A DNA stretch of 64,000 bases from Stentor roeselii (lineage: Eukaryota; Ciliophora; Heterotrichea; Heterotrichida; Stentoridae), in NCBI GenBank assembly GCA_006503475.1, contig RSEH01000047.1, positions 123,576 through 187,575 on the forward strand, read 5' to 3'. How positions within the stretch are numbered: position 1 is the first letter of the stretch; every line of letters starts with the position of its first letter. Under the pieces are notes generated by a model, which was given only the letters and a program-made list of their open reading frames with translations, did no database searches and was not told the DNA's origin. Below are positions 1 to 64,000 of this stretch, in pieces. The translations under genes were made by a program, and so were the position numbers.

Positions 1-219
1 TATAAGAAGGGAAAGGAATCGAAGCATGGACTGGGAAGGAGAAGGTATGATATGAAACAGAAAGGCTATGGAGGACAGACCAAACCTATCTTTAGGAAAA
101 AGGCGAAGACTACAAAGAAGGTTGTACTTAGACTTGAATGTATCAAGAGTAAAGTTAGGAGGTTGAGAGTTATTAAGAGATGCAAGACTTTTATTATTGA
201 AGATAAGAAAAAGAAGTAA
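1..219 (+). CDS. RPL36A: Large ribosomal subunit protein eL42 (L36a/L44), 3' part
   Basis: The window opens inside this gene. Frame 1 reads 72 residues and stops at TAA 217-219. The stretch [17 protein letters not shown] and the following VVLRLEC match the eL42 family, a small zinc-binding protein at the 60S E site. The N-terminal third, with the first CxxC zinc pair, lies outside the window. The proline in TKPIF is the residue whose replacement in yeasts gives cycloheximide resistance; here it is proline, so sensitivity is expected. The C-terminal tail ends in DKKKK, shorter than in animals. The 3' flank is G/T-rich. The identification is secure from sequence pattern; only the 5' end is unknown. 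Confidence 0.95.
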
Positions 220-418
220 TTTAGGGTAGTTAGGATTATTTTTTTTTTTGGAGTTGGTGAATGGGATTTGATGGGTTTGGATTGGGATTGGGGGGGTTGG
301 ATGGGGAGTTTATGAAGTGTTTTTGGTGAAGAATGGTGAGAGTTGGGGATTTATTAGTGTGATTTTGATTTAGAAACTTAATCATTATTAAAACTATTGA
401 TTTAGCAGTAGCTTAAAC
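220..418. other. G/T-rich intergenic stretch with a possible G-quadruplex
   Basis: Convergent spacer between eL42 and the MYB gene. It holds a T run near 240-249, followed by four or more G runs between 263 and 306 (GGG, GGG, GGG, a run of seven G, GGGG) separated by 3-8 nt, which fits an intramolecular G-quadruplex pattern on the + strand. No gene seen. Confidence 0.5.
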
Positions 419-742
419 TTAATACTCTCCAATTTTGATAAAGGTAATCCCTTCACCATATTGTGTATAAGCATCAATTTTTTCAGACTTAATCTCAACC
501 TTGGGACTTTTGGCGAAGTATTCTTGTGCCTGTTGTCTGATGACTTGTTTAGTAGTTTCTCTTAAAAAGTACTTCTGTGCGTGACTTCTGACTTGGGTAG
601 AATTCCTAGTTCCTATATAATTAGCAACAAGTTTCCAGTTTTTTCCATAAATTTTAATAGCTTCTATAAATGACTGATGTTCAATTCTATTCCACCTTCC
701 AGTTTGAGCCTCGCTTTCTTCTTCAATCTTGATATTTTTCAT
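419..742 (-). CDS. SHAQKYF-class single MYB-repeat protein
   Basis: A protein of 107 residues with one MYB/SANT repeat (about residues 14-60) beginning GRWNRIEHQSFIEAI and closing with VRSHAQKYF (53-59), the signature of the plant and protist SHAQKYF subclass of DNA-binding MYB proteins. A basic, glutamine-rich tail follows. The family binds specific promoter elements as a transcription factor; the target here is unknown. The ATG at 742 follows TTTATA directly, the start context shared by many genes in this window. It is convergent with eL42 and divergent from the Ulp1-like gene. The protein is short, but such small MYB proteins are normal for this class. Confidence 0.85.
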   Translation of the reverse strand: MKNIKIEEESEAQTGRWNRIEHQSFIEAIKIYGKNWKLVANYIGTRNSTQVRSHAQKYFLRETTKQVIRQQAQEYFAKSPKVEIKSEKIDAYTQYGEGITFIKIGEY

Positions 743-1041
743 TATAAAGGATTCACTTGAGCGTATCTTGATTTTTCAAAGGGGGGTATTAATCTCATTA
801 AAACGGATACTTTGAATCCAACTAACAAAAATTTTAATAAAAGAAAATCAAAAAATCCTTTAAAAATTGCTTTTTTTTAATTATTTAAATAGCAAAACTA
901 AATTTTCACTTTTTGAAGAAAAAATTCGTTAATTTTTTTCAAACTTCTGTAAAAGACTTAAAATTACTCTAGAACTTGAATTCTTTTCCCAAAACCTTTC
1001 AAAGGATTTTGCTAAACTTTTTCATCATACAAATTTCAAAT
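743..1041. other. Divergent intergenic region, 299 bp
   Basis: AT-rich spacer between the MYB gene (-) and the Ulp1-like gene (+). It presumably holds both promoters. A T-rich run lies near 871-879. The open frame of the + gene extends upstream to 976, but only through a TTG codon, so I treat 976-1041 as leader. Confidence 0.4.
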
Positions 1042-2106
1042 ATGAGAAACTCTTTCATGAAATCCTCGAGTCCGAATCCTAACTCTCCGAAGTTACAATC
1101 GAACTGTAAACCCAGAGGACATAAGCCGCACATGAGCTCGAAAGTGATTTCTCCAAATCAACAAAGAGCCAGATCTCCAAGAGGCAGAAGTCCTTTGAGA
1201 GGAGGTTCCCCGAATGGAGGTCCACGAATGTCAGCTTTTAATCGCATCAATTCGAAAACATTGCTCAGTCAGTTAGTGCTACCTGGATTCTTAAGGGTCA
1301 ATCAAGATGAAATAAAAAAATTCACCAGTTTGGATAACTTCTGTAGACTTGGAACTTCTGACTCGACTTTCAATGAAAGTAGAATGTATTCTAGAGTTAA
1401 GCTTAGTGTTCTTGAATCGAGTAAATTAAGTGGAGGCTATAATGACATCTCTCAACTAATATTTGATCGAAACATGCCAAGCGAAGAAATTTTGATCAAC
1501 GTTGGAAAACTTTCACTCAAACGTGAAGACCTTCATTGCATGCAAAAAGGACTTGACCTTAACGAGCAAGTCGTCGACGTAATATTAAAACTGATCAAAA
1601 GAAAAAACAAGAAACTAATCAAAAAAGGAAAAGTAAAAAAATCGATTTTTTGTCTTTCCAGCGATTTTTCAGCCCAACTGTTCAAAGAAGGCGCAGTAGT
1701 TCCTCAGAAATACCAAAAAAACCTCCTCGAATACGATTTCCTGATATTCCCTGCAAAGTTCAATTCCTGGACATTAGCAGTTTTAGAAACCCGAGCAAAA
1801 ATGATAAAATTTTACGACCCTGTAGGAATAAATGATGAAAAATCCCTGGTTTTAACTCAAATCTCGAAATTTGTTAGTTCTCAGCTTAAAACTTTTGCAA
1901 AGGTGGAAATTTCAAAGACAAGATGGGCGAATCTGCAAATCGAAAAAATTGATGAAAGCGAGGTCTTTCCCGATCATGATTGCGGGATTTACTTGTTTAG
2001 AAGGGTGCACAAATATGCGGCGCAGCATAATAAGCCGATTCACCCAGAAGCTCTTCCTGTTTATAGAAAAAGACTTATGGAGTACATGTTTAAACACAGT
2101 AATTAG
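1042..2106 (+). CDS. Ulp1/SENP-like C48 family protein, catalytic His missing
   Basis: A protein of 354 residues. The N-terminal 80 residues are basic and Ser/Pro/Arg-rich. The C-terminal half follows the Ulp1 fold: a substrate-side helix with DLNEQVVDVILKLI, then NSWTLAVLE, FYDP and DCGIYLF. Aligned with SENP1, the position of the catalytic His (His-Trp in the family) is Ser242, the Asp is kept (Asp259), the nucleophile Cys is kept (Cys314), and the oxyanion Gln six residues before the Cys is Val. Ulp1 enzymes cut SUMO or related modifiers from substrates. With two of four active-site residues changed this may be a non-catalytic binder. The frame is open upstream, but the first ATG is at 1042. 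Confidence 0.65.
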   Translation: MRNSFMKSSSPNPNSPKLQSNCKPRGHKPHMSSKVISPNQQRARSPRGRSPLRGGSPNGGPRMSAFNRINSKTLLSQLVLPGFLRVNQDEIKKFTSLDNFCRLGTSDSTFNESRMYSRVKLSVLESSKLSGGYNDISQLIFDRNMPSEEILINVGKLSLKREDLHCMQKGLDLNEQVVDVILKLIKRKNKKLIKKGKVKKSIFCLSSDFSAQLFKEGAVVPQKYQKNLLEYDFLIFPAKFNSWTLAVLETRAKMIKFYDPVGINDEKSLVLTQISKFVSSQLKTFAKVEISKTRWANLQIEKIDESEVFPDHDCGIYLFRRVHKYAAQHNKPIHPEALPVYRKRLMEYMFKHSN

Positions 2107-2168
2107 AGATTAATTAAGTAAGTGCTAGTTCATTATTAAAATTTTGATAATCTTCAATATCGATAGTT

Positions 2169-3488
2169 TTAATCGTTCAAAAAAGCATGCAAAAGCAACT
2201 CTTTCGCAGAAGGTCGAAAAGAATAAGGCCTTCTCCAGCATTTCATTAAAAAGTCTTCGAGAACAGGAGTGTCTAGCTGTTTATCTTGTAGAGGTGATTC
2301 ACAATCGACCATCAAATGCATGGCTTTGGCGATATTTGCCGTTTTAAACGGTTTGCATCCAGTATAAAGTTCATAAACCAAGCATCCAAGACTCCAAATA
2401 TCAGCAGCAAATGAATAAGGTTCCTGCATAATAACTTCCGGAGCCATATACCAAGCAGTTCCAACAAAGCTCCTCGGAATACTTTCCAGTTCTTTAACCT
2501 GTGTGCAAATACCAAAGTCTGAAAGTTTGAAAATATCTGAGCCGAGCACATTGCTCGGCTTTAAATCTCTATGAATGATATTTTTGCTGTGAAGGAACTC
2601 AAGAGCTTTTAGCACGTCTCGCGTCACATTTTTTATTTCAGGTAGTCCTAAAGCGCCTGAGGACTTCAGCTTGTCGGCGAGTGAGCCTCCTTGGACGAAT
2701 TCCATCACGACGTTGTAAACCACCAGGCCTTCGAAGCTATCGTCGGGGGTGAACAGGCCGAAGTACTTGATTATGTTTGGATGAGAGAGATCTTTCATCA
2801 TTTTCACCTCTTTTATTAGAATTTCACGAAGACTGGTACTTTCTTCGAGGGAACATTCGTATTGTTTTAAGGCAACTTGACCTTGAAATAGATGGTCTTG
2901 AGCTAGGTATACTTTTCCTTCACCTCCTTTGCCGAGGTAACGGAGTATTTGGAACTCGTTTGAAGGGAAAAAAAGATCTTCGGAGGTTGTCAGATCAGCT
3001 CGAGAACAAAAACTCGATTCATCCCGTATCTCAGGTTTCCTGCATTTGCTTAAACTTTTAATAGAAACATCAACACCCCTACTAAAAGTATTATCCTCAA
3101 TTTCCTCAAACACTTCTTCAGGAGCTTCTTCAAAGTCATCCTCATAGCTGACAGTATTTTTCCTGTTAATATATCTACGAAATTCAGTATCGAATTTCGC
3201 AAGTTCAGTAATATCAGAAATATCAATATCACGACTTAGTTCTTGGTATTCTTGAAAAGTTGAAAGTCCTTCAAGCATGATTGAGAGAAGGATTCGGAAG
3301 TGAATCGAGTCAGATGTATCAAGTTTTTCTAAAAGCTCTGGGACTGTCAGAGATTTGCAGTCTTCTTCGAAGCGGCTTAGTCTTGCATCTGAATCTGCCC
3401 AAAAAGGAAAAATATCGAGGGCTGTTAAATCGTTGATTTGGATACCTTGCTCTAAAATAATTTCTAGTTGTTTGCTGAATAATGTCAT
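2169..3488 (-). CDS. Ser/Thr protein kinase, STE11/MAPKKK-like
   Basis: Taking the ATG at 3488 gives 439 residues: an N-terminal region of about 180 residues without a recognised domain and an acidic linker (EEAPEEVFEEIED), then a kinase domain. The glycine loop is LGKGGEGKVY, the ATP lysine is in VALK (about 208), the catalytic loop is HRDLKPSN (Asp about 308), the DFG is DFGIC (about 324) and the end of the activation segment is GTAWYMAPEV. This set and the HLMVD/CWRR region resemble STE11-type MAP kinase kinase kinases. All catalytic residues are present. The start at 3488 is chosen because TTATA precedes it, as at many neighbours. An ATG at 3641 would add a basic extension of 51 residues. 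The substrate is unknown. Confidence 0.8.
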   Translation of the reverse strand: MTLFSKQLEIILEQGIQINDLTALDIFPFWADSDARLSRFEEDCKSLTVPELLEKLDTSDSIHFRILLSIMLEGLSTFQEYQELSRDIDISDITELAKFDTEFRRYINRKNTVSYEDDFEEAPEEVFEEIEDNTFSRGVDVSIKSLSKCRKPEIRDESSFCSRADLTTSEDLFFPSNEFQILRYLGKGGEGKVYLAQDHLFQGQVALKQYECSLEESTSLREILIKEVKMMKDLSHPNIIKYFGLFTPDDSFEGLVVYNVVMEFVQGGSLADKLKSSGALGLPEIKNVTRDVLKALEFLHSKNIIHRDLKPSNVLGSDIFKLSDFGICTQVKELESIPRSFVGTAWYMAPEVIMQEPYSFAADIWSLGCLVYELYTGCKPFKTANIAKAMHLMVDCESPLQDKQLDTPVLEDFLMKCWRRPYSFRPSAKELLLHAFLND

Positions 3489-3743
3489 TATAATTAAAGA
3501 ATTCATGGATTTACAGATGTGATGTTTTAGTTTTTTAGAATTAAGGAGATTGGGTTTGCTTCTAATGATTGATAAAATTTTTATCAATAGAGAAAGTTTA
3601 TTCTTTTTTAGATTATATTTATATGTGAATCCTGCATTCATCAAGAGTTAGGATTAATTAGTTAGTTCAATGTAGCACTTCAAAACCCTAAAAAAAATCC
3701 AATAAACCTCTAAAATTATCCAAATTACTCAATCAAAAAAATC

Positions 3744-5237
3744 CTAATCTTCATCCTCACTTTTTAAACTCTGCAAAATATCAGTAGCAAGAGTAGAAAT
3801 AGTGATATTACGATGATCCTCAAATCCAGAAATCCATTCATCAAGTTCAAATTCATGAATTTTATCAACAACCGTATTAGTCCCACAGCATTCCCCAGCC
3901 ATAACAAGATTTTCCAAGAACCTCAATGCAAGTTCAATACATTCAATCATATTTTCCGTTTGAGTTGCATGAACAACATGTTCCAAAAAGCCTTTATTGT
4001 AAAGTTCCAACAAAAAATCACTACACCTAAACTTGCTGATATTTAAAAACACATGCCAAGCCTCATACCTTACTTTAGGGTCAACATCATTGATTCCTTT
4101 GAAAGACTCCAGAAAAATCCTGCTATCAAAAAAAGCTTTTATCTGTTCGGAGACGCCTCCAGCGATATTGCTCAATAAGAAGTACCCGTCACTTCTAAGA
4201 AATGCGACATTCGATGAGATGAGGATTTCAATGACCTGAAAGATGTTATTTTCGATAAGTCTTGAAGTATTTTCAGTCGGTCCTGAAGAAATCTCGGACA
4301 ATGCATAAGTCGCTGCTTTGATCAGTTCAGAATTACTAGATTCAAGTACTGCTTGTGTTAAAACCTTGTAAATAAACTTCGAGTTCTGTAAAAAATCAAT
4401 TCTTTGAAGCTGGTTCCTCAAAACATAAAAAATCATCCAACAAGCACTAGTGCGACATTCAAATTTATTTAAAAAAAGTTGATCAGTGAGAATAATCGAA
4501 GCGATTTTAAAAATCTCTGCAAGAATATCTAAGTTTTTCACATGTTTCGATAAAAGAGATAGAAGTTCGAAGTACTTTTCATTTAAATTCGCATTTGATT
4601 TGATTTTCTCGATAATGAGACTGACAACGTTTAAGGAAAGAAGGTGATTCGAGGCTGACTTGTTGTTGTTTGAAAGGTTGCAAAGAGACCATAAAGAATT
4701 GTTTTCAACTTCTCCTGGAAAAAGTTGGAATAATTGAACAAGTCTTTCAATCACATCAAGACCGAAAATCCATGAATTGCTTTTTTTTGCTGATGAAAGA
4801 TTTATTAGTAAAGTTGTTGCTTTTGTTAGAAGTCGTGGATCATCTGAATTCAGCAGAAAATGTAAAGATTCTGAAGATTCTGACTGAAGGATTAGTTCTG
4901 CTGTTTCTGGAGACTTTACACATTTACTTAGAATTGATAATGATTCGATTATTACTTCGATGGGACTTTCTGGGGATGTTAAGGCAAGAGTGTTGAGCAA
5001 GAAGGATTTTGTATCGATGAAATCTGAGATTAAGTGCTTTAGATTTGAACTTTCGTAAAGAATTTTTATGCTTTCTGGGCCGAGAATTCTTTTGAAATTT
5101 GCTAGAACTCTTCTTCGCTTTTTTCTTAGTTTTACTTGGAAATCTTGGTTTTCTTGGCTGATTGCTTCGAGAGATTTCCCGGATAAGTGGAACTTGTTTC
5201 TTTCCATGATCCTGGTTTCAAGACTTATCCTTTCCAT
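3744..5237 (-). CDS. Importin-alpha-like ARM-repeat protein
   Basis: A protein of 497 residues. The first 60 residues look like an importin-beta-binding region: FHLSGKSLEAI, then a basic cluster KLRKKRRRVLANFKR. The remainder is a solenoid of ARM-type helices, with motifs such as LLTKATTLLINLSS and NSLWSLCNLSNNNKSA, the latter recalling the W-x-x-x-N ladder that holds nuclear localisation signals. Importin alpha carries classical NLS cargo to importin beta. Several ARM repeats diverge strongly and few W/N pairs are visible, so this may be a specialised paralogue. It lies upstream of and on the same strand as the kinase gene. Confidence 0.65.
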   Translation of the reverse strand: MERISLETRIMERNKFHLSGKSLEAISQENQDFQVKLRKKRRRVLANFKRILGPESIKILYESSNLKHLISDFIDTKSFLLNTLALTSPESPIEVIIESLSILSKCVKSPETAELILQSESSESLHFLLNSDDPRLLTKATTLLINLSSAKKSNSWIFGLDVIERLVQLFQLFPGEVENNSLWSLCNLSNNNKSASNHLLSLNVVSLIIEKIKSNANLNEKYFELLSLLSKHVKNLDILAEIFKIASIILTDQLFLNKFECRTSACWMIFYVLRNQLQRIDFLQNSKFIYKVLTQAVLESSNSELIKAATYALSEISSGPTENTSRLIENNIFQVIEILISSNVAFLRSDGYFLLSNIAGGVSEQIKAFFDSRIFLESFKGINDVDPKVRYEAWHVFLNISKFRCSDFLLELYNKGFLEHVVHATQTENMIECIELALRFLENLVMAGECCGTNTVVDKIHEFELDEWISGFEDHRNITISTLATDILQSLKSEDED

Positions 5238-5295
5238 AGATTGAAAATATTATTAAATACTTAAAGACTTTAGTTTTAATAGTTTATATAGATTC

Positions 5296-6486
5296 CTAAG
5301 TTGAGAACAACGGACAACTATTATCATTATTTTTGATCAAATAGTAGTCTGTTGTTGTCTTTCGTATTTCTCTGAAGGTATACAAAACCAATCCAAAAGC
5401 CATAAGAAGTATAACAATAATCAATGTGTCCTTATTAGATCTGTCTGAAAATCCTTGAAAAATTGATAATTTCTCCGTTGTCTTATTATAAAAAGTGATA
5501 GAATGGTCAGAGTAATTAAATACTGAGTAGTACTCTCTAAAGAAACCCATCCCAGCTCCCCAGTTCTCAGACCCAGACGAAACAAATAGAAAATTACACC
5601 TTTTTTGTAAAAATACCACATAATTCTCAGGTTGAACTCTAAATTCATGACCTTCAATAAAAAATTTCAAAACAGGTAAATTTTTAAGCTGATTTTTCGT
5701 GCAAAAACAAGACAAATAATAATCCTGAACACATTCAGTCAACATCTTTTTAAAAAAATCCAAAATAGCAAGAACTTGTTTTTCAGGTCCAGTGAAAAAG
5801 CTAAGTCCAGAGTCAAAATAAACAGTATTATAATCACTTATCTCCAGTTCCCCTATAACAACTTTATCCAGTCTTCCAGTCCAAGAATAAAAATCTTCAA
5901 AAACATTGACTTTTTTCCCAATTCCAAACTTTTCCTTCTCATCCTCTCCAATTAACAAATACGAATTTTCATGAATTTTATTCAAATTAATCGCAAAAAT
6001 CGGACTTTCTATTTGAAATTCCAAGAAAAGGTTGAAAACTAAAGAATTTTTCAAGTTTTCATCGCCATTGTAACCAAGTCCTAGAATTCCATCTGCCTGA
6101 AGGTAATCCATGTCATTAACGTCATCAGCGAGTAAGAACAGGGTGTTATTCGATGTTTTTTCTGCGAAATTTATCAGGTCTTTACAGAGTCTTCCTTCAA
6201 CTGAGCCTTTTAAGTAGTTTAAAGAGAGTTTCGAGTTTTTACTTTGGAATGAGTCGCTTTTAGATTCATCAAACTTTGAACATTTTTTGCAATCACTTAA
6301 AGAAGAATGGATCCAAAGCAAATAGCTTCCTGTGTCGATCAGGACTTTAAAGGTTTGAGGTGGTGATCCTAGTGATATGTAACTCGAATATTGGATTTCC
6401 CTGTAGTTCACTATTTGGCTGCGAGATAGAGATGTTGAGAGGTCAAGTTTTATACCTGAACAAAAATATAGAAGAACAATAAACAT
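5296..6486 (-). CDS. Membrane-anchored pepsin-type aspartyl protease (A1)
   Basis: A protein of 396 residues. A short hydrophobic signal sequence (residues 1-10) is followed almost at once by the mature fold: YSSYISLGSPPQTFKVLIDTGS with the first catalytic Asp51, then the second motif YFDSGLSFF with Asp225. ADGILGLGY is the usual conserved turn. A transmembrane helix (about 354-371) and a cytosolic tail of 25 residues end the protein. A1 proteases cut peptides in acidic compartments such as food vacuoles or lysosomes. The usual pro-segment of about 40 residues is nearly absent, so activation may differ. The ATG at 6486 is preceded by TTATA; the divergent gene starts 44 bp away. Confidence 0.88.
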   Translation of the reverse strand: MFIVLLYFCSGIKLDLSTSLSRSQIVNYREIQYSSYISLGSPPQTFKVLIDTGSYLLWIHSSLSDCKKCSKFDESKSDSFQSKNSKLSLNYLKGSVEGRLCKDLINFAEKTSNNTLFLLADDVNDMDYLQADGILGLGYNGDENLKNSLVFNLFLEFQIESPIFAINLNKIHENSYLLIGEDEKEKFGIGKKVNVFEDFYSWTGRLDKVVIGELEISDYNTVYFDSGLSFFTGPEKQVLAILDFFKKMLTECVQDYYLSCFCTKNQLKNLPVLKFFIEGHEFRVQPENYVVFLQKRCNFLFVSSGSENWGAGMGFFREYYSVFNYSDHSITFYNKTTEKLSIFQGFSDRSNKDTLIIVILLMAFGLVLYTFREIRKTTTDYYLIKNNDNSCPLFST

Positions 6487-6529
6487 TATAATTTTGGAAT
6501 TTTGAATAGTTTGATAAGAATAGTTATAA

Positions 6530-6844
6530 ATGGATAATAATGCATCGACTATTGCTAGTGCGGCTAATGATGTTAATTTAGAGGCTTCTCCAGAACAGTT
6601 TGAACATTATTTTTATTTGTTAGAAGATATATCACCTATTAATGAACTTCGCTCAGTTTCTCCAAACAATATTCAATCATCTCAACAAAGTTCTAATTTC
6701 CTAACAATCGAAAATTCAGACAACAATCGAACCGAAAACTCCCAATATACCCAACCTATAAACCACGTACCATATTCAACTCCAGCAATAGACACCTCTT
6801 CAACATCAAAAGAAGTAATAATGTCATTTGATCCTTTCGAATAA
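6530..6844 (+). CDS. Hypothetical acidic low-complexity protein, 104 aa
   Basis: A short Ser/Asn/Gln-rich acidic protein with no recognised domain. Support for a real gene: an ATG directly after TTATAA, its own space between two neighbours, and a frame that stops only 3 bp before the end of the convergent TTC39 gene. It is divergent from the aspartyl protease. The function cannot be read from the sequence; it may be disordered. Confidence 0.5.
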   Translation: MDNNASTIASAANDVNLEASPEQFEHYFYLLEDISPINELRSVSPNNIQSSQQSSNFLTIENSDNNRTENSQYTQPINHVPYSTPAIDTSSTSKEVIMSFDPFE

Positions 6845-6847
6845 TTA

Positions 6848-9154
6848 TTATACTTTATTTTTCATATCATCCAAGACCTTCAGAATCTTGCCTCTAATAT
6901 TAAAGCTATAATTTTTGTGCTTTTGTGCCTGGCTCAAGACATTAATAGCGTCCTCAAAGCGAAGCTCAGCGCCGTAAGCCCTCGAGCACCAATACAAAGT
7001 ATGAGGAACAACATATCGACACCAGTCCGGAATTCCTTTCAACAACGGCAAAGTCTCGTCAGCGATGGCAGAAGCATCAGAAGTATCTCCATTCAAGCTA
7101 AGAGCCATGATTTGCAACATTTTCGCAGAAGCCCATTCAACAAGAGAATTTTGATTTTTTTCAGTTTTCCAGCCTTTTTCACTGGAAATCTTTTCAATCA
7201 CGCTCTCGGCTGAATGGTAAATTCTTATCAACATGTTTGGTAAAAGCTTTGTGTGCTGCTTTAAGAAGTAAATTATTTCGTATGGAAGAAGCTCTTTGAA
7301 TCTTCTGCGTAAAAAACATTGCGATAATGTGCCGAACTCCTCGTCGAGCTTTGTGCGACTCGCTGTTGGAGTTGCTGCTGAGATTTTTGTCACTTTTAAC
7401 CAGAACTCAACCATTGGGTCACCTTGGGCTGCTAAACAACCGGCCAGCTGAGCGATTAAACAGCTCTTGTGGGGGATGAATACTCGGTCTTTTTTGGTTG
7501 AACTCCCATCGATCCAACTTCCTTTATTTTGCTTTTTCGTGCTGACTCCTCTATTATACAAGCTTTCAAACTGATTCCTACTATCTTTACTCAATCCAGT
7601 ACTAGTAAGAGCCTCCTTAACAAAAGCATCAAGTTCAGAAGAAAGCGACAAGGTATCCAGTAAAATCTCTTCAAACTGACAGCGAGAGTTTTTCCATTCA
7701 AGTCTCAAAAAATAAAACCATCCCAGTTCATACTTAATAAAAGCAGCTTTTTTCGACAGAGCCTTTCCACAGCAATGCAGAGCAGTATGCAAAAGAGCGA
7801 CAGCTCCATCAACTTTATTAAGTTTCCAGCTGACAACACTAGAAACCCAATAAAACAAGACACAAGAAGGGTAGATCTGAAGATATTCCTCAATAAGACT
7901 TTCAGCTTTCGGGAAGTTCGGTTCCATATCAATATAAAAAAGTCCAAGTACAATACTCGCAAAAGGCGATCTAGAAACATGCAAATTTTTGCATCTAAAT
8001 AAATAATCCAGTCCTTTTTCCCTATTACTACAAAACCCTGCCAGTCTCAGAATAGTTGCAATGGAAGTAGGCACCAACGACATGATCAACATAAAAAGTC
8101 CTAGTCCAAAGTAAGCCCTTCCTAAAATATCAGAATCTTGGATCCTTGCAAGACTCGCCTCGTATTTCTTGTAGTTCTTCCAGGCAGACCTCATAGTAAT
8201 GAAAGCTTTGAGTTTCTGCCCACTGACCAACAACAGAACACTTTTCAAAAGCGAGATTTCAGCTTGAACGATATCAGAAAAATCTTCTTTTGACTTATCA
8301 CAAAATTTTTCAGCTTCTTGCAGAGCTTCAGAGCTTTTCAAGACGTCACTTTTCCGCCCAGTGACGAGGACTTGGAACAAATTGACTTCTGCGAGATGTA
8401 AAGTGGCTCTTAAGTCATTTGATTTGATTTGTTCGAAGTGGCTTTTCGCGTTTTCCAAGTCAAAGTTCCATAACAAGCTGATTCCAGTCTTGCGAATCGA
8501 TTCAGGTGTCTGAGGAATGTCTTTACTTGCGACCCGGGAGTGAAAAGGGACAAGTTCAGCATGAACTTCTTCTTGATCAAGAGAAAGGTCCAGGTCCTGG
8601 TCAAAGGACCTTGCTTCAATTTCTTCTTTTTCAGGGGCTTCAAAGGATTCTTCTTTAACAGGTTTTACTATCATTCTTTCTTCAATATGAGAAATGCTGT
8701 TAGAATGCGTTTTTCCTATCTTTAAAACTGCAACTTCACTTAAAAGTTGAATTTCTTGGTCGGTCACTGTCATTGATGAAGTTTCTAACACCTGCTGGAT
8801 CATACCGTTTGATGACAGGCGGATGTAGGCTAAAAAAACCTGCTGTTCGAAGAAACTTTCAGGAAAAATAAAAAACTCTGAAAGAAAGTCGCAGGATGTC
8901 ACTTTTATGCTGAAACGGTATTTGCTTATTGGAGGCTTGCATGGCAGAGCCATGCAACGGATCAGTGATATACTTCCGCGGCATTTTTGGCAAGTTCTTG
9001 TTGTGTAATAGACCAGGAACTCATTATGAAAAATGTAGTACCTCAGTATTTTTCTTTTGAAAATTTTACCGATTTTCAGAAGAGGGCGGCGGTCGTTGCA
9101 TAGGTTATGCAAGTTCTCGATGATCGGCTTGGAGTAAAAGGTGCTCAGGTCCAT
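6848..9154 (-). CDS. PH-like domain plus TTC39/Iml2-type TPR protein
   Basis: A protein of 768 residues. Residues 1-125 look like a pleckstrin-homology fold (RPLLKIGKIFKRKILRYY, LVYYTTR, then FFIFPESFFEQQVFLAYIRL). From about residue 215 the protein follows the TTC39/Iml2 family: LLWNFDLENAKSHF, then the hallmark GLFMLIMSLVPTSIATILRLAGF with REKGLDYLFRC, and tetratricopeptide-like helical repeats to the end (RFEDAINVLSQAQKH). Yeast Iml2 has been linked to lipid-droplet and inclusion-body clearance, while animal TTC39 proteins are poorly understood. Adding a PH domain would target it to membranes. The ATG at 9154 follows TATATA. The gene starts 14 bp after the stop of the FHA gene upstream. 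Confidence 0.75.
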   Translation of the reverse strand: MDLSTFYSKPIIENLHNLCNDRRPLLKIGKIFKRKILRYYIFHNEFLVYYTTRTCQKCRGSISLIRCMALPCKPPISKYRFSIKVTSCDFLSEFFIFPESFFEQQVFLAYIRLSSNGMIQQVLETSSMTVTDQEIQLLSEVAVLKIGKTHSNSISHIEERMIVKPVKEESFEAPEKEEIEARSFDQDLDLSLDQEEVHAELVPFHSRVASKDIPQTPESIRKTGISLLWNFDLENAKSHFEQIKSNDLRATLHLAEVNLFQVLVTGRKSDVLKSSEALQEAEKFCDKSKEDFSDIVQAEISLLKSVLLLVSGQKLKAFITMRSAWKNYKKYEASLARIQDSDILGRAYFGLGLFMLIMSLVPTSIATILRLAGFCSNREKGLDYLFRCKNLHVSRSPFASIVLGLFYIDMEPNFPKAESLIEEYLQIYPSCVLFYWVSSVVSWKLNKVDGAVALLHTALHCCGKALSKKAAFIKYELGWFYFLRLEWKNSRCQFEEILLDTLSLSSELDAFVKEALTSTGLSKDSRNQFESLYNRGVSTKKQNKGSWIDGSSTKKDRVFIPHKSCLIAQLAGCLAAQGDPMVEFWLKVTKISAATPTASRTKLDEEFGTLSQCFLRRRFKELLPYEIIYFLKQHTKLLPNMLIRIYHSAESVIEKISSEKGWKTEKNQNSLVEWASAKMLQIMALSLNGDTSDASAIADETLPLLKGIPDWCRYVVPHTLYWCSRAYGAELRFEDAINVLSQAQKHKNYSFNIRGKILKVLDDMKNKV

Positions 9155-9168
9155 TATATATAAATAAG

Positions 9169-10071
9169 CTAATTTATTATCTCAGAGGTATTACTGCTTG
9201 ATACAACTTGAAATACGCACTGGTTACTTTTAAATATCATCGAATCAAACATAAGAGTTTCTTCACTTAAGTAGAGCCAGGTACCATTCGTACTTGACTT
9301 TTCACCATCACCGTCCGTTAGAACCCAATGGTCTTGATTGAAGCAAATCAAAGCATGAACCTTAGAGAGCAAAGTATCATCAAACCTGACACCACAGCTG
9401 ATTCCTCTTCCCAAAGAAATTTCCTGATCATCAGCAAAGCAACAATCAAAAACTCTTTCTTCACCTGTGGCGTCCTTCATAAAAAGATGAGGATTTTTTC
9501 CGTCTTCTACATTCAAGGTCAAGAAAGTTGATCCAATATTTACCTTCATTCCATTCTTCACCTTTACCGGAAAGCTGATCCTCATGTAAACCCCAAAGTC
9601 TTTTCCCAGATCTCTAATAAAAAACCTGTCTTTTTCAATATTATAAACAATTTCAAAGTGTTTTCCTCGATGCTGTTCTTTATTATTCGCAGAATTATTG
9701 AGTGGGATCACGACATCATTCACAACTTTTCCAAATTCTTTCCTCTTGCTACCAAAGAAAACCTTTCCATCAGTTGAAGATCTTTTTGACCCTTGCAGGC
9801 CGAGATAAGAGATTTCAAATCGAGAGTCTTTAGCGAGTGGTCCTGAGTTGATCACTTTGATTATTAAGGAAGATGAAATGCGAAGAGACTTCAGAGCATT
9901 TACACGTTTTAAGGTTTCTTGGTACTCTGGAGAACTCTGGTAGCGGAACTGAGAGACTTCATTTAGAATCAGTCTTCCTGCTGGAGATGTTATTGTTCGA
10001 GGAGATATCACTGTCATCTCGTCTTGCATTGAGGAAGAGGCTTCACAACAACTTATTACGCCATTTCCCAT
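9169..10071 (-). CDS. Double-FHA protein with an acylation-type N-terminus
   Basis: A protein of 300 residues. The start MGNGVISCC offers Gly2 for N-myristoylation and Cys8/Cys9 for palmitoylation, suggesting a membrane tether. Two FHA-like folds follow. The first (about 115-195) has FEIVYN, FFIRDLGKDFGVYM and NIGSTFLTL. The second (about 215-280) has the full signature: ISLGRG, SKVHALI, and the loop SSTNGTWLYL. FHA domains bind phosphothreonine peptides, so the protein may recruit a phosphorylated partner to a membrane. No catalytic domain is seen. The stop lies 14 bp before the start of the TTC39-like gene on the same strand. Confidence 0.8.
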   Translation of the reverse strand: MGNGVISCCEASSSMQDEMTVISPRTITSPAGRLILNEVSQFRYQSSPEYQETLKRVNALKSLRISSSLIIKVINSGPLAKDSRFEISYLGLQGSKRSSTDGKVFFGSKRKEFGKVVNDVVIPLNNSANNKEQHRGKHFEIVYNIEKDRFFIRDLGKDFGVYMRISFPVKVKNGMKVNIGSTFLTLNVEDGKNPHLFMKDATGEERVFDCCFADDQEISLGRGISCGVRFDDTLLSKVHALICFNQDHWVLTDGDGEKSSTNGTWLYLSEETLMFDSMIFKSNQCVFQVVSSSNTSEIIN

Positions 10072-10293
10072 AGTTGGATTTTAACTAATCTAGAAGATGT
10101 TCAGTTATAAATGATTTATCGAATGTGAATTATTTGAAAGAATTTTCAAGTAATTTAAATCAGAATATTTATATTTTCACGAAAATAGTCATGAAAGACC
10201 TTCTCTAAACCTCTTAAAATTTATTCCAATTACTCAAATTCCCCTACTTCTAATAACTTAGAATATTATCTTTCACCATGTTTGTTGAAATAA

Positions 10294-11241
10294 ATGCTTT
10301 CTTTCATTCTCTTGTTGCACGTTTCAGCCACATCAGCCCTGACAATCTCAGGTCTAAGTTCAGGTGCTTTCTTTTCATCGCAATTCCACGTGGCTTATTC
10401 TTCCAGTGTAAAGGCTGCCGCAGTGATAGCAGGAGGTCCTTACTATTGTTCCCAAGGTGTCCAAACAACTGCGACAACAGCTTGCATGTCAGTCCCACTG
10501 ATGATAAACCTGAACGCTTGCATAAAAACAGCGACAGATGCTTCATCATCGGGAAAAATCGACAATGTTTCCAATTTGGCTTCAACAAATGTTTACATTT
10601 TTTCAGGTTCAAAAGATACAGTGGTGAATCCAGGAGTAGTCAAACAAACTGTTTCCTTTTATCAGAAATTTGTGACATCTGGAAAGATCGTCAGTAATTA
10701 CACGACTCCTGCTCAACATTCTTGGGTAACTAACTCTTATGGAAACACTTGTGCACATCTTGGAAGTCCTTATATGAATAATTGCAATTTGGATATTTCT
10801 GGAATTATTTTAAATCAGTTTTATGGAAGTCTTAATGCGAGGGGAAATATGATTGACAGTAACTTGATTCCTTTTGCTCAGAGTAATTATGGGGATATCT
10901 CGAAGGCTGTCATGGGGAAGACTGGGTATGTTTATGTCCCGAGTGCATGTAAGACTGTGAAATGTGAAATTCATATCGCTTTTCATGGGTGTCAACAGTC
11001 AGTTGATGTTGTGGGAAAAGACTTTGTTATGTATACTGGACTTAATGACTGGGCGGAAAGTAATAACTTGGTTATTCTTTATCCTCAGGCTACTAGTAAC
11101 TTCTTGAAAAATCCTGAAGGGTGCTGGGATTGGTGGGGATACACAGGAAGTGACTTTGCCTTTAAATCAGGATTACAGATGAGTATGGTATATGCTATGT
11201 ACCAGAAACCTCCAGGAGTATCTTGGAATAATTTGAGTTAA
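10294..11241 (+). CDS. Secreted poly(3-hydroxybutyrate) depolymerase-like esterase
   Basis: A protein of 315 residues with a signal peptide (about 1-15) and an alpha/beta-hydrolase fold. The nucleophile elbow is GLSSG with Ser22. The probable acid is Asp108 in SGSKDTV and the base His142 in AQHSW. HVAYSSSV with VIAGGPYYC, and GCWDWWGYTG near the C-terminus, are typical of bacterial PHB depolymerase-family esterases. Such enzymes hydrolyse polyhydroxyalkanoate storage granules. In a bacterivorous ciliate the protein could digest granules from prey, a food-vacuole role that I infer. It may derive from bacteria by transfer, but the codon use is not visibly different from its neighbours. The ATG at 10294 follows AATAA. 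Confidence 0.85.
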   Translation: MLSFILLLHVSATSALTISGLSSGAFFSSQFHVAYSSSVKAAAVIAGGPYYCSQGVQTTATTACMSVPLMINLNACIKTATDASSSGKIDNVSNLASTNVYIFSGSKDTVVNPGVVKQTVSFYQKFVTSGKIVSNYTTPAQHSWVTNSYGNTCAHLGSPYMNNCNLDISGIILNQFYGSLNARGNMIDSNLIPFAQSNYGDISKAVMGKTGYVYVPSACKTVKCEIHIAFHGCQQSVDVVGKDFVMYTGLNDWAESNNLVILYPQATSNFLKNPEGCWDWWGYTGSDFAFKSGLQMSMVYAMYQKPPGVSWNNLS

Positions 11242-11451
11242 TTAGTTAGAATAACGAATTTCATAATAAAAAATCCTATATATTATCAAAACTCTACTAA
11301 AAACCTCTCTGTACTCTCACCTAATTAAACTAAAAAATATAATCTATTAAAAAACTCACATTTCGCATAATTAATCATTTAAAACCTTTTTTCAAAATAA
11401 ATAAATTCCAAATCAAATATAAAAACCATCCCAAATCTAAAATAAACCAAA

Positions 11452-12279
11452 ATGTCCATCATTCAAGTTCACGACCTCAAGCACTTTACCCAAAAGACCT
11501 TAATTTTCTGTTCATCTTCAAAGATCCCAAATCTAATCAAAGACTCCTACCTTTACCTAATCCCCGAAAAATTTTCCACAATGGTGAAGCAGATCAGGAA
11601 CTTTAAAATCGATATTTTCCCAGTAATCATCTACGATGATGGAAGCATGGAATCTGCAAGCAAAGCATTCTGCATTTTCAGGGCGTTAAACTATCCAGTT
11701 TTCGTTATCTACGGTGGATTAACTGCTTATTGTGAATGCGGACTACCGACAACAGACCAAGTCGAGAATTTATTGCCAAGCGATGAATTTCCAGTTGAAA
11801 TTAATCCAGACTTACTTCAAAATTTCTCTTTTTCTGCTTTGCAAGTAAAGACCTTTCCTTTTAATATTTTTGAAGTCTTAGGAGAAGATTTTAACAAAGA
11901 AAGACTGAAAAAATTACTTGAAACTCATGGATTTTCTTTTGATATTGATGAAAATGTCTTTGAAGGCCCTGGAGCTGCTTTGTTTGCACTTTGTGTAGAG
12001 TTTATTCTTGGAGTAACGGTGAAAGTTTTTCTTGGAGAATGGTTTGAAGTTGAAACACCGACAAGGAAAATTACTTTAACTGAGTCTTTTCATACGGTGC
12101 AAGAAAGTCTTTATTATGATGCAGATGAAGGAAGTGAAGTGGTTTATGAAAAAGTTGAACCTCAAGAGTTAGTAGTTCATTATTACACTGTACCTGATAT
12201 ACAACCTAATAGGGTAAGTGTGACATATCAGTATGAGAAATATGGAGGAAATGCATGCAAAAACTGTATTATTTGTTAA
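11452..12279 (+). CDS. Rhodanese-like protein ending in a CaaX box
   Basis: A protein of 275 residues. Residues 55-105 (FPVIIYDDGSMESASKAF, then LNYPVFVIYGGLTAYCECG) follow the rhodanese core in which a strand, a helix and a V-x-x-L-x-GG turn precede the active loop; a second related unit may follow. No C-x-x-x-x-[KR] active-site loop is evident, so sulfurtransferase activity is doubtful. The last seven residues are CKNCIIC: the final four, C-I-I-C, form a plausible CaaX prenylation box, with a second Cys three residues upstream. The protein may be a membrane-tethered regulatory rhodanese. The upstream 210 bp are C-rich on the coding strand. Confidence 0.5.
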   Translation: MSIIQVHDLKHFTQKTLIFCSSSKIPNLIKDSYLYLIPEKFSTMVKQIRNFKIDIFPVIIYDDGSMESASKAFCIFRALNYPVFVIYGGLTAYCECGLPTTDQVENLLPSDEFPVEINPDLLQNFSFSALQVKTFPFNIFEVLGEDFNKERLKKLLETHGFSFDIDENVFEGPGAALFALCVEFILGVTVKVFLGEWFEVETPTRKITLTESFHTVQESLYYDADEGSEVVYEKVEPQELVVHYYTVPDIQPNRVSVTYQYEKYGGNACKNCIIC

Positions 12280-12437
12280 ATAATCAAGTTTAGGATTAGT
12301 TTGAGGATTTATGTATCTTAAAAAAGTTCCTTGCGAATAGGGTTTATTAAAAGTTATAAAATTTGAGTAAAAAACTATTTTGAACTATTCCTTTGTCACA
12401 TGATTAGAGAAATATTTGTTATTGAAGATTATTCTGT

Positions 12438-12752
12438 TTAATTTCCGAATGCTTTTATTTTTTGCTTTGTGAAGTCTGGAATTGGAGCTGGTCTTTCAGA
12501 GAATAAATACTTTTTCTTTATTATTCCTGTCGCGATTAGGTTTCCTGACTGCTTTTGAATCAGTAGTAAAGGTTTTGGAAGATCTTCAATTTTCCCTCTC
12601 AAAATATGGTTTCCTATTGTTAGCTTGCACTTTTGTCCTAGTTCTTCAAACTTGCCAAGGTGGATTCCATCGAGTTTATCGCAATATTCGATTTCTCCCT
12701 GCATTTCAAACATGAAATATTCTTTAAGTTCTTCTGTTTTAGTTAAAATCAT
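12438..12752 (-). CDS. CTF8: Ctf8, subunit of the Ctf18 clamp-loader complex
   Basis: A protein of 104 residues, near the usual size. FMFEMQGEIEYCD matches the Ctf8 opening, CKLTIGNHILRGKIEDLPKPL matches the core (IGHHxLxGKxxxLxKP), and the end GIIKKKYLFSERPAPIP matches the family C-terminus. Ctf8 joins Dcc1 and Ctf18 in an alternative RFC that handles PCNA and supports sister-chromatid cohesion and checkpoint signalling. The ATG at 12752 has the local TATAATG context. Convergent with the rhodanese-like gene. Confidence 0.9.
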   Translation of the reverse strand: MILTKTEELKEYFMFEMQGEIEYCDKLDGIHLGKFEELGQKCKLTIGNHILRGKIEDLPKPLLLIQKQSGNLIATGIIKKKYLFSERPAPIPDFTKQKIKAFGN

Positions 12753-13030
12753 TATAAACTCTATAATTAATGCCTGCTGAAACTATTTAACACTGAAAAC
12801 AAGCAAATAATTGAATATCTAATTATTGTTGATTTCTAAAAGAAAAGATCTTGAAAATTTATATGAATTTAGGATTTCTTCAAGAAATCTTGATTTTTAT
12901 TGAACTAAAATTATCTTCTATTAAAACTATTTCATAGAATAGAATAAATACAAATTACAAAATTTCACCAAATACATAAATACTGACCGAATTTCCATTA
13001 AAATTCGCTAATTCAACCCATAATAAAATC

Positions 13031-15084
13031 ATGGAAGAACTGCTTCAAAGTCTGGTAGAATGGGTATTTTTAAATAGTTTCACAAGTTTTCTAAAAGATC
13101 CCTCGAAGAACTTCTAGAATTAAGTGACGGTAAACTTTTGTACTACATGCTGCACCATCTGTAATCACTACACAGCGACGAGGAGTTTTTTTCAGAAGAC
13201 AAGATAAACTTATCAAAGCCTTGTGAGTCCTACGACGACAAATTAGCAAACCTGAAGATTCTTTACAAGTATCTCTACCTTTACTACTTGGATCACATGG
13301 AAATAGTTTTCCAGCTAAGCGAAACAGACCTTTTAAACATTGCAGAGTACTCAGATCCCGACAGTCTTTTAAAATTGATTCAAACAACAGTAGCTGTTTT
13401 TCTTCCTGATAAAGAAAAACTTGTTTCTCTTATTTCAAGACTTCGACAATCAAGCCAGACCTGTCTCTACGAACTTATAAAAAATATCAACAATTTACCT
13501 AGAATCACGAATAACTACGACAACCTTGATAAAGCTTATTCAATTCTTATTAAAAATTACAAAAATCTTCTGGCTATCAATGAAAACCTCGCTCAAGATC
13601 TGGAAATGAGCAAAATGACTGAAGAAGCTTGGGAAAAAAGACAAGAATTGTTTAAACAACCTTCCAGAGGGTCTTATGGATTGACTCAAATGAATAGTAT
13701 TGAACGTAACTATGAAAATATCACGTTATCGAGGAAAATTGAAGAACTTCAAAGGAATTTTGAACTGGAAACTGAAAAAATTAACCAGGAACTTGATGAA
13801 GCTTATGATAAATGCAGGGAACTTGGAAAAGTCAAGGAACAAAATTCTATTTTAAAGGAAAATGTTGAAAGACTCAAGGATTTTAAAAGAGAATGTGAGG
13901 ATCTTACTAAGGAAATTGAATGTGTTGACTCTTTACTGCAGAAAGAAATTTCGAGAAGGAAAAAGTTTAAAAAAATGATTACAATTCTTGAAAATCAAGT
14001 CACTGAAAAAGAAGATTTAATTGTTGAGAAAAATTTAAAGATTAATAAATTGAAGGAAGATATCGAAAAGCGCCCAGTAGAAAAAAGTGGAACCAAAGCC
14101 TTCAACCGAATAAAATCCAGGATCCAAAGCAAGTACTCAAAAGAATACCTTTCAGATTCCGAGATCCCCGAGGAAGAAGAAATAGTTCCATTCGAAAACT
14201 CCTTAGAAGCCGACATAGTAGCAGACCAAAACCAAACAATAAACCGTCTTCTAGTAGGAGGAGCAATCGCGATAGGTTTGAAAGACCAGTTAGAAAAGAT
14301 CCAAAAAGAAAACCTGTTAAACTCCCAAAAGTTCCAAGAACAAAAAGAAACCATTAAAAATCTGAGATTCAAAAGTGCGAAACTTTACAGTCTAAACAAT
14401 ATCCTGAAATCAAATCAAGAAAGTAAACAAGTTCAAATCACAAGACTTCATCAGTCAATCAAAGAACACGAAGAGAGGCTGAGTGAAATGCAGCAACAAA
14501 ATGATAAACTTCAAAGAAAAGTAATCAAACTTGAAGTTGAAAGTTTGAATATGAAAAATAATGAAATTGAAATGATTAGAATTTATGAATTGAAGGGAGA
14601 CATGCATCGACAACAGATGGCTTTTTTAGAGGAAAAGAGAAAATTAGAGGAAAAAGTCAGTATTAAAGATGATGAAATCTTTGAACTTAAGCAGAAAGTT
14701 TCGAGTTTAGAAGAGAGGTATTTGAAAAGTGAGACTTCTTTGAAAACTTATAATAAAAAATTGGAGGATATGACTGGATTGCTTTCTCATTATACTGTTA
14801 TGTTTGAGAAACAGAAAAAGTATCATGATAGGGGAATGGACATGCTTGATAAAGAAATCAATTCTAAGGAACTGGAGTTTATGAAAAAAATCAAGGGAAA
14901 ACATAATGAAAGCAATATTGAAATACCTGATTCACCGAGTTTGGATGATGTTCAAAATGTTAATAAAACTTTGAAAAGAGAGGTCAAGGTTTTAAGAAGT
15001 CAGATGTATGAGGTTGGTATTGATTATATGAATTTGATTGAATTATTCAGAAAGTTTATTAGAGAAGAATTGATAATAGTTTAG
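13031..15084 (+). CDS. HOOK-domain coiled-coil protein, dynein-adaptor-like (3 exons)
   Basis: Exons 13031-13063, 13078-13160 and 13176-15084. Joined, the N-terminus reads EELLQSLVEW, FHKF, SLEELLELSDGKLLYYML, then a helix around YLYLYYLDHMEIVFQ and AEYSDPDSLLKLIQTTVAVF. This tracks animal HOOK proteins: the ESLLTW start, the calponin-homology-like NGVVMAQVL, and the HSDAAELGRMLQLILGCAV segment. The remaining 500 residues are coiled coil. HOOK proteins link cargo to dynein-dynactin and activate motility; p150 dynactin is encoded elsewhere in this window. The second intron (15 nt) is regular; the first fits only at 14 nt. The longest single-exon frame begins at 13288 and misses the HOOK core. 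Confidence 0.8.
13064..13077 (+). other. Intron 1 of the HOOK gene, 14 nt
   Basis: GTATTTTTAAATAG. Removing exactly these 14 nt joins the codon for the conserved Trp to TTT and restores the downstream HOOK frame. A 15-16 nt intron with GT-AG ends is not available here. A missing T in the T5 run would make it a regular 15-nt intron. Confidence 0.65.
13161..13175 (+). other. Intron 2 of the HOOK gene, 15 nt
   Basis: GTAATCACTACACAG. It interrupts a codon after its second base. Removal eliminates an in-frame TAA and continues the HOOK domain as HHLDEEFF. Confidence 0.85.
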
Positions 15085-16348
15085 GTTTATGAATTGAACT
15101 TGAATTTTTTTGTAGGAAGTTTTTAGGTGTTAATGAAATGATAAATTCTGTTTGTATTTTTATCAATTTGATATAAATATAAAATTAACAATAATCAATT
15201 CTTAATAAATCATACATGGAAAAATTTATTTTATCATGAAGATCTTCTTTTCTCATACATTTTTTCAACAAAAATAGTAATGAGTTTCTCTATAAAAATC
15301 AATATTACATGCTATAAAAAATAAATTTCAAAAAATTTTACAATAATAATAATTTTATAACAAACAATAACTTCAATCTCTGAATTATTTAACATAATGC
15401 AGTTCTTTAATACTTTAACTTGTATTATTAGTTTAAAATCAATTAGCTAAAGTTAAACTTTTATATTCATCTGATTAAATTTTTAAGGTACACATAATCA
15501 TGAGTTCATAAGGAAGGGCCTACATTATTTTTCTAATCATTTGTTAATAGTACTGTTTAAACTCTAATGCAGTAGAATTTTCCTTATTTTTTCAAATCTT
15601 GGATATGGGTATCTATTTATTATATTGATTGGTTTCGTGAAATTTTTGCACTTAGAATTTCGTTGTTTATTTACTGAGTTTGAGGTTTCTGCAACCTTTC
15701 ATCAGATAATTATGGTTTATGATGCCATATTCCTTCTAAGATTAGAATATTTGAGAAATGTATATTTGCTATTAATCTTTCAAGGTATATCTCATCTGAT
15801 GTTTAATACTCTAAATTAAGTTCAGTGCATTAGATTTAACTAAAGATGACTAAACTTTTGTATATGTTTGCCATTATAAATTTGGTGTCACTGATTTCGA
15901 GTTTAAGAGTCTAAGAAGAGTTTCGAGGATCTTGCATTGATCATGAGATGGTATATTATCTTTAAATTATACAATCCAACCCCTAAAACAAGGCTCCTAT
16001 GAATCAACAGAGTGCCATTTCTAATCACAGTCAAATAGAAATGATCATTCCTATTAAATTATCCAAATACTAGCAATAAATTCTAATCTCTAGGTAAATA
16101 TAGAATATATACATTTAAAATTCATAAAGATTTCAGTTTTCCATGATAAACCTCAAAAAATGAACCAAAGTTATATAAAAACACCCAAACCCAATATAAT
16201 TTCCATATCAACCCTAATCTACCCAACTCCATGCTTTTCCTTCAAAAATCACCACCAATCCAATACCCATTCTATTAACTCCATCCTAATCTCCTTAGAT
16301 ACTTAACCCCATCTAATCTAGTCAAATCAGGCGCTCTGAACTTATAAA
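15085..16348. other. Long AT-rich intergenic region, 1264 bp
   Basis: The longest gene-free stretch. The only frame (15625-15819) begins at TTG and has no protein features. From about 16190 to 16340 the + strand is strikingly C-rich and G-poor (many CCA, CCC and ATCC), the pattern seen ahead of other + genes; it probably includes the promoter of the giant HECT gene. No RNA gene or repeat recognised. Confidence 0.5.
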
Positions 16349-19300
16349 ATGTCAGTTCTCGAAAATGGAATGGAAGAGAATTTAACTCACAATGAGCGCA
16401 ACGTGAGTGACGACCTAGACTGGGCTGGTTTAGCGTCCTTTCGTTTCCTGAACTCTCAGCGTCCATGCGAAGGCTGGTCGGACGATTTCGGCTGGTCCTT
16501 ATTGGACAAGTACTTCGGGAGTTTGAACTACAAAGCCGAGAACTACTCAAATGCGAGATCAGAATCTCTGAAAGACTGGGAAAAACATGTCCAAACCCTC
16601 GCTATTCAAAGTGGACTGGAATCAAAACAGTACTACTCAAGTCTTCTGAACTTCTATTCTGAACTGAGTAATGCTGGACAAGGCATCAGAAACAACCTTG
16701 GGTCGAAACCAGTGGATGACGAATTCACAGACCGGCTGAAAGAAACAGCAGCAGCTCCCTGGATAATCAGTAGTTTGCCAGGTATCGACCCTAATTCCTG
16801 GCCCTTCAGCCTAGAAGGTCTAGTCGAGAAGCTCCAATCCTTTCCGCCATTTTACCTATGGATGGAGCCTTTCGACCTAGACAATTCCTTCATCGAAAAA
16901 GTGTCAATCTTCATTCAAAAGAATTCAAAAAGGCTAGATTTAGTTTCCTTATCTCTAAAAGTCTTGCTTTTATTAGGTTACCTTCTAGGAAACGGTACAA
17001 AAATCGCAGCAGCTTATACAGAAGTCTGGAAATTCTGCTCTTCTCACGAGGCGCCTGAAAACTTCATCGAAGACCTGTCATCTGTTGTGGCTCCTCACGT
17101 CAGCATGATAAAAAAAGTGATTGATCAAGAAAAGCAAGTTCATTATGCAAAGCCCGGATCTTTATCTGAAAAATTTTCAGCTGCTCAGAACTCGAAGTAT
17201 CAGAAAAATCAGAGCAACTGGAATACTTCTTTGACTACTGATGGAGATTATATTTATTTACTTGTTACTACTGCGGGAGGGGGAAAGTTCAAAATTGGAA
17301 CTGGTGAAGGAGGAACTCTTACTGGAAAGGTTTATCTTTATAAAGCGGTTGATAAGGCGGATGAAGCGGTTTGGACTTATTGTAAAGGAAAGTTGTATAT
17401 GAAGTCGGGGTTTAGGGAAACGGGAATTGTTAGTATTATTTGTCCGAATACTTTTAAAGATGAGGGACTTTTACAGTTGCATTGTCCTGATCTGTTTGGA
17501 AACCCTACCAAGCAAGCTCTGAATAAATATTACCCTCTACTTAGTGACGGAGAAAGCTTATACGTGGTCGGTGTAAAGTTAGAGAAAATTCCTCAAAAAG
17601 AAGAAGAAAAGAAAGCAGAAGTAAAAACCGAAGAGAAAAAAACAGAAACCGAAAAACAACCAGAGCCTGCCAAAGTCTCTGAAGATCAACCAGCACCTGC
17701 CAAAGATGAAGAAAAACAAGCAATAATCGAAGAAGCCAAAGACCCTGCAATACTGAAAGACGAAAACTCTAAAGAAGAAGTTAAAATCGAACCAAATGAA
17801 AATCCTGAAGGCTCAGAAAAGAAGGAAGAGGAAAAAAAAGTCGAAGAACCTGGAATCCTTGCTGAGAAAATCGAAAGAATAGAAAAAATGATTGAAGAAG
17901 ATAAAGAGTTGTTGGAAGAAGTCAAGGCATTAGACGACCATCTTAAACAAAATTTAGAAGAAAAGGTTGAATTGAAAGAAGATAAAAATGAAGAGATTAA
18001 AAAAGAGGAAAAAATTGAAGAAAAGCCTCAAGAAGAACCTTTAAATGTAATTCAAGTTGTTTCACTTGAAATCGTTCATATTGAACAACCTGGAAAAATT
18101 GAAGAAAAACCTCAGGAAAAAGAACCTGACATCATACCTGCACCTCTATCACCGAAAAATCTTGCAGAACATCCGATATCACCTAAGTCTGGAGATAGTC
18201 CTAAGGGTGTTGATGATAAAATTGTTCCAGCTGAAATTGCTGATCCTTCTGGAGATAAAGATGTTCCTGTTGAGGTTAAAGAAGTTCCTGTCGAGGGTAA
18301 GGAAGTTCCTGTTGAGGGTAAAGAAGTTCCTGTCGAGGGTAAGGAAGTTCCTGTAGAAGCGAAGGAGGTTCTAGTAGAGGCTAAAGAAGCTCCAATCGAA
18401 GCAAAGGAAGCTCAAGTTCCAGTTGAAGGCGAAGTCCCTGCAGAAGCAAAAGACCTAAACCCACCATCAAACCCATCAGAACCAAACAAGCCAGACCCAT
18501 CCCAACCCCAACCCGAAAACCCTGAAGAAAAAAAATCAGAGCCGCTAAAAGAGCCATCAAAAGTAGAAGAAATCAAAGCCCCATCCGAAAAGCGTATCCC
18601 AGCAAAAAAAGTTCTCGAAAAAAAAGTAGAAAACAAGAAACGTCCAGAAAAAAAAGAGCCTCCAAAAAAAGAAGAAAAAAAAGAAGAGAAAAAAAAAGAT
18701 GACCCAAACCTCTGCCAGTTCATTTTATACAAATTCGACGTATCCCACCTTCACTCAGACCTTCGCCCACAACAGAAGTACTCCGATCAAGCGAAAGAGC
18801 TATACGAAGGTTTCAGTTGTTACTTTTCCTTAAACGAGTGTCAGAAATCCTTAGCAATCAACAACGAAGACATTGAAATGGCAGCGACCTGGCTTATCGA
18901 AAACGGTGAAAACGAAAGAGGAAAAAAAGTAGTAACATGTTACCAAACAACTCTTCTCTGTGAAGCCGCTATCACTTCTTACAGCATGGGCAAGTTACAA
19001 AAGCCTGAAATCGCTTTAAAGTCCGATACAATCCTATCACTTGAACTAGTTTCTCGTGGTGAGTGGACAATGAACAAAAAATGCATAACTCTTCATTTTT
19101 TAAATCCTGATGGCGCCTCAGCCACTGCTAGAATTTTTTCAATAGACCCAAACGACGTGAAGCCACTTTTCACTGATTCGCATATTTTAACTAACACCCT
19201 GAACCAAGTGGCTGACGTGAAACAAGAAGGCGACTTCTGGTCAAAGTTCTTCAAAGAAAGGCAAACTCATGTTTATCGTGGATCTCATCTTTGCAATCGT

Positions 19301-22300
19301 GACTGTGACAAGATCTTTACAGTTGAAACTGTCGCTTGTTTTGATATTGAACATAAAAGATTCATCACCACGGCACTTAATTCTAATCTTGGAATTCAAT
19401 TCTCGGTCTTTTCTGATCAGCTTTCTTTGGATCAGAGAATTTGCTGTAAGGAGTACCTACTGGGTAATGAGAAGTACCAAGAGTTTGTTGCTCATGGGTT
19501 GAAAGTTGTTCAGGATTGCGAGTTTCAGAAGTTTCACCTGCCTTGGAAGTGGATGAGATGGACTTCAGTTTATAACAAAGCGATTTTTAGGTATACTAAA
19601 CTTCTTAAGTCCTCCATCGATGAGGAAAAAACTAAAGCGATTCAGAAAACTATTGAAAAACTTCAAGCTCGTGCTCGAAAAATGAAGATTTTTGAGGAAA
19701 AGACTTTGTTAAATGAGTTAAAAATCGTACCGACGTCGATTTTAAAGAATAAAAACAAGAAGGAAGAAAGTGTTGTTTATCTGATAAAGGATAAGTACAA
19801 GCAAGAAGGACTAAAACAATCAAATGAAAGACCCCAGCTCGCAGTTGACAACAGCAAAGAATCAATTCTAAGTCTTGAAAGTACTGAAGTTTCAGTCAAG
19901 GTTTTACTTAACATGGCCTCTGACAGACGATTACTGGTTCCAAGTCTTCATCTTCTTTTCTTATGGGCCAGTCACTCGCGTCCTAGTCTTTCTCCTTCTT
20001 TGTTAACTGCTCTTGAAGGTCTTCTAGCCCGAGAGGTTCATTCCGAATGTTCAGAGACGAGAGAACTGAGCTGGAAGGTGGTGGTTGTCGCTTGGGAGTC
20101 ACTTTGTGGCAGTAAAGAAAAGGAACAGTTCTGGTTTTCGAGGATTCTTGATAACTCTAAACTTTTTTTTCCTGTTATGAGGAGAAAAGACTCTTTTATT
20201 TATAATGTTCGTAATTCACCTGAACCACTGGGCTATTTCAACTTGTATGATGATTGCAAGGACCCTCTTGTTATGTGGTTCTTGAAACATGTTCATTCTA
20301 ATCATTTGGCTATTCCTGAACGCGCTTATTCTACACTTGTTAGAGAAAATGTGAAAGTTATGATTGATAAGAACTCAGAACATGACTTGAGTACTGCTTG
20401 TGCTGTTTCTTTTGTTAATAGTGATAATTTTACCCCGATTGTTAAGAGGAGAAAATTGGGACATTTGCTTGAGGATAATTGGGAATTGATAGAAGAGCTT
20501 CTTGTTTCGAGTATTTCTGACCCTTCTTCGAATTTCACACATTGCTTGTTTGAAATTGTTATGTTTTTGGCGAAAGATTGTCAGTTGGAAGGAAGGAACC
20601 CAGTTGACCGGTTAACAAACCTTCTAAACAACCTTCTCAACAAGATCCTCTCCACCCTTCAAGACCGTGCAACAACCCTCTACTCCAAATGGTTCAGCAA
20701 CTTGCGTCGTCTTCTAATCCAAACCATAATCTACTCAACAAAAGACCTAAAAAACAATTCAAAAGACCTTCTTCAAATCCTGTCAAAAGTAAAAAAGCTA
20801 TTTCAAATCGACAATAAAAACCTTCTTCAATACCTAAACAACAGTTTTGCAGCAGGAGCCGACATGGTACAAGAAAAGTTAATCGAAACAAGTCACCCTT
20901 ACCAGCGAGGAAAGCAACAAATCAACGAAACTCTTTCATTTCCAGGTGCAATCGCAATTTGCATCGAAATTGACCCTCGAAGCCAGACAGACAACGCTCA
21001 CGACTGTCTTTGGCTGAGTTCTCCCGACAACTCCGCAGGTTTCACCAACTTTAACGGAGAAGTCTTCGGCAGTTCATTTAAATTATCAGGAAAAGTCGTG
21101 ATCAGTCATCAGCTAGTGCTTCAAGGAGACTCAATCCACATTGAATTCAACGCCGCAGGGCAACATCGAGAAGAATCAAATAGTTCAAAATGGGGCTTTA
21201 AGCTGAGAATCAAACCTTACTACGGAGAGCCCATGTTACTTCTCGCGGATAATGCAAATTCAAGCCTTTTATCGAAAATCTCTCTGAGACTTGGAGGGGA
21301 AAATTTGTTGATTCAATGGATTTCTACTTATAACTGGCTTTGCTTCTGCATCTCTGAAAGGGTTAGAAAAGAACTGCAAGAGTCTCCTCAACATTCACTT
21401 GAACTTCTTAATTGGAGCATCTTTGAAGGTGGACTCAGAGACCTGCAGGTCGCGACTTTTTTAAAGAAAGATGGAAATGACTGGGTTTTTATTAATCCGA
21501 CTTTTCCTCCAAAGTTGACGCTTAATATTGAAAATTTGAAAAAAAGTCTTAGTTCTGTGCACTCTGAAACTTTTTCAGTTATTCAGTCAGGAAAACATAA
21601 CTTGAACCTTCTTCTTAAAGATATTAGAAAAGAACATAAACATCCTCAGCTTTATGTTTCGGAAAAAATGAGGCCGGGATTCAAAGCGGAAGATAAAAAC
21701 TTTTGGGACTTCCTTGAAGGGATTTTACTTTACACAATGATTTACCATACCCATGAAGGCAAAGACTTTGATGAACTTCTAGCGATTTCAGGGAATTCTG
21801 AAAAACTAGAAAGTAATTACTTCAAAGAACAGCTTAGGGCTTATGGCAAAAAGTTGAATGAGGTCCTTACTTGGATGATCAAACAAGTACAGTCTTCGAA
21901 AGACAGGCAGCATTTATTAGAAGATGTGATCGAGATGAAATCCAAAATCCTCTCAACTAAAAAGCCTCCCCCAATAGAAGAAAAGAAAGTAAGCAAACTT
22001 CTAGTGCCAGTTCTAAAATCCAACGTCAAAAGAATGGCTCTTTCCAAAAGCAAAGGAAAGAAAACAACAAAACCAATAAAATCCTCAAACATCCCTCCCT
22101 TCAAGCCAGAACTCGACGATAAAGACAAAGAAGAAATATTCAAAGTTTTCAACGACCGAGTAGCTGGAAACTCTTCTCTTTTAAAAGACTTATGCTCCGC
22201 TTTTAAAGTCGAATACGAAGAAGGCTCCAAGCCAATTTCAGAATTATTCCAAAAAATCCTGACAACAAATGAAGACTCTTTCCCAAACCCATACCAAACT

Positions 22301-25300
22301 CAAGGCAACCTTTTATTCACCCGTCTTCTAATCCTTCTCCACTTCCACCCTTACATCGAAAAACAGAAACTTCTTCCTGAAGACCCAGAAGAAGAATGCG
22401 AAGTTCCAGTCCTAAAGCGAGCATCAACTCAAGAAAACGCTGAAAACCTTCAAAAAATTTTAGAAATGCGAAAATGGGTTGACTCTTACCGAAAGTGGAA
22501 AGAATGGAAAGACCCTAAAAAAGACGTAGATGAAAAATCGCCTTTGAATGACTTGTTGAATTTCATCACGACTCCTAAAGTTCCTGAAGACCTGATCGCG
22601 ACGAGTCTTCTTCAAGCGTCAGTGGCTGCGAAGCGCGTGTCAGATTTGCAGCTTTTGTCGTCTTTCACGTCAATTGTCCATTTGACTCCTGCTGTGAGGT
22701 TAAGTCTCGGCTTGCTGCCCCGGCCGAGTATTTATTTTAGCATTGCCTCTGCTGGGAAGACGCTTAAGTCCTTGTTGAATGAACAGGCGAGTAAGATTTT
22801 AGAGGTTCTTTGTGATAACTTGTTTATTTTGGTGAATTCTTTGAAAGCTGGGTATGATGTGCAAAAAGCTCAACCTGTTACAGTGAAAAAAGAAAGTAAG
22901 TTGTTGTCGTCACAGTTTCAATTCACTGATATTTATATTAATCATCAGTTGAGATTGATTGTTTCGCTGTTGAATGATATTTACTCGTTGATTAAAACAG
23001 AGAACTTTAGTGAGGAAATGATTTCTTGTCTTAATCATGAACAGATGTTGCTGACTCTTGTTGAAATTTACTTGTTTTGTAATACTCTTCCTAGTTGCAA
23101 ACTGGTTATGACAGTCACTTCTGGAGTTAAGTTAATTTTTTTCACTTTTCTGAAAACTTCTCAAAATTCCTGCTCTTTTGAATTCAAGGAAAAGATTCAA
23201 CAAGAAACTATCTTTGTTGTGACACAGTTTTTATTTAATGAACTGTCTAAACCTGAAAATCCTTCAAGAATGGAAAAATTGTTAACTCTCACTTTTGAAG
23301 TAGTCATTTCAACTGGTCTTCACAAAAGAGATGAAAAAGTTTCACTTGCAAAGCATTTATTTTCTATTGTTCTCAACTCCTCAAATCACACAATCATCAG
23401 AATCGCTTCAAGAATCTTGAAAATCCTCTCAAAAGACCTGAAACCCTCAGAAATTTCTACAGTTTTCTTAAAGCAAGTTCTAGAAAAGCTTGGCAAATAC
23501 GCAACTTCACATATCAACGGCTTTGGAAACAATGGAAACACTTCAGGAAAATACGTTGTAGTCCTTCATGCTCCTACCACTGAAGAAGACGTTGACTATC
23601 TTTTCCCTGTTCTTAGAAACTGGGAAGAAATCTGTCCGAGTAACAAACAAGTAAAGGTTGATGATGAAATCATTGAAGAAACCGTCAGTCTTGAAGAGTT
23701 CTACGCAAATGAAATGTTTGGAGGCATTCCAGTTGAGTTCGAAGGGTTAAAAAACTTCTCAGCTTACAATCGTTTCTTCATCGCCGAGGCTGGCCGAGGC
23801 CGCAAACGAGGAGGTATCAAGAACTTGAAGCCAGCAAGTAAGAAAGCTGCTTCAAAAAAGCCTTCAAGTGTAACAACTTCTCTTTCAAAACTCGAAAAAG
23901 CCTTCGACGAGCAGAATAAAAACTTCGAAGAAATCAAAGAAACCGACACAGAAGAAGAAAAAGAAAGAAAAATAAAAGAAAAAGAATTTATCACGAAAGT
24001 AAAATCAACTTTAAAAGAATCACAAATGATTGCAAGTAACTTGATAAATAAAGGTCTTGCCCAGATGGGTGAATCGATGTCTTTGGACCAGGCGATTGTG
24101 CTTTCTTTGCTATTGAAACAGTATCAAAGTGGCATGGTCATCGACTCTAAAACAAAACTTCCCCTATTGCCAGTCAACCCCTTCGCCCGCGTGCAGGGCG
24201 ATGCCCCAACGACAGAGACAGTAAAATCAAAGAAGCCGGTTCAGGTTTCTATTTGTGAAGCAGCAGTTTTCTCTAAACTTGACTATTTAATGGAAACTGG
24301 CCCTTCTCTTCCTACTTTAAGGTCTTCTGAAAAGTTGATGGGAGTCATCAGCGGGAACTACAGTCGAACTTTTCTTAATAGAGAAGTTCAAAGTGGAGCT
24401 TCTATCGCACTTTGCATTCAGGAATTGCTTGAATTGCTCTGCTCGTTGTCGGAAATTCCGGCTTGGCTTGATGAGTTTGCTGGGAAAATACCGGAGTTTA
24501 TTGAAAAGTCGGAAGAAGGGGATAACTCGGGGTTAGGAGCTGTTATTGCCTATGGAGGATGGGAAGACTTGTTTAGGCCTGGGTCTTCGGTTTTAGTTGA
24601 AAGCAATAATGTTAAGTCAAAGGAAATTATTGTACAAGGAGGAGATTTAAGTGGACTTAAAAGTGCACTGCTTTTGGTTGAGGATGAAAAGAATTATATG
24701 TTGAAGACTTTTCAGTTAACGGAACTTATCAGGAATAAACTTAAACTTATTCATAAGTTTCAGGTCAATCATGGAATCATTGCTAAGAGGTATTTGAAAA
24801 TTGGGCAGGATAATGAGTGGAATTCAGTCTTCAAACGTCAACTCCTCCTAATCGCATGCCAAATCGACTGGAACTCCTGGATCAACCCAAGCGAATCAGA
24901 TGTAAAGCCATTCCTAGACCAACTATTCGAAATCAGCCAAAACGCTCCATGCGACAAAGACTTAAATTTCTTCGAGCGTCGTTTAGTTCAAATCTGGGAA
25001 AAAATGTCAGAAAAAGACTCTCCAATATTCATCAACCCTTCAGAAGAATCAAAATCTCTTCCATCAGACGGTTTTTTATTATCAGTAGAAGACTCAGAAG
25101 CGAGTGTAACAAGTTTCACTCTTCCAGCAAGTTCCTTTCTAACCTTCAACCCACAACTCTCAACTTCAAGTTCCGACATAACAAACTTCAAAATGTTGCG
25201 ATACTGGGAAAAGCACATAATCACTCGAATCCAAGACTACGTCAGGTCCTCCTTCCGTCCAATCGAAATGGATTATTTTTTCGCTCAGCTTCGTCAGCCT

Positions 25301-28300
25301 CTTCGGATTGGAGACGTTCACAAAGCCTCAGAAGTAGCGAATGTCCTTTGTGACTACCGCCTTCCTTCAGGCCTTGTCTTGCCAGACCAAAAGCATGACT
25401 GGTCCGCGTTAGTGATTGACGAGGTTCAGATAGGCAGGGCTTGTTTGGTGAAAATCAGTGAAAAACTCATTCAACAAGTTGATTCTGCAGCGATTCGCAG
25501 AATGTTCGCTCAAGGAATTGTTCAGTTCTCAGTAGTCATCAGGGCGATTGATAGTCGGGCTGCTTGTCTCCTGGTCGAGTTCCATGATAGTGAAAGACTT
25601 GAAGTTAACTTGGTCTGGTTGCCGATTTCTTCAGTTTATCCTGCTGAGGTGCATGTTCCAAGTGTGACACAAATGAAGGACTTTCAGTCTTTATACTCAG
25701 AACTGAACCAAAAAGTCATTTCTATTTATGCGAAGAAAATTCTGCTTCAAGGAATGTCAGCTGTGCAGAAAGGACTGCTGAACACGGTGGATGTCATGAA
25801 AATGGCAGTGACTGATGAACTGCAAAGTAATCGAATTGATGGATGGAGACTTTGTAGGCCGGATTATTACTCTTTGAACCCGAATCATTCACAAACTTCG
25901 TTGATTTATTACATTCATACACCTGAAGAGTCTCAACAGGTCACTCCTAAGTTGAACTGGATTGAATCCTCCATCATTCCTTCTAGAGAAGCAGAACTTG
26001 TCGAGTGGTGCGTCATCAGCTGGCATAAGTTAAGAGATGATCTCAGTGAATCTGCAAGGACTCTTGATATTGTCGAAGTCACTAATGCCCTGATGGGACA
26101 GCAACTGCCTCTTCCTAGTACTCCAGAAAATATTATCTCGGAAAGTCACTCTGATCGCAAGTATTTCCCTTTGCATTATCAGGACTCGAACTTCTGTGGA
26201 TTGGTTCTTTGCTTTAAGCAAGATGCTTTCTTGTGTAGTAACTCAAAATTGCAGTTTTTTGCTGATCCTGAAGGCGCGGAATTGATTTATGAGGTCAAGG
26301 CGGGAACTCAGGGAAAGGGTAGTTTAGCTCCTATTGTTTTTCAGTCGGGGAAAGTGTGGTGTACGCATTTTACTTTTATTGATATTAAGTGCTCACAGTA
26401 TAATACTAACTTTTCTGGACCGAGTATTTTGAATTGTCGGGTTTATGGAATACCTGAAAGCTGGACTCTGACAACTTGGCTAACCGAAGTGCTATCATCA
26501 ACACTAAGTCAAAAGCCATCAGAAGACAACATATCTTTAGTTCACTCCTTACAAGACTCCATCTGTGAGTTCTTAGAAGGTTCACGAGCTCCATTTCCAA
26601 TCAAGCAAGTGCTCTTCAGACTAATGACCCGCATCGGCAGACGACTAAGATACATGAACAGTTTATTCCCTGTCGGTATGGGAGTATCTGAAGACTGGCT
26701 CTCAGGTCTAATCCAAGAAATGAACCTTCTTCGCGATGCAGAGTTCACAGGTACAGGAACTCTTTACTCCAGCTACATCCAAGACGGAGTCGAGCTGATC
26801 AACACTCTTCTTCTTCCATGGGACGTTCAGAAATCATCAAACATTAACAATTTATTCATTGAAACTCCTTCCTGGATTCGAAATCACTTTCATTCCTTGA
26901 TTTTCCTTAATTTCTTCAGACATGAAGGGTCTTTAACGGAAAATCTAGTCCAAGAAGCTGAAGAACTTTTAAACCATGACCAGTTCGAAACAGTCCTTCT
27001 TGTTGATTCAGCCAAGAGTGAAGATCTGGAGAAAATCCTTGAATGTCTTTTAAAACATAAGCTGAAACTTATCAGCAGTGAACGAGACATCGTTTTTCTT
27101 AATGGCAAGGCAGTGATTTTCGCTGATGGACTCAATATCGAGTACTACCAAGAAACCAACTTCCCTGAAGAGGAAAAACAAGAAGAAAAAGAAGAGGAAA
27201 ATAAAGAAGAAGAGATCTGGACCTGTGATCGATGCACCTTTGTTAATAGTGTCGATTGCCCTGTTTGTGTCATGTGTGACAACCCGAAGCCGATCATTGA
27301 GGTAAAGCCGAAAGTTCCTCAGATTGATATAAGGGACATTGAAAACAAACTTATTAGCAGGAAAAAAGAAGCAATTGAAGAATTTTGTAAGGCACTTGCA
27401 ACTGAACTTAATACTTCTGCAAGAAAAATCGACCTCAACACTGATATCGAGCTTCTTAATCAAGTCATTGTTACTCGATTTATTGATGGTGACAAGAAAC
27501 TTCATCCACAGTTAAATAAAAACTTTGAAGCTGTTTGGATGGAGTTGAAAGCTTTACTCGCTGATGATATGCATAAGGCTAAAGAGGTTTTTATTGAAGA
27601 ACTACAGAAAAATGCAATTGAGTTTATCAAAAAACTGGAAAAAGCTGGAATTGATTTGTGGCTGTGTAAGACATTGGGATGTGTTAATAAAACACTTACT
27701 AGGAAACAGTTGGAAGCTTTGACTGATTTTGTGGAATCTCGACTTTGTAAACAGACTAGGGCTTCTTTGTATCTTCCTCCTTCGAGTATTCGTGCACCGA
27801 TTGAGGATGTGACAAGTGTCAATCATGCTATGCATTTCTTCCCGTCTACTCTTTCAGGGCTGACTACGCAACATCTTAGGTATAATTGGGCTTTGATTCG
27901 AGTGTTTAATAGATATATTTTTGACTCGATTGGGTTGTGTAACTTGACCCAGCACTCTCTCTTACCCCGCGATTCATGCACACTTTCCCTAGCATCAGCG
28001 TTATCCGAACTACGAGCTCTAGTAGTCTTCCCGGTAAAAATCGAGGTAGAACAGCAAGTCTTCGCTCTAACCTCCGTGATGCGAGAAGGTGCTCCAAAGG
28101 TGATTCTCGAGCGTTTAAAGTCAACAGACTCTCACAAAAAGATGACAAACTTCATAAAAGCCTTCGAGCAACTCCAAGACGTGAACCCGGCTCTTCTCCG
28201 TCCTCCAAAGCCTCAAGGTGCAGACCCTTTCATTTCCTTCGAAGTGGTATTCAAAGGTGAACTAGTCGTCGGAGAAGCAGGTCCTTACCGTCAATTTTTC

Positions 28301-29308
28301 GCAGACATCTCAAAAGAAATCCAAAACCTTTCCTCAGAGATGCTGTGCGCCACTCCAAACAATTTAGAAAAATCCGGTGAAGGACAGCACAAATTCACGA
28401 TTCGACCAAGCAGCAACTCTTTGTTAACTCTTCAAATGCATGAGTTCCTCGGACTGCTCATGGGATGCTGTGTTCGGACTGGAACAAGGCTCACTCTTGA
28501 CCTTCCTTCTTTCTTCTGGAAGCCCCTCGTTGGCATGAACTTGCGCTTTGATGACTTGAAAGAAATCGATGAACAGACCTGCAAATTTTTAATCTTCATG
28601 GAATCCGCCTTGCCTCAGATTTTTGAAGAAAGTTTCGAGTTTTTCACGTCAAAACTCTCAGATTCAACTGTTGTGGAACTTGTTGATGGTGGCAGAAATT
28701 TCCCTGTTACTTTTGAGAATAAAAAGAAATATATTAGGGATGTTCTTAATGTTAGATTTCAAGAAGCTCGTAAACAAATCAAGGCGCTTAGGGAAGGACT
28801 TGCGAAAGTTGTTCCTATTGGATTGCTTAACTTGATCACTTGGAAACAACTTGAAGATTGGGTCTGTGGCAAGCCTGCTGTCGACATTAAACTTCTGAAA
28901 AGACATACAAAGTACAGTGGCGGTCTCACTGAAACTAGCCAAAGAGTCCTTTGGTTCTGGGAAATACTTGAAAATGAATTCAATGAAGAAGAACTCTCTA
29001 AGTTCATAAAGTTCTCCTGGGGACAAGAAAGACTTCCCAGTAATGAAGAAGAGTACCTCAGAAATCACACTCGCCTCATGATTAAACCTAGTATGAACAA
29101 CGAGCATAAAGATGGAGCCCTTCCTAGAGCTGACACCTGTTTCTTCAACCTTGAACTTCCTGATTACTCAAGCAAAGACATTTTAAGAACCAAGTTAAAA
29201 TACGCCTTTCTCACTGACTGTGAAAGTATGAATGCAGATAACCCACTGAGTGAACAACAAGAAGCAGGAATGTACCGAGAAGACCATTATTCAGGTGAAG
29301 AAGAGTAA
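16349..29308 (+). CDS. Giant HECT-type E3 ubiquitin ligase, 4319 aa
   Basis: A single uninterrupted frame of nearly 13 kb. In order: an N-terminal region with a propeller-like stretch (about 290-410: TTDGDYIYLLVTTAGG, FKIGTGEGGTLTGKVYLY); a Lys/Glu/Pro-rich linker (about 410-800) containing heptad repeats; a UBA-type ubiquitin-binding helix bundle (about 812-855); a beta-sandwich-like segment with DCLWLSSPDNS and WGFKLRI (about 1530-1630); a RanBP2 zinc finger WTCDRCTFVN plus CVMCDNPKP (about 3622-3650); and a C-terminal HECT domain (about 3914-4294) with the catalytic Cys4264 in DTCFFNLELPDY. HECT ligases carry ubiquitin as a thioester before transfer. The architecture resembles giant animal HERC/HECTD4-class ligases; exact orthology is uncertain. 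An acidic tail of about 50 residues follows the catalytic Cys, longer than usual. Confidence 0.85.
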   Translation: MSVLENGMEENLTHNERNVSDDLDWAGLASFRFLNSQRPCEGWSDDFGWSLLDKYFGSLNYKAENYSNARSESLKDWEKHVQTLAIQSGLESKQYYSSLLNFYSELSNAGQGIRNNLGSKPVDDEFTDRLKETAAAPWIISSLPGIDPNSWPFSLEGLVEKLQSFPPFYLWMEPFDLDNSFIEKVSIFIQKNSKRLDLVSLSLKVLLLLGYLLGNGTKIAAAYTEVWKFCSSHEAPENFIEDLSSVVAPHVSMIKKVIDQEKQVHYAKPGSLSEKFSAAQNSKYQKNQSNWNTSLTTDGDYIYLLVTTAGGGKFKIGTGEGGTLTGKVYLYKAVDKADEAVWTYCKGKLYMKSGFRETGIVSIICPNTFKDEGLLQLHCPDLFGNPTKQALNKYYPLLSDGESLYVVGVKLEKIPQKEEEKKAEVKTEEKKTETEKQPEPAKVSEDQPAPAKDEEKQAIIEEAKDPAILKDENSKEEVKIEPNENPEGSEKKEEEKKVEEPGILAEKIERIEKMIEEDKELLEEVKALDDHLKQNLEEKVELKEDKNEEIKKEEKIEEKPQEEPLNVIQVVSLEIVHIEQPGKIEEKPQEKEPDIIPAPLSPKNLAEHPISPKSGDSPKGVDDKIVPAEIADPSGDKDVPVEVKEVPVEGKEVPVEGKEVPVEGKEVPVEAKEVLVEAKEAPIEAKEAQVPVEGEVPAEAKDLNPPSNPSEPNKPDPSQPQPENPEEKKSEPLKEPSKVEEIKAPSEKRIPAKKVLEKKVENKKRPEKKEPPKKEEKKEEKKKDDPNLCQFILYKFDVSHLHSDLRPQQKYSDQAKELYEGFSCYFSLNECQKSLAINNEDIEMAATWLIENGENERGKKVVTCYQTTLLCEAAITSYSMGKLQKPEIALKSDTILSLELVSRGEWTMNKKCITLHFLNPDGASATARIFSIDPNDVKPLFTDSHILTNTLNQVADVKQEGDFWSKFFKERQTHVYRGSHLCNRDCDKIFTVETVACFDIEHKRFITTALNSNLGIQFSVFSDQLSLDQRICCKEYLLGNEKYQEFVAHGLKVVQDCEFQKFHLPWKWMRWTSVYNKAIFRYTKLLKSSIDEEKTKAIQKTIEKLQARARKMKIFEEKTLLNELKIVPTSILKNKNKKEESVVYLIKDKYKQEGLKQSNERPQLAVDNSKESILSLESTEVSVKVLLNMASDRRLLVPSLHLLFLWASHSRPSLSPSLLTALEGLLAREVHSECSETRELSWKVVVVAWESLCGSKEKEQFWFSRILDNSKLFFPVMRRKDSFIYNVRNSPEPLGYFNLYDDCKDPLVMWFLKHVHSNHLAIPERAYSTLVRENVKVMIDKNSEHDLSTACAVSFVNSDNFTPIVKRRKLGHLLEDNWELIEELLVSSISDPSSNFTHCLFEIVMFLAKDCQLEGRNPVDRLTNLLNNLLNKILSTLQDRATTLYSKWFSNLRRLLIQTIIYSTKDLKNNSKDLLQILSKVKKLFQIDNKNLLQYLNNSFAAGADMVQEKLIETSHPYQRGKQQINETLSFPGAIAICIEIDPRSQTDNAHDCLWLSSPDNSAGFTNFNGEVFGSSFKLSGKVVISHQLVLQGDSIHIEFNAAGQHREESNSSKWGFKLRIKPYYGEPMLLLADNANSSLLSKISLRLGGENLLIQWISTYNWLCFCISERVRKELQESPQHSLELLNWSIFEGGLRDLQVATFLKKDGNDWVFINPTFPPKLTLNIENLKKSLSSVHSETFSVIQSGKHNLNLLLKDIRKEHKHPQLYVSEKMRPGFKAEDKNFWDFLEGILLYTMIYHTHEGKDFDELLAISGNSEKLESNYFKEQLRAYGKKLNEVLTWMIKQVQSSKDRQHLLEDVIEMKSKILSTKKPPPIEEKKVSKLLVPVLKSNVKRMALSKSKGKKTTKPIKSSNIPPFKPELDDKDKEEIFKVFNDRVAGNSSLLKDLCSAFKVEYEEGSKPISELFQKILTTNEDSFPNPYQTQGNLLFTRLLILLHFHPYIEKQKLLPEDPEEECEVPVLKRASTQENAENLQKILEMRKWVDSYRKWKEWKDPKKDVDEKSPLNDLLNFITTPKVPEDLIATSLLQASVAAKRVSDLQLLSSFTSIVHLTPAVRLSLGLLPRPSIYFSIASAGKTLKSLLNEQASKILEVLCDNLFILVNSLKAGYDVQKAQPVTVKKESKLLSSQFQFTDIYINHQLRLIVSLLNDIYSLIKTENFSEEMISCLNHEQMLLTLVEIYLFCNTLPSCKLVMTVTSGVKLIFFTFLKTSQNSCSFEFKEKIQQETIFVVTQFLFNELSKPENPSRMEKLLTLTFEVVISTGLHKRDEKVSLAKHLFSIVLNSSNHTIIRIASRILKILSKDLKPSEISTVFLKQVLEKLGKYATSHINGFGNNGNTSGKYVVVLHAPTTEEDVDYLFPVLRNWEEICPSNKQVKVDDEIIEETVSLEEFYANEMFGGIPVEFEGLKNFSAYNRFFIAEAGRGRKRGGIKNLKPASKKAASKKPSSVTTSLSKLEKAFDEQNKNFEEIKETDTEEEKERKIKEKEFITKVKSTLKESQMIASNLINKGLAQMGESMSLDQAIVLSLLLKQYQSGMVIDSKTKLPLLPVNPFARVQGDAPTTETVKSKKPVQVSICEAAVFSKLDYLMETGPSLPTLRSSEKLMGVISGNYSRTFLNREVQSGASIALCIQELLELLCSLSEIPAWLDEFAGKIPEFIEKSEEGDNSGLGAVIAYGGWEDLFRPGSSVLVESNNVKSKEIIVQGGDLSGLKSALLLVEDEKNYMLKTFQLTELIRNKLKLIHKFQVNHGIIAKRYLKIGQDNEWNSVFKRQLLLIACQIDWNSWINPSESDVKPFLDQLFEISQNAPCDKDLNFFERRLVQIWEKMSEKDSPIFINPSEESKSLPSDGFLLSVEDSEASVTSFTLPASSFLTFNPQLSTSSSDITNFKMLRYWEKHIITRIQDYVRSSFRPIEMDYFFAQLRQPLRIGDVHKASEVANVLCDYRLPSGLVLPDQKHDWSALVIDEVQIGRACLVKISEKLIQQVDSAAIRRMFAQGIVQFSVVIRAIDSRAACLLVEFHDSERLEVNLVWLPISSVYPAEVHVPSVTQMKDFQSLYSELNQKVISIYAKKILLQGMSAVQKGLLNTVDVMKMAVTDELQSNRIDGWRLCRPDYYSLNPNHSQTSLIYYIHTPEESQQVTPKLNWIESSIIPSREAELVEWCVISWHKLRDDLSESARTLDIVEVTNALMGQQLPLPSTPENIISESHSDRKYFPLHYQDSNFCGLVLCFKQDAFLCSNSKLQFFADPEGAELIYEVKAGTQGKGSLAPIVFQSGKVWCTHFTFIDIKCSQYNTNFSGPSILNCRVYGIPESWTLTTWLTEVLSSTLSQKPSEDNISLVHSLQDSICEFLEGSRAPFPIKQVLFRLMTRIGRRLRYMNSLFPVGMGVSEDWLSGLIQEMNLLRDAEFTGTGTLYSSYIQDGVELINTLLLPWDVQKSSNINNLFIETPSWIRNHFHSLIFLNFFRHEGSLTENLVQEAEELLNHDQFETVLLVDSAKSEDLEKILECLLKHKLKLISSERDIVFLNGKAVIFADGLNIEYYQETNFPEEEKQEEKEEENKEEEIWTCDRCTFVNSVDCPVCVMCDNPKPIIEVKPKVPQIDIRDIENKLISRKKEAIEEFCKALATELNTSARKIDLNTDIELLNQVIVTRFIDGDKKLHPQLNKNFEAVWMELKALLADDMHKAKEVFIEELQKNAIEFIKKLEKAGIDLWLCKTLGCVNKTLTRKQLEALTDFVESRLCKQTRASLYLPPSSIRAPIEDVTSVNHAMHFFPSTLSGLTTQHLRYNWALIRVFNRYIFDSIGLCNLTQHSLLPRDSCTLSLASALSELRALVVFPVKIEVEQQVFALTSVMREGAPKVILERLKSTDSHKKMTNFIKAFEQLQDVNPALLRPPKPQGADPFISFEVVFKGELVVGEAGPYRQFFADISKEIQNLSSEMLCATPNNLEKSGEGQHKFTIRPSSNSLLTLQMHEFLGLLMGCCVRTGTRLTLDLPSFFWKPLVGMNLRFDDLKEIDEQTCKFLIFMESALPQIFEESFEFFTSKLSDSTVVELVDGGRNFPVTFENKKKYIRDVLNVRFQEARKQIKALREGLAKVVPIGLLNLITWKQLEDWVCGKPAVDIKLLKRHTKYSGGLTETSQRVLWFWEILENEFNEEELSKFIKFSWGQERLPSNEEEYLRNHTRLMIKPSMNNEHKDGALPRADTCFFNLELPDYSSKDILRTKLKYAFLTDCESMNADNPLSEQQEAGMYREDHYSGEEE
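18263..18409 (+). repeat. Tandem 21-bp repeat within the HECT gene linker
   Basis: Seven successive 21-bp units encode variants of VPVEGKE, starting at 18263, 18284, 18305, 18326, 18347, 18368 and 18389. Units 2 and 4 are identical and alternate with unit 3 at the same silent positions (GTC GAG GGT AAG against GTT GAG GGT AAA), which suggests that 42-bp pairs were duplicated recently. The last units have drifted to VLVEAKE and APIEAKE. Confidence 0.85.
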
Positions 29309-29325
29309 GTAACAGCTTAATAAAT

Positions 29326-30141
29326 ATGAAGTTCGGGTCAAGTAAACCAGTTTCAGGACAGGAGCTCGAGCAAGCTCGAGCTTGTTTAAAATTACTTAAA
29401 AAGCGAATGGCCGTTGACCCACCGTCTTACTTCGGCGCACCTCCTCCTTCTTACTCGTCGGAACCCGCGAGTTCGGGCAATGCTGGAGGAAACTATCGGA
29501 AAGTATTCAAACCGGAATCGAAACCACCCATGCCTAATCAGTTGGCGGCTCCTGCTGTCATACCTGCTCAGGCACCGAGGAAGAAACCGAATAATGTGGC
29601 GATTGAATCTAGCAAAGGATTCTCGAAATATGACTTTGAAGGAGTTGATGGCGTCAATCCTAATGACCAGGATGAAAGAATTGAGTGTCCTGATTGTGGA
29701 AGGAAGTTTTTACCTGAGTCTTATGATAAACATGTTAATATCTGCAAGAAAGTCTTTGTACAAAAACGGAAACAGTTCAATTCCGCTGAACAAAGAGAAT
29801 TAGACGACGCTCCAATAGTCAGTACAAAAAAGAAACCTGAGCCAAAAAAAGCTGCTGCGAAACCTGTAGGAAAAGGGGATAACAAGTGGAAAATGCAAAG
29901 TGAGCAATTCAGAGCCAACATGAGAGCTGCCAGACTAGCGGGTACCGGAAATGAAGCTGCTTATCAAGAAGCATTGAAAGTTGCTTCTGATTATGACCAG
30001 AAGACCTTAACAAGGTGTCCTCATTGTGATAGAACCTTTAACGATGAAGCTGCGAAGAGGCACATTCCGATTTGTGAGAAGAAGGCAAAGATAAACCAGA
30101 TGAAGAACGTTCCTAGCAAGCCTGCTAATAAAAGAAAGTGA
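29326..30141 (+). CDS. C2HC zinc-finger protein, ZC2HC1 type
   Basis: A protein of 271 residues with two C2HC fingers of the pattern C-x2-C-x12-H-x4-C: ECPDCGRKF at about 120-139 and RCPHCDRTF at about 231-251. The N-terminal part is Pro/Ser-rich and the linker is basic. The pairing of two such fingers matches the ZC2HC1A family, whose function is poorly known; homologues occur widely in ciliated organisms. The ATG at 29326 follows AATAAAT, only 17 bp after the stop of the HECT gene, so its promoter must overlap the HECT gene end. The stop is TGA, showing that TGA is not reassigned here. Confidence 0.8.
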   Translation: MKFGSSKPVSGQELEQARACLKLLKKRMAVDPPSYFGAPPPSYSSEPASSGNAGGNYRKVFKPESKPPMPNQLAAPAVIPAQAPRKKPNNVAIESSKGFSKYDFEGVDGVNPNDQDERIECPDCGRKFLPESYDKHVNICKKVFVQKRKQFNSAEQRELDDAPIVSTKKKPEPKKAAAKPVGKGDNKWKMQSEQFRANMRAARLAGTGNEAAYQEALKVASDYDQKTLTRCPHCDRTFNDEAAKRHIPICEKKAKINQMKNVPSKPANKRK

Positions 30142-30464
30142 TTTAAATGAATTTAGCGTTTTCATAGTGAATATATTTGAAATGATTCAATATTAAATCC
30201 TAAAAAAAGAGTCTAAAATCAACGTAATTTCCATATCATCTAAAATGCAAATAATTCATTCTCCACTAATCAACATATTTTCCTTATTATCTTAACTGCA
30301 AATAATTCATTTTCCACTCAATCAACATATTTTCCTTATTATCTAAACTGCAAATAATTCATTCTCCACTCAATCAACATATTTTCCTTATTATCTTAAC
30401 CACAAATAATTAATCCTTCCCACTTTCTCAACTAATTAACAATAAAAAACCTCTAATTCTACCT
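30142..30464. repeat. Convergent spacer holding a 51-52 bp minisatellite
   Basis: Three full copies and one partial copy of a unit beginning GCAAATAATTCATTCTCCAC and ending TTATTATCTTAACT, with starts at 30247, 30298 and 30350 and a degraded fourth near 30402. A diverged half-unit precedes the array (about 30226-30246). The copies differ at only a few positions. It lies between the ends of ZC2HC1 and the CLK kinase, so it would fall in the 3' regions of both transcripts. Confidence 0.9.
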
Positions 30465-31575
30465 TTATCCAAATTTCATAAAGAAAAACTGCTGTCTCAG
30501 AGCCTGTCTCGCTTTAATCCTTCTTTTCGGGTCGAACTCGAGGAGTTCATAAATCAAATGAATAAAATGCTCATACCGCCTACGAATCAAGTCCTAACTA
30601 TCTTCTACCTCCAAATAAGGCAGTTTATTCACAATCTTCTCAGTAGACTCACTAAACGCATAAGGAAAATCAAGTCGATAATCCCTATCAAAATACTTCT
30701 GAAACCTTCTACTCGCATTTTTTCCCATCCAAGTCGGAAACCTTCCAAGAACTTTCCTCATCATCGCAAGATGTTCCGAGTCCTTATGAGTAGGAAAAAG
30801 CAATTCTCCAGTATAAAGTTCAACTAAAATGCATCCCAAAGACCACAAATCAGAAGAACTGTCCCATCCTAATTCTACCTGTGCACTACCTAGAATGACC
30901 TCAGGGGCGCGGTACTGCCGAGTGTTGATAACGCTCGAATGATAATCACCATCAAAAGTTGACCCTCCAAAGTCAATAACCCTTATCTCACAATTGACGG
31001 GGTAATTCGCATGCTTAGCAATCACCTACTTTTTCCTCGTCCCACTTCATCTCGGGATGAACTAGTAAAATGTTCTCGGGCTTTAAATCAGTGTGGGTTA
31101 AGCCCAAAGTGTGCATAAAGTCGAGAGTTATTAGAAGTTGCTTCGCGAATTCCTGAACTTGAGTCATGCGGAAGCCTGAATGAGGATCACCTTTAAATTG
31201 GTTGTCTTTTATTACGTCGAATAGACTTTTACCGAGTTTTTCAAAGACCAGGCAGTAGTTGTCGCCTAAGGGAAAGTGCTCGAATAACTTGACTATGTGG
31301 GACTTGTGTTCAGGGTCAGAACTGTTGAGTTTTTCGATGATTTCTGCTTCGATTTTGGCAGCTTCGACGTATCTTTCAACTGCACGAATCACTTTTATGG
31401 CTTTTTCAGTGCCTTCCAAGTCACTTACCTTTAAGACACGTCCGAAAGTCCCGTCGCCTAGGAAGCCAGTGATGGTGTATTTTTCATGCAAAACTTGCCC
31501 GACTGTCCATTCGAAGTGTCCATTATCGCCTTGTCTCGAGGCTGTTTCACTTGACGAGCTCCTGCTTCTCGGCAT
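30465..31575 (-). CDS. LAMMER/CLK-type dual-specificity kinase (3 exons)
   Basis: Exons 31575-31030, 31013-30609 and 30593-30465, giving 359 residues. A short SR-like start (MPRSRSSSSE) precedes a kinase domain with LGDGTFGRVLK, AIKVIRA, THTDLKPENIL, VIDFGGSTFDG and STRxYRAPEVILG-like NTRQYRAPEVILG. Near the end EHLAMMRKVLG carries the LAMMER motif that names the family. The C-terminal lobe is completed only after removing two introns (16 and 15 nt). CLK kinases phosphorylate SR splicing factors. The ATG at 31575 is 4 bp from the start codon of the divergent NOP53 gene. Confidence 0.93.
30594..30608 (-). other. Intron 2 of the CLK gene, 15 nt
   Basis: GTAGAAGATAGTTAG on the minus strand. Removal erases an in-frame TAG and adds the final 42 residues of the C-lobe (DLIRRRYEHF to FFFMKFG). 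Confidence 0.9.
31014..31029 (-). other. Intron 1 of the CLK gene, 16 nt
   Basis: GTAGGTGATTGCTAAG on the minus strand. The frame change requires a length of 16. Removal joins WDEEK to HANYPVN within the region between the catalytic loop and the DFG motif. Confidence 0.9.
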
Positions 31576-31579
31576 TATA
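31576..31579. promoter_or_regulatory. 4-bp divergent gap between two start codons
   Basis: The sequence CAT-TATA-ATG places the start codons of the CLK kinase (-) and NOP53 (+) 4 bp apart. Both sides have the local TATAATG context, since TATA reads the same on both strands. Any promoter must lie inside the coding regions. Confidence 0.7.
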
Positions 31580-32638
31580 ATGGTTAAAAAGACCAAACTT
31601 TGGAGGAAAACTTTGCCTGATAAGGAGTCTTCCAGAGTCGCTGCTGAGGCTTTGAAGGAAAAATCAAGACCTGCTGATTTTTTCTTGGAAGACAGGACTG
31701 GCCAGAAAGAAGAAGTCCCGACTTATCCAGAAAAATTTGCAAAACAAAAGTTTCCGCCTTCGAAAACCCCTGCTGAGCACTTTTTAAGTAAAAAACTGCC
31801 CGTCAAACGACCTCGGGCAGACCAAAGCGAAATGTTTGACCTGTGGGAAGAAGATGCCCTGGGGGGTGCCCCGGTGGGGAAGTCTTATGAAAACTCTCAT
31901 ATTCCAGCTGTCATCAGACCGCACCCTGGACAGAGTTACAGGCCTGATTCTACTTTTCACTCGAATATTCTGGAAAAAGTTGCGCAAGAAGAAGCTGTTA
32001 AAGAACAGGATGAAATTAGACATCAAGAAATTATTAACGGATTCAAAGTGGTTGACTATGACCCTAGCCCTGAACAAAGTGAAGATGAGACACCTGCCGT
32101 GTTCGTCCAGAACCCTCCTGTAAAAGTCAAGTACCTGACAAATACTCAAAAAAATGTTAAAAAACGCAACCAGCTCAAAGAAAAACTAAAAAGAATCATC
32201 TCCCAAGATAAAAAAAGCCAGAAACAATTCGAACAGATTCCTATAATTATGAAACAACTTGACAATCTCAGCAGAAAGTATAAAAGTTTGAGGGAAGAAG
32301 AAAAAGCTAGAAAAAAGATGAAAATTGAATTAGAAGCTAATGGAGAAATCGCCCCCAGGATTCGAATGGGAAAGTTTCGGTATAAACAACCTGAAACTGT
32401 TGCTGCTTTACAGCCTTCAGATGTTTTGAGAAAGATGACTGTTAAGGGAAGTGCAGTTGAGGAAAGAATGGATAGTTTGGTCAGAAGGAAAATGGTCGAC
32501 CTTGCCAAACCAAGGGACCCTAAAAAAGTTTATATCAAAGAATATGTCAATAATGAACGAGAACAAATGATAATTGAATCCAGGTCAAAACAGACTTCTA
32601 ATCAATCAGCAGGCCACATTCCTCTCAAGCAAATCTAA
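31580..32638 (+). CDS. NOP53: NOP53/GLTSCR2-like 60S ribosome biogenesis factor
   Basis: A protein of 352 residues, very Lys/Glu-rich. Family landmarks: PADFFLED in the N-terminus, MFDLWEED, IRPHPGQSYRPDSTFH (the family PGxSYNP motif) followed by a charged helix EKVAQEEAVKEQDE, and a basic C-terminus with RIRMGKFRYKQP. Nop53 docks the exosome helicase Mtr4 to pre-60S particles for 5.8S end maturation; in animals it also binds p53 regulators. I do not see an obvious Mtr4-docking AIM motif. The gene starts 4 bp from the CLK kinase gene and ends 24 bp before coatomer alpha. Confidence 0.85.
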   Translation: MVKKTKLWRKTLPDKESSRVAAEALKEKSRPADFFLEDRTGQKEEVPTYPEKFAKQKFPPSKTPAEHFLSKKLPVKRPRADQSEMFDLWEEDALGGAPVGKSYENSHIPAVIRPHPGQSYRPDSTFHSNILEKVAQEEAVKEQDEIRHQEIINGFKVVDYDPSPEQSEDETPAVFVQNPPVKVKYLTNTQKNVKKRNQLKEKLKRIISQDKKSQKQFEQIPIIMKQLDNLSRKYKSLREEEKARKKMKIELEANGEIAPRIRMGKFRYKQPETVAALQPSDVLRKMTVKGSAVEERMDSLVRRKMVDLAKPRDPKKVYIKEYVNNEREQMIIESRSKQTSNQSAGHIPLKQI

Positions 32639-32662
32639 TAATTTAGGGCTACTCTAATAAAT

Positions 32663-35600
32663 ATGCTGGTTAAGTTCGAGACAAGCAGCAACCGAGTGAA
32701 AGGAATCAGTTTTCACCCAACCCGTTACTGGGTGTTAGCCTCGCTTCACAACGGAGTGATCCAGCTATGGGACTACAACATGAAGACTTTAATCGACTCA
32801 TTCGAAGAACACGAAGGTCCAGTGCGAGGAATCCACTTCCACAAATCCCAGCCACTTTTCGCCTCAGGAGGCGACGACAACAGAGTAAAACTTTGGAACT
32901 TCAAACAAAAGAAGTGCCTTCACACGTTTGAAGGCCATCTAGACTACATCCGCACAGTTCAGTTCCATTTCGAGCTTGCCTGGTTGATGAGCGCTTCAGA
33001 CGATCAAACAATTCGCATTTGGAACTGGCAGAATCGTACTTGCATTGCAATTTTGACAGGTCATAACCATTACATAATGTCCGCTCACTTTCACCCCACA
33101 GAAGATATGATAATTTCTTCTAGTCTCGACCAGACTGTAAGAGTATGGGACTTCAGAAGTTTAAGGCAAAAGTTCTTCGCAAGTGGAAAGTCGGCAGATG
33201 TGATGCTTGGAACTGACGTCGTCGTCAAGTTCGTGTTAGAAGGACATGACCGAGGAGTCAACTGGGCAAGTTTCCAGAATTCCGGTCAGTACATTGTGAC
33301 GGCAGCTGATGACCGAAGTGTACGACTTTGGAGATATACCGACACAAAAGCTTGGGAAGTGGAAATAATGCGCGGACATAGCAACAATGTAAGTTCTGCA
33401 ATGTTTCACCCTAATTTGGATATCATTATTTCTAACAGTGAAGATAAAAGTATTCGAATTTGGGATGTGACGAGAAGAACGACTATAAATTCTTTTAAAA
33501 AAGATGATGATCGGTTCTGGGTGTTAGCAGCACATCCGACTTTGAATCTTTTAGCGGCAGGGTTTGATTCTGGAATGATGATTTTTAAGCTTGAAAAGGA
33601 AAGGGTCCCTGCTGTTTTGCATAAAGGTCTGGCGTATATCGCGAGGAGCAAGCAGTTGAAGAGAGTTGATGAAAATGATAAAGAAACTATTATAGCGGCC
33701 TTGCGGCCACCTTGTAAAAAAGAGGTTTACTTGAATAACCCTTCTGTTATGTTTGCGAATCCTTACGCGGTAAGTGAGACGAATCTTCTTTTGCAGTATC
33801 AGCAGGATGGGGGGAATTATACACTGATTACCTTTCACAAGGACTGGAAAGGTGATAACACCCCGCCTTCAGTGCAAGGACAGAGTATTTCGTCTTGTTT
33901 TATTGCGAAAGACCGCTTTTTAGTTTTGAACAAGGCGCAAGAACTGCTGATCATGGACTTCAACAATGCTTGCAAGAAAAAAGTCACTTTTCCAGTGACC
34001 CCTTCCGCTATTTTTCCAGCTGGTATCAACCGAGTCTTAGCTGTTTGTGAAAATAAAGTCGTCATGCTTGATATTGGCTTGAAAGAAGTCCTTAAAACTA
34101 CTGATGTTGAATCTGTCAAACAAGTCGTCTGGTCTCCTAACTTTGAGTTTGTCGCTTTACTTGGAAAAGGAGAAGTTGTGATTTGCAACAAGGAACTTGA
34201 AGTACTCAGCAAAAGTGCAAAGGAAAGAGGGTCTATTAAATCAGCTGTTTGGGACCCTTGCGGAGTTTTAATCTATTCAACTTCAACTCATTTCAAGTAT
34301 ATACTCATCAATGGAGACTCAGGCACTGTCTGCTCGATCGAAGTGCCTCTTTACTTACTCGCCTTCCAAGTGAAAAACTCAAAAAAGACCATCCTCGCGG
34401 TAGACCGTTCAGGAAAACTCATAAAAACCGAAGTCACCGCGGTAGAGTACCGATTTAAACTCGCTCTCCACAACAAGCGTTTCTCTGAAGTAAAAGAAAT
34501 TCTCGAAGGTGGAGGACTAACAGGAAACGCAATAATAAAATACCTTCAAACCCGAGGTTTTCCCGAAATCGCTCTTTACTTCGTAGACGACGAAAAAACT
34601 CGATTCAACCTTGCAATTCAATCCGGTGCAATAGAAACCGCTCTTCAAAGTGCAATAAAACTAAACGACAAGGAATGTTGGGTGAAGTTAGGAGCTGAGG
34701 CTTTAAAGCAAGGAAATTGCCAGATAGTTGAAATGTCTTATCAAAAAACTCGCAACCTTGACCGTCTATCCGTTCTTTACCTGATCACTGGCAACTTGAC
34801 AAAACTAGCAAAAATGCAGCAAATCAGTGAAAGTCGCGAAGACAAGCTTCGCCTGATCCACAACACCCTTCTTCGAGGCGACGTCGAAAAACGCATCGAA
34901 GTCCTCGCAGAAGCTGGGCAAGTCCCTCTGGCCTACGTCACTGCCCGGGTCCACGGAATGACTCACATGTTAAACGGCCCACTTGAGGAAAGTCTTGGCG
35001 GTGAAGCTGTCGCTCGTCTTGAGGACTACATTTCAAAACTTCCTCAAACTTCTTGTCTTCAGCCTCCTTGTCCACTCATGTCAGAAGCTTCATCAAAGGA
35101 CCAGAACTGGCCGTTGAAGAATCTTATCACTTCAGAGTACGAACTTCGTAAAAATCAAAGCGACCCTGCAAACCCTTACGCGATGAACACTGTTCATGTT
35201 CAGGAAGTTCATAGCTTTGCAGAAGAACCTGCAAATGAAGCAGCTTGGGGAGACCAACTTGATTTTGAACTTGAAGAACAAGGAAACTCTTGGGGAAATA
35301 ATGATTTTGAAGTACCTGATGTCCCTGAAGTACCTGAAAGTAATGTTAATAGTGAAGCGATTAGCAAAAATGTCACTCCTGGACCTACCCAGTTGCAGAA
35401 ATGGATGAAAAATTCAAATGTTGCTGGAGAACTCGTCTCGGCTGGCGCCTTCTCACAGGCCATGCAACTCATGACGAGACAGGCTGGAGTTGTTGAGTTT
35501 AAACCACTGAAGGAGATGTTTTTGAATGTTTTTATGAGTGGGCAGGTTAGTCTTAGTGTTTTGCCTCAAGTCGCACCGATCGCTTGGCAAGTGTCGAGTG

Positions 35601-36313
35601 GTGGAAAACCACTTGTGCCTTTGAACCTGTCTGTCCTTTCTCATCAGTTAAAGGAAGCTTATAAATTAGTCACTCAGGCTAAGTTCTCAGATGCTTTGCA
35701 GGGATTTGTCAGGATTTTGCAAAGTATTTTACTGTTGTCGGTTAATAATGAGAATGAGGAAAATGAGGCTAAAGAACTTATTAAAATTTGTGTTGAGTAT
35801 GTCACTTGTATGAGACTTGAACTTGCAAGGCAAGAGGTTTTAAAGGAGAGTCCTGGGAAGGCTTTGGTATTTGGATATTTGATGAGCATGTGCAAGTTGC
35901 AACCCAGCCATTCCAGCCTAACTCTTCGCTCAGCAATAACATTCGCCTACAAATACAAAAACTACGTAACCTGCACAAGTCTCTGCAAGAGATTCCTGGA
36001 GTTAGTAGCAAGTCACCCCCAAGTTCTCGGTGCCGACGGTAAGCAAGTGATAGACAAGCATAAAAAACTTCTAGCATACTGTCAACAAGTATTCACAAAC
36101 GACCTTCAACTAGACCAGGACCTTCCCGAGACTTGCCTTGACATCGCATCAGTTCTTTGCTTAAAGTCATTTACCGGAGTGTCCCCATCCCAACCATCTT
36201 CAAGGTGTCCCTTCTGCCAAAGTTTGTATCATAAAGTTCACAAGGGAATTATTTGCGAGACTTGCAAAGTTGCATCAGTTGGGTTGGAAACATTAGGACT
36301 TAAACTTATTTAG
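32663..36313 (+). CDS. COPA: Coatomer subunit alpha (COPI)
   Basis: A protein of 1216 residues, close to the usual length and without introns. The N-terminal WD40 propeller begins VKGISFHPTRYWVLASLHNG and shows repeats ending in QLWDY, KLWNF, RIWNW, RVWDF, RLWRY and RIWDV. A second propeller and the alpha-solenoid follow, and the C-terminal domain ends with a Cys-rich CPFCQSLYHKVHKG segment. Alpha-COP binds dilysine cargo tails and, with beta' and epsilon, forms the outer cage of COPI vesicles for Golgi-to-ER traffic. The gene lies between NOP53 (24 bp upstream) and the CFAP97-like gene (36 bp downstream). Confidence 0.97.
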   Translation: MLVKFETSSNRVKGISFHPTRYWVLASLHNGVIQLWDYNMKTLIDSFEEHEGPVRGIHFHKSQPLFASGGDDNRVKLWNFKQKKCLHTFEGHLDYIRTVQFHFELAWLMSASDDQTIRIWNWQNRTCIAILTGHNHYIMSAHFHPTEDMIISSSLDQTVRVWDFRSLRQKFFASGKSADVMLGTDVVVKFVLEGHDRGVNWASFQNSGQYIVTAADDRSVRLWRYTDTKAWEVEIMRGHSNNVSSAMFHPNLDIIISNSEDKSIRIWDVTRRTTINSFKKDDDRFWVLAAHPTLNLLAAGFDSGMMIFKLEKERVPAVLHKGLAYIARSKQLKRVDENDKETIIAALRPPCKKEVYLNNPSVMFANPYAVSETNLLLQYQQDGGNYTLITFHKDWKGDNTPPSVQGQSISSCFIAKDRFLVLNKAQELLIMDFNNACKKKVTFPVTPSAIFPAGINRVLAVCENKVVMLDIGLKEVLKTTDVESVKQVVWSPNFEFVALLGKGEVVICNKELEVLSKSAKERGSIKSAVWDPCGVLIYSTSTHFKYILINGDSGTVCSIEVPLYLLAFQVKNSKKTILAVDRSGKLIKTEVTAVEYRFKLALHNKRFSEVKEILEGGGLTGNAIIKYLQTRGFPEIALYFVDDEKTRFNLAIQSGAIETALQSAIKLNDKECWVKLGAEALKQGNCQIVEMSYQKTRNLDRLSVLYLITGNLTKLAKMQQISESREDKLRLIHNTLLRGDVEKRIEVLAEAGQVPLAYVTARVHGMTHMLNGPLEESLGGEAVARLEDYISKLPQTSCLQPPCPLMSEASSKDQNWPLKNLITSEYELRKNQSDPANPYAMNTVHVQEVHSFAEEPANEAAWGDQLDFELEEQGNSWGNNDFEVPDVPEVPESNVNSEAISKNVTPGPTQLQKWMKNSNVAGELVSAGAFSQAMQLMTRQAGVVEFKPLKEMFLNVFMSGQVSLSVLPQVAPIAWQVSSGGKPLVPLNLSVLSHQLKEAYKLVTQAKFSDALQGFVRILQSILLLSVNNENEENEAKELIKICVEYVTCMRLELARQEVLKESPGKALVFGYLMSMCKLQPSHSSLTLRSAITFAYKYKNYVTCTSLCKRFLELVASHPQVLGADGKQVIDKHKKLLAYCQQVFTNDLQLDQDLPETCLDIASVLCLKSFTGVSPSQPSSRCPFCQSLYHKVHKGIICETCKVASVGLETLGLKLI

Positions 36314-36349
36314 CTAGCTCTTACAGGGTGTTAATTTTTCTTCTTAAAA

Positions 36350-36907
36350 ATGAACAACTTTGAATATGTTGATCATTCAGACACTACTCGCCGTGCCTGG
36401 ACTCGGGCGAGGGAAATCCATAGATTGAAACTTGTGGAAATTGAGAGAAATCCCAGTCGAAAGGCACATACACCTCTTCCCAAGTTTTTAACTGAATCTC
36501 GCACACGTAAAAGGTCGAAAGGTAAGGAAAAAATAGCGAAAGAGAGGATTCGGAAGGAAAATTCTTTGATGTTTAAGAAAATATTTGATGCGGCACCTTT
36601 GATTAACGTTAGCTTTAATTAGACCAACATTCGATCAGGGACTTCTACTCCTCGGTTAAACAATTCTTTGTACGGTGGGTTTGAATCACGAGAAAAGGAA
36701 AAAATAAAGACGGAAAATCTCCGACTTGCAAAGAAAATCATTCAAGCTGGTCCTTCTTTTACAATAAAAAAGTTCAAAGAAGACTACAGAAACATTGAAA
36801 AAATCAAGAAAAACATCTGTAAACCTCATTCAATGACTTCGAAATTCAGTCATTTCCCAGTCCTTCGAGGCCAAAGTTTGCATGTGAAGAAAAGATCAGT
36901 TATTTAA
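36350..36907 (+). CDS. CFAP97/Hemingway-like small ciliary protein (2 exons)
   Basis: Exons 36350-36607 and 36623-36907, separated by a 15-nt intron in the same phase, giving 180 residues. The basic sequence has the arrangement seen in CFAP97-domain proteins: RIRKENSLMFKKIFDAAP, then KIKTENLRLAKKIIQAGPSF, then a KFKEDYRNIEKIKKNICK segment. Such proteins are tied to axoneme assembly and sperm or ciliary function. The assignment rests on pattern only. It forms a very tight run with coatomer alpha (36 bp) and the next small gene (16 bp). Confidence 0.55.
36608..36622 (+). other. Intron of the CFAP97-like gene, 15 nt
   Basis: GTTAGCTTTAATTAG. It is phase 0 and contains the in-frame TAG that would otherwise end the protein at residue 90. 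The donor is GTTA rather than the GTA seen in the other introns here. Confidence 0.85.
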
Positions 36908-36923
36908 TAATGAAAAAATTATA

Positions 36924-37346
36924 ATGGACCATTTTAAGTTCTATAGTAGCCTTCCTCCAATGTACAAACAATACATCAGTGACGGTAGCGGTCGTGACTC
37001 GTACATCACATTTGAAAGTGGAGGTTTCATTAAAACTATTCCAAAATCGCCGGTATTTGAAAGAAAATCGACAAGTTTTCCAAGAAAATTCAGCCCACCT
37101 TTCCCAAAAATCGACCCAAGAAGTGTTTATTATCATTCAGACGGTTCAGGAAGGGACTTTTACATAACTTTCAACAATGGAGGACTGACCCAAGCAGTGC
37201 AATTCGGAGGAAAAAAAGACATTTTCAAAGAATCTTTACGAAATGACTCTTTTAACCTAAGAATGCATAGAAGAGCAGACCCAAGATATCGAAGTTCTTC
37301 CCAGACAGGGAACCAGGCAAGTTTACGTTTACATCCAAATTCTTAA
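36924..37346 (+). CDS. Small protein with two SDGSGRD repeats
   Basis: A basic protein of 140 residues. It carries two copies of a motif of about 20 residues: SDGSGRD-x-YITF-x-x-GG at residues 19-34 and 72-87, each preceded by Tyr-rich sequence. The intervening segment is Pro/Lys/Ser-rich. I do not recognise a named family. The repeated Gly-Arg-Asp core with aromatic strands suggests a short binding module, and its place next to a ciliary-type gene makes a cytoskeletal role possible. The ATG at 36924 has the TATAATG context. It ends 5 bp from the convergent gene. Confidence 0.65.
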   Translation: MDHFKFYSSLPPMYKQYISDGSGRDSYITFESGGFIKTIPKSPVFERKSTSFPRKFSPPFPKIDPRSVYYHSDGSGRDFYITFNNGGLTQAVQFGGKKDIFKESLRNDSFNLRMHRRADPRYRSSSQTGNQASLRLHPNS

Positions 37347-37351
37347 TTATA

Positions 37352-38149
37352 TTAAAAAACCTGACAACTCCCTGCACAACTCGGAGTCCGGGGCTGGTTA
37401 AAGAACTTGAAATCTTCCAATTTATTTTCCAGTCCTCTAATTGTTTCCTTTAACTTCAAGTTCTCCAATTCATGTTCTTTAGTTTCCAGTTCAGTTTTAT
37501 GGATTTTGTCGAATAAAAAGTCAATTTTCTGCTTCATGTCAAGAACATCTTCTTTTTTTAACAGGCCAGACTTGGGGTCTTCAGTCAAATCTGACGAAAA
37601 CGGAGTCTTAGTAGTGAAAGAGTCTCTCTCATTCTCGGAATATTCACAGTCACCTGGCTTCCTACCCAGAGACTTCCGAGAAGAGGACTTGTTAGAAGTC
37701 ATGCAATTTTCAGCCTCTTCTCTCAATTCTTTCAATGTTTTTTTTATGTCAAGTGTCAAGTCTTTGCTTTTTTTTACCGTCGGGTCAGGAGCCACTGAAG
37801 TCGACATGGAAGCCTGATGAAAGTACTTTGAAGTAGGAAGCTTTTCTTCTGAGTAGCTCGGGTAAATAAAAGAGCCGCGTGGCGGAACTGTCAACTTCGG
37901 CATCTGAGAAGCTCGAGAAAAGCTTTGGGAGTCGGCGTCTTTCGGTGTCAATGGCGATTTGAAACCGATTAGCTTTGATGATTTCGCCTGGGTGGATTGC
38001 TTTGAAGTTTTAAGAACTTTGGAACTTTGAAGGTCTGCAGGTGTTATCAGGCATCCTCGGCTTTGGGGTTTTAAAGTTCCGTTTGACTGTGATGGTTTTT
38101 TTGTGGTTGTCAGGGTGTTTCGACGCTGGACTACTTTAGAGGTCTCCAT
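37352..38149 (-). CDS. Hypothetical protein with C-terminal coiled coil, 265 aa
   Basis: The first 190 residues are Ser/Thr/Lys/Pro-rich and probably disordered. Residues about 205-248 form a coiled coil (KQKIDFLFDKIHKTELE, ENLKLKETIRGLENKLEDF). No domain recognised; the look is that of a cytoskeletal or centrosomal linker. Upstream of the ATG the flank is very G/T-rich on the + strand, that is, C/A-rich on the coding strand. Convergent with the SDGSGRD gene, 5 bp away. Confidence 0.6.
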   Translation of the reverse strand: METSKVVQRRNTLTTTKKPSQSNGTLKPQSRGCLITPADLQSSKVLKTSKQSTQAKSSKLIGFKSPLTPKDADSQSFSRASQMPKLTVPPRGSFIYPSYSEEKLPTSKYFHQASMSTSVAPDPTVKKSKDLTLDIKKTLKELREEAENCMTSNKSSSRKSLGRKPGDCEYSENERDSFTTKTPFSSDLTEDPKSGLLKKEDVLDMKQKIDFLFDKIHKTELETKEHELENLKLKETIRGLENKLEDFKFFNQPRTPSCAGSCQVF

Positions 38150-38433
38150 TAATTATATCAAAAGGGAGTGAAGAAGTGGTTGGGGAGGTTGAAGAGGTTT
38201 TGATTTGATTAGGTTGATTTGGGTGGGTTTTTTTGTTTAGTTGAAGTGGATTGGTTTGTTGTTATTTCTGGAAAATTATAGGAAATTGTTTTAATTTATA
38301 CAGTTTATAATTTTTAAGATTTTTTAGTATGGGTGATTGAATCAAGCTTTTGGTATAGTTATTGAAGATTGTGATGAATAGGAAAACCATTTATTTGTTT
38401 TGCAAGGAGAACAACTTTTCTTATTTTAAATAA

Positions 38434-38865
38434 ATGGTCGAGCCCAGATACACCTTGTCAAGAGAAGCCCTGAGTCTAAAAAATCGTCATATGGTTAAAT
38501 GTTACCCGAGTTTCTGGGATAGAGAAGCAGCCGTTGAAGACTACTTCGCGAAACTCAAGTATTTCAAGACTCTTGCTGAAAAACAGGGAAAAGTTCTTGA
38601 TTTTTTCACTGATAACCTTGAGGAAAAAGATCTGCAACCAAAACTTGACTTTGAAGTCTCTCCTGAGATCAGGTCTATCACTAGGGCTTCAATTAGCCAT
38701 CGAGGGTGGAATCCGAGTTCTTTACCTAAACTTGACACTGAAGGGTGGATGAAAAGAACTGTCTCAGAAAGTCAGAGGTTTGAATATAGAGAGAAAAAAA
38801 GTAATCTTGGCACTCGGTTTGAAAATTTGCATGAGAGTACTCTTTATGTTAATCATTTCTGTTAG
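38434..38865 (+). CDS. Hypothetical protein, 143 aa
   Basis: A charged protein without a recognised domain. It begins MVEPRYTLSREAL, has a helical middle (REAAVEDYFAKLKYFKTLAEKQG) and a C-terminal NLHESTLYVNHFC. The ATG at 38434 follows TTTAAATAA, a context shared with neighbours, and the frame is uninterrupted. Divergent from the coiled-coil gene, 284 bp away. Function unknown. Confidence 0.55.
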   Translation: MVEPRYTLSREALSLKNRHMVKCYPSFWDREAAVEDYFAKLKYFKTLAEKQGKVLDFFTDNLEEKDLQPKLDFEVSPEIRSITRASISHRGWNPSSLPKLDTEGWMKRTVSESQRFEYREKKSNLGTRFENLHESTLYVNHFC

Positions 38866-39161
38866 AGGGAATTGAGGAGGCTTAATGGTTTTTTAGATGG
38901 GATTATTTTTAGTTTGAGATGTATTTCAATTAAAGTTTTTGAAGTAATTGTTTTTCGTTGGGTTTGCTTTTAGAACATTATGGTGAAAGAGGATCTTATA
39001 TCATTTCGGTAATAGATTTTTCAAACTAGATGAATTAATCAAAGTTTTGAATAAATCCTGCTTTGCTTTAAATTTCTGTCGTCTAGGGATTTATATTTTG
39101 AAAAAATCTATAGAATACTTTTAATAAAATTAACCATTTTTAGTTATGATTTCAATTAAAC

Positions 39162-40244
39162 TTAGGCTTCAGAGCATGGAAACCCAAATATTGTTAAATT
39201 CGGTACTAAAAGTTTTTGACAGTCTTGACCATTTCTACAATTTCCAGCATTTGAATGAACATCTAATGAACTCTGGCCTTTCATAGCCCCTTGCAAATTT
39301 TCAAAGACCATATCAAAATTGCTAGAATTGACCATATCAAAAGGAAATCTATTCTTAATCATCATAAACTTCATCAAACTTTCCTTCTTTTCCCCATGAT
39401 AAAAAAGCGAAATTGCATGAAACTCTTGAACTAAGTAAATACCCGGTTCAAATTTTTCGATTTCTTCAAAAATTCTAGTCGCCTTTTGATACTCCCCAAT
39501 TTTCACATAACAGCAAGCAAGTAAAAAGTAAACTCTGTGCCATTCCCTTAACTCAATATCCCTCTTAATGACTTTCTTGCAAACAGCTTCAGCAAGTCGT
39601 GGATTAAGTTGTATTAAGTCAATAATAGCAATTTTTAAACTTTGAGTTGAAGCTGGAGTCTTTAAAAGTTCTTTAAATAGTTCGAAAGCTTCACTTTTGT
39701 TTCCTTTGATAACCTGAATATGTGCAATTAAAGCCAAAGCCTCACTTTTATTGTTAACTTTTTCTAGGTTTAAATTAATGACTTTTTGACAATAAGCAGA
39801 AGCAGCATCAACTTCGTTAAATAAAATCATGATCTTCGCTAGTTTCATATAAACTATCTCTAAATGGATGAAACTTGTGAAGGCATTTACCAATAGGGTA
39901 TAATAAAAGTAACTTGAAGTAAAGTCTTGAATCTCATAAAAGGCTTGCCCGAGGCCGAATAAAACTTCAGCTTTAATATTATTCTTCACTTTCGGTAGTA
40001 ATTCCAGATATATTTTACATGACTTATCGTATTTTCTTTGAAGGTACAAAAGATGAGCATATTTCATTGAAGTTTCATGAAGTTTGGAAAGTTTGGATAA
40101 TTTCAGTGCTAGGGACTCTGCTTCGTCGTAATCTTCCAGGGATAAGGCTCGGTTAATGAGCGTGTGAAGTTCTTTGATTTGTGAGTCTTTAGTCTTGGTT
40201 GATCGTCTTTTGTGATTTGCTCGGCTTTTGCTTATATATTTCAT
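39162..40244 (-). CDS. Tetratricopeptide-repeat protein, 360 aa
   Basis: After a basic start (KSRANHKRRSTK) the protein is a run of helical hairpins of the TPR type: LEDYDEAESLALKLSKL, QRKYDKSCKIYLELLPK, EVLFGLGQAFYEIQDF, GEYQKATRIFEEIEKFEP. About seven to eight repeats fit. TPR solenoids are scaffolds, and the partner cannot be told from sequence. The C-terminus (about 335-360) is Cys/Asn-rich and not TPR. No targeting signal seen. Confidence 0.7.
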   Translation of the reverse strand: MKYISKSRANHKRRSTKTKDSQIKELHTLINRALSLEDYDEAESLALKLSKLSKLHETSMKYAHLLYLQRKYDKSCKIYLELLPKVKNNIKAEVLFGLGQAFYEIQDFTSSYFYYTLLVNAFTSFIHLEIVYMKLAKIMILFNEVDAASAYCQKVINLNLEKVNNKSEALALIAHIQVIKGNKSEAFELFKELLKTPASTQSLKIAIIDLIQLNPRLAEAVCKKVIKRDIELREWHRVYFLLACCYVKIGEYQKATRIFEEIEKFEPGIYLVQEFHAISLFYHGEKKESLMKFMMIKNRFPFDMVNSSNFDMVFENLQGAMKGQSSLDVHSNAGNCRNGQDCQKLLVPNLTIFGFPCSEA

Positions 40245-40754
40245 TCTTTTGATTTATATGGCTGACATTTGTGGAAATTTAAATGATTGATAATGAATCA
40301 GAATCTTTAAGGTTTTTTGGTTATCGAATTAAAGTTGTTGGAATAGTAATGGACTATAAATTTAAAACTGAGGATCATGAAATATAATGGGACATGATTG
40401 TAAGATTATGAAAATTGGAATTATCTCACTCCTGGATGCATGTCTTGATGTAGATTTATCGATATTGTTTTGTGTTTTGAGACGCCATTTTTTGAATGTG
40501 TTTTTGTCTTCTTTTGTTGCTTAATAGTCTTTGAATTATTCTTTTCAGATTGCTTGCGTATCTTGTATTTATTAGTGTTTTCCTAGGATTTGAGCCTCAG
40601 TAATTTCAAGGATCATATTATTATGTCTATAGTACATAATACTTTGCAAATTATATTCAACAAAAAGTTTTCCTATAAATGTTATCATTCTATAAAACTC
40701 TACATTAAAAACCCTATGAGAAACACTAAATTAGAAAAATTTAAAAATTTTCTA
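40245..40754. other. Intergenic region, 510 bp
   Basis: Lies between the TPR gene start and the end of TFIIE beta, both on the minus strand. The half next to the TPR gene is G-rich and C-poor on the + strand, as upstream of other minus genes. No supported gene: the + frame from 40590 runs antisense through TFIIE beta. Confidence 0.4.
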
Positions 40755-41306
40755 TTAGTTACTAGTCTTTTTCCTAAACTCTTCAATCATTTTCTGTCTT
40801 TCCGCAGTGGTTTTTTCTGGAAGATTAGCCCACATTTTCTTCAAAAACTTTGGCGCAGGAGTAGCAAAGATCTCAACCGGATCATGAGGATCCTTATAGA
40901 ACAAAACATGAAACTTTTTATCTTTCTCGTCATTGTAAATACTCCAGATTTTCTTTTCAAGTCTCAGAGCTTCAATATCCTTATCGACGCCATGATAACA
41001 GTCTTTCAGGTCTTGATTGTCAGGGATTCCTTTTGGTACTCTTCGCAACTCGTTGATGAGGGTTTCTTTGTCGTAAATGTCGTAAACTCTGTCAAGAGAG
41101 AACTTTTGAGTCATTTCGTCGTAGTAGATCTTTTTGGTTGCCTTTATGATTGTTTGAAGGTCTTCTTTTTGACTCAGTGAGACGTTTATCTTGTTCTCGA
41201 TCTCTGCAAGGGTCTGGGGAAGCCGGGCCACGCGGAGGTAGTCGATTACTTTTGAGATGATGTTGTTCACATGAGGGTTTCTTCGCTTTTTCTTACTTTC
41301 ATCCAT
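40755..41306 (-). CDS. GTF2E2: Transcription initiation factor IIE subunit beta
   Basis: A protein of 183 residues, shorter than the animal protein (about 290) because the N-terminal basic/Ser region is missing. It keeps the two winged-helix regions: NNIISKVIDYLRVARLPQTLAEIENKI with QKEDLQTIIKATKKIYYDE, and RVYDIYDKETLINELRR with GVDKDIEALRLEKKIW. The C-terminus KFLKKMWANLP plus TAERQKMIEEFRKK matches the LWRSV and EEYLKRQ region of TFIIE beta. TFIIE recruits TFIIH to the RNA polymerase II pre-initiation complex. Confidence 0.85.
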   Translation of the reverse strand: MDESKKKRRNPHVNNIISKVIDYLRVARLPQTLAEIENKINVSLSQKEDLQTIIKATKKIYYDEMTQKFSLDRVYDIYDKETLINELRRVPKGIPDNQDLKDCYHGVDKDIEALRLEKKIWSIYNDEKDKKFHVLFYKDPHDPVEIFATPAPKFLKKMWANLPEKTTAERQKMIEEFRKKTSN

Positions 41307-41752
41307 GAAATTCTAAAAGGCTTAGGTTTGGATTAATCTGAAGGCTTGAGTTTTTAAGATCTTACTTGTTTCAATTTTTAAAAAATCGAATTTAGGTAGG
41401 ACAATTAAACAAATTTTCGGGTCTTAAGTTTAAATTTAGAGAAATTGGAAAAATTTCAAAAAATTCATTAGAAAATTAGGATAATGTGTAGAAGAATGCA
41501 TTTTTGTTTAACTTTGTATAGATACTCTATTTTTTTTTTGGAATATTTTTGGTTTAACTCTTGGAATATACCAATTTCCAAAATTTATTATCAGATTTGG
41601 ATGTAAATATTAAACAAATTTATAGTTATTGAAACAAGTAATTCCTTCATTCACCTCTTTCATCTCTTTCACTTAAACCCTTCATCATCTTCGATAATTC
41701 AATTTCCTCTAACCCAAACCCAACCTACCCACTTTGCAAAAATCAATAAAAA
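41307..41752. other. Divergent promoter region, 446 bp
   Basis: Lies between TFIIE beta (-) and the potassium channel (+). The left part is G-rich and C-poor on the + strand; from about 41640 to 41740 it becomes C-rich and G-poor (TCACCTC, CCCAAACCC). The composition thus changes sign between the two divergent starts. No gene seen. Confidence 0.45.
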
Positions 41753-43597
41753 ATGATGAGAAATTCCTCAGGAATCAGCTTCGAAGATTCCTTAGAATCA
41801 TTAAAACCCCTGAGACGAAAGCTGTCTATAAAACGTTCAAGAGTAAGATACGACCAGTTCTGGCGTCGAGTAAGAATCAAGATGCGTTCAAAATACATCT
41901 TGGGTAACCCTAGAAGATCTGACACAGAATCCATAGACAAATTTATTTCAGATAAAGAAACAAAAGAATACATTCCGAAGTACCTGATCCACCCGAATTC
42001 AAAACGAAAGATGTTTTGGAATATTTTGATAGCCTTGACTTTGATTTACACTGCGTTTATCACTTCTTTTACGATGGCTTTTATAGAGACTGACACTTAC
42101 AGTGTATGGGAAATAATTGACTTGGCTCTTGACTTTATCTATTTTGTTGACTTCTTGATTAACTTGAACAGTGCTTTTTTCGATTCAGATGGAAATTTAA
42201 TTATATCTCGGAAAAGGATTTTTTTAAACTACTTGAAAAGCTGGATGATTATTGATATTCTTTCTTTTTTACCGTTTTCAGTCATTGGGTCTAGCACTGG
42301 CTCGGATACCAAGCAAGCCAATCGTTTTGTGCGCTTTTTTCGATTACCGCGTCTTTATAAGTTGTTTCGAATGTCACGGCTTTTGAAGTTGCTTAATTCA
42401 AAAAATACTCATGAAGTGATACAAAGGATGCAGGATTACTTTAGTATTAAGCACTCAGCAACTCGGTTGTTTAGTTCTATAATTAGTATCATCATCTCGG
42501 TGCATCTTGTCGCTTGTCTTTGGTACTATACTGCTAAAATTGATGAATTTGAACCTGATACTTGGATTGTAAGATATGGGTTTCAAGATAAAGAAATATC
42601 TACTATTTACATCACTTGCCTTTACTGGGCATTCACTACTTTAAGCACTGTAGGCTACGGTGACATCTCAGCATACACCCCACTAGAGAAAATCCTATCA
42701 ATCACCTGGATGATATCATGTCTTTACTTCTTAGCATTCACAATCGGTTCCCTATCATCATTTTTAGAGAACTCTCATACAAAAACCAAGAACCTAGCAG
42801 ACAAACTAGCAGCAATCGACGAGTTCGTCGAAGAAGCCAAGCTAAACAAAAGAATGGCTCGAAAGATTCGCTTCGCATTAAAATACTCAGCAGAGGTTTC
42901 AGGATTTCCCTGGATGATGAAGCAGCATATTTTCAACGAGCTTCCAAAAAAACTAAAGCACGAGGTATCTTTAGCGATGCATCACGGAGCAGCTCGACGA
43001 CTTTTATTTTTCAAGGATAAAGACTCAGCAGTTGTTTCGTCAATAGTTCCTTTTTTGACGCCTCTTTGCTTCAAAATCAAGGAACCTGTGTACAGACAAA
43101 ACGACTACGCTGACGAGATTTACTTTATAGTAAGAGGATGGGTTGACTATGTTTACAACGACTCAAATGTTATCAGCTCCATTTACCGAAATGACTACTT
43201 CGGAGACATCGAGGTCATTTTTCAGGTAAATCGAAAATATTCAGCTTTAGTCAAAAGCAACTTGGAACTTCTGGTCATGAATCGAAAACTTGTGAATAAT
43301 CTTAAATCTGAATATCTTAGTCTCTGGGAAGAAATGAAAAAAGTTGCATTAACTCGTGACAAAAAGAACAAAATCGAACAGTCGAAAATGATCAGGTCTT
43401 CTCACAGGTTCATTCAAAAGTCCCTCATTCTCCATGATGCCCGGCCAGTCAACCCGACACTTGACGACCTTTCAGAGCAGGTGAAATTTTTATATGAATT
43501 CGCTGAAAACATCTCAAAAAAATTCCAAAAACTCAAAAATTTAATCACAAAGCTGAAATCATCAAAAGTTTCTAGAAGCGATTCAGAGCTTTATTAA
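41753..43597 (+). CDS. Voltage-gated K+ channel with cyclic-nucleotide-binding-like domain
   Basis: A protein of 614 residues. Six transmembrane segments lie between about 86 and 345: S1 MFWNILIALTLIYTAF, S2/S3 with WEIIDLALDFIYFVDF, and S4 RFVRFFRLPRLYKLFR with repeated Arg/Lys. The pore filter TVGYGD is at 299-304, diagnostic for K+ selectivity. A C-linker and a CNB fold follow (VYRQNDYADEIYFIVRGWVDYVY, then FGDIEVIF). The phosphate-binding cassette reads NRKYSAL, lacking the usual R-[TA]-A, so ligand binding may be lost, as in KCNH/EAG channels. In ciliates such channels shape membrane potential and ciliary beating. Confidence 0.92.
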   Translation: MMRNSSGISFEDSLESLKPLRRKLSIKRSRVRYDQFWRRVRIKMRSKYILGNPRRSDTESIDKFISDKETKEYIPKYLIHPNSKRKMFWNILIALTLIYTAFITSFTMAFIETDTYSVWEIIDLALDFIYFVDFLINLNSAFFDSDGNLIISRKRIFLNYLKSWMIIDILSFLPFSVIGSSTGSDTKQANRFVRFFRLPRLYKLFRMSRLLKLLNSKNTHEVIQRMQDYFSIKHSATRLFSSIISIIISVHLVACLWYYTAKIDEFEPDTWIVRYGFQDKEISTIYITCLYWAFTTLSTVGYGDISAYTPLEKILSITWMISCLYFLAFTIGSLSSFLENSHTKTKNLADKLAAIDEFVEEAKLNKRMARKIRFALKYSAEVSGFPWMMKQHIFNELPKKLKHEVSLAMHHGAARRLLFFKDKDSAVVSSIVPFLTPLCFKIKEPVYRQNDYADEIYFIVRGWVDYVYNDSNVISSIYRNDYFGDIEVIFQVNRKYSALVKSNLELLVMNRKLVNNLKSEYLSLWEEMKKVALTRDKKNKIEQSKMIRSSHRFIQKSLILHDARPVNPTLDDLSEQVKFLYEFAENISKKFQKLKNLITKLKSSKVSRSDSELY

Positions 43598-43612
43598 TGT
43601 GAAACTATTAAA

Positions 43613-44257
43613 TTAATAACTCAAATCATACACTTCACAATCATTTTCCCGAAAGTTTTCATCACCTTCAGGTGCTGTTGCCACTACCGCGTTTTTGCTT
43701 TGTTTTTCTTGGCAGGCCTGTTCAAAGTGCTGGACCTTGTCAAGTGCTTGACAGAGTTTGACGAAGCTGTAAAGTGCGCCGACTGATGTGATGATTATTG
43801 AGCTCCAGGTGTAGTAATTCCAATGTCCATTTCGGTGATTGTTGAAGACCTGCAGGACCAGCTGAGGAAGAGACTCGAATAAAGCTTCGACTAGAGTCGT
43901 GCTTCTTGCGAGACTTTCGACTATGTAAAAATCTCCTGAATAGGACTTGTTGACTCCCAGAACAATCGCGTAGACGAAAAGAGGTAAACCGATTGGACCT
44001 CCTAATGTGATCATTATTCCTACACCTAAAGTGAATTTGAATTGGGGTAAGTCTTTTCGGCATAAGTATAAACTGCTCTGAAAGATTGTTAATGTCAGAA
44101 AGACTAAGGATGGAAGGATTATGAACAAACCACATAAGTAGTAAACGTAGAAAGGCTTAAAGATCTGTGTCAGGAAGTACCATATTGAAGTCGCGGTTCC
44201 TCCTATTCGAAGAAAACCTCCGAGAATTAAAAGGAGAATCTCTAGTTTTAGATTCAT
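43613..44257 (-). CDS. XK-related (XKR) membrane protein
   Basis: A protein of 214 residues with about five hydrophobic helices (LEILLLILGGFLRIGG, VYYLCGLFIILPSLVFL, LGVGIMITLGGPIGLPLF, WSSIIITSVGALYSFV). The signature is LVEALFESLPQLVLQVF, corresponding to the ExxPQLxLQ motif of the XK family. Some animal XKR proteins are phospholipid scramblases; the present protein is shorter than animal members, so activity is uncertain. The C-terminal tail is cytosolic and acidic. Convergent with the K+ channel, 15 bp between stops. Confidence 0.65.
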   Translation of the reverse strand: MNLKLEILLLILGGFLRIGGTATSIWYFLTQIFKPFYVYYLCGLFIILPSLVFLTLTIFQSSLYLCRKDLPQFKFTLGVGIMITLGGPIGLPLFVYAIVLGVNKSYSGDFYIVESLARSTTLVEALFESLPQLVLQVFNNHRNGHWNYYTWSSIIITSVGALYSFVKLCQALDKVQHFEQACQEKQSKNAVVATAPEGDENFRENDCEVYDLSY

Positions 44258-44522
44258 TTTTATTCTTAATAAGGATGGTAAAGGAAGATAGTTGGGTTTT
44301 GAGATTTATTTTTAGGTTAAATAGGAATTAGAAGATATGGAAAGTAGAAATTAACTGAGATTTTAGGGAAAGAATTAAGAAATTAGCAGAAAGTTTAGAG
44401 AGGTGAGATTGATTAGATTTATTGAGGGTTGAAATGCTGGATTCATGATAACAGTATTCCATAAACATAAACAAAAAATCCTGCGATTCAACATCTAATC
44501 CCATCTCTAAAAATTCACTTAT

Positions 44523-47500
44523 CTAATTCAAATTAAGCACTTTCCTCAAGCTCCTAAACTCATCCAAAGTAATGCAAGCAGGAATAACATTATTTCCCTT
44601 TCCCATAACAACTTTTCCTAAAGTTCCGGTAGGTCCAGTATGTATAAAAGACCCCATGCCTCCATCTCCACTAACCAAATTTTGAATTCCTTCCACCGTT
44701 TGTCTCGCTGCTAAAGTATTAGCCCTTAAATTTTCCTTTTCCTTTTCACTTCTTTCCTTACAATTCTTATCACTCAAGTCAACAATTCTCAACTTGCTGA
44801 TATCTTTTTTCATCTGTGACTGTACTTTATACAAGCTATCAATTTTATTCTTAGCAGGATTAAGATCCAAGTTCTCAAACTTCGGAATATCTCTGATTTG
44901 CGACCTAAGAATATGCGAATGCATTTGTTTCTTCTGTAACTTATAATGATCTATAATCGCACTAAAGGTTTCCAGTTCATCCTGACCAATCTGTCCTCCT
45001 CCATGTCTTGTAATCGTACTTCCTCGAAGCATATTGATAAGTCCTCCACTTTCAGCAGCGATCATACTCGCTGAAGGTTGAGTTTTCGTATCTTCTTCTT
45101 TAACTCTAAGACTTGCAAGTTCTTCTTCAAGTTCTTTATTCCTTTCTTGGTACTTTTCAAGTTCTGTATTCACAGCGTCCATTGACTCTTCGAAGTACTT
45201 TTCACGGTCTTGTAAACGTTTTTTCTCAATTTCCAGTTGTGCCAGTCGAGTTGATTTTGCATGTGCATCAGCCAAGCGACTTTCAAGGCCAGTCTTCGAG
45301 ATGCGGAGTTCTGAGAGTTCTTTTTCAAGTTTCGCGACTTTGAGACTGAAAGTCTTGAGATTATTTCTAGCGTCTTCTAGGTCTCTATTGGTTTCTTCGA
45401 ATTTGTTGAGTTTTTCCTTCACGGTCAAGGCCTGGACAGTCCAAGGTCCAGAGTTTTTTCTTTCTTCCTGTCGTTTGACGATGCTGAAGTTAAGGAAGGA
45501 CTTGATGTCTTTTTCACTTGACGTGAACCAGTCAACCCAGGAGTACCCTGAATAGTCTCCAACTTCATTATCGAAGAGAAGTTTCGAGACTGCTGAATAA
45601 CGAGAAGAGAAGACTTCAGCCATGTTCTTTAAAGGGACAGGGTCTTCTTCTCCTCCTAGTTCCAAGAAGAGCTTTCCGTAAGTAAGAGACTTGTGAAGTA
45701 GTTCCTTGTAGTCCACAGCGCCTGTGATTGAATCGTTAAGGCCGTACATCTGGAGCAAGCAGTAAATCCCAACACTTAGTTGTAGACAGGCTCGGCTTAA
45801 TGCTGCTTTTCCTGAAAAGTTTTGAACTGCTTGAATGCTGAAGTGATGCACGATTCCTACACTGTAGTTAAAAGTATCAAGACTTATCGTTGAACTGATG
45901 CCTCCTTCTTTAAGTAGTTTTAAAAAGTTGTCCACATTTGAGTTGATTGAAAGAAACTGACCCCAGTCAATGGCTTTCATGAAGTCGAGGTAGTCTTTGT
46001 AGCTTAAAGTCTTTAAATGGTCTTCAAGGCCTAGACAGTCGTAGATTAAGTTCACACAAAGAGCCCCGAGATTTGCAACCCATCTTAAAAGGTACTTGTC
46101 GTGGATTGTGTCGATTGTGATGCGGATCACCTCGGATAATAAGATGTAGGTCTTTCCTCGTAGCGTTGATAACAGAAGGTAGTTGTTTAATATCGGCATT
46201 TCTAATAAATCTACAACGTTTGATGGAATGCATGCCTCCATGTATAGGATTTTGTTTTGAAGACTTGAATAAAGCACCTCGTTTAATTTACCGTTTATGT
46301 GCATTGTCATCATTTCACGCATTTTGTTGTTGATCATCACGTTTTTTTCCATTAGTTGCTGCATTTTTTTAACTTTTTCTTCCTCGCCTGAATCTGCAAG
46401 CTGGTCTTTTAGGCTTTGGACGTCGTTTTGAAGCTCGCAGACTCGTACCCGGAATTGGTTTATGGTTTTTTCGTAGTCGACTTTTTGCATTTCCATTTTG
46501 GTTAACTCGTTTTTGAGGTTTTGAATGGTAACTTCTCGATCATGAATATCAGCATTCAAAGTTTTCTCAAGATCAGCCTGTTCTTCCGCCATCTGAACCT
46601 CAAGATCATAAAGTTCCTGCAATTCCTTCAACCTTTCACTTAACTCTAAAATTTTCTCATGTTTCTCAAAATTTTCTCCAGTAAGTCTTTCAACCGCTTC
46701 AGCCTGTTCAGAAGTTTCTTCAAGAGCATCTTTTAAATTCATAATTTCCTTCTGTTTCCCAACAAGTTCCAGTTTCAACTCTCCAATTTGTCTGATTTTC
46801 GCTTCAACACTCGGAATATCAGCGAGTTGATTTTCAAGTACCTGAATGCGATTTTCATACATGACTTTCTGAGACTGAGATTCATTATAAAGTCTTTTTA
46901 ATGCGATTTTCAATTCAGAAACATTGAAACTTTCATTATCCTCTGAAAGAGCAGCTCTTTGGGCGTCGTCTTGGTACTGCTCAAGTTCCAAGGTCTTGAG
47001 TTCCAAGTCTTCTCGAAGGTCAGTGATTTCTTTTTCCACTCGAAGTAGTTCTTGTTGCAGAGTCTCCGCGTTTTCCTCAGCGAGTTCTTTTTCCAACGTA
47101 AGTGTTTCAATGAGCTCTTGGGTGTCAGCACTGACAGCTTTTGCCTTTAACTGTTGTTCAAGAGTCGCTATTTTTGTTTTGAGGTCAGCGATGAGGCTCG
47201 AGTCATGCGACATCATTTTTTTCGCTCTTTCAATTTCATTTCTAAGTTTATGGTTATCTTCTTCAAGTAGTTTAATAGTTTCTTCTTTTTTCAGAAGTGA
47301 AAGTTCAGCATTAGAGTCTTCAGTTCTATGAGTATCTTCTTTATGATCTTTTTTTATCTGGTCAACTATTTTTTGTTTCTTTTCAGCTATTCTTTGTTTG
47401 ACTTCTTCTCTAGTTTTAGAGTCATCATCTTCAGTTTTAGATAAATCTTCAGTCTTTTTGGTTTGAGACCTGGTGAGACTTTGTTGTTCTTCTTCGATGA

Positions 47501-47756
47501 TTTTTACTTGGGTGGACCTGACGAAGATGCCGTAGTTGTTTTTGCATGAAAAGTAAGTTTTGCCTCCTTGACTGCCATTGCACTTGCCCAGGGCACTGTC
47601 CAGCTCGACGCCCACCCAGCTGCCTGTGGAGCCGGTCATCGGGCCGTAGTATCTGATACTTCCTAGAAGGCCACTTTGATTCGCTGTCTTTACGGATACT
47701 CGAGTGCCTTCGCTGAACAAGGACTTGGCTTTGTCCTCAGATTTTTTGGGTTCCAT
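44523..47756 (-). CDS. DCTN1: Dynactin subunit 1 (p150-Glued)
   Basis: A protein of 1077 residues. A CAP-Gly domain lies at about 17-87 (GLLGSIRYYGPMTGSTGSWVGVELD, NNYGIFVRSTQVKIIEE), followed by a Lys/Glu-rich basic linker, long coiled coils (about 145-470), a globular inter-coil region and a second coiled coil (about 790-890). The canonical EB/tubulin-tail-binding motif GKNDG is GKCNG here. p150 anchors dynactin to microtubules and binds dynein intermediate chain. Human p150 has 1278 residues. The gene begins 12 bp after the stop of the CCP5 gene. Confidence 0.9.
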   Translation of the reverse strand: MEPKKSEDKAKSLFSEGTRVSVKTANQSGLLGSIRYYGPMTGSTGSWVGVELDSALGKCNGSQGGKTYFSCKNNYGIFVRSTQVKIIEEEQQSLTRSQTKKTEDLSKTEDDDSKTREEVKQRIAEKKQKIVDQIKKDHKEDTHRTEDSNAELSLLKKEETIKLLEEDNHKLRNEIERAKKMMSHDSSLIADLKTKIATLEQQLKAKAVSADTQELIETLTLEKELAEENAETLQQELLRVEKEITDLREDLELKTLELEQYQDDAQRAALSEDNESFNVSELKIALKRLYNESQSQKVMYENRIQVLENQLADIPSVEAKIRQIGELKLELVGKQKEIMNLKDALEETSEQAEAVERLTGENFEKHEKILELSERLKELQELYDLEVQMAEEQADLEKTLNADIHDREVTIQNLKNELTKMEMQKVDYEKTINQFRVRVCELQNDVQSLKDQLADSGEEEKVKKMQQLMEKNVMINNKMREMMTMHINGKLNEVLYSSLQNKILYMEACIPSNVVDLLEMPILNNYLLLSTLRGKTYILLSEVIRITIDTIHDKYLLRWVANLGALCVNLIYDCLGLEDHLKTLSYKDYLDFMKAIDWGQFLSINSNVDNFLKLLKEGGISSTISLDTFNYSVGIVHHFSIQAVQNFSGKAALSRACLQLSVGIYCLLQMYGLNDSITGAVDYKELLHKSLTYGKLFLELGGEEDPVPLKNMAEVFSSRYSAVSKLLFDNEVGDYSGYSWVDWFTSSEKDIKSFLNFSIVKRQEERKNSGPWTVQALTVKEKLNKFEETNRDLEDARNNLKTFSLKVAKLEKELSELRISKTGLESRLADAHAKSTRLAQLEIEKKRLQDREKYFEESMDAVNTELEKYQERNKELEEELASLRVKEEDTKTQPSASMIAAESGGLINMLRGSTITRHGGGQIGQDELETFSAIIDHYKLQKKQMHSHILRSQIRDIPKFENLDLNPAKNKIDSLYKVQSQMKKDISKLRIVDLSDKNCKERSEKEKENLRANTLAARQTVEGIQNLVSGDGGMGSFIHTGPTGTLGKVVMGKGNNVIPACITLDEFRSLRKVLNLN

Positions 47757-47768
47757 ATTTATATCAAA

Positions 47769-49415
47769 CTAATAATTCATAGCCTTTGGACCTGAAGACT
47801 TCAATGCTGGAAGGTTTTTCTTTATAATTGGACCGAAAAACGTTTGTTTTCCGATTGGAAGGCAAAATTCTGTTTTTTGTGACTTCCTCGAGCGCTGTCC
47901 CGAAGGATATTTCTGAGCACTTCGTGCAGGTCGTTTAGAAAATCGAGTTTTAAGCAAAATGCGACTTCTAACCCATTCCCTCGCAGATTCCAAAAACCTA
48001 AACTCACTCAAAGGAAGTCTAGAGCAAGGGTTTAACTTATCCAAGTCCAGAATAGCAGAGCAAATACCCGACGAAAGCTCATTGTACATGTTTCGATTGA
48101 AGACTTGCACAGTATAAGTCTCATACTGAGGAACCTCTGGCATTCTCTTAACAGACTTGATATATAAAGGCGAAGGCGTCAAGTGCAAGGCCCTGGGAAT
48201 GAAAAAACTTGATTCAATAGTATAAGAATGCAAAATTCCAAAAGACTTGTAAAAGTTCACTCGTCCACTTCCTGATTTCGAATGATGATCCTTCGGGTCT
48301 TTCGCATTCATCGATTTTTCTGAGAAGTTACAGTCATTAAACTCAAAAAACGACGAATTGATTTCAAGAAGTTTTGCAAAAAGATGATTTTCTATCATTT
48401 TTTCAATTTCCATAAAATTTCCAAATAAAAAACAACTTTTTTTAGAAGCATGTGCATGAAAGTCGAAGTAATATTTTATATTTGAACTCAAATATTCGAA
48501 GTAAAGTTTCACTGCGAAGATTGTTGGTTGAAGTGATTCGTCTGGATTTTCATAGCAACGGTTTAAGTTGATGCCGTTTTGGTCTACTCGGAAGTTTCCT
48601 CTGATGACTCCGTCGGGGTTGAGGACTGGGATTATTTTAAACACGTAGTTATTTCGCATCGCTATTGCTCTTGGGTCTGAACTTGTGATGAATAAAAGGA
48701 AACTTTCAAGAAGATAAGAAGATGGAGTCTCTCCTGGGTGCACCCTGGCAGAAATAAAAATAATTTGTTTTTTTGCAGCTTTTGTCCTGGAGCCATTTAA
48801 AATATCTTGAAATTCTAATTCACAAGTTTCATAAAAGTTGTTTTTTTGAGAAAAAGTGAGTAACTCGACTTCATTTCCATCAATACTCTTACAGAGAACT
48901 TCTTTAAAAACAAATGAATCTTCAGGACACCTTTCAATAAACCTGCAAATAGACATTTTGACGTCAGCATAAGAATAAGCCGGTGCATAAGCAAAGTAAA
49001 CTTCACACTGATTGAAAGGAACATCAAAAAGCCAAGAAAACTTGAAATAAACTGTATAAGTCGCTTCAAAAAGAGTCTCGCTATCAACTCTTCTCCATTC
49101 CTCCTGAGCAGGGACACATTTGAATACCGGTCGATAAGCAGGGTTGCTAAAGACTTTCATATAAGTCAAATTGACAATAGAAAGTTTTATTCGTGTTCCT
49201 TTTTCCAGTCCTAAAACTCCGAAATGAAACCAAGTCCTGTAGTTGTTTCCTCCGAGACTAGCCGCATCAGGTGAAATATGAAGTTCATACTAAATACAAA
49301 TTACTTCATGCTCTGCTGTTTTATAAGCTTTCGCCAGGTTACCAGAGTCAAAGTTGCTGAAAAACGTGACAGAGTCCAGACAGATAATGTTTTGTTGAGG
49401 GTTGTCGTCGTCCAT
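47769..49415 (-). CDS. AGBL5: Cytosolic carboxypeptidase 5-like tubulin deglutamylase (2 exons)
   Basis: Exons 49415-49305 and 49289-47769, giving 543 residues. Exon 1 starts the family N-domain with FFSNFDSGNLAKA. The M14 peptidase domain has the zinc ligands His221 and Glu224 in HPGETPSS, His315 in DFHAHASKKSCF, and a catalytic Glu396 in HSYTIESSFF. IIPVLNPDGVIRGNFR, NLNRCYENP and NFSEKSMNAKD are specific to CCP5. CCP5 removes branch-point glutamate from polyglutamylated tubulin. It precedes p150 dynactin, a reader of tubulin tails, by 12 bp. Confidence 0.93.
49290..49304 (-). other. Intron of the CCP5 gene, 15 nt
   Basis: GTAATTTGTATTTAG on the minus strand. It is phase 0 and includes an in-frame TAG. 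Removal joins KTAEHE to YELHISPD and restores the N-domain. Confidence 0.92.
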
Positions 49416-49480
49416 TATATTTAAAATCTTGAAACTTTTCTAGAACCTGCTTAATTTAAATAATCCCTACTTTTTACATG

Positions 49481-51016
49481 CTACTTCGAGACGTGTTCTT
49501 CAGCGATTGATAAAAATCGTTCTGGATGTTTTTCAGCTCTGCGAGTGACTCTTCTAAAAGACTTATCAAAGTCTTTATTATGTGTCATTAACTCGAACCA
49601 CTGAATGAGCATTCCAGTGCAGAATGTAAAAGTCGCTGAAAATGCCTCATCAGTCGGTTTGTAGAACTTATGAAGTCCTTTACCCCTCACAAAGCTCATT
49701 GTTTGGACGATGAAAGACTTGCAAACAGTGAACACTTCATATGAAAAGTACTTACAAACTGACAGCATCTCTTGTAAAAACGTGCTAAACCTTTCAGATA
49801 AAAAGAAAATAAATAAAAGTCCAATCGGCCCGTTTGAAATCAGTTCAGACCCCGGGTCAGGACTGGCGAAGCCCATTTCGACCCATTCTTCTGAAGTGCT
49901 TGGCCAGTCGTTGTTTTTCGTGATTTTGCAGTAAGCCCCAAGGAGAAGTTTCAAGTGAAGATCATTGGAAAATCCGAAGTCTTGTCGGGAAAAGTCAACA
50001 AGTCTTTCTAGGTTTCGCTCTTCTTCTTCACTTAGGTCTGACCTTGAACTACAACAAAGAATATTCCAAGTTTTTTTAAATTTGAAGAAAGATTCTGAGG
50101 ATTTTATCTCAGAACATAAAGAATTATAAGATTCGACGTGGATCTGGCAGAGAACTTGTCGGTTAAAACGTTTGAAAACTTTTCCATTTATCTCAGCGAC
50201 TAGGTCGATACTACGAGATCTGCTAAGAGGGTCACTTTCAATTCTAACTTCAGGAGAAGCTTCAAAGTGCAAGTCTTCATGATTTTCACTAGTTTTTAAA
50301 ACCTGCTCACTTTCCTTACTTTCTTCAGCCTCATCAATTTCACTAATTTCCTTGATTTCACTGATTTCCTTGATTTCACTTATAACATCTTCATTTTTCT
50401 CCTCACTTTCCAATGCGAAATTTTCACTTTCAGAGCTATTTGGCTCATCTTTCAAATCTTCATTAGAAACAAGAATATGTGGAGGAGAACATGGAAGACT
50501 TTCCTCTGAAACAATATCCTGGTCAACAAAAGAAGCTTTAATTTGAATTTTCGTATAACAAGACACAGCCCTTTCCCTTCTCTCAGTCGAAACAAACGAG
50601 CTTCTAACAGATGCGATCTCTGGCTGAACGTCGTCATCGACTTGAAGATGAAGAACTTTGCAAGGAATGTGCTCCGAGTATCTACTTTTCCTTAGTTTTT
50701 TTAATTTTATACCGAACTGCTCGCTGAAGGTCCCTTGGCACCCGTGAAGCTTGCGACGACCAAGGACGAGGATGTCTTGAGAGTCTTCTAGTTGAACACT
50801 GCTTGAACTTTCAGAAGACTCTTCTGGAATATGCTGTTCTCGTAAAGATGCTGGATTTGATGAGAAGTCTCGAGATGTCATCGCGTTTCGAGAACGTTGG
50901 AAGGGACCTGAACGTAAACCGATATCTGCTGGACCTGTTGAGTTTAGCATTGAGGAAAATAATGTGTCTGAGGTTGACTCGCTGATTGACTCTTTTTTTA
51001 AGATGCTGTGAAACAT
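49481..51016 (-). CDS. Protein with degenerate C-terminal ELMO domain, 511 aa
   Basis: The first 280 residues are Ser/Glu-rich and disordered, including short repeats of EIKEIS. The C-terminal region from about 335 resembles the ELMO domain: SEEEERNLERLVDFSRQDF, HLKLLLGAYCKI, then WVEMGFASPDPGSELISNGPIGLLFIFF. In ELMOD proteins the corresponding segment is W-x-x-x-GFQ-x-x-x-P-x-TDFRG-x-G, whose Arg serves in GTPase activation of ARL/ARF proteins. Here the Arg position is not Arg, so GAP activity is unlikely. A scaffold role is possible. The coding-strand upstream flank is C/A-rich. Confidence 0.55.
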   Translation of the reverse strand: MFHSILKKESISESTSDTLFSSMLNSTGPADIGLRSGPFQRSRNAMTSRDFSSNPASLREQHIPEESSESSSSVQLEDSQDILVLGRRKLHGCQGTFSEQFGIKLKKLRKSRYSEHIPCKVLHLQVDDDVQPEIASVRSSFVSTERRERAVSCYTKIQIKASFVDQDIVSEESLPCSPPHILVSNEDLKDEPNSSESENFALESEEKNEDVISEIKEISEIKEISEIDEAEESKESEQVLKTSENHEDLHFEASPEVRIESDPLSRSRSIDLVAEINGKVFKRFNRQVLCQIHVESYNSLCSEIKSSESFFKFKKTWNILCCSSRSDLSEEEERNLERLVDFSRQDFGFSNDLHLKLLLGAYCKITKNNDWPSTSEEWVEMGFASPDPGSELISNGPIGLLFIFFLSERFSTFLQEMLSVCKYFSYEVFTVCKSFIVQTMSFVRGKGLHKFYKPTDEAFSATFTFCTGMLIQWFELMTHNKDFDKSFRRVTRRAEKHPERFLSIAEEHVSK

Positions 51017-51430
51017 TTATTGATTAATTGGGTTTATAATGTTTTAATAAGGGGAATGGAGGGTTAAGTTTGGAGAGGTTTTGTTTTAGTGAGGGTTTTT
51101 TGGGTGGATGGAAAAAGGAGGATTGGTGATTGGATTTAGAGGGATAAAGGTTTGATGGAGGTTTTATTTGGTTTGAATTGATTGGATTTTGGGTTGGGAA
51201 TTTTTAGGTGGGATTATTTAGGTGAATATTATTTTAAGGAATTTATTTTATGAGTTAATAATTTGTTTTTATAGTTTGAAGAAAATTTAGAGAAAAGGGG
51301 ATGAAGTTTAAGGTGATGTGGAATTTTTAGAATATTTTATGGTTTGTGGTTAAGGTCATATTTCATGCATTATTAATTTAGAGTTATAAGATTTTTTTAA
51401 GTCATTCTTTCAAGATATCTCTTATTTTTT
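51017..51430. other. G/T-rich intergenic region, 414 bp
   Basis: Upstream of the ELMO-like gene and downstream of the small secreted gene. From about 51040 to 51230 the + strand is strongly G-rich and almost lacks C (GGGG, GAGGG, GGGTGG). No gene seen. Confidence 0.45.
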
Positions 51431-51868
51431 TTAAAGTGAAATACTATTTTCTTCTCTATATGCTCTGCTGGCTCTAAATGCGTTCATTCGTATGGCAGAA
51501 TATTTCTTCTGGATTAAATCTTCTAGTTTAAAGATCCTTTCTGAAAGATCCTTATTGACTATCCAGTTTTGATTATTAATCAAAGTCTGCAAATCAGGTG
51601 AAAGCTCGATGGTTTTTTCCTTGATAAACTCAGCATCTTTTCTAACATTCTCATCATCAAACGAGTCATCATCTAAGCATTTCTGAAAAATCATCTGTTT
51701 GATCTTTTCCAAAGCATTCTTATCATCTTCCTTACCAAGCGCCTTAAGTCCTTCACTAATAACACCTGCCCTGACAGTTCCAGCTTGCTTAACAATAAAC
51801 AAGCAAAACTCTTCCTTTTTCGAGACCTCATCAAAAGCAAGAGCAAAAGTAAAGAAAATCAAAAACAT
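51431..51868 (-). CDS. Small secreted helical protein, 145 aa
   Basis: A hydrophobic N-terminus (MFLIFFTFALAF) looks like a signal peptide with cleavage near residue 12. The rest is charged and helical, with three Cys at most (CLF, KCLDDD), and no recognised domain. It could be a soluble luminal or secreted protein. The ATG at 51868 lies 17 bp from the start codon of the divergent coiled-coil gene. Confidence 0.55.
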   Translation of the reverse strand: MFLIFFTFALAFDEVSKKEEFCLFIVKQAGTVRAGVISEGLKALGKEDDKNALEKIKQMIFQKCLDDDSFDDENVRKDAEFIKEKTIELSPDLQTLINNQNWIVNKDLSERIFKLEDLIQKKYSAIRMNAFRASRAYREENSISL

Positions 51869-51885
51869 TGAAAAGTTTATAAATA

Positions 51886-52140
51886 ATGGATCTCAACTCA
51901 GAAGTGCAAGAAAAAGTCTTCGAATACCAAAGAAAAGTGAAAGAAATCAAAGAAAAAATAAAAGACTCAAAAATCGAGAAGTTCAAAGAATACAAGCGAG
52001 AACTCGAAGAAACAAGAGAAAAGAACCAACTGCGAAAAGACCTCGAAAAGCTTCGCAACGAAAACATTAAAAAACGCGAAATCGAAAGAAATTTAGATGC
52101 TCGCAACAGGTGGCTTAATTTGAGGGAAGTTAATAAATAA
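51886..52140 (+). CDS. Short coiled-coil protein, 84 aa
   Basis: Almost the whole product is one charged helix (QEKVFEYQRKVKEIKEKI, KRELEETREKNQLRKDLEKL). The ATG follows TTTATAAATA. It stops 8 bp before the start codon of the SMN gene, so the two may share a transcript or the second promoter overlaps this gene. No family recognised. Confidence 0.55.
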   Translation: MDLNSEVQEKVFEYQRKVKEIKEKIKDSKIEKFKEYKRELEETREKNQLRKDLEKLRNENIKKREIERNLDARNRWLNLREVNK

Positions 52141-52148
52141 GGTTTATA

Positions 52149-52388
52149 ATGAACCCAAATGATGAGATTATTATTAAGTCCTTCCAGGAGCTTACTCAGA
52201 TCTGTCATGATGCAAGAAGTGAAAACATCAGACCTGTTGAAAGTCAAGTCGAAGGTGGTACAAGTCAAGTCCCGATGTTTTTACCTGCTGTTGAAGACCC
52301 GAATTTAAAGCCTCTGTTACTTGCTTGGTACTATGCAGGGTATTATTCTGGCAGGTATCAAGCGATGCAGGAGATGACAAAAAAATAA
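52149..52388 (+). CDS. Minimal SMN protein (Gemin2-binding helix plus YG box)
   Basis: Only 79 residues. The N-terminus NDEIIIKSFQELTQICHDA matches the Gemin2-binding helix of SMN, and the C-terminus LLLAWYYAGYYSGRYQAM matches the self-associating YG box (tyrosine-glycine ladder). The Tudor domain that binds symmetric dimethylarginine on Sm proteins is absent, as in fission yeast SMN, and the polyproline region is missing as well. SMN with Gemin2 loads Sm rings onto spliceosomal snRNA. The ATG has the TATAATG context and lies 8 bp after the upstream gene's stop. Confidence 0.8.
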   Translation: MNPNDEIIIKSFQELTQICHDARSENIRPVESQVEGGTSQVPMFLPAVEDPNLKPLLLAWYYAGYYSGRYQAMQEMTKK

Positions 52389-52565
52389 ATCTTGAATTAT
52401 AACAGATAATACTTATTTCAATATATCAACTGAATATCCAAATAATTCACTTAAATCATGATTTTCGAAACTTCTCTTCAAGTCGACTTCTTTCCTACTG
52501 AAATTCCTCAATTCTGAAAAAATGGAAATTTAAACCTTTTTAATTTCTAATCAACTATTCAGGAT

Positions 52566-53642
52566 TCACTCTTCGAATCTATTGAAAGTTCCAGATCTAG
52601 TAAGAGTAGATTTGACTCTTGAACGATTTCTACAAAATCTTAAGCAAAACCTGTCATCATACATTTTCGCTGAAATCATGAGTAAAGTTTTACCAACTTG
52701 TATCGGCAACACGTCATTTCTGCCTACAACGAGTGATTTAGTGACAAGTGCCAAAGTTCCGAATTTGGAGTTTAAATCTCTTACATAGAAGTCTTCTCCT
52801 AGTTCAATAAGGACATGATCACGACTGACACTTGAATGGTTTATCACGACGTCATTGTCAACTCCTCTTCCCACACTGATCGGGGAGCCTTGTGGAGTGA
52901 CTAGATGCAAAATATAAGGAAAAGTCTTCAGTCTTCTTTCTTCCATCAGCAAAAACGGCTTCTGTGGCAGGGAAAGACTGATCAAGTCGAAACTTATCCC
53001 TTGATAAATGAAGCTGAAAGGAAGCTTATCTTTGCAGATCTCACATTCAAGTTTATCCCAAATGAAACTTGTAGAAAAGGTGTTAATTTTTTTAGTTGCT
53101 TTCGACATAATCCACGTCTTTAAACAGTGAAGATGAGTTAAACTCACAGAACCTTGGCAGGAACAAAGAGAAATTAAAGGGTTCACGTTTGAAGTGTTGC
53201 TTGTAAAACAGATTCGACAGGAGGGGTCACTTTTTAAAGACTCTTCTGCATCGAGAGTTATGACTTTTTCACTGTTTTCGACAGAAATTGTTTGAATTTT
53301 TTTGACTTTTAAAGTAATTAACCCAAGTTTTAAGATGTCTCCCTCACAAAGTTTCAGACCTTTATTTAAATTTTGCTTAGTCTGGCTCAATGGCAGGTAA
53401 ATTGGTTGAGTGTGACTTGGAGAAATCACGAATTCATTGTCAAGTTCGTAAATTTTTATCAGAGTTGATGGGGAAATTGAACTTTCCATTTGAATTGATA
53501 AAGAACTTTGGTCTTGTTTCAAGCAGGTTGTTGAGGTTACTTGAAAAATCTGTTCAATATGACCAGAAGCTTCGTAATCATACAAATCTTTCGCGTCTTT
53601 CGTCCAGGTTTTCGCTTGAATAACTAAACATGTTTTCGACAT
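52566..53642 (-). CDS. FHA plus RINGv (MARCH-type) E3 ligase-like protein
   Basis: A protein of 358 residues from the ATG at 53642 (the open frame extends two codons upstream, to a TTG). The central RINGv finger (about 145-205) has the C4HC3 order: CRIC, CSC, HLHC, CEIC. The C-terminal FHA fold (about 255-315) has ISVGRG, NHSSVSRDHVLIE and VRDLNSKFGT, a full phosphopeptide-binding signature. RINGv proteins usually act as ubiquitin ligases on membrane substrates, but no transmembrane segment is seen, so phosphorylated soluble targets are more likely. Confidence 0.82.
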   Translation of the reverse strand: MSKTCLVIQAKTWTKDAKDLYDYEASGHIEQIFQVTSTTCLKQDQSSLSIQMESSISPSTLIKIYELDNEFVISPSHTQPIYLPLSQTKQNLNKGLKLCEGDILKLGLITLKVKKIQTISVENSEKVITLDAEESLKSDPSCRICFTSNTSNVNPLISLCSCQGSVSLTHLHCLKTWIMSKATKKINTFSTSFIWDKLECEICKDKLPFSFIYQGISFDLISLSLPQKPFLLMEERRLKTFPYILHLVTPQGSPISVGRGVDNDVVINHSSVSRDHVLIELGEDFYVRDLNSKFGTLALVTKSLVVGRNDVLPIQVGKTLLMISAKMYDDRFCLRFCRNRSRVKSTLTRSGTFNRFEE

Positions 53643-54013
53643 TGTCAAATTATCACAACCAAGTGTTTTTTTATTGAAATTTTAATTAAATTAACGCAAA
53701 ATTAGTTTAGATTGAATCGTGAAGAAGAAAATATTTGGTAAGAAAATTCATCCATGTAAAAAACTAGAAGAATTTTCAAGGAAGTCATGAAAATTAAATA
53801 AAATTCAACAGGGATAATCAATCCAGTCAATGAAAAACCCCAAACCCTTCAAAAAAACAATCCTCTCAAATCCCTCAAACCCTTCAAACCCCTCAAAACC
53901 CCATTCGACAAAAAAAATCCATCCATTAATTCCAAACCTCACTAAATTCACCAAAAATGAAATCCTCTTCAAAAACCCTTCTTTTCCTCTCAACAAACCA
54001 AAATTAACTCCCA
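53643..54013. other. Divergent region with C-rich leader, 371 bp
   Basis: Between the FHA-RINGv gene and the CIMIP2-like gene. From 53820 the + strand turns strongly C/A-rich, with a 9-bp period near 53868-53903 (AAATCCCTC, AAACCCTTC, AAACCCCTC). The CIMIP2-like frame stays open through this region to an ATG at 53830, but the Asn/Pro/Ser/Lys product looks like translated leader. Confidence 0.5.
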
Positions 54014-54768
54014 TGGCTCACCAGATAAAAATGTTAGGAAACTACAACTCTTCCCAGAAATCTCAAAGCACGAGTCCCTCTCCAGGGAAACTAGTCCCTT
54101 CGGACTTCAAAGAATGGGAATCTCAAAACATGTACCGTAGTTGGTACCGTGACATGCACAAGACTTCTCCAGTGAAAAACAAAAATTACGCAATTCCAGG
54201 TTACACAGGGCACATTCCAGGAGCCTCTGCCGATACCAACTACGGTAAACGTTTCGCAGCCTTGACCCGAGAACAGTTCTGCAGAAAAAAATACCTGCCT
54301 GAGAGGATAACTGAGAAATTCCCACAACGGCCTGAAAATGTTTCAACAATGACGACACCAAGTTCTAAATTTGGAGGAGGCTTGTTAGACGAGTTCCATT
54401 CAATTTCTAGATTTCATGGAAAATGCACTATTCCTGAAACTCATCCGAATTATACGGCAAGTGACTGGACAACTAATTATACAAGTACTTTTGTTCCACA
54501 GGAACCTTTGAGACCTACGATATTTAGAAAGACTGATGGAGAGTTCTGGAAAAATACTCCAGTTTTAGAGAAAAGTCTTGGAAAAACTTCAGGATTTGTA
54601 CAGAACTCGACTTTGTTTGATGGAAAAGGATGGCTGCCTATTGAGCAGCTTCATGGAGATATGAAGGGAAGTGAATATCGCAACCGATTTAACCCTGATG
54701 TTGATTTCCACCCAAGTCCTTTAAGGGCTAACGTTAGAAAGATGCCTGAGAAGAAGTTAGTTTACTAA
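54014..54768 (+). CDS. CIMIP2/FAM166-like ciliary microtubule inner protein
   Basis: With the ATG at 54014 the product is 250 residues. NYAIPGYTGHIPGASADTNY followed by GKRFAALTRE matches the PGYTGHxPG and Gly-Tyr pattern of the CIMIP2 (FAM166) family, proteins that line the lumen of axonemal doublet microtubules. The remainder is rich in Pro, Tyr and Trp without regular helices, as in other inner proteins. An in-frame ATG at 53830 would add 62 residues of low-complexity sequence. I prefer 54014 because the upstream part has the C-rich composition of leaders here. Confidence 0.7.
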
Positions 54769-54817
54769 TAGTTAATAACTTATAGCTTATCACTCTTCTT
54801 TATTAATGAAATAAAAT

Positions 54818-55441
54818 ATGAACCAGTCTATAAGGCCCACAATTTTTGAGTTCATCAAAAGTCCTAAACCTTTTAATATCACACCTTTGAGAATCACTCC
54901 AAGAATCAGGTATAAAAGCAACTTGTCTTCTCTTAACTTCTCGAAAAACTACGAAGAACATGCTAGAAAAGACCAGTCTTTAAAAAAAATCTCGGATAAG
55001 AACTTCGGCTTGTCTTTCACACAAAGAGACGGCAACAACTTCTCCATTTGTCAGGTGCAGGAAATGCCGAAGAAAAAACATTCTCCTAGAACTTTAAGAA
55101 TAGTGAAAAAAACTGTGAGAAACAAGTATTTTAATGAGACTCGTTTGAAGAAAATCGGTTTTTCATTGAAAAATAACTCGAACCTTGCAGTGAATTCAAC
55201 GGCGAATACGACGAACAGTTCATTGAAGAATATTATTCAGGAGATCTGGAAGGAGCCTTCAGCAGTGATAGAGAAAAGAAGACAGCAGTTTTCTTTACAT
55301 GCGAAACTAAGAAGGACTTTACATAAAGACAGCAGGTCTTTCGACGCGGCTTCGAAAGAACCAGTTGGTTTAGTTCCGAATTGTGTTTGCATCCAAACTG
55401 ACGACCTAGACATTTTAACCTCAGAAGGTCAAGATATGTAA
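54818..55441 (+). CDS. Hypothetical basic protein, 207 aa
   Basis: A Lys/Asn/Ser-rich protein with a very basic centre (KKKHSPRTLRIVKKTVRNKYF) and an acidic C-terminus (TDDLDILTSEGQDM). No domain recognised. It follows the CIMIP2-like gene by 49 bp on the same strand and starts at ATG after AATAAAAT. Possibly a cytoskeletal linker; no function assigned. Confidence 0.55.
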   Translation: MNQSIRPTIFEFIKSPKPFNITPLRITPRIRYKSNLSSLNFSKNYEEHARKDQSLKKISDKNFGLSFTQRDGNNFSICQVQEMPKKKHSPRTLRIVKKTVRNKYFNETRLKKIGFSLKNNSNLAVNSTANTTNSSLKNIIQEIWKEPSAVIEKRRQQFSLHAKLRRTLHKDSRSFDAASKEPVGLVPNCVCIQTDDLDILTSEGQDM

Positions 55442-55476
55442 AAATTTTAATTCAGCTAAGATTATTAAATACAGTC

Positions 55477-56337
55477 TTAGTCGTATTCCATTGAGTCCTT
55501 TAAACTTATTCTAGTCGGTGAGTGACTTTTTTTAGAAGAGTCCCCGACGCACAGCGTCGGGGAAAGGGAAGTTTTTCTTTTCTCGAAGTAAAGCTGGGGC
55601 CTTCTGAACCCGCCGGTGCCTTCTTTCATTTTAAATCCAGAAGCGCAAGGGAAAATCGGCTTTACTTCACTACATGCAGGGTAAGCTTGGACCTCAGGAG
55701 TCTTACAAACCTTATAAGGCGAATTTAAAGTCTTCAGCTTATAAACAGGTCCTCGATTTTTCCTTTTAACGACAGTAACACCCTGAGAATTTTTATCATC
55801 CACAACAATTGAAGAGTAAAGATTAACACAATTCACTGTTTTTTCAGGAATCTTCTCATTTTTTCTTTTATTTTCTCCTGGAAAGATCAACTCGGCTAGG
55901 TTGAATCGGCAACTGATGAATAAAAAATCAGGTTTTGACTTGATGTCGCTGAATTTGTTGACTCTTTTACAGTGAGAATCGAATAAATAACTGTAAAGAC
56001 CGAATTCAGGGAATGAGTTGTCTGGGATTATTTCGCAGTCTTTGTAAAGTTTTGATACTTTTTTTAGAAGTTTTGATAAGGGTGGAGAAAGACGGGTAAA
56101 AAAATCGTGGTCTTCTGATAGATCTGAACAGGTTGCTAGACTTTGAAGGACTGGATTTGCTTTTCGCTTTGAGAATAAAAGACGATTGGAAGTCTGGGGA
56201 AGGTTTTTACGAGGGACTGAGGAATGTTTCGAGGGTTTTAAATTGTTGAGGAGAAGATCGCTTGGTTTTAGATAGTTCGTTGATTTTAAATTTTTTGAGT
56301 AGTTTTCAGGAAAAAATAAGATTTTTTCATCTTTCAT
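55477..56337 (-). CDS. Hypothetical protein with duplicated promoter/start region, 286 aa
   Basis: No recognised domain. The protein is basic, with a folded-looking middle (FPEFGLYSYLFDSHCKRVNKF, then a hydrophobic FLFISCRFNLAELIFPG) and a Lys/Pro/Ser-rich end. Near the C-terminus the DNA contains a perfect GC-rich inverted repeat (55541-55563). The start codon region, ATAATGAAAGATG, is repeated twice upstream with early stops. The true start is taken as 56337 because only this copy opens the long frame. Convergent with the basic protein gene, 35 bp away. Confidence 0.6.
   Translation of the reverse strand: MKDEKILFFPENYSKNLKSTNYLKPSDLLLNNLKPSKHSSVPRKNLPQTSNRLLFSKRKANPVLQSLATCSDLSEDHDFFTRLSPPLSKLLKKVSKLYKDCEIIPDNSFPEFGLYSYLFDSHCKRVNKFSDIKSKPDFLFISCRFNLAELIFPGENKRKNEKIPEKTVNCVNLYSSIVVDDKNSQGVTVVKRKNRGPVYKLKTLNSPYKVCKTPEVQAYPACSEVKPIFPCASGFKMKEGTGGFRRPQLYFEKRKTSLSPTLCVGDSSKKSHSPTRISLKDSMEYD
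55541..55563. repeat. Perfect 10-bp inverted repeat with 3-nt loop
   Basis: TCCCCGACGC, loop ACA, GCGTCGGGGA. The stem is 80 percent GC in an AT-rich genome and lies inside the coding region of the hypothetical protein, near its C-terminus (SPTLCVGDSS). Confidence 0.9.
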
Positions 56338-56550
56338 TATTATTAGGAATTATGAAATTTGAAGTGGGTGAGGTGGAAGGTAAGTTTGATTTAGATTATT
56401 TTTATAAATTTTGGAAAGATTAGACTTTTTCATCTTTCATTATTATGAGGAATGATGAAATTGTGGAAGAGGTGTTTAGATTTTCTTTTTATAATTTGAG
56501 GAAAGATTAGAATTTTTCATCATTCATTATTATGAGAAATACTGGAAGAG
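56320..56550 (-). repeat. Tandem triplication of a promoter plus start codon
   Basis: The minus-strand segment ATAATGAAAGATGAAAAA occurs at the real start (ATG 56337) and again with ATG at 56440 (identical through MKDEK, then V and TAA) and at 56527 (MNDEKF then TAA). Unit lengths are 103 and 87 bp. The surrounding AGGAAAGATTAG and TATAA-type sequences are repeated as well. Confidence 0.85.
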
Positions 56551-56929
56551 GGTTGAGATGGGTCATGACTTAATTTTATAAAAATTTTCTATTATTTTAG
56601 TTGGTAAGTAATCGATGATCTTTAAACTAAAAAATTTATTTTAAACTGAAAATTATTCAGAAACTTAAGAATCCTTAACAGTATAAATTTAACCTGAAGA
56701 CTTAATTCAGAAACTGAAGAATCCTTAACAGTATTAATTTAACCTGAAGAAATATTCAGGAAATCTAAAATTTCTTCTAATTTAAAATAAAAAATATTCA
56801 ACAAATCATCTTTACTCGTCCATATTAAACTCTCAACAAAATGATGAATAAAATCCCTAAAACCACCCATATCCCATCTCCAAAAAATCCTTCAATTCCA
56901 AAACCATCTTCCTCTAAACTTCTATTAAT
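56551..56929. repeat. Intergenic region with a 50-bp direct repeat
   Basis: Two consecutive copies of a 50-bp unit begin at 56655 and 56705 (ATTCAGAAACT-x-AAGAATCCTT, then AACAGTAT-x-AATTTAACCTGAAGA), with a few differences and the beginning of a third copy near 56752. From about 56830 to the end of the neighbouring gene the + strand is C-rich. No gene seen. Confidence 0.8.
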
Positions 56930-57949
56930 CTATCCCTGCCACTTAATGATATCTCCACTATTAAGTGCAGCCTTCTGAACAATCTGAGCCTTTCTAACAA
57001 CAGGAGCAGAGTCCTCATTTCCCCTCCATCCAAAAATATCCTGATGTTGCAAATGAGCCATAGTTTTACTCCTCTTCAAATCAGCAGAATAATCCGGTAC
57101 CCACAGCGTAAGTTCTCCATTATCAACGACATTAGCCTGAATCTTTTTCTTATGAGTCAAATAAACTCCATTTCCAAGTTTATCCAATTCCCTCTGCAAG
57201 TTCTCTTCCTTCATCTTTTCCTTAGTAACAGCATCTCCTTTCGCCAAGTTTGGTTTATTAACGAACCTGTAGCTATTCGGGTTCTTTTTATTAGGAGACC
57301 CGATGAAACTAGTAACATTTTCACTTTCGCTTAAAGAAGAATAAATGCATTGGCCAAACTTGTGAAACGGCACAGATTTGGTCTCTTCATGCAACCTCAC
57401 GTTTTTCTCCAAATCCGCCGTCACCGGGACGTTGTTTTCTCGGAGGTAGGCCAGGAAGTCGGACCTGCTGGTGAAGCCTTGCGAGTAAGCCTTGATCTTA
57501 GAGTTCAGTTCCTCAGAGTTCACCTTAGAAGCTGATGGAAGCTTGACTGTCGTCAAGGCTGTGCTTGAAATGACTGTTGGGGACTTTTTAGCATCGAATA
57601 ACTCGCCGTTTACTCGCTTTTGGCTTATGTTCAATGTTTGCACAAGCTCTTTGTATGAACGATGAGGGTCGTTCAGTGTCTTCTCGAAGCTTGGCTTCAC
57701 TTGCATTGATTCTTTTACTTGGGCTTTGAAGGACTCTGATGTCAACTCGCCTGACTCGAGCTTGTGGTACAGGTCTTTGAATTGTTGAAGCTTCACAGGA
57801 TCTGCTGTTTTTGAGGACGTCGTGCTTTGAACGTCAGAACGGTTCTGGCTTTTCTGTTTTTTCAGAAGTTGAGTCAAAGAGACTGCTGATGAACTTATGT
57901 TCTCGTTCAGCTGGTTGTTAATTTTGCCTGGGTGAGCTTCGGCGTTCAT
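56930..57949 (-). CDS. Hypothetical protein, 339 aa
   Basis: A soluble, charged protein not assigned to a family. The N-terminal part has a helical segment (KLQQFKDLYHKLESGELTSE). A second similar segment reads NSKIKAYSQGFTSRSDFLAYL followed by ENNVPVTADLEKNVRLHE. The C-terminal half has HKFGQCIYSSLSES, a charged helix and an aromatic end (GELTLWVPDYS, DIFGWRG). The repeated F-x-x-Q/YL helical theme suggests a short repeated module. The ATG at 57949 has the AATAAATG context. Confidence 0.6.
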   Translation of the reverse strand: MNAEAHPGKINNQLNENISSSAVSLTQLLKKQKSQNRSDVQSTTSSKTADPVKLQQFKDLYHKLESGELTSESFKAQVKESMQVKPSFEKTLNDPHRSYKELVQTLNISQKRVNGELFDAKKSPTVISSTALTTVKLPSASKVNSEELNSKIKAYSQGFTSRSDFLAYLRENNVPVTADLEKNVRLHEETKSVPFHKFGQCIYSSLSESENVTSFIGSPNKKNPNSYRFVNKPNLAKGDAVTKEKMKEENLQRELDKLGNGVYLTHKKKIQANVVDNGELTLWVPDYSADLKRSKTMAHLQHQDIFGWRGNEDSAPVVRKAQIVQKAALNSGDIIKWQG

Positions 57950-58145
57950 TTATTAGCCATCATTAGAGGATGTTTATTTATTGGACTGCCTGAGACGATA
58001 TTAGAAAGTTTTTTGGTTTTAAACAGTTACCTCTCATAAAGCCTACATTCAATCCTAGTCCAACAATCACTAAAATCCAAAAAACCGATCACCAAAAAAA
58101 AATCAAGAACATCTTCCGAATCAAAATCTAAAATACTAAATAATC

Positions 58146-59345
58146 ATGGCTTTCAGAGGCGGTGGTGGTCGTAGATTTAACAACCGTTCAAATAACAGCG
58201 GAAGAGGCGGCAACAACACCGGAGGTATGCCAGGCCGACAAGGTGGATTCTCGCTTCCCAGCAACCAGAACCCATCAAGCCAAGGTTCCTTCCCGAACCG
58301 CCGAGCTCCCCGTGCAGAGTTTAACAAGCCAAGGATTTGCATGTCTTTCCAGCAAGGTTCCTGCGTGAACAACCCTTGCCGAGACCAGCACCAATACTCA
58401 TACAACAACGAAATAGGCCGACTTCAACAAGTATCAATTGGAGGGCCAGTCTTCGCTTCAAACCTGGTCAACCCTTCTCAAGTCTGCGTCGCTCTTCAAG
58501 GCCGTATCGCGATATTCGACTTAAAATCAGGGCAAAAGGTTTTCGAGGTCCAGGTCCAAGGCCGGACTAAAGCACTCGAGTATTCAGAAGACTTCGGCCA
58601 AGGCTTTATCTTCTTCGCAGGAGACACTTCGAACCGTCAGTTGTTAGGCGGGATAAGCAATTCAGGAGGTTTAGGACATTTCTCAGAATGTCATGCCTCA
58701 GGGTTGAACTGTTTGAAAGTGAGAAGAAATCTTATATTTGCTGGAAGTGATGATGGGAAGGTAAGTGTCTGGTACTTTGCACAAGGATTTGTTTTTGGAT
58801 GCTTTTTAGAAGCGGATCCTAATGTTCAGGCACAGGTTTTATGTTTAGAAGTGATGAATAGTGTTGTTTTTGCAGGACTTGCAAATGGCAGGATTGTTGG
58901 CTGGGAATACAACTTTGAAAAAAATACCAGTCAGTTTATGGGAAGTCTTAATTTGGGACATAATGGAAGAGTTACTTCTTTGCAGACTTTAGCTGATCAG
59001 TACTTGTTCAGTGGAGGGGATGACGGGATGATTAACTGTTGGGATAGTCAGAACCAGTACCAGGGTGGATGTCTTTTAAATGCTACGAAGGCGAAACCTG
59101 TCCAGATCTCTTCGATGCTGATCTGCGAAGGACAGACTGGAACTTTTTTAATTCTGGGGACTGGAAACGGGAAGATACTTTGGTACAATCTGCAGGGAAG
59201 TGAAGCGAAGTTCATGCAACCTCTCAGCTATCATCGGAAAAGTGTCACTGGTCTGTTGTTACTTGACCTTGAAGGCCATCACGGGTTTATTTCGACGTCG
59301 ATTGATGGGTTAATTCACGTTAGTAATTGGAATATTTCTTATTGA
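58146..59345 (+). CDS. CCCH zinc-finger plus WD40 protein with RGG-type start
   Basis: A protein of 399 residues. Residues 1-60 are Gly/Arg/Asn-rich (MAFRGGGGRRFNNRSNN), an RNA-binding-type disordered tail. One CCCH finger follows at about 65-83 (ICMSFQQGSCVNNPCRDQH, C-x7-C-x4-C-x3-H). The rest is a WD40 propeller with GSDDGKVSVWYF, GLANGRIVGWEY, GGDDGMINCWDS and SIDGLIHVSNW. The order CCCH then WD40 recalls plant ZFWD proteins. An RNA-binding or mRNA-regulating role is likely. The stop is TGA; the next gene starts 10 bp later. Confidence 0.8.
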   Translation: MAFRGGGGRRFNNRSNNSGRGGNNTGGMPGRQGGFSLPSNQNPSSQGSFPNRRAPRAEFNKPRICMSFQQGSCVNNPCRDQHQYSYNNEIGRLQQVSIGGPVFASNLVNPSQVCVALQGRIAIFDLKSGQKVFEVQVQGRTKALEYSEDFGQGFIFFAGDTSNRQLLGGISNSGGLGHFSECHASGLNCLKVRRNLIFAGSDDGKVSVWYFAQGFVFGCFLEADPNVQAQVLCLEVMNSVVFAGLANGRIVGWEYNFEKNTSQFMGSLNLGHNGRVTSLQTLADQYLFSGGDDGMINCWDSQNQYQGGCLLNATKAKPVQISSMLICEGQTGTFLILGTGNGKILWYNLQGSEAKFMQPLSYHRKSVTGLLLLDLEGHHGFISTSIDGLIHVSNWNISY

Positions 59346-59355
59346 ATGTAGTTTA

Positions 59356-60242
59356 ATGGAGAAGTTCCAAACCGCTGATGATGAAGAAGAGTATATTTAC
59401 ATTGATAAAGACGGTAACACCCTGGTCATCATTGACTTCAAACTTTTTGCTGATCCTTTCGAGTCCCCGATCCCAATGCGAATCAACTCAAAGTAAAAGT
59501 TAAAAAGGAATAGTCTCACTTATCTTCGAGTACAGGTCTTAGAAACACTTTCCAAGTATCAAGTCTTCTTTGACCTCGCACAACTGGATGTCGCAAGTTT
59601 AACCCTCAATAAAACCCTTCTTCCTGAAGTAATCGTAAATAGACTGGGTACGCTGGAGACCTTCTCAAGTCTGGAGACTCTCTTTTTTGCTCCCTTAACT
59701 CAAATGACTTGTGGCTTGAGTTTAAAGTTGAATGCAACGTCGTTCCTTTTGTCATGTTCTTTGAAGCGAAATTCGAAAAACTTGATACTGTGAAAAAGTT
59801 GAAAGAAACGATTTCAGATCTCGCGCATCAAGTCTTTGCTTGCAAGAACTATTCGATTAACTTTGAGGAAAATGAAGTAAAAGTCAAGAAAATTGAAATT
59901 TCTGCTCCTTTGAATAAAGAGCTGGTCTCAAGTCTTGCACAAGGACAGGACTTTGATGTGGTCAAGGTCGACAATGAAGAATGTGTTGGAGATGTTTTTG
60001 ATTTTGAGAAAAGATGTGTTTTGGTTAAGTTGAAGAAAAAGAAGTGGTTTAATGATAAAAGTATCACGGCGAATAGCTATTTGGTCTCGGATAGTTTTGT
60101 TCAGGTCACCTCTGATGTGGTTGTTAGGGCGCTTCGTGTTGAACCTTGCATTCATTATAATTATAAGGCGGCCACTGGCGCCCAGCTTAGTATTGATGAG
60201 GTCAATACTCAGAGAAATTGTCATAGTTGTAAGGTGTTTTAA
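59356..60242 (+). CDS. Three-exon gene, unknown protein with CaaX-like end
   Basis: Exons 59356-59492, 59508-59628 and 59643-60242, giving 285 residues. The joined protein has no family that I recognise. It starts MEKFQTADDEEEYIYIDKDG, is acidic, then contains a mixed region (GYAGDLLKSGDSLFCSL, WLEFKVECNVVPFVMFF, LKETISDLAHQVFA) and ends NCHSCKVF. The last four residues, C-K-V-F, fit a geranylgeranyl-type CaaX box with a palmitoylatable Cys three residues before. The second intron fits only at 14 nt. An uninterrupted frame covers only 59709-60242 and starts at a TTG, so a naive annotation would miss the N-terminal third. Confidence 0.65.
59493..59507 (+). other. Intron 1 of the CaaX gene, 15 nt
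   Basis: GTAAAAGTTAAAAAG. It splits a codon after its second base. Removal deletes an in-frame TAA and continues as SKNSLTYLRVQVLETL. Confidence 0.8.
59629..59642 (+). other. Intron 2 of the CaaX gene, 14 nt
   Basis: GTAATCGTAAATAG. The frames of exons 2 and 3 differ so that the intron length must leave remainder 2 when divided by 3. No GT-AG pair of 15-17 nt exists nearby. Removal gives NKTLLPE joined to TGYAGDLLK without a stop. Confidence 0.7.
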
Positions 60243-60252
60243 TGGATTATTA

Positions 60253-61496
60253 TTATTTCGTAACTAGTTGAATGTAGAAATAATGGCACTGGTAACAGTA
60301 GAGAAGTGGGTGGATCGCTGCGCGGCTTTTACAGCAGATACAAGTGCTGAAATGAAGAATAAATCCTCCTGAATAGGCGATAAAATTATTTAGTAGGTAG
60401 GTGTATTCTGGTTTTTGTTGATTTATGTAATTGATTAGATATGGGTTTAAGTGGTAATCGTTTATAGAATAATTTGCGGCACTACAGCTTTTGTTGTAGC
60501 ATCCGTAGACATGGAGTTTTCTTAGCCAGATAAATTTCAAGTTATTTATTTTTTTGATAAATTTTGTAAATTTTTTCATTATATATTCGTAGATACAATA
60601 GTTGCAATAGACGTGTTGGTTGCAAATAAGATAGGAAAAACATTCTTGGTTATGGATTTGGCAGATTGATGATAATTTTGAATGGTTTACAGTAATGATA
60701 GGGTTTTTTTGGATTAATTTTTCTGGTGAGATTGTTTGGTTTATCGGTGGACTGCGTCCGTAATTATTTGATATTCTAGTACTTTCAATTTATTATTATT
60801 TTTTATGTTCGAGTTAGAGGATTGAAAACTAGTAAAATTATTTTTCAATTGTTCATTTTTTCCTTCTGAACTTTTTATTTGCGTAATTCGTTTAGAATTT
60901 TGAAAAATAGTAATATTATTTTTCAATTGTTCATTTTTTCCTTCTGAACTTTTTTTTTCAATAATTGGTTTAGTATTTGTACTTTGTTCATTTTTTAACA
61001 ATTGATCATGTTTTTGATGGTAAAAATCTTGACGGATTGTAGGATTGTATTTTACAACATCATTTCGACTCTCTGTTCTACATAGATTGCAGGAAAGCTT
61101 TAAAGTATTAGAATTCTTACAATTATTGCAAATATTATGATTTTTATGAAGGTGTATCATATTGTTTTTCTCACAATATCTTCTGCAAGAAATGCAAAAG
61201 TATTGAATGGAATTTAAGCAAATTTTACATTCTATCTTTTTGGCATTATATGATTTTTGTAAACATTCAAAGCAGTAAGCATGATTTTGACATAACGCAA
61301 CTTCACCATCTCGATGTAATGAAGAAAATGTGTAGCAAGATATGTTTTTTGATTTTTTCAAAAGGAATTTGTTATAGCAGGTATGGCAATATTCAGAGTT
61401 CTGTATTTTCGGCATATCTTGACAGCTGCTGCATACAGTATGGCAGCCATGTCGAAGAAAATCAGTTGTTGTTTGACAGAAGATGCATCTACCCAT
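60253..61496 (-). pseudogene. Frameshifted paralogue of the Cys/His-rich zinc protein
   Basis: Two overlapping frames on the minus strand. The first (61496-60741) encodes 251 residues of Cys/His-rich sequence (CIFCQTTTDFLRHG, CSSCQDMPK, CHTCYNKFLL, CFECLQKS, CISCRRYCEKN). The second (upstream part before the ATG at 60579, ending 60253) encodes CQIHNQECFSYLICNQHVYC and YGCYNKSC. Together they match the intact paralogue at 62632-63837 along its full length. The frame changes between about 60740 and 60800, and no GT-AG intron fits. It may be a pseudogene, a true recoding event, or an assembly error. It contains a 78-bp tandem duplication. Confidence 0.6.
60837..60954. repeat. 78-bp tandem duplication in the frameshifted paralogue
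   Basis: A 40-nt block (ATTATTTTTCAATTGTTCAT, continuing to CTGAACTTTTT) is identical at 60837-60876 and 60915-60954. The period of 78 bp corresponds to 26 residues and yields two copies of SSEGKNEQLKNN in the protein. It keeps frame. Confidence 0.85.
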
Positions 61497-62631
61497 TAAT
61501 CTATTAATATCTATAATTTAACTTTATATTCTAATCTAGCTACTAAGGTAAGAATTTTAATAAATTTTTTAAAGATTTTTCCTTCAGGATGAAGGCTTAT
61601 TAAACATTATTAATCGTGAAGGTACACACTCTAGTGTTTTTCATAATTATTACCCAGGATATCTAAAAACTTAAAAAATATCTGAATTTTTTTAGATTTT
61701 CTTATCTTTGACTACTCTTTCCTACAGAAATAAGTTTGAAATCCTATTCGGCTTATTCTAAGAGAAGAATATATTTATAATCCTTTCGATAAGGTCTTTT
61801 TATAAGAGCTTAGCTGATTAATGGATTCGAATCATAATGTTTGATGAAACCATTGCTGCCTAGTATTTGAAGAAGCACCTTAGCTCACGATGATACTAAT
61901 AAACTTCTATATTCAAACAATTGAGTCTGAATCAGTAATAGTTATTGAAATTTTCAAGTTAAAATGAACTTTTATAATGCAGATGGAGATCTTCAGGTAC
62001 AAAATATAATTTATTTGAAAGAAGATTATTAAAATACAGAATTAACTATTTAATTATTATAATCATGATAATAAGGCTTGAATACTTCTATTATATATAT
62101 GATAACCAAAGAATTTTAATAGATATGAAAATAATAAGTATTTTGTATATAGATGTCTATTAAAAAACGATCTAGGTAAGTTAGTCTACTTCTTTGTATT
62201 TTATATTTGTTTTTCTGTTTTAAGAGTTAAGGATGTCTGAGTGAGCTGATTTTAGATTTTTCAAGCTTTAAGATGTGAAGGATGGCTATTGTGGTTGATT
62301 ATATCAAGATTATCCAATTCACACTTGATAAACTTAATAATTTTGCTTATCAATAATCAACAATAGTTCAATATACTATATCAGTATAGCCTTTATTTTT
62401 AGTTAATAGTTTGAGTTGGATGTAGAAATAAATATTTTTATAACATATATTTTCTTATAATTATCTAAGATTTGTCAAGCATCATTAAATATTATTTAAT
62501 AAATCAATCAATTCAAAACCTTATGTAGTTAGTTCATAATTCAATTATTAAGTTCGCAGTTATGTTCATTTATTTAAAAATCTAATTAGGCCCATGATAT
62601 ACTAAAATTAATATTATTATTCCTTAATTTC
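61497..62631. other. AT-rich intergenic region, 1135 bp
   Basis: Between the two zinc-protein paralogues. Markedly AT-rich compared with the rest of the window, with no open frame worth noting. The sequence near 61823-61835 contains TTCGAAT, but no tRNA arms pair around it. Nothing further identified. Confidence 0.45.
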
Positions 62632-63837
62632 CTAATAGGTGGTGATGCTATTAAGATGACACTGGCATGAATAACATATATTTTCAGGATAAATTGCTGA
62701 TTTAATTTTGCAGTTACCGCAAGAGTTGAATACAAAATTAAAACCTTCTGAATATGGGATGAAGTAATTTAATAAATAGTGATTTTGATAATCATATTCA
62801 GAAATTTGAGTTCTTAAATATGGTAAGAACTGATAAAATTGGCATGAATAGTTCGCTTTGTTGCATCCTTGAGAATAACAACCGTACTTATGAAATTTAT
62901 TGAGCCATTCTAAATTGTTAGCGTTGATATTTTTTATAAACTGGTTAAATTTTTTTATAAGGTAATAAAATATACAATCGTAGCAATAGGGATGGTCTTT
63001 GCATGCCATCAATGAATAGTACTGCTGATGAATAGGACAGTAACAATTATTCATTTCAGGTTGACGGAATTGATTGATATTATATGTATTCACCATGGTT
63101 GTATTAGTCAAAGTGTTTGAAACTACTTCTGGAGATTTTTGGCTATTTATTTTATTATGATTTTGATTGGATTCGCATTTTTTTTTTTCTTTTATATCTA
63201 GTGTCTTGAAATTTCCTTTTTTATTTCCGCGTTCAACACTATTTTTGGTATGGTTATTGATATTTGAATTACTGTTCATTTTAGTTGATATTTGACTTAA
63301 GTTAATTGATTTAGATTCTGAGCTTTGTTTATTATTTAACAATTTATCATGTGTTTGATAGTAAAAATTTAGACGCATTTGAGGATTGTAATTTACAGTG
63401 TCATCTTGAATCTTCGTTCTACAATTAACGCAGGAAAGCTTTGAAGTATTAGAATTCTTACAATTATTGCAAATATTATGATTTAAATGAAGACGTATCA
63501 TATTGTTTTTCTCACAATATCTTCTGCAAGAAATGCAGAAGTATTGAACGGAATTCAAGCAAAATTCACATTTTATGCTTTTGGCATTCTTTGGTTTTTG
63601 GAAGCATTCAAAACAGTAAGCATGATTTTGACACAATGCCAGATCAACATTTTGATGTAATGAAGAAAATTTGCAGACAGATATACTATTTGGATTGTTC
63701 AAAAGTAAGTTGTTATAGCATGTATGGCAATATTCAGATTTCTGTATTTTTGGCTTAGCTTGGCATGAGCTGCATACATAATGGTAGCCATGTCGAAGCA
63801 TATCAGTTTCTTTTAGACAGAAGATGCATTTACCCAT
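62632..63837 (-). CDS. Cys/His-rich multi-zinc-finger protein, 401 aa
   Basis: The intact member of a two-gene family in this window. The N-terminal half (1-155) holds many CxxC and CxxH pairs: CIFCLKETDMLRHG, CSSCQAKPK, CHTCYNN, CQNHAYCFECFQ, CEFCLNS, CISCRRYC, CNNCKNS and CVNCRTK. A low-complexity Asn/Ser/Lys linker (about 165-255) follows. The C-terminal half adds CPIHQQYYSLMACKDHPYC, YGCYSQGC, CGNCKIKS and CYSCQC. The spacing recalls stacked RING/B-box-like zinc ribbons, but I cannot assign a family. A nucleic-acid-binding or ubiquitin-related role is a guess. Codon use is more AT-rich than elsewhere. The start at 63837 is MGKCIFC. Confidence 0.75.
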   Translation of the reverse strand: MGKCIFCLKETDMLRHGYHYVCSSCQAKPKIQKSEYCHTCYNNLLLNNPNSISVCKFSSLHQNVDLALCQNHAYCFECFQKPKNAKSIKCEFCLNSVQYFCISCRRYCEKNNMIRLHLNHNICNNCKNSNTSKLSCVNCRTKIQDDTVNYNPQMRLNFYYQTHDKLLNNKQSSESKSINLSQISTKMNSNSNINNHTKNSVERGNKKGNFKTLDIKEKKKCESNQNHNKINSQKSPEVVSNTLTNTTMVNTYNINQFRQPEMNNCYCPIHQQYYSLMACKDHPYCYDCIFYYLIKKFNQFIKNINANNLEWLNKFHKYGCYSQGCNKANYSCQFYQFLPYLRTQISEYDYQNHYLLNYFIPYSEGFNFVFNSCGNCKIKSAIYPENICYSCQCHLNSITTY

Positions 63838-63888
63838 TTTATTAATTATCTAGATTAAGATTAAACAATTGTCTATATTTAATCATAT

Positions 63889-64000
63889 TTACGCTAATAT
63901 ATAAAATCCAATAATCATCCCAGCCAAAAACATCAAAACCAAATGTGGAACAGCATATTTCCCTCCAATCTCCTGCGAAATAACTTCAATATCCTTGCTA
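63889..64000 (-). CDS. C-terminal end of a tail-anchored membrane protein (partial)
   Basis: The last 36 codons of a minus-strand gene that begins beyond the window. The product reads SKDIEVISQEIGGKYAVPHL, then a hydrophobic helix VLMFLAGMIIGFYILA that ends at TAA 63889-63891. A single hydrophobic helix at the extreme C-terminus fits a tail-anchored protein, for example a VAP- or SNARE-type protein, but no more can be said. It stops 51 bp upstream of the zinc-protein gene on the same strand. Confidence 0.6.
   Translation of the reverse strand, partial: SKDIEVISQEIGGKYAVPHLVLMFLAGMIIGFYILA

What the first reader, a model, noticed from the sequence alone, without database searches (positions are those of the whole stretch)
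59629..59642. A 14-nt intron without homopolymer ambiguity
Introns of Stentor are known to be 15-16 nt. Here exon 2 (ending in the codons for LLPE) and exon 3 (starting TGYAGDLL) are in different frames, an in-frame TAG ends the intervening sequence, and the only nearby GT-AG segment that fixes the frame is GTAATCGTAAATAG, 14 nt. There is no long base run where a base could easily be lost. If real, it would be shorter than the range usually given for spliceosomal introns.
Basis: partly seen in the sequence, partly recalled or inferred. Interest (0 to 1): 0.8.

Follow-up and report, generated by a model that had tools for sequence, protein, structure and literature searches.

The report
Fourteen-nucleotide introns in a ciliate
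A ciliate gene appears to be interrupted by an intron only 14 bases long, one base shorter than the shortest normally reported for the splicing machinery, and sequence evidence suggests that the same genome holds several more; no RNA evidence was available.

Summary
GTAATCGTAAATAG (59629-59642) separates two exons in different frames. Five paralogs in the same genome (20-30% identical) align gap-free across the proposed junction; three carry a 15-nt intron at exactly this phase-0 position, two have none. So the junction is fixed and the insert is 14 nt in this assembly.

Could a base have been lost in assembly? A gene-finder survey of 296 kb gave 2 exonic frame breaks in 248 kb of coding sequence (1-3 by penalty), predicting about 0.1 such losses among 788 matching 15-nt hits. 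I accept 5 further 14-nt introns among 61 fetched pattern candidates: two with homology across the junction, one with an ankyrin exon beside it, two from coding statistics alone. Another lies in this window (GTATTTTTAAATAG, 13064-13077, HOOK-domain gene). About 0.6-1% of introns in the two productive motif classes appear to be 14 nt.

All seven have an A six bases from the 3' end, as 15-nt introns do, so the donor-to-branch distance is one shorter; in five of them the search pattern imposed that A.

Splicing was not observed. My paper searches found no report of 14-nt spliceosomal introns. New variant of a known kind.

The parts
59356..59492 (+). exon 1 (ATG 59356-59358), ends in phase 2
   Evidence: paralog alignment
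59493..59507 (+). intron 1, 15 nt, GTAAAAGTTAAAAAG, A at position 10
   Evidence: 15-nt introns at the same place in L004, L005, L006, L008; L007 also. A 21-nt reading to 59513 keeps the frame but drops residues that the paralogs have
59508..59628 (+). exon 2, ends LLPE, phase 0
59629..59642 (+). intron 2, 14 nt, GTAATCGTAAATAG; putative branch A at position 9 (59637), 5-nt tail AATAG
   Evidence: frame change; 15-nt introns at the same place in L006, L007, L008 and uninterrupted L004, L005
59643..60242 (+). exon 3, TGYAGDLL... to the C-terminus CKVF and stop TAA
13031..13063 (+). exon 1 of a HOOK-domain gene, MEELLQSLVEW
13064..13077 (+). second 14-nt intron of the window, GTATTTTTAAATAG, A at position 9
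   Evidence: HOOK_N E 4.6e-10 with the 14-nt junction against 1.7e-7 with the competing 23-nt junction; HOOK1 and HOOK3 align across the junction; called by the gene finder
13078..13160 (+). exon 2 of the HOOK-domain gene
13161..13175 (+). 15-nt intron GTAATCACTACACAG of the HOOK-domain gene
13176..15084 (+). exon 3 of the HOOK-domain gene, to the stop codon

Best explanation
GTAATCGTAAATAG is a real 14-nt GT-AG spliceosomal intron. It most likely arose from an ancestral 15-nt intron, still present at the same place in three paralogs, by loss of one base between the 5' splice site and the branch point. The spliceosome would remove it as it does its 15-nt neighbours: branching at A9 to give a lariat loop of about 9 nt instead of 10, with the usual 5-nt tail to the 3' splice site. 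Shown: the insert, its length in the assembly, the exon junction, the homologous 15-nt introns, and further 14-nt cases in the genome. Inferred: that the RNA is spliced there, the branch nucleotide, and the direction of change.
For: Gap-free paralog alignment across the junction and 15-nt introns at the identical phase-0 position in three of five paralogs. Exons on both sides are conserved to the cysteine-rich C-terminus (invariant C282). Few exonic frame breaks: 2 in 248,278 called coding bases; predicted one-base losses 0.095 among 788 15-nt pattern hits (0.34 at the upper 95% limit), against 5 accepted 14-nt introns (P 6e-8, or 3e-5 at the limit); counting only the two whose junction is spanned by homology, P is 0.004 and 0.047. 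Other 14-nt introns: HOOK gene in this window; L055 Kelch, homology spanning the junction; L070, intronless paralog L094 colinear across the junction; L087 with an ankyrin exon beside the junction; L075 and L079, whose two-sided coding scores of 5.2 and 4.5 exceed all 2,841 control segments (0 at 4 or more). Four of the seven have no run longer than three bases. A complete Prp8 frame lies in the same genome.
Against: No RNA and no reads. 14-nt motif counts are not above their backward controls: 37 against 61, 27 against 120, 36 against 191, whereas 15-nt counts are (134/63, 253/68, 535/160). On a loose frame test 3 of 60 candidate windows passed while the loose control rate is 156 of 2,841; with matched motifs the control is 0 of 58, which does not differ significantly from 3 of 60 (P 0.24). 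L070 and L087 failed that test. By coding score alone the HOOK, L055 and L070 cases look like controls; they rest on homology. L055 has an 11-nt alternative only 1.7 bits worse; L079 has a 17-nt alternative. The ankyrin match of L087 lies almost wholly in the right exon. L055 and L070 have a T4 run and HOOK a T5 run, where homopolymer miscalls are possible. The frame-break count depends on the penalty: 1 to 3.
Confidence: 0.82

Rival explanations
1. Assembly or consensus error: the true intron is 15 nt and one base is missing from the contig.
For: Known heterotrich introns are 15-16 nt (PMC9505925, PMC11441545), and all three paralog introns here are 15 nt. Reads are not available.
Against: The exonic frame-break rate predicts about 1.2e-4 such losses per 15-nt intron, far below the roughly 0.6-1% of 14-nt introns estimated in two motif classes; no run longer than 3 bases here; a second 14-nt intron in the same window.
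Confidence: 0.11
2. The 14-nt form is real DNA but spliced poorly or not at all, so that the gene is a recent loss-of-function or low-expression allele.
For: 14-nt introns are rare; heterotrich surveys seen report only 15 and 16 (PMC11441545 passages).
Against: The rest of the frame is intact over 285 codons with the family's C-terminus; six other genes appear to carry the same length, including conserved HOOK and Kelch proteins.
Confidence: 0.05
3. The frame is restored by something other than splicing: ribosomal frameshifting or bypassing, or removal of an unexcised germline segment (IES).
For: Ciliates have IESs, and Euplotes uses frameshifts (PMC10235951, search listing only). One frame change would satisfy the reading frame.
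Against: The paralogs have GT-AG introns at the same site. No pair of TA dinucleotides inside the 14-mer (59630, 59636, 59640) bounds a segment of length 2 mod 3 (by inspection).
Confidence: 0.02

Closest known systems
15-16 nt introns of Stentor coeruleus (PMC9505925)
   Same: GT-AG, GTA start, A/T-rich, A five bases before the last (position 10 of 15, 11 of 16), 5-nt tail; genes with few introns
   Different: 14 nt; A at position 9; that paper reports 15 and 16 only (8806 introns)
15-16 nt introns of Blepharisma stoltei (PMC9942806, passages; restated in PMC11441545, passages)
   Same: Same size class and heterotrich setting (setting assumed for this genome)
   Different: 'Predominantly 15 and 16 bp'; 14 not mentioned in the passages seen. 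Its supplement was not seen. Uses UGA as tryptophan, this genome does not
Loxodes magnus introns (PMC11441545, passages)
   Same: Very short ciliate introns mapped by RNA-seq
   Different: Mode 17 bp, 'below 16 bp negligible'

Membership tests
Major-type (GT-AG) spliceosomal intron | GT start and AG end | tested here: met
   59629-59642
Major-type (GT-AG) spliceosomal intron | Removal joins exons into a conserved protein | tested here: met
   gap-free alignment with five paralogs
Major-type (GT-AG) spliceosomal intron | Homologous introns at the same position | tested here: met
   15-nt introns in L006, L007, L008
Major-type (GT-AG) spliceosomal intron | Removal from RNA, lariat formation | not testable with these tools
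   no RNA data
Heterotrich tiny introns (15-16 nt) | Length 15 or 16 | tested here: not met
   14 nt in the assembly
Heterotrich tiny introns (15-16 nt) | Branch A followed by a 5-nt tail | tested here: met
   A9 then AATAG; 25 of 25 listed 15-nt introns have A10 (the gene finder's bonus favoured that A, so the 25 are not an unbiased set)
Heterotrich tiny introns (15-16 nt) | Host has a conserved spliceosome | tested here: met
   seven PRP8 domain families in one open frame, C315 minus strand; snRNAs not searched
Heterotrich tiny introns (15-16 nt) | Organism is a heterotrich ciliate (Stentor) | not tested
   rRNA not searched; standard code and 15-nt introns fit

The most novel reading that the evidence does not exclude
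This genome holds a standing minor class of 14-nt spliceosomal introns, about 1% of introns, including two in this one 64-kb window. They would be the shortest spliceosomal introns known. The fixed element is the 5-nt branch-to-acceptor tail, and the spliceosome tolerates a 9-nt donor-to-branch loop, so 15 nt is not a hard floor.
Probability: 0.75. Interest if true: 0.75.

Novelty: new variant of a known kind. Interest (0 to 1): 0.66.

Why it matters
How short an intron the spliceosome can remove is an open structural question: with 15-nt introns a 10-nt loop must already fit the active site (PMC9505925 discusses a steric clash). A 14-nt class with a constant tail would say that the loop, not the tail, can shrink further. 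It would also explain missed or truncated gene models where pipelines allow only 15-16 nt. It is directly testable with ordinary RNA-seq.

Tried and rejected
A gene-finder run without motif bonus called no 14-nt intron and few introns at all; abandoned for one with a length-independent bonus. Kinase family search for frame breaks: only the best 135 of 1346 candidates were scored, so broken frames could not appear; not used. Motif GTAATNNNAAATAG: 37 hits, 20 windows fetched besides the target; I judged none of the 20 to be an intron; 16 hits not examined. Motif GTAATYYYANNTAG: 27 of 27 hits examined, 2 accepted. Motif GTAAGNYYANNTAG: 20 of 36 examined, 3 accepted. A branch-shifted motif with A at position 10 of 14 (50 hits) could not be examined. 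The 16-nt motif count (33, controls 195) is no higher than the 14-nt one and was not followed. A loose frame test proved uninformative (about 5% of controls pass). Protein family of the target gene: no Pfam or PDB match of weight. IES and frameshifting rejected for lack of fit, as stated among the rivals. Papers: PMC9505925 outline, passages and sections 5 and 12; passages only of PMC9942806, PMC11441545, PMC10946202, PMC12862383, PMC9942856, PMC10449743; PMC5659724 not held.

Full report
What is there. The window is the end of contig C344 of a 44.4 Mb, 522-contig assembly. It uses the standard code: in C344, ORFs of at least 300 codons end in TAG 30, TAA 27 and TGA 6 times. The gene in question starts at ATG 59356, has exons 59356-59492, 59508-59628 and 59643-60242, and encodes 285 residues. 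GTAATCGTAAATAG, 59629-59642, lies between exons 2 and 3.

Junction. A protein search of the whole genome found five paralogs besides the gene itself (with one further very weak match). They are 30, 30, 23, 21 and 20% identical to the window protein. L004 and L005 read straight through the place (LPE|SG, LPK|SG); L006, L007 and L008 have GTAAAAACCATTCAG, GTACTATTTACCTAG and GTAAATTTTAAATAG, each 15 nt, at exactly that place and phase. With the 14 nt removed the six proteins align without a gap over this region. The frame alone would not have settled it: six of eleven GT-AG segments of suitable length leave an open frame.

Is the missing base an assembly error? I surveyed 296,450 bases. A simple gene finder called 17 introns of 15 nt, 3 of 14 (one doubtful), and one each of 11, 16 and 21 nt, with 2 frame breaks in 248,278 coding bases; other penalties and sequence sets gave 1 to 3 breaks. 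Long ORFs (212,610 bases) contain 5,208 runs of four or more equal bases without a break. At that rate about 0.095 one-base losses are expected among 788 genome-wide 15-nt motif hits.

Search for further 14-nt introns. Counts alone show no 14-nt excess over backward controls, while 15-nt counts are clearly in excess. I therefore fetched 61 candidate windows (20 + 20 + 20 + 1) out of 37 + 27 + 36 hits, with six hits shared between the first two motifs and the target among the 37. Five were accepted. L055 (C36) is a Kelch gene whose Pfam match spans the junction at 70.4 bits; its 11-nt alternative scores 68.7 bits. L070 (C329) has an uninterrupted paralog, L094, colinear across the junction at 25% identity. 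L087 (C235) has an in-frame TAG directly before an ankyrin-encoding exon. L075 (C59) and L079 (C85) rest on coding statistics: their scores on both sides exceed all 2,841 control segments of other lengths. A sixth, found by the gene finder, is in the window itself: GTATTTTTAAATAG at 13064-13077, joining MEELLQSLVEW to FHKFS in a HOOK-domain protein. HOOK_N improves from 1.7e-7 to 4.6e-10 against the competing 23-nt junction, and HOOK1 and HOOK3 of the PDB align across it.

Weak points. The loose frame test passes about 5% of controls (156 of 2,841) and 3 of 60 candidate windows, so it carries no weight; with matched motifs it passes 0 of 58 controls, not significantly fewer. On coding score alone HOOK, L055 and L070 are within the control range. 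If only L055 and L070, whose junctions are spanned by homology, are counted in the searched classes, the chance under the error rate is 0.004, or 0.047 at the rate's upper limit. The motifs required A at position 9, so only the target and HOOK speak independently about the branch position; the gene finder that called HOOK also favoured that A.

Frequency. Two of 27 GTAATYYYANNTAG hits against about 226 15-nt hits in excess, and three of 20 examined GTAAGNYYANNTAG hits against about 499, give about 0.6-1%.

Mechanism. In S. coeruleus the putative branch A is at position 10 of 15-nt and 11 of 16-nt introns, always leaving five bases (PMC9505925, section 2.1 read). The listed 15-nt introns here show A10 in 25 of 25 (a set biased by the finder). 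The target has A9 and AATAG. The simplest model is the ordinary spliceosome with a loop one base smaller. A complete Prp8 reading frame is present in the genome. Branching, splicing and the age of the change are inferred.

Literature. Searches (open-licence PubMed Central only) listed no report of 14-nt spliceosomal introns; supplements and the original Stentor genome paper (PMC5659724, not held) were not seen.

Noticed in passing
window 9181-9194 (-): The gene finder called GTAATACCTCTGAG as a 14-nt intron at loose penalties; it has no A six bases from the end and may merely join two neighbouring genes.
   Followed up: partly
window 29305-29315 (+): A GTAAGTAACAG segment of 11 nt lies at the end of a 4,322-codon open frame and scores well as a junction to the next frame. 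Two adjacent genes is the simpler reading.
   Followed up: partly
window 31014-31029 (-): The only 16-nt intron called in the survey, GTAGGTGATTGCTAAG, lacks the usual A six bases from its end.
   Followed up: no
C344:1103 and C264 piece near 132136: Two exonic frame breaks called by the gene finder; the first lies 1.1 kb from a contig end.
   Followed up: no
window 59343-59358: Only 10 bases lie between the stop of the upstream WD40-repeat gene (58149-59345) and the start of the target gene.
   Followed up: no
target gene and L004-L008: The six proteins end in cysteine-rich tails such as CKVF, CEIF, CLLF and CFIF, resembling prenylation (CaaX) boxes; motif recalled, not tested. A weak polyubiquitin match (E 0.47) is not evidence.
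   Followed up: partly
window 61150-61517 and 63500-63840: Two similar cysteine-rich stretches on the minus strand look like a local duplication (seen by eye).
   Followed up: no
C315:3457-10344 (-): Prp8 is encoded in one uninterrupted frame of 2,296 codons.
   Followed up: yes
whole genome: The 16-nt motif GTAAGNNNYYANNTAG has 33 hits against 535 for the 15-nt form, so 16-nt introns may be rarer here than in S. coeruleus.
   Followed up: no
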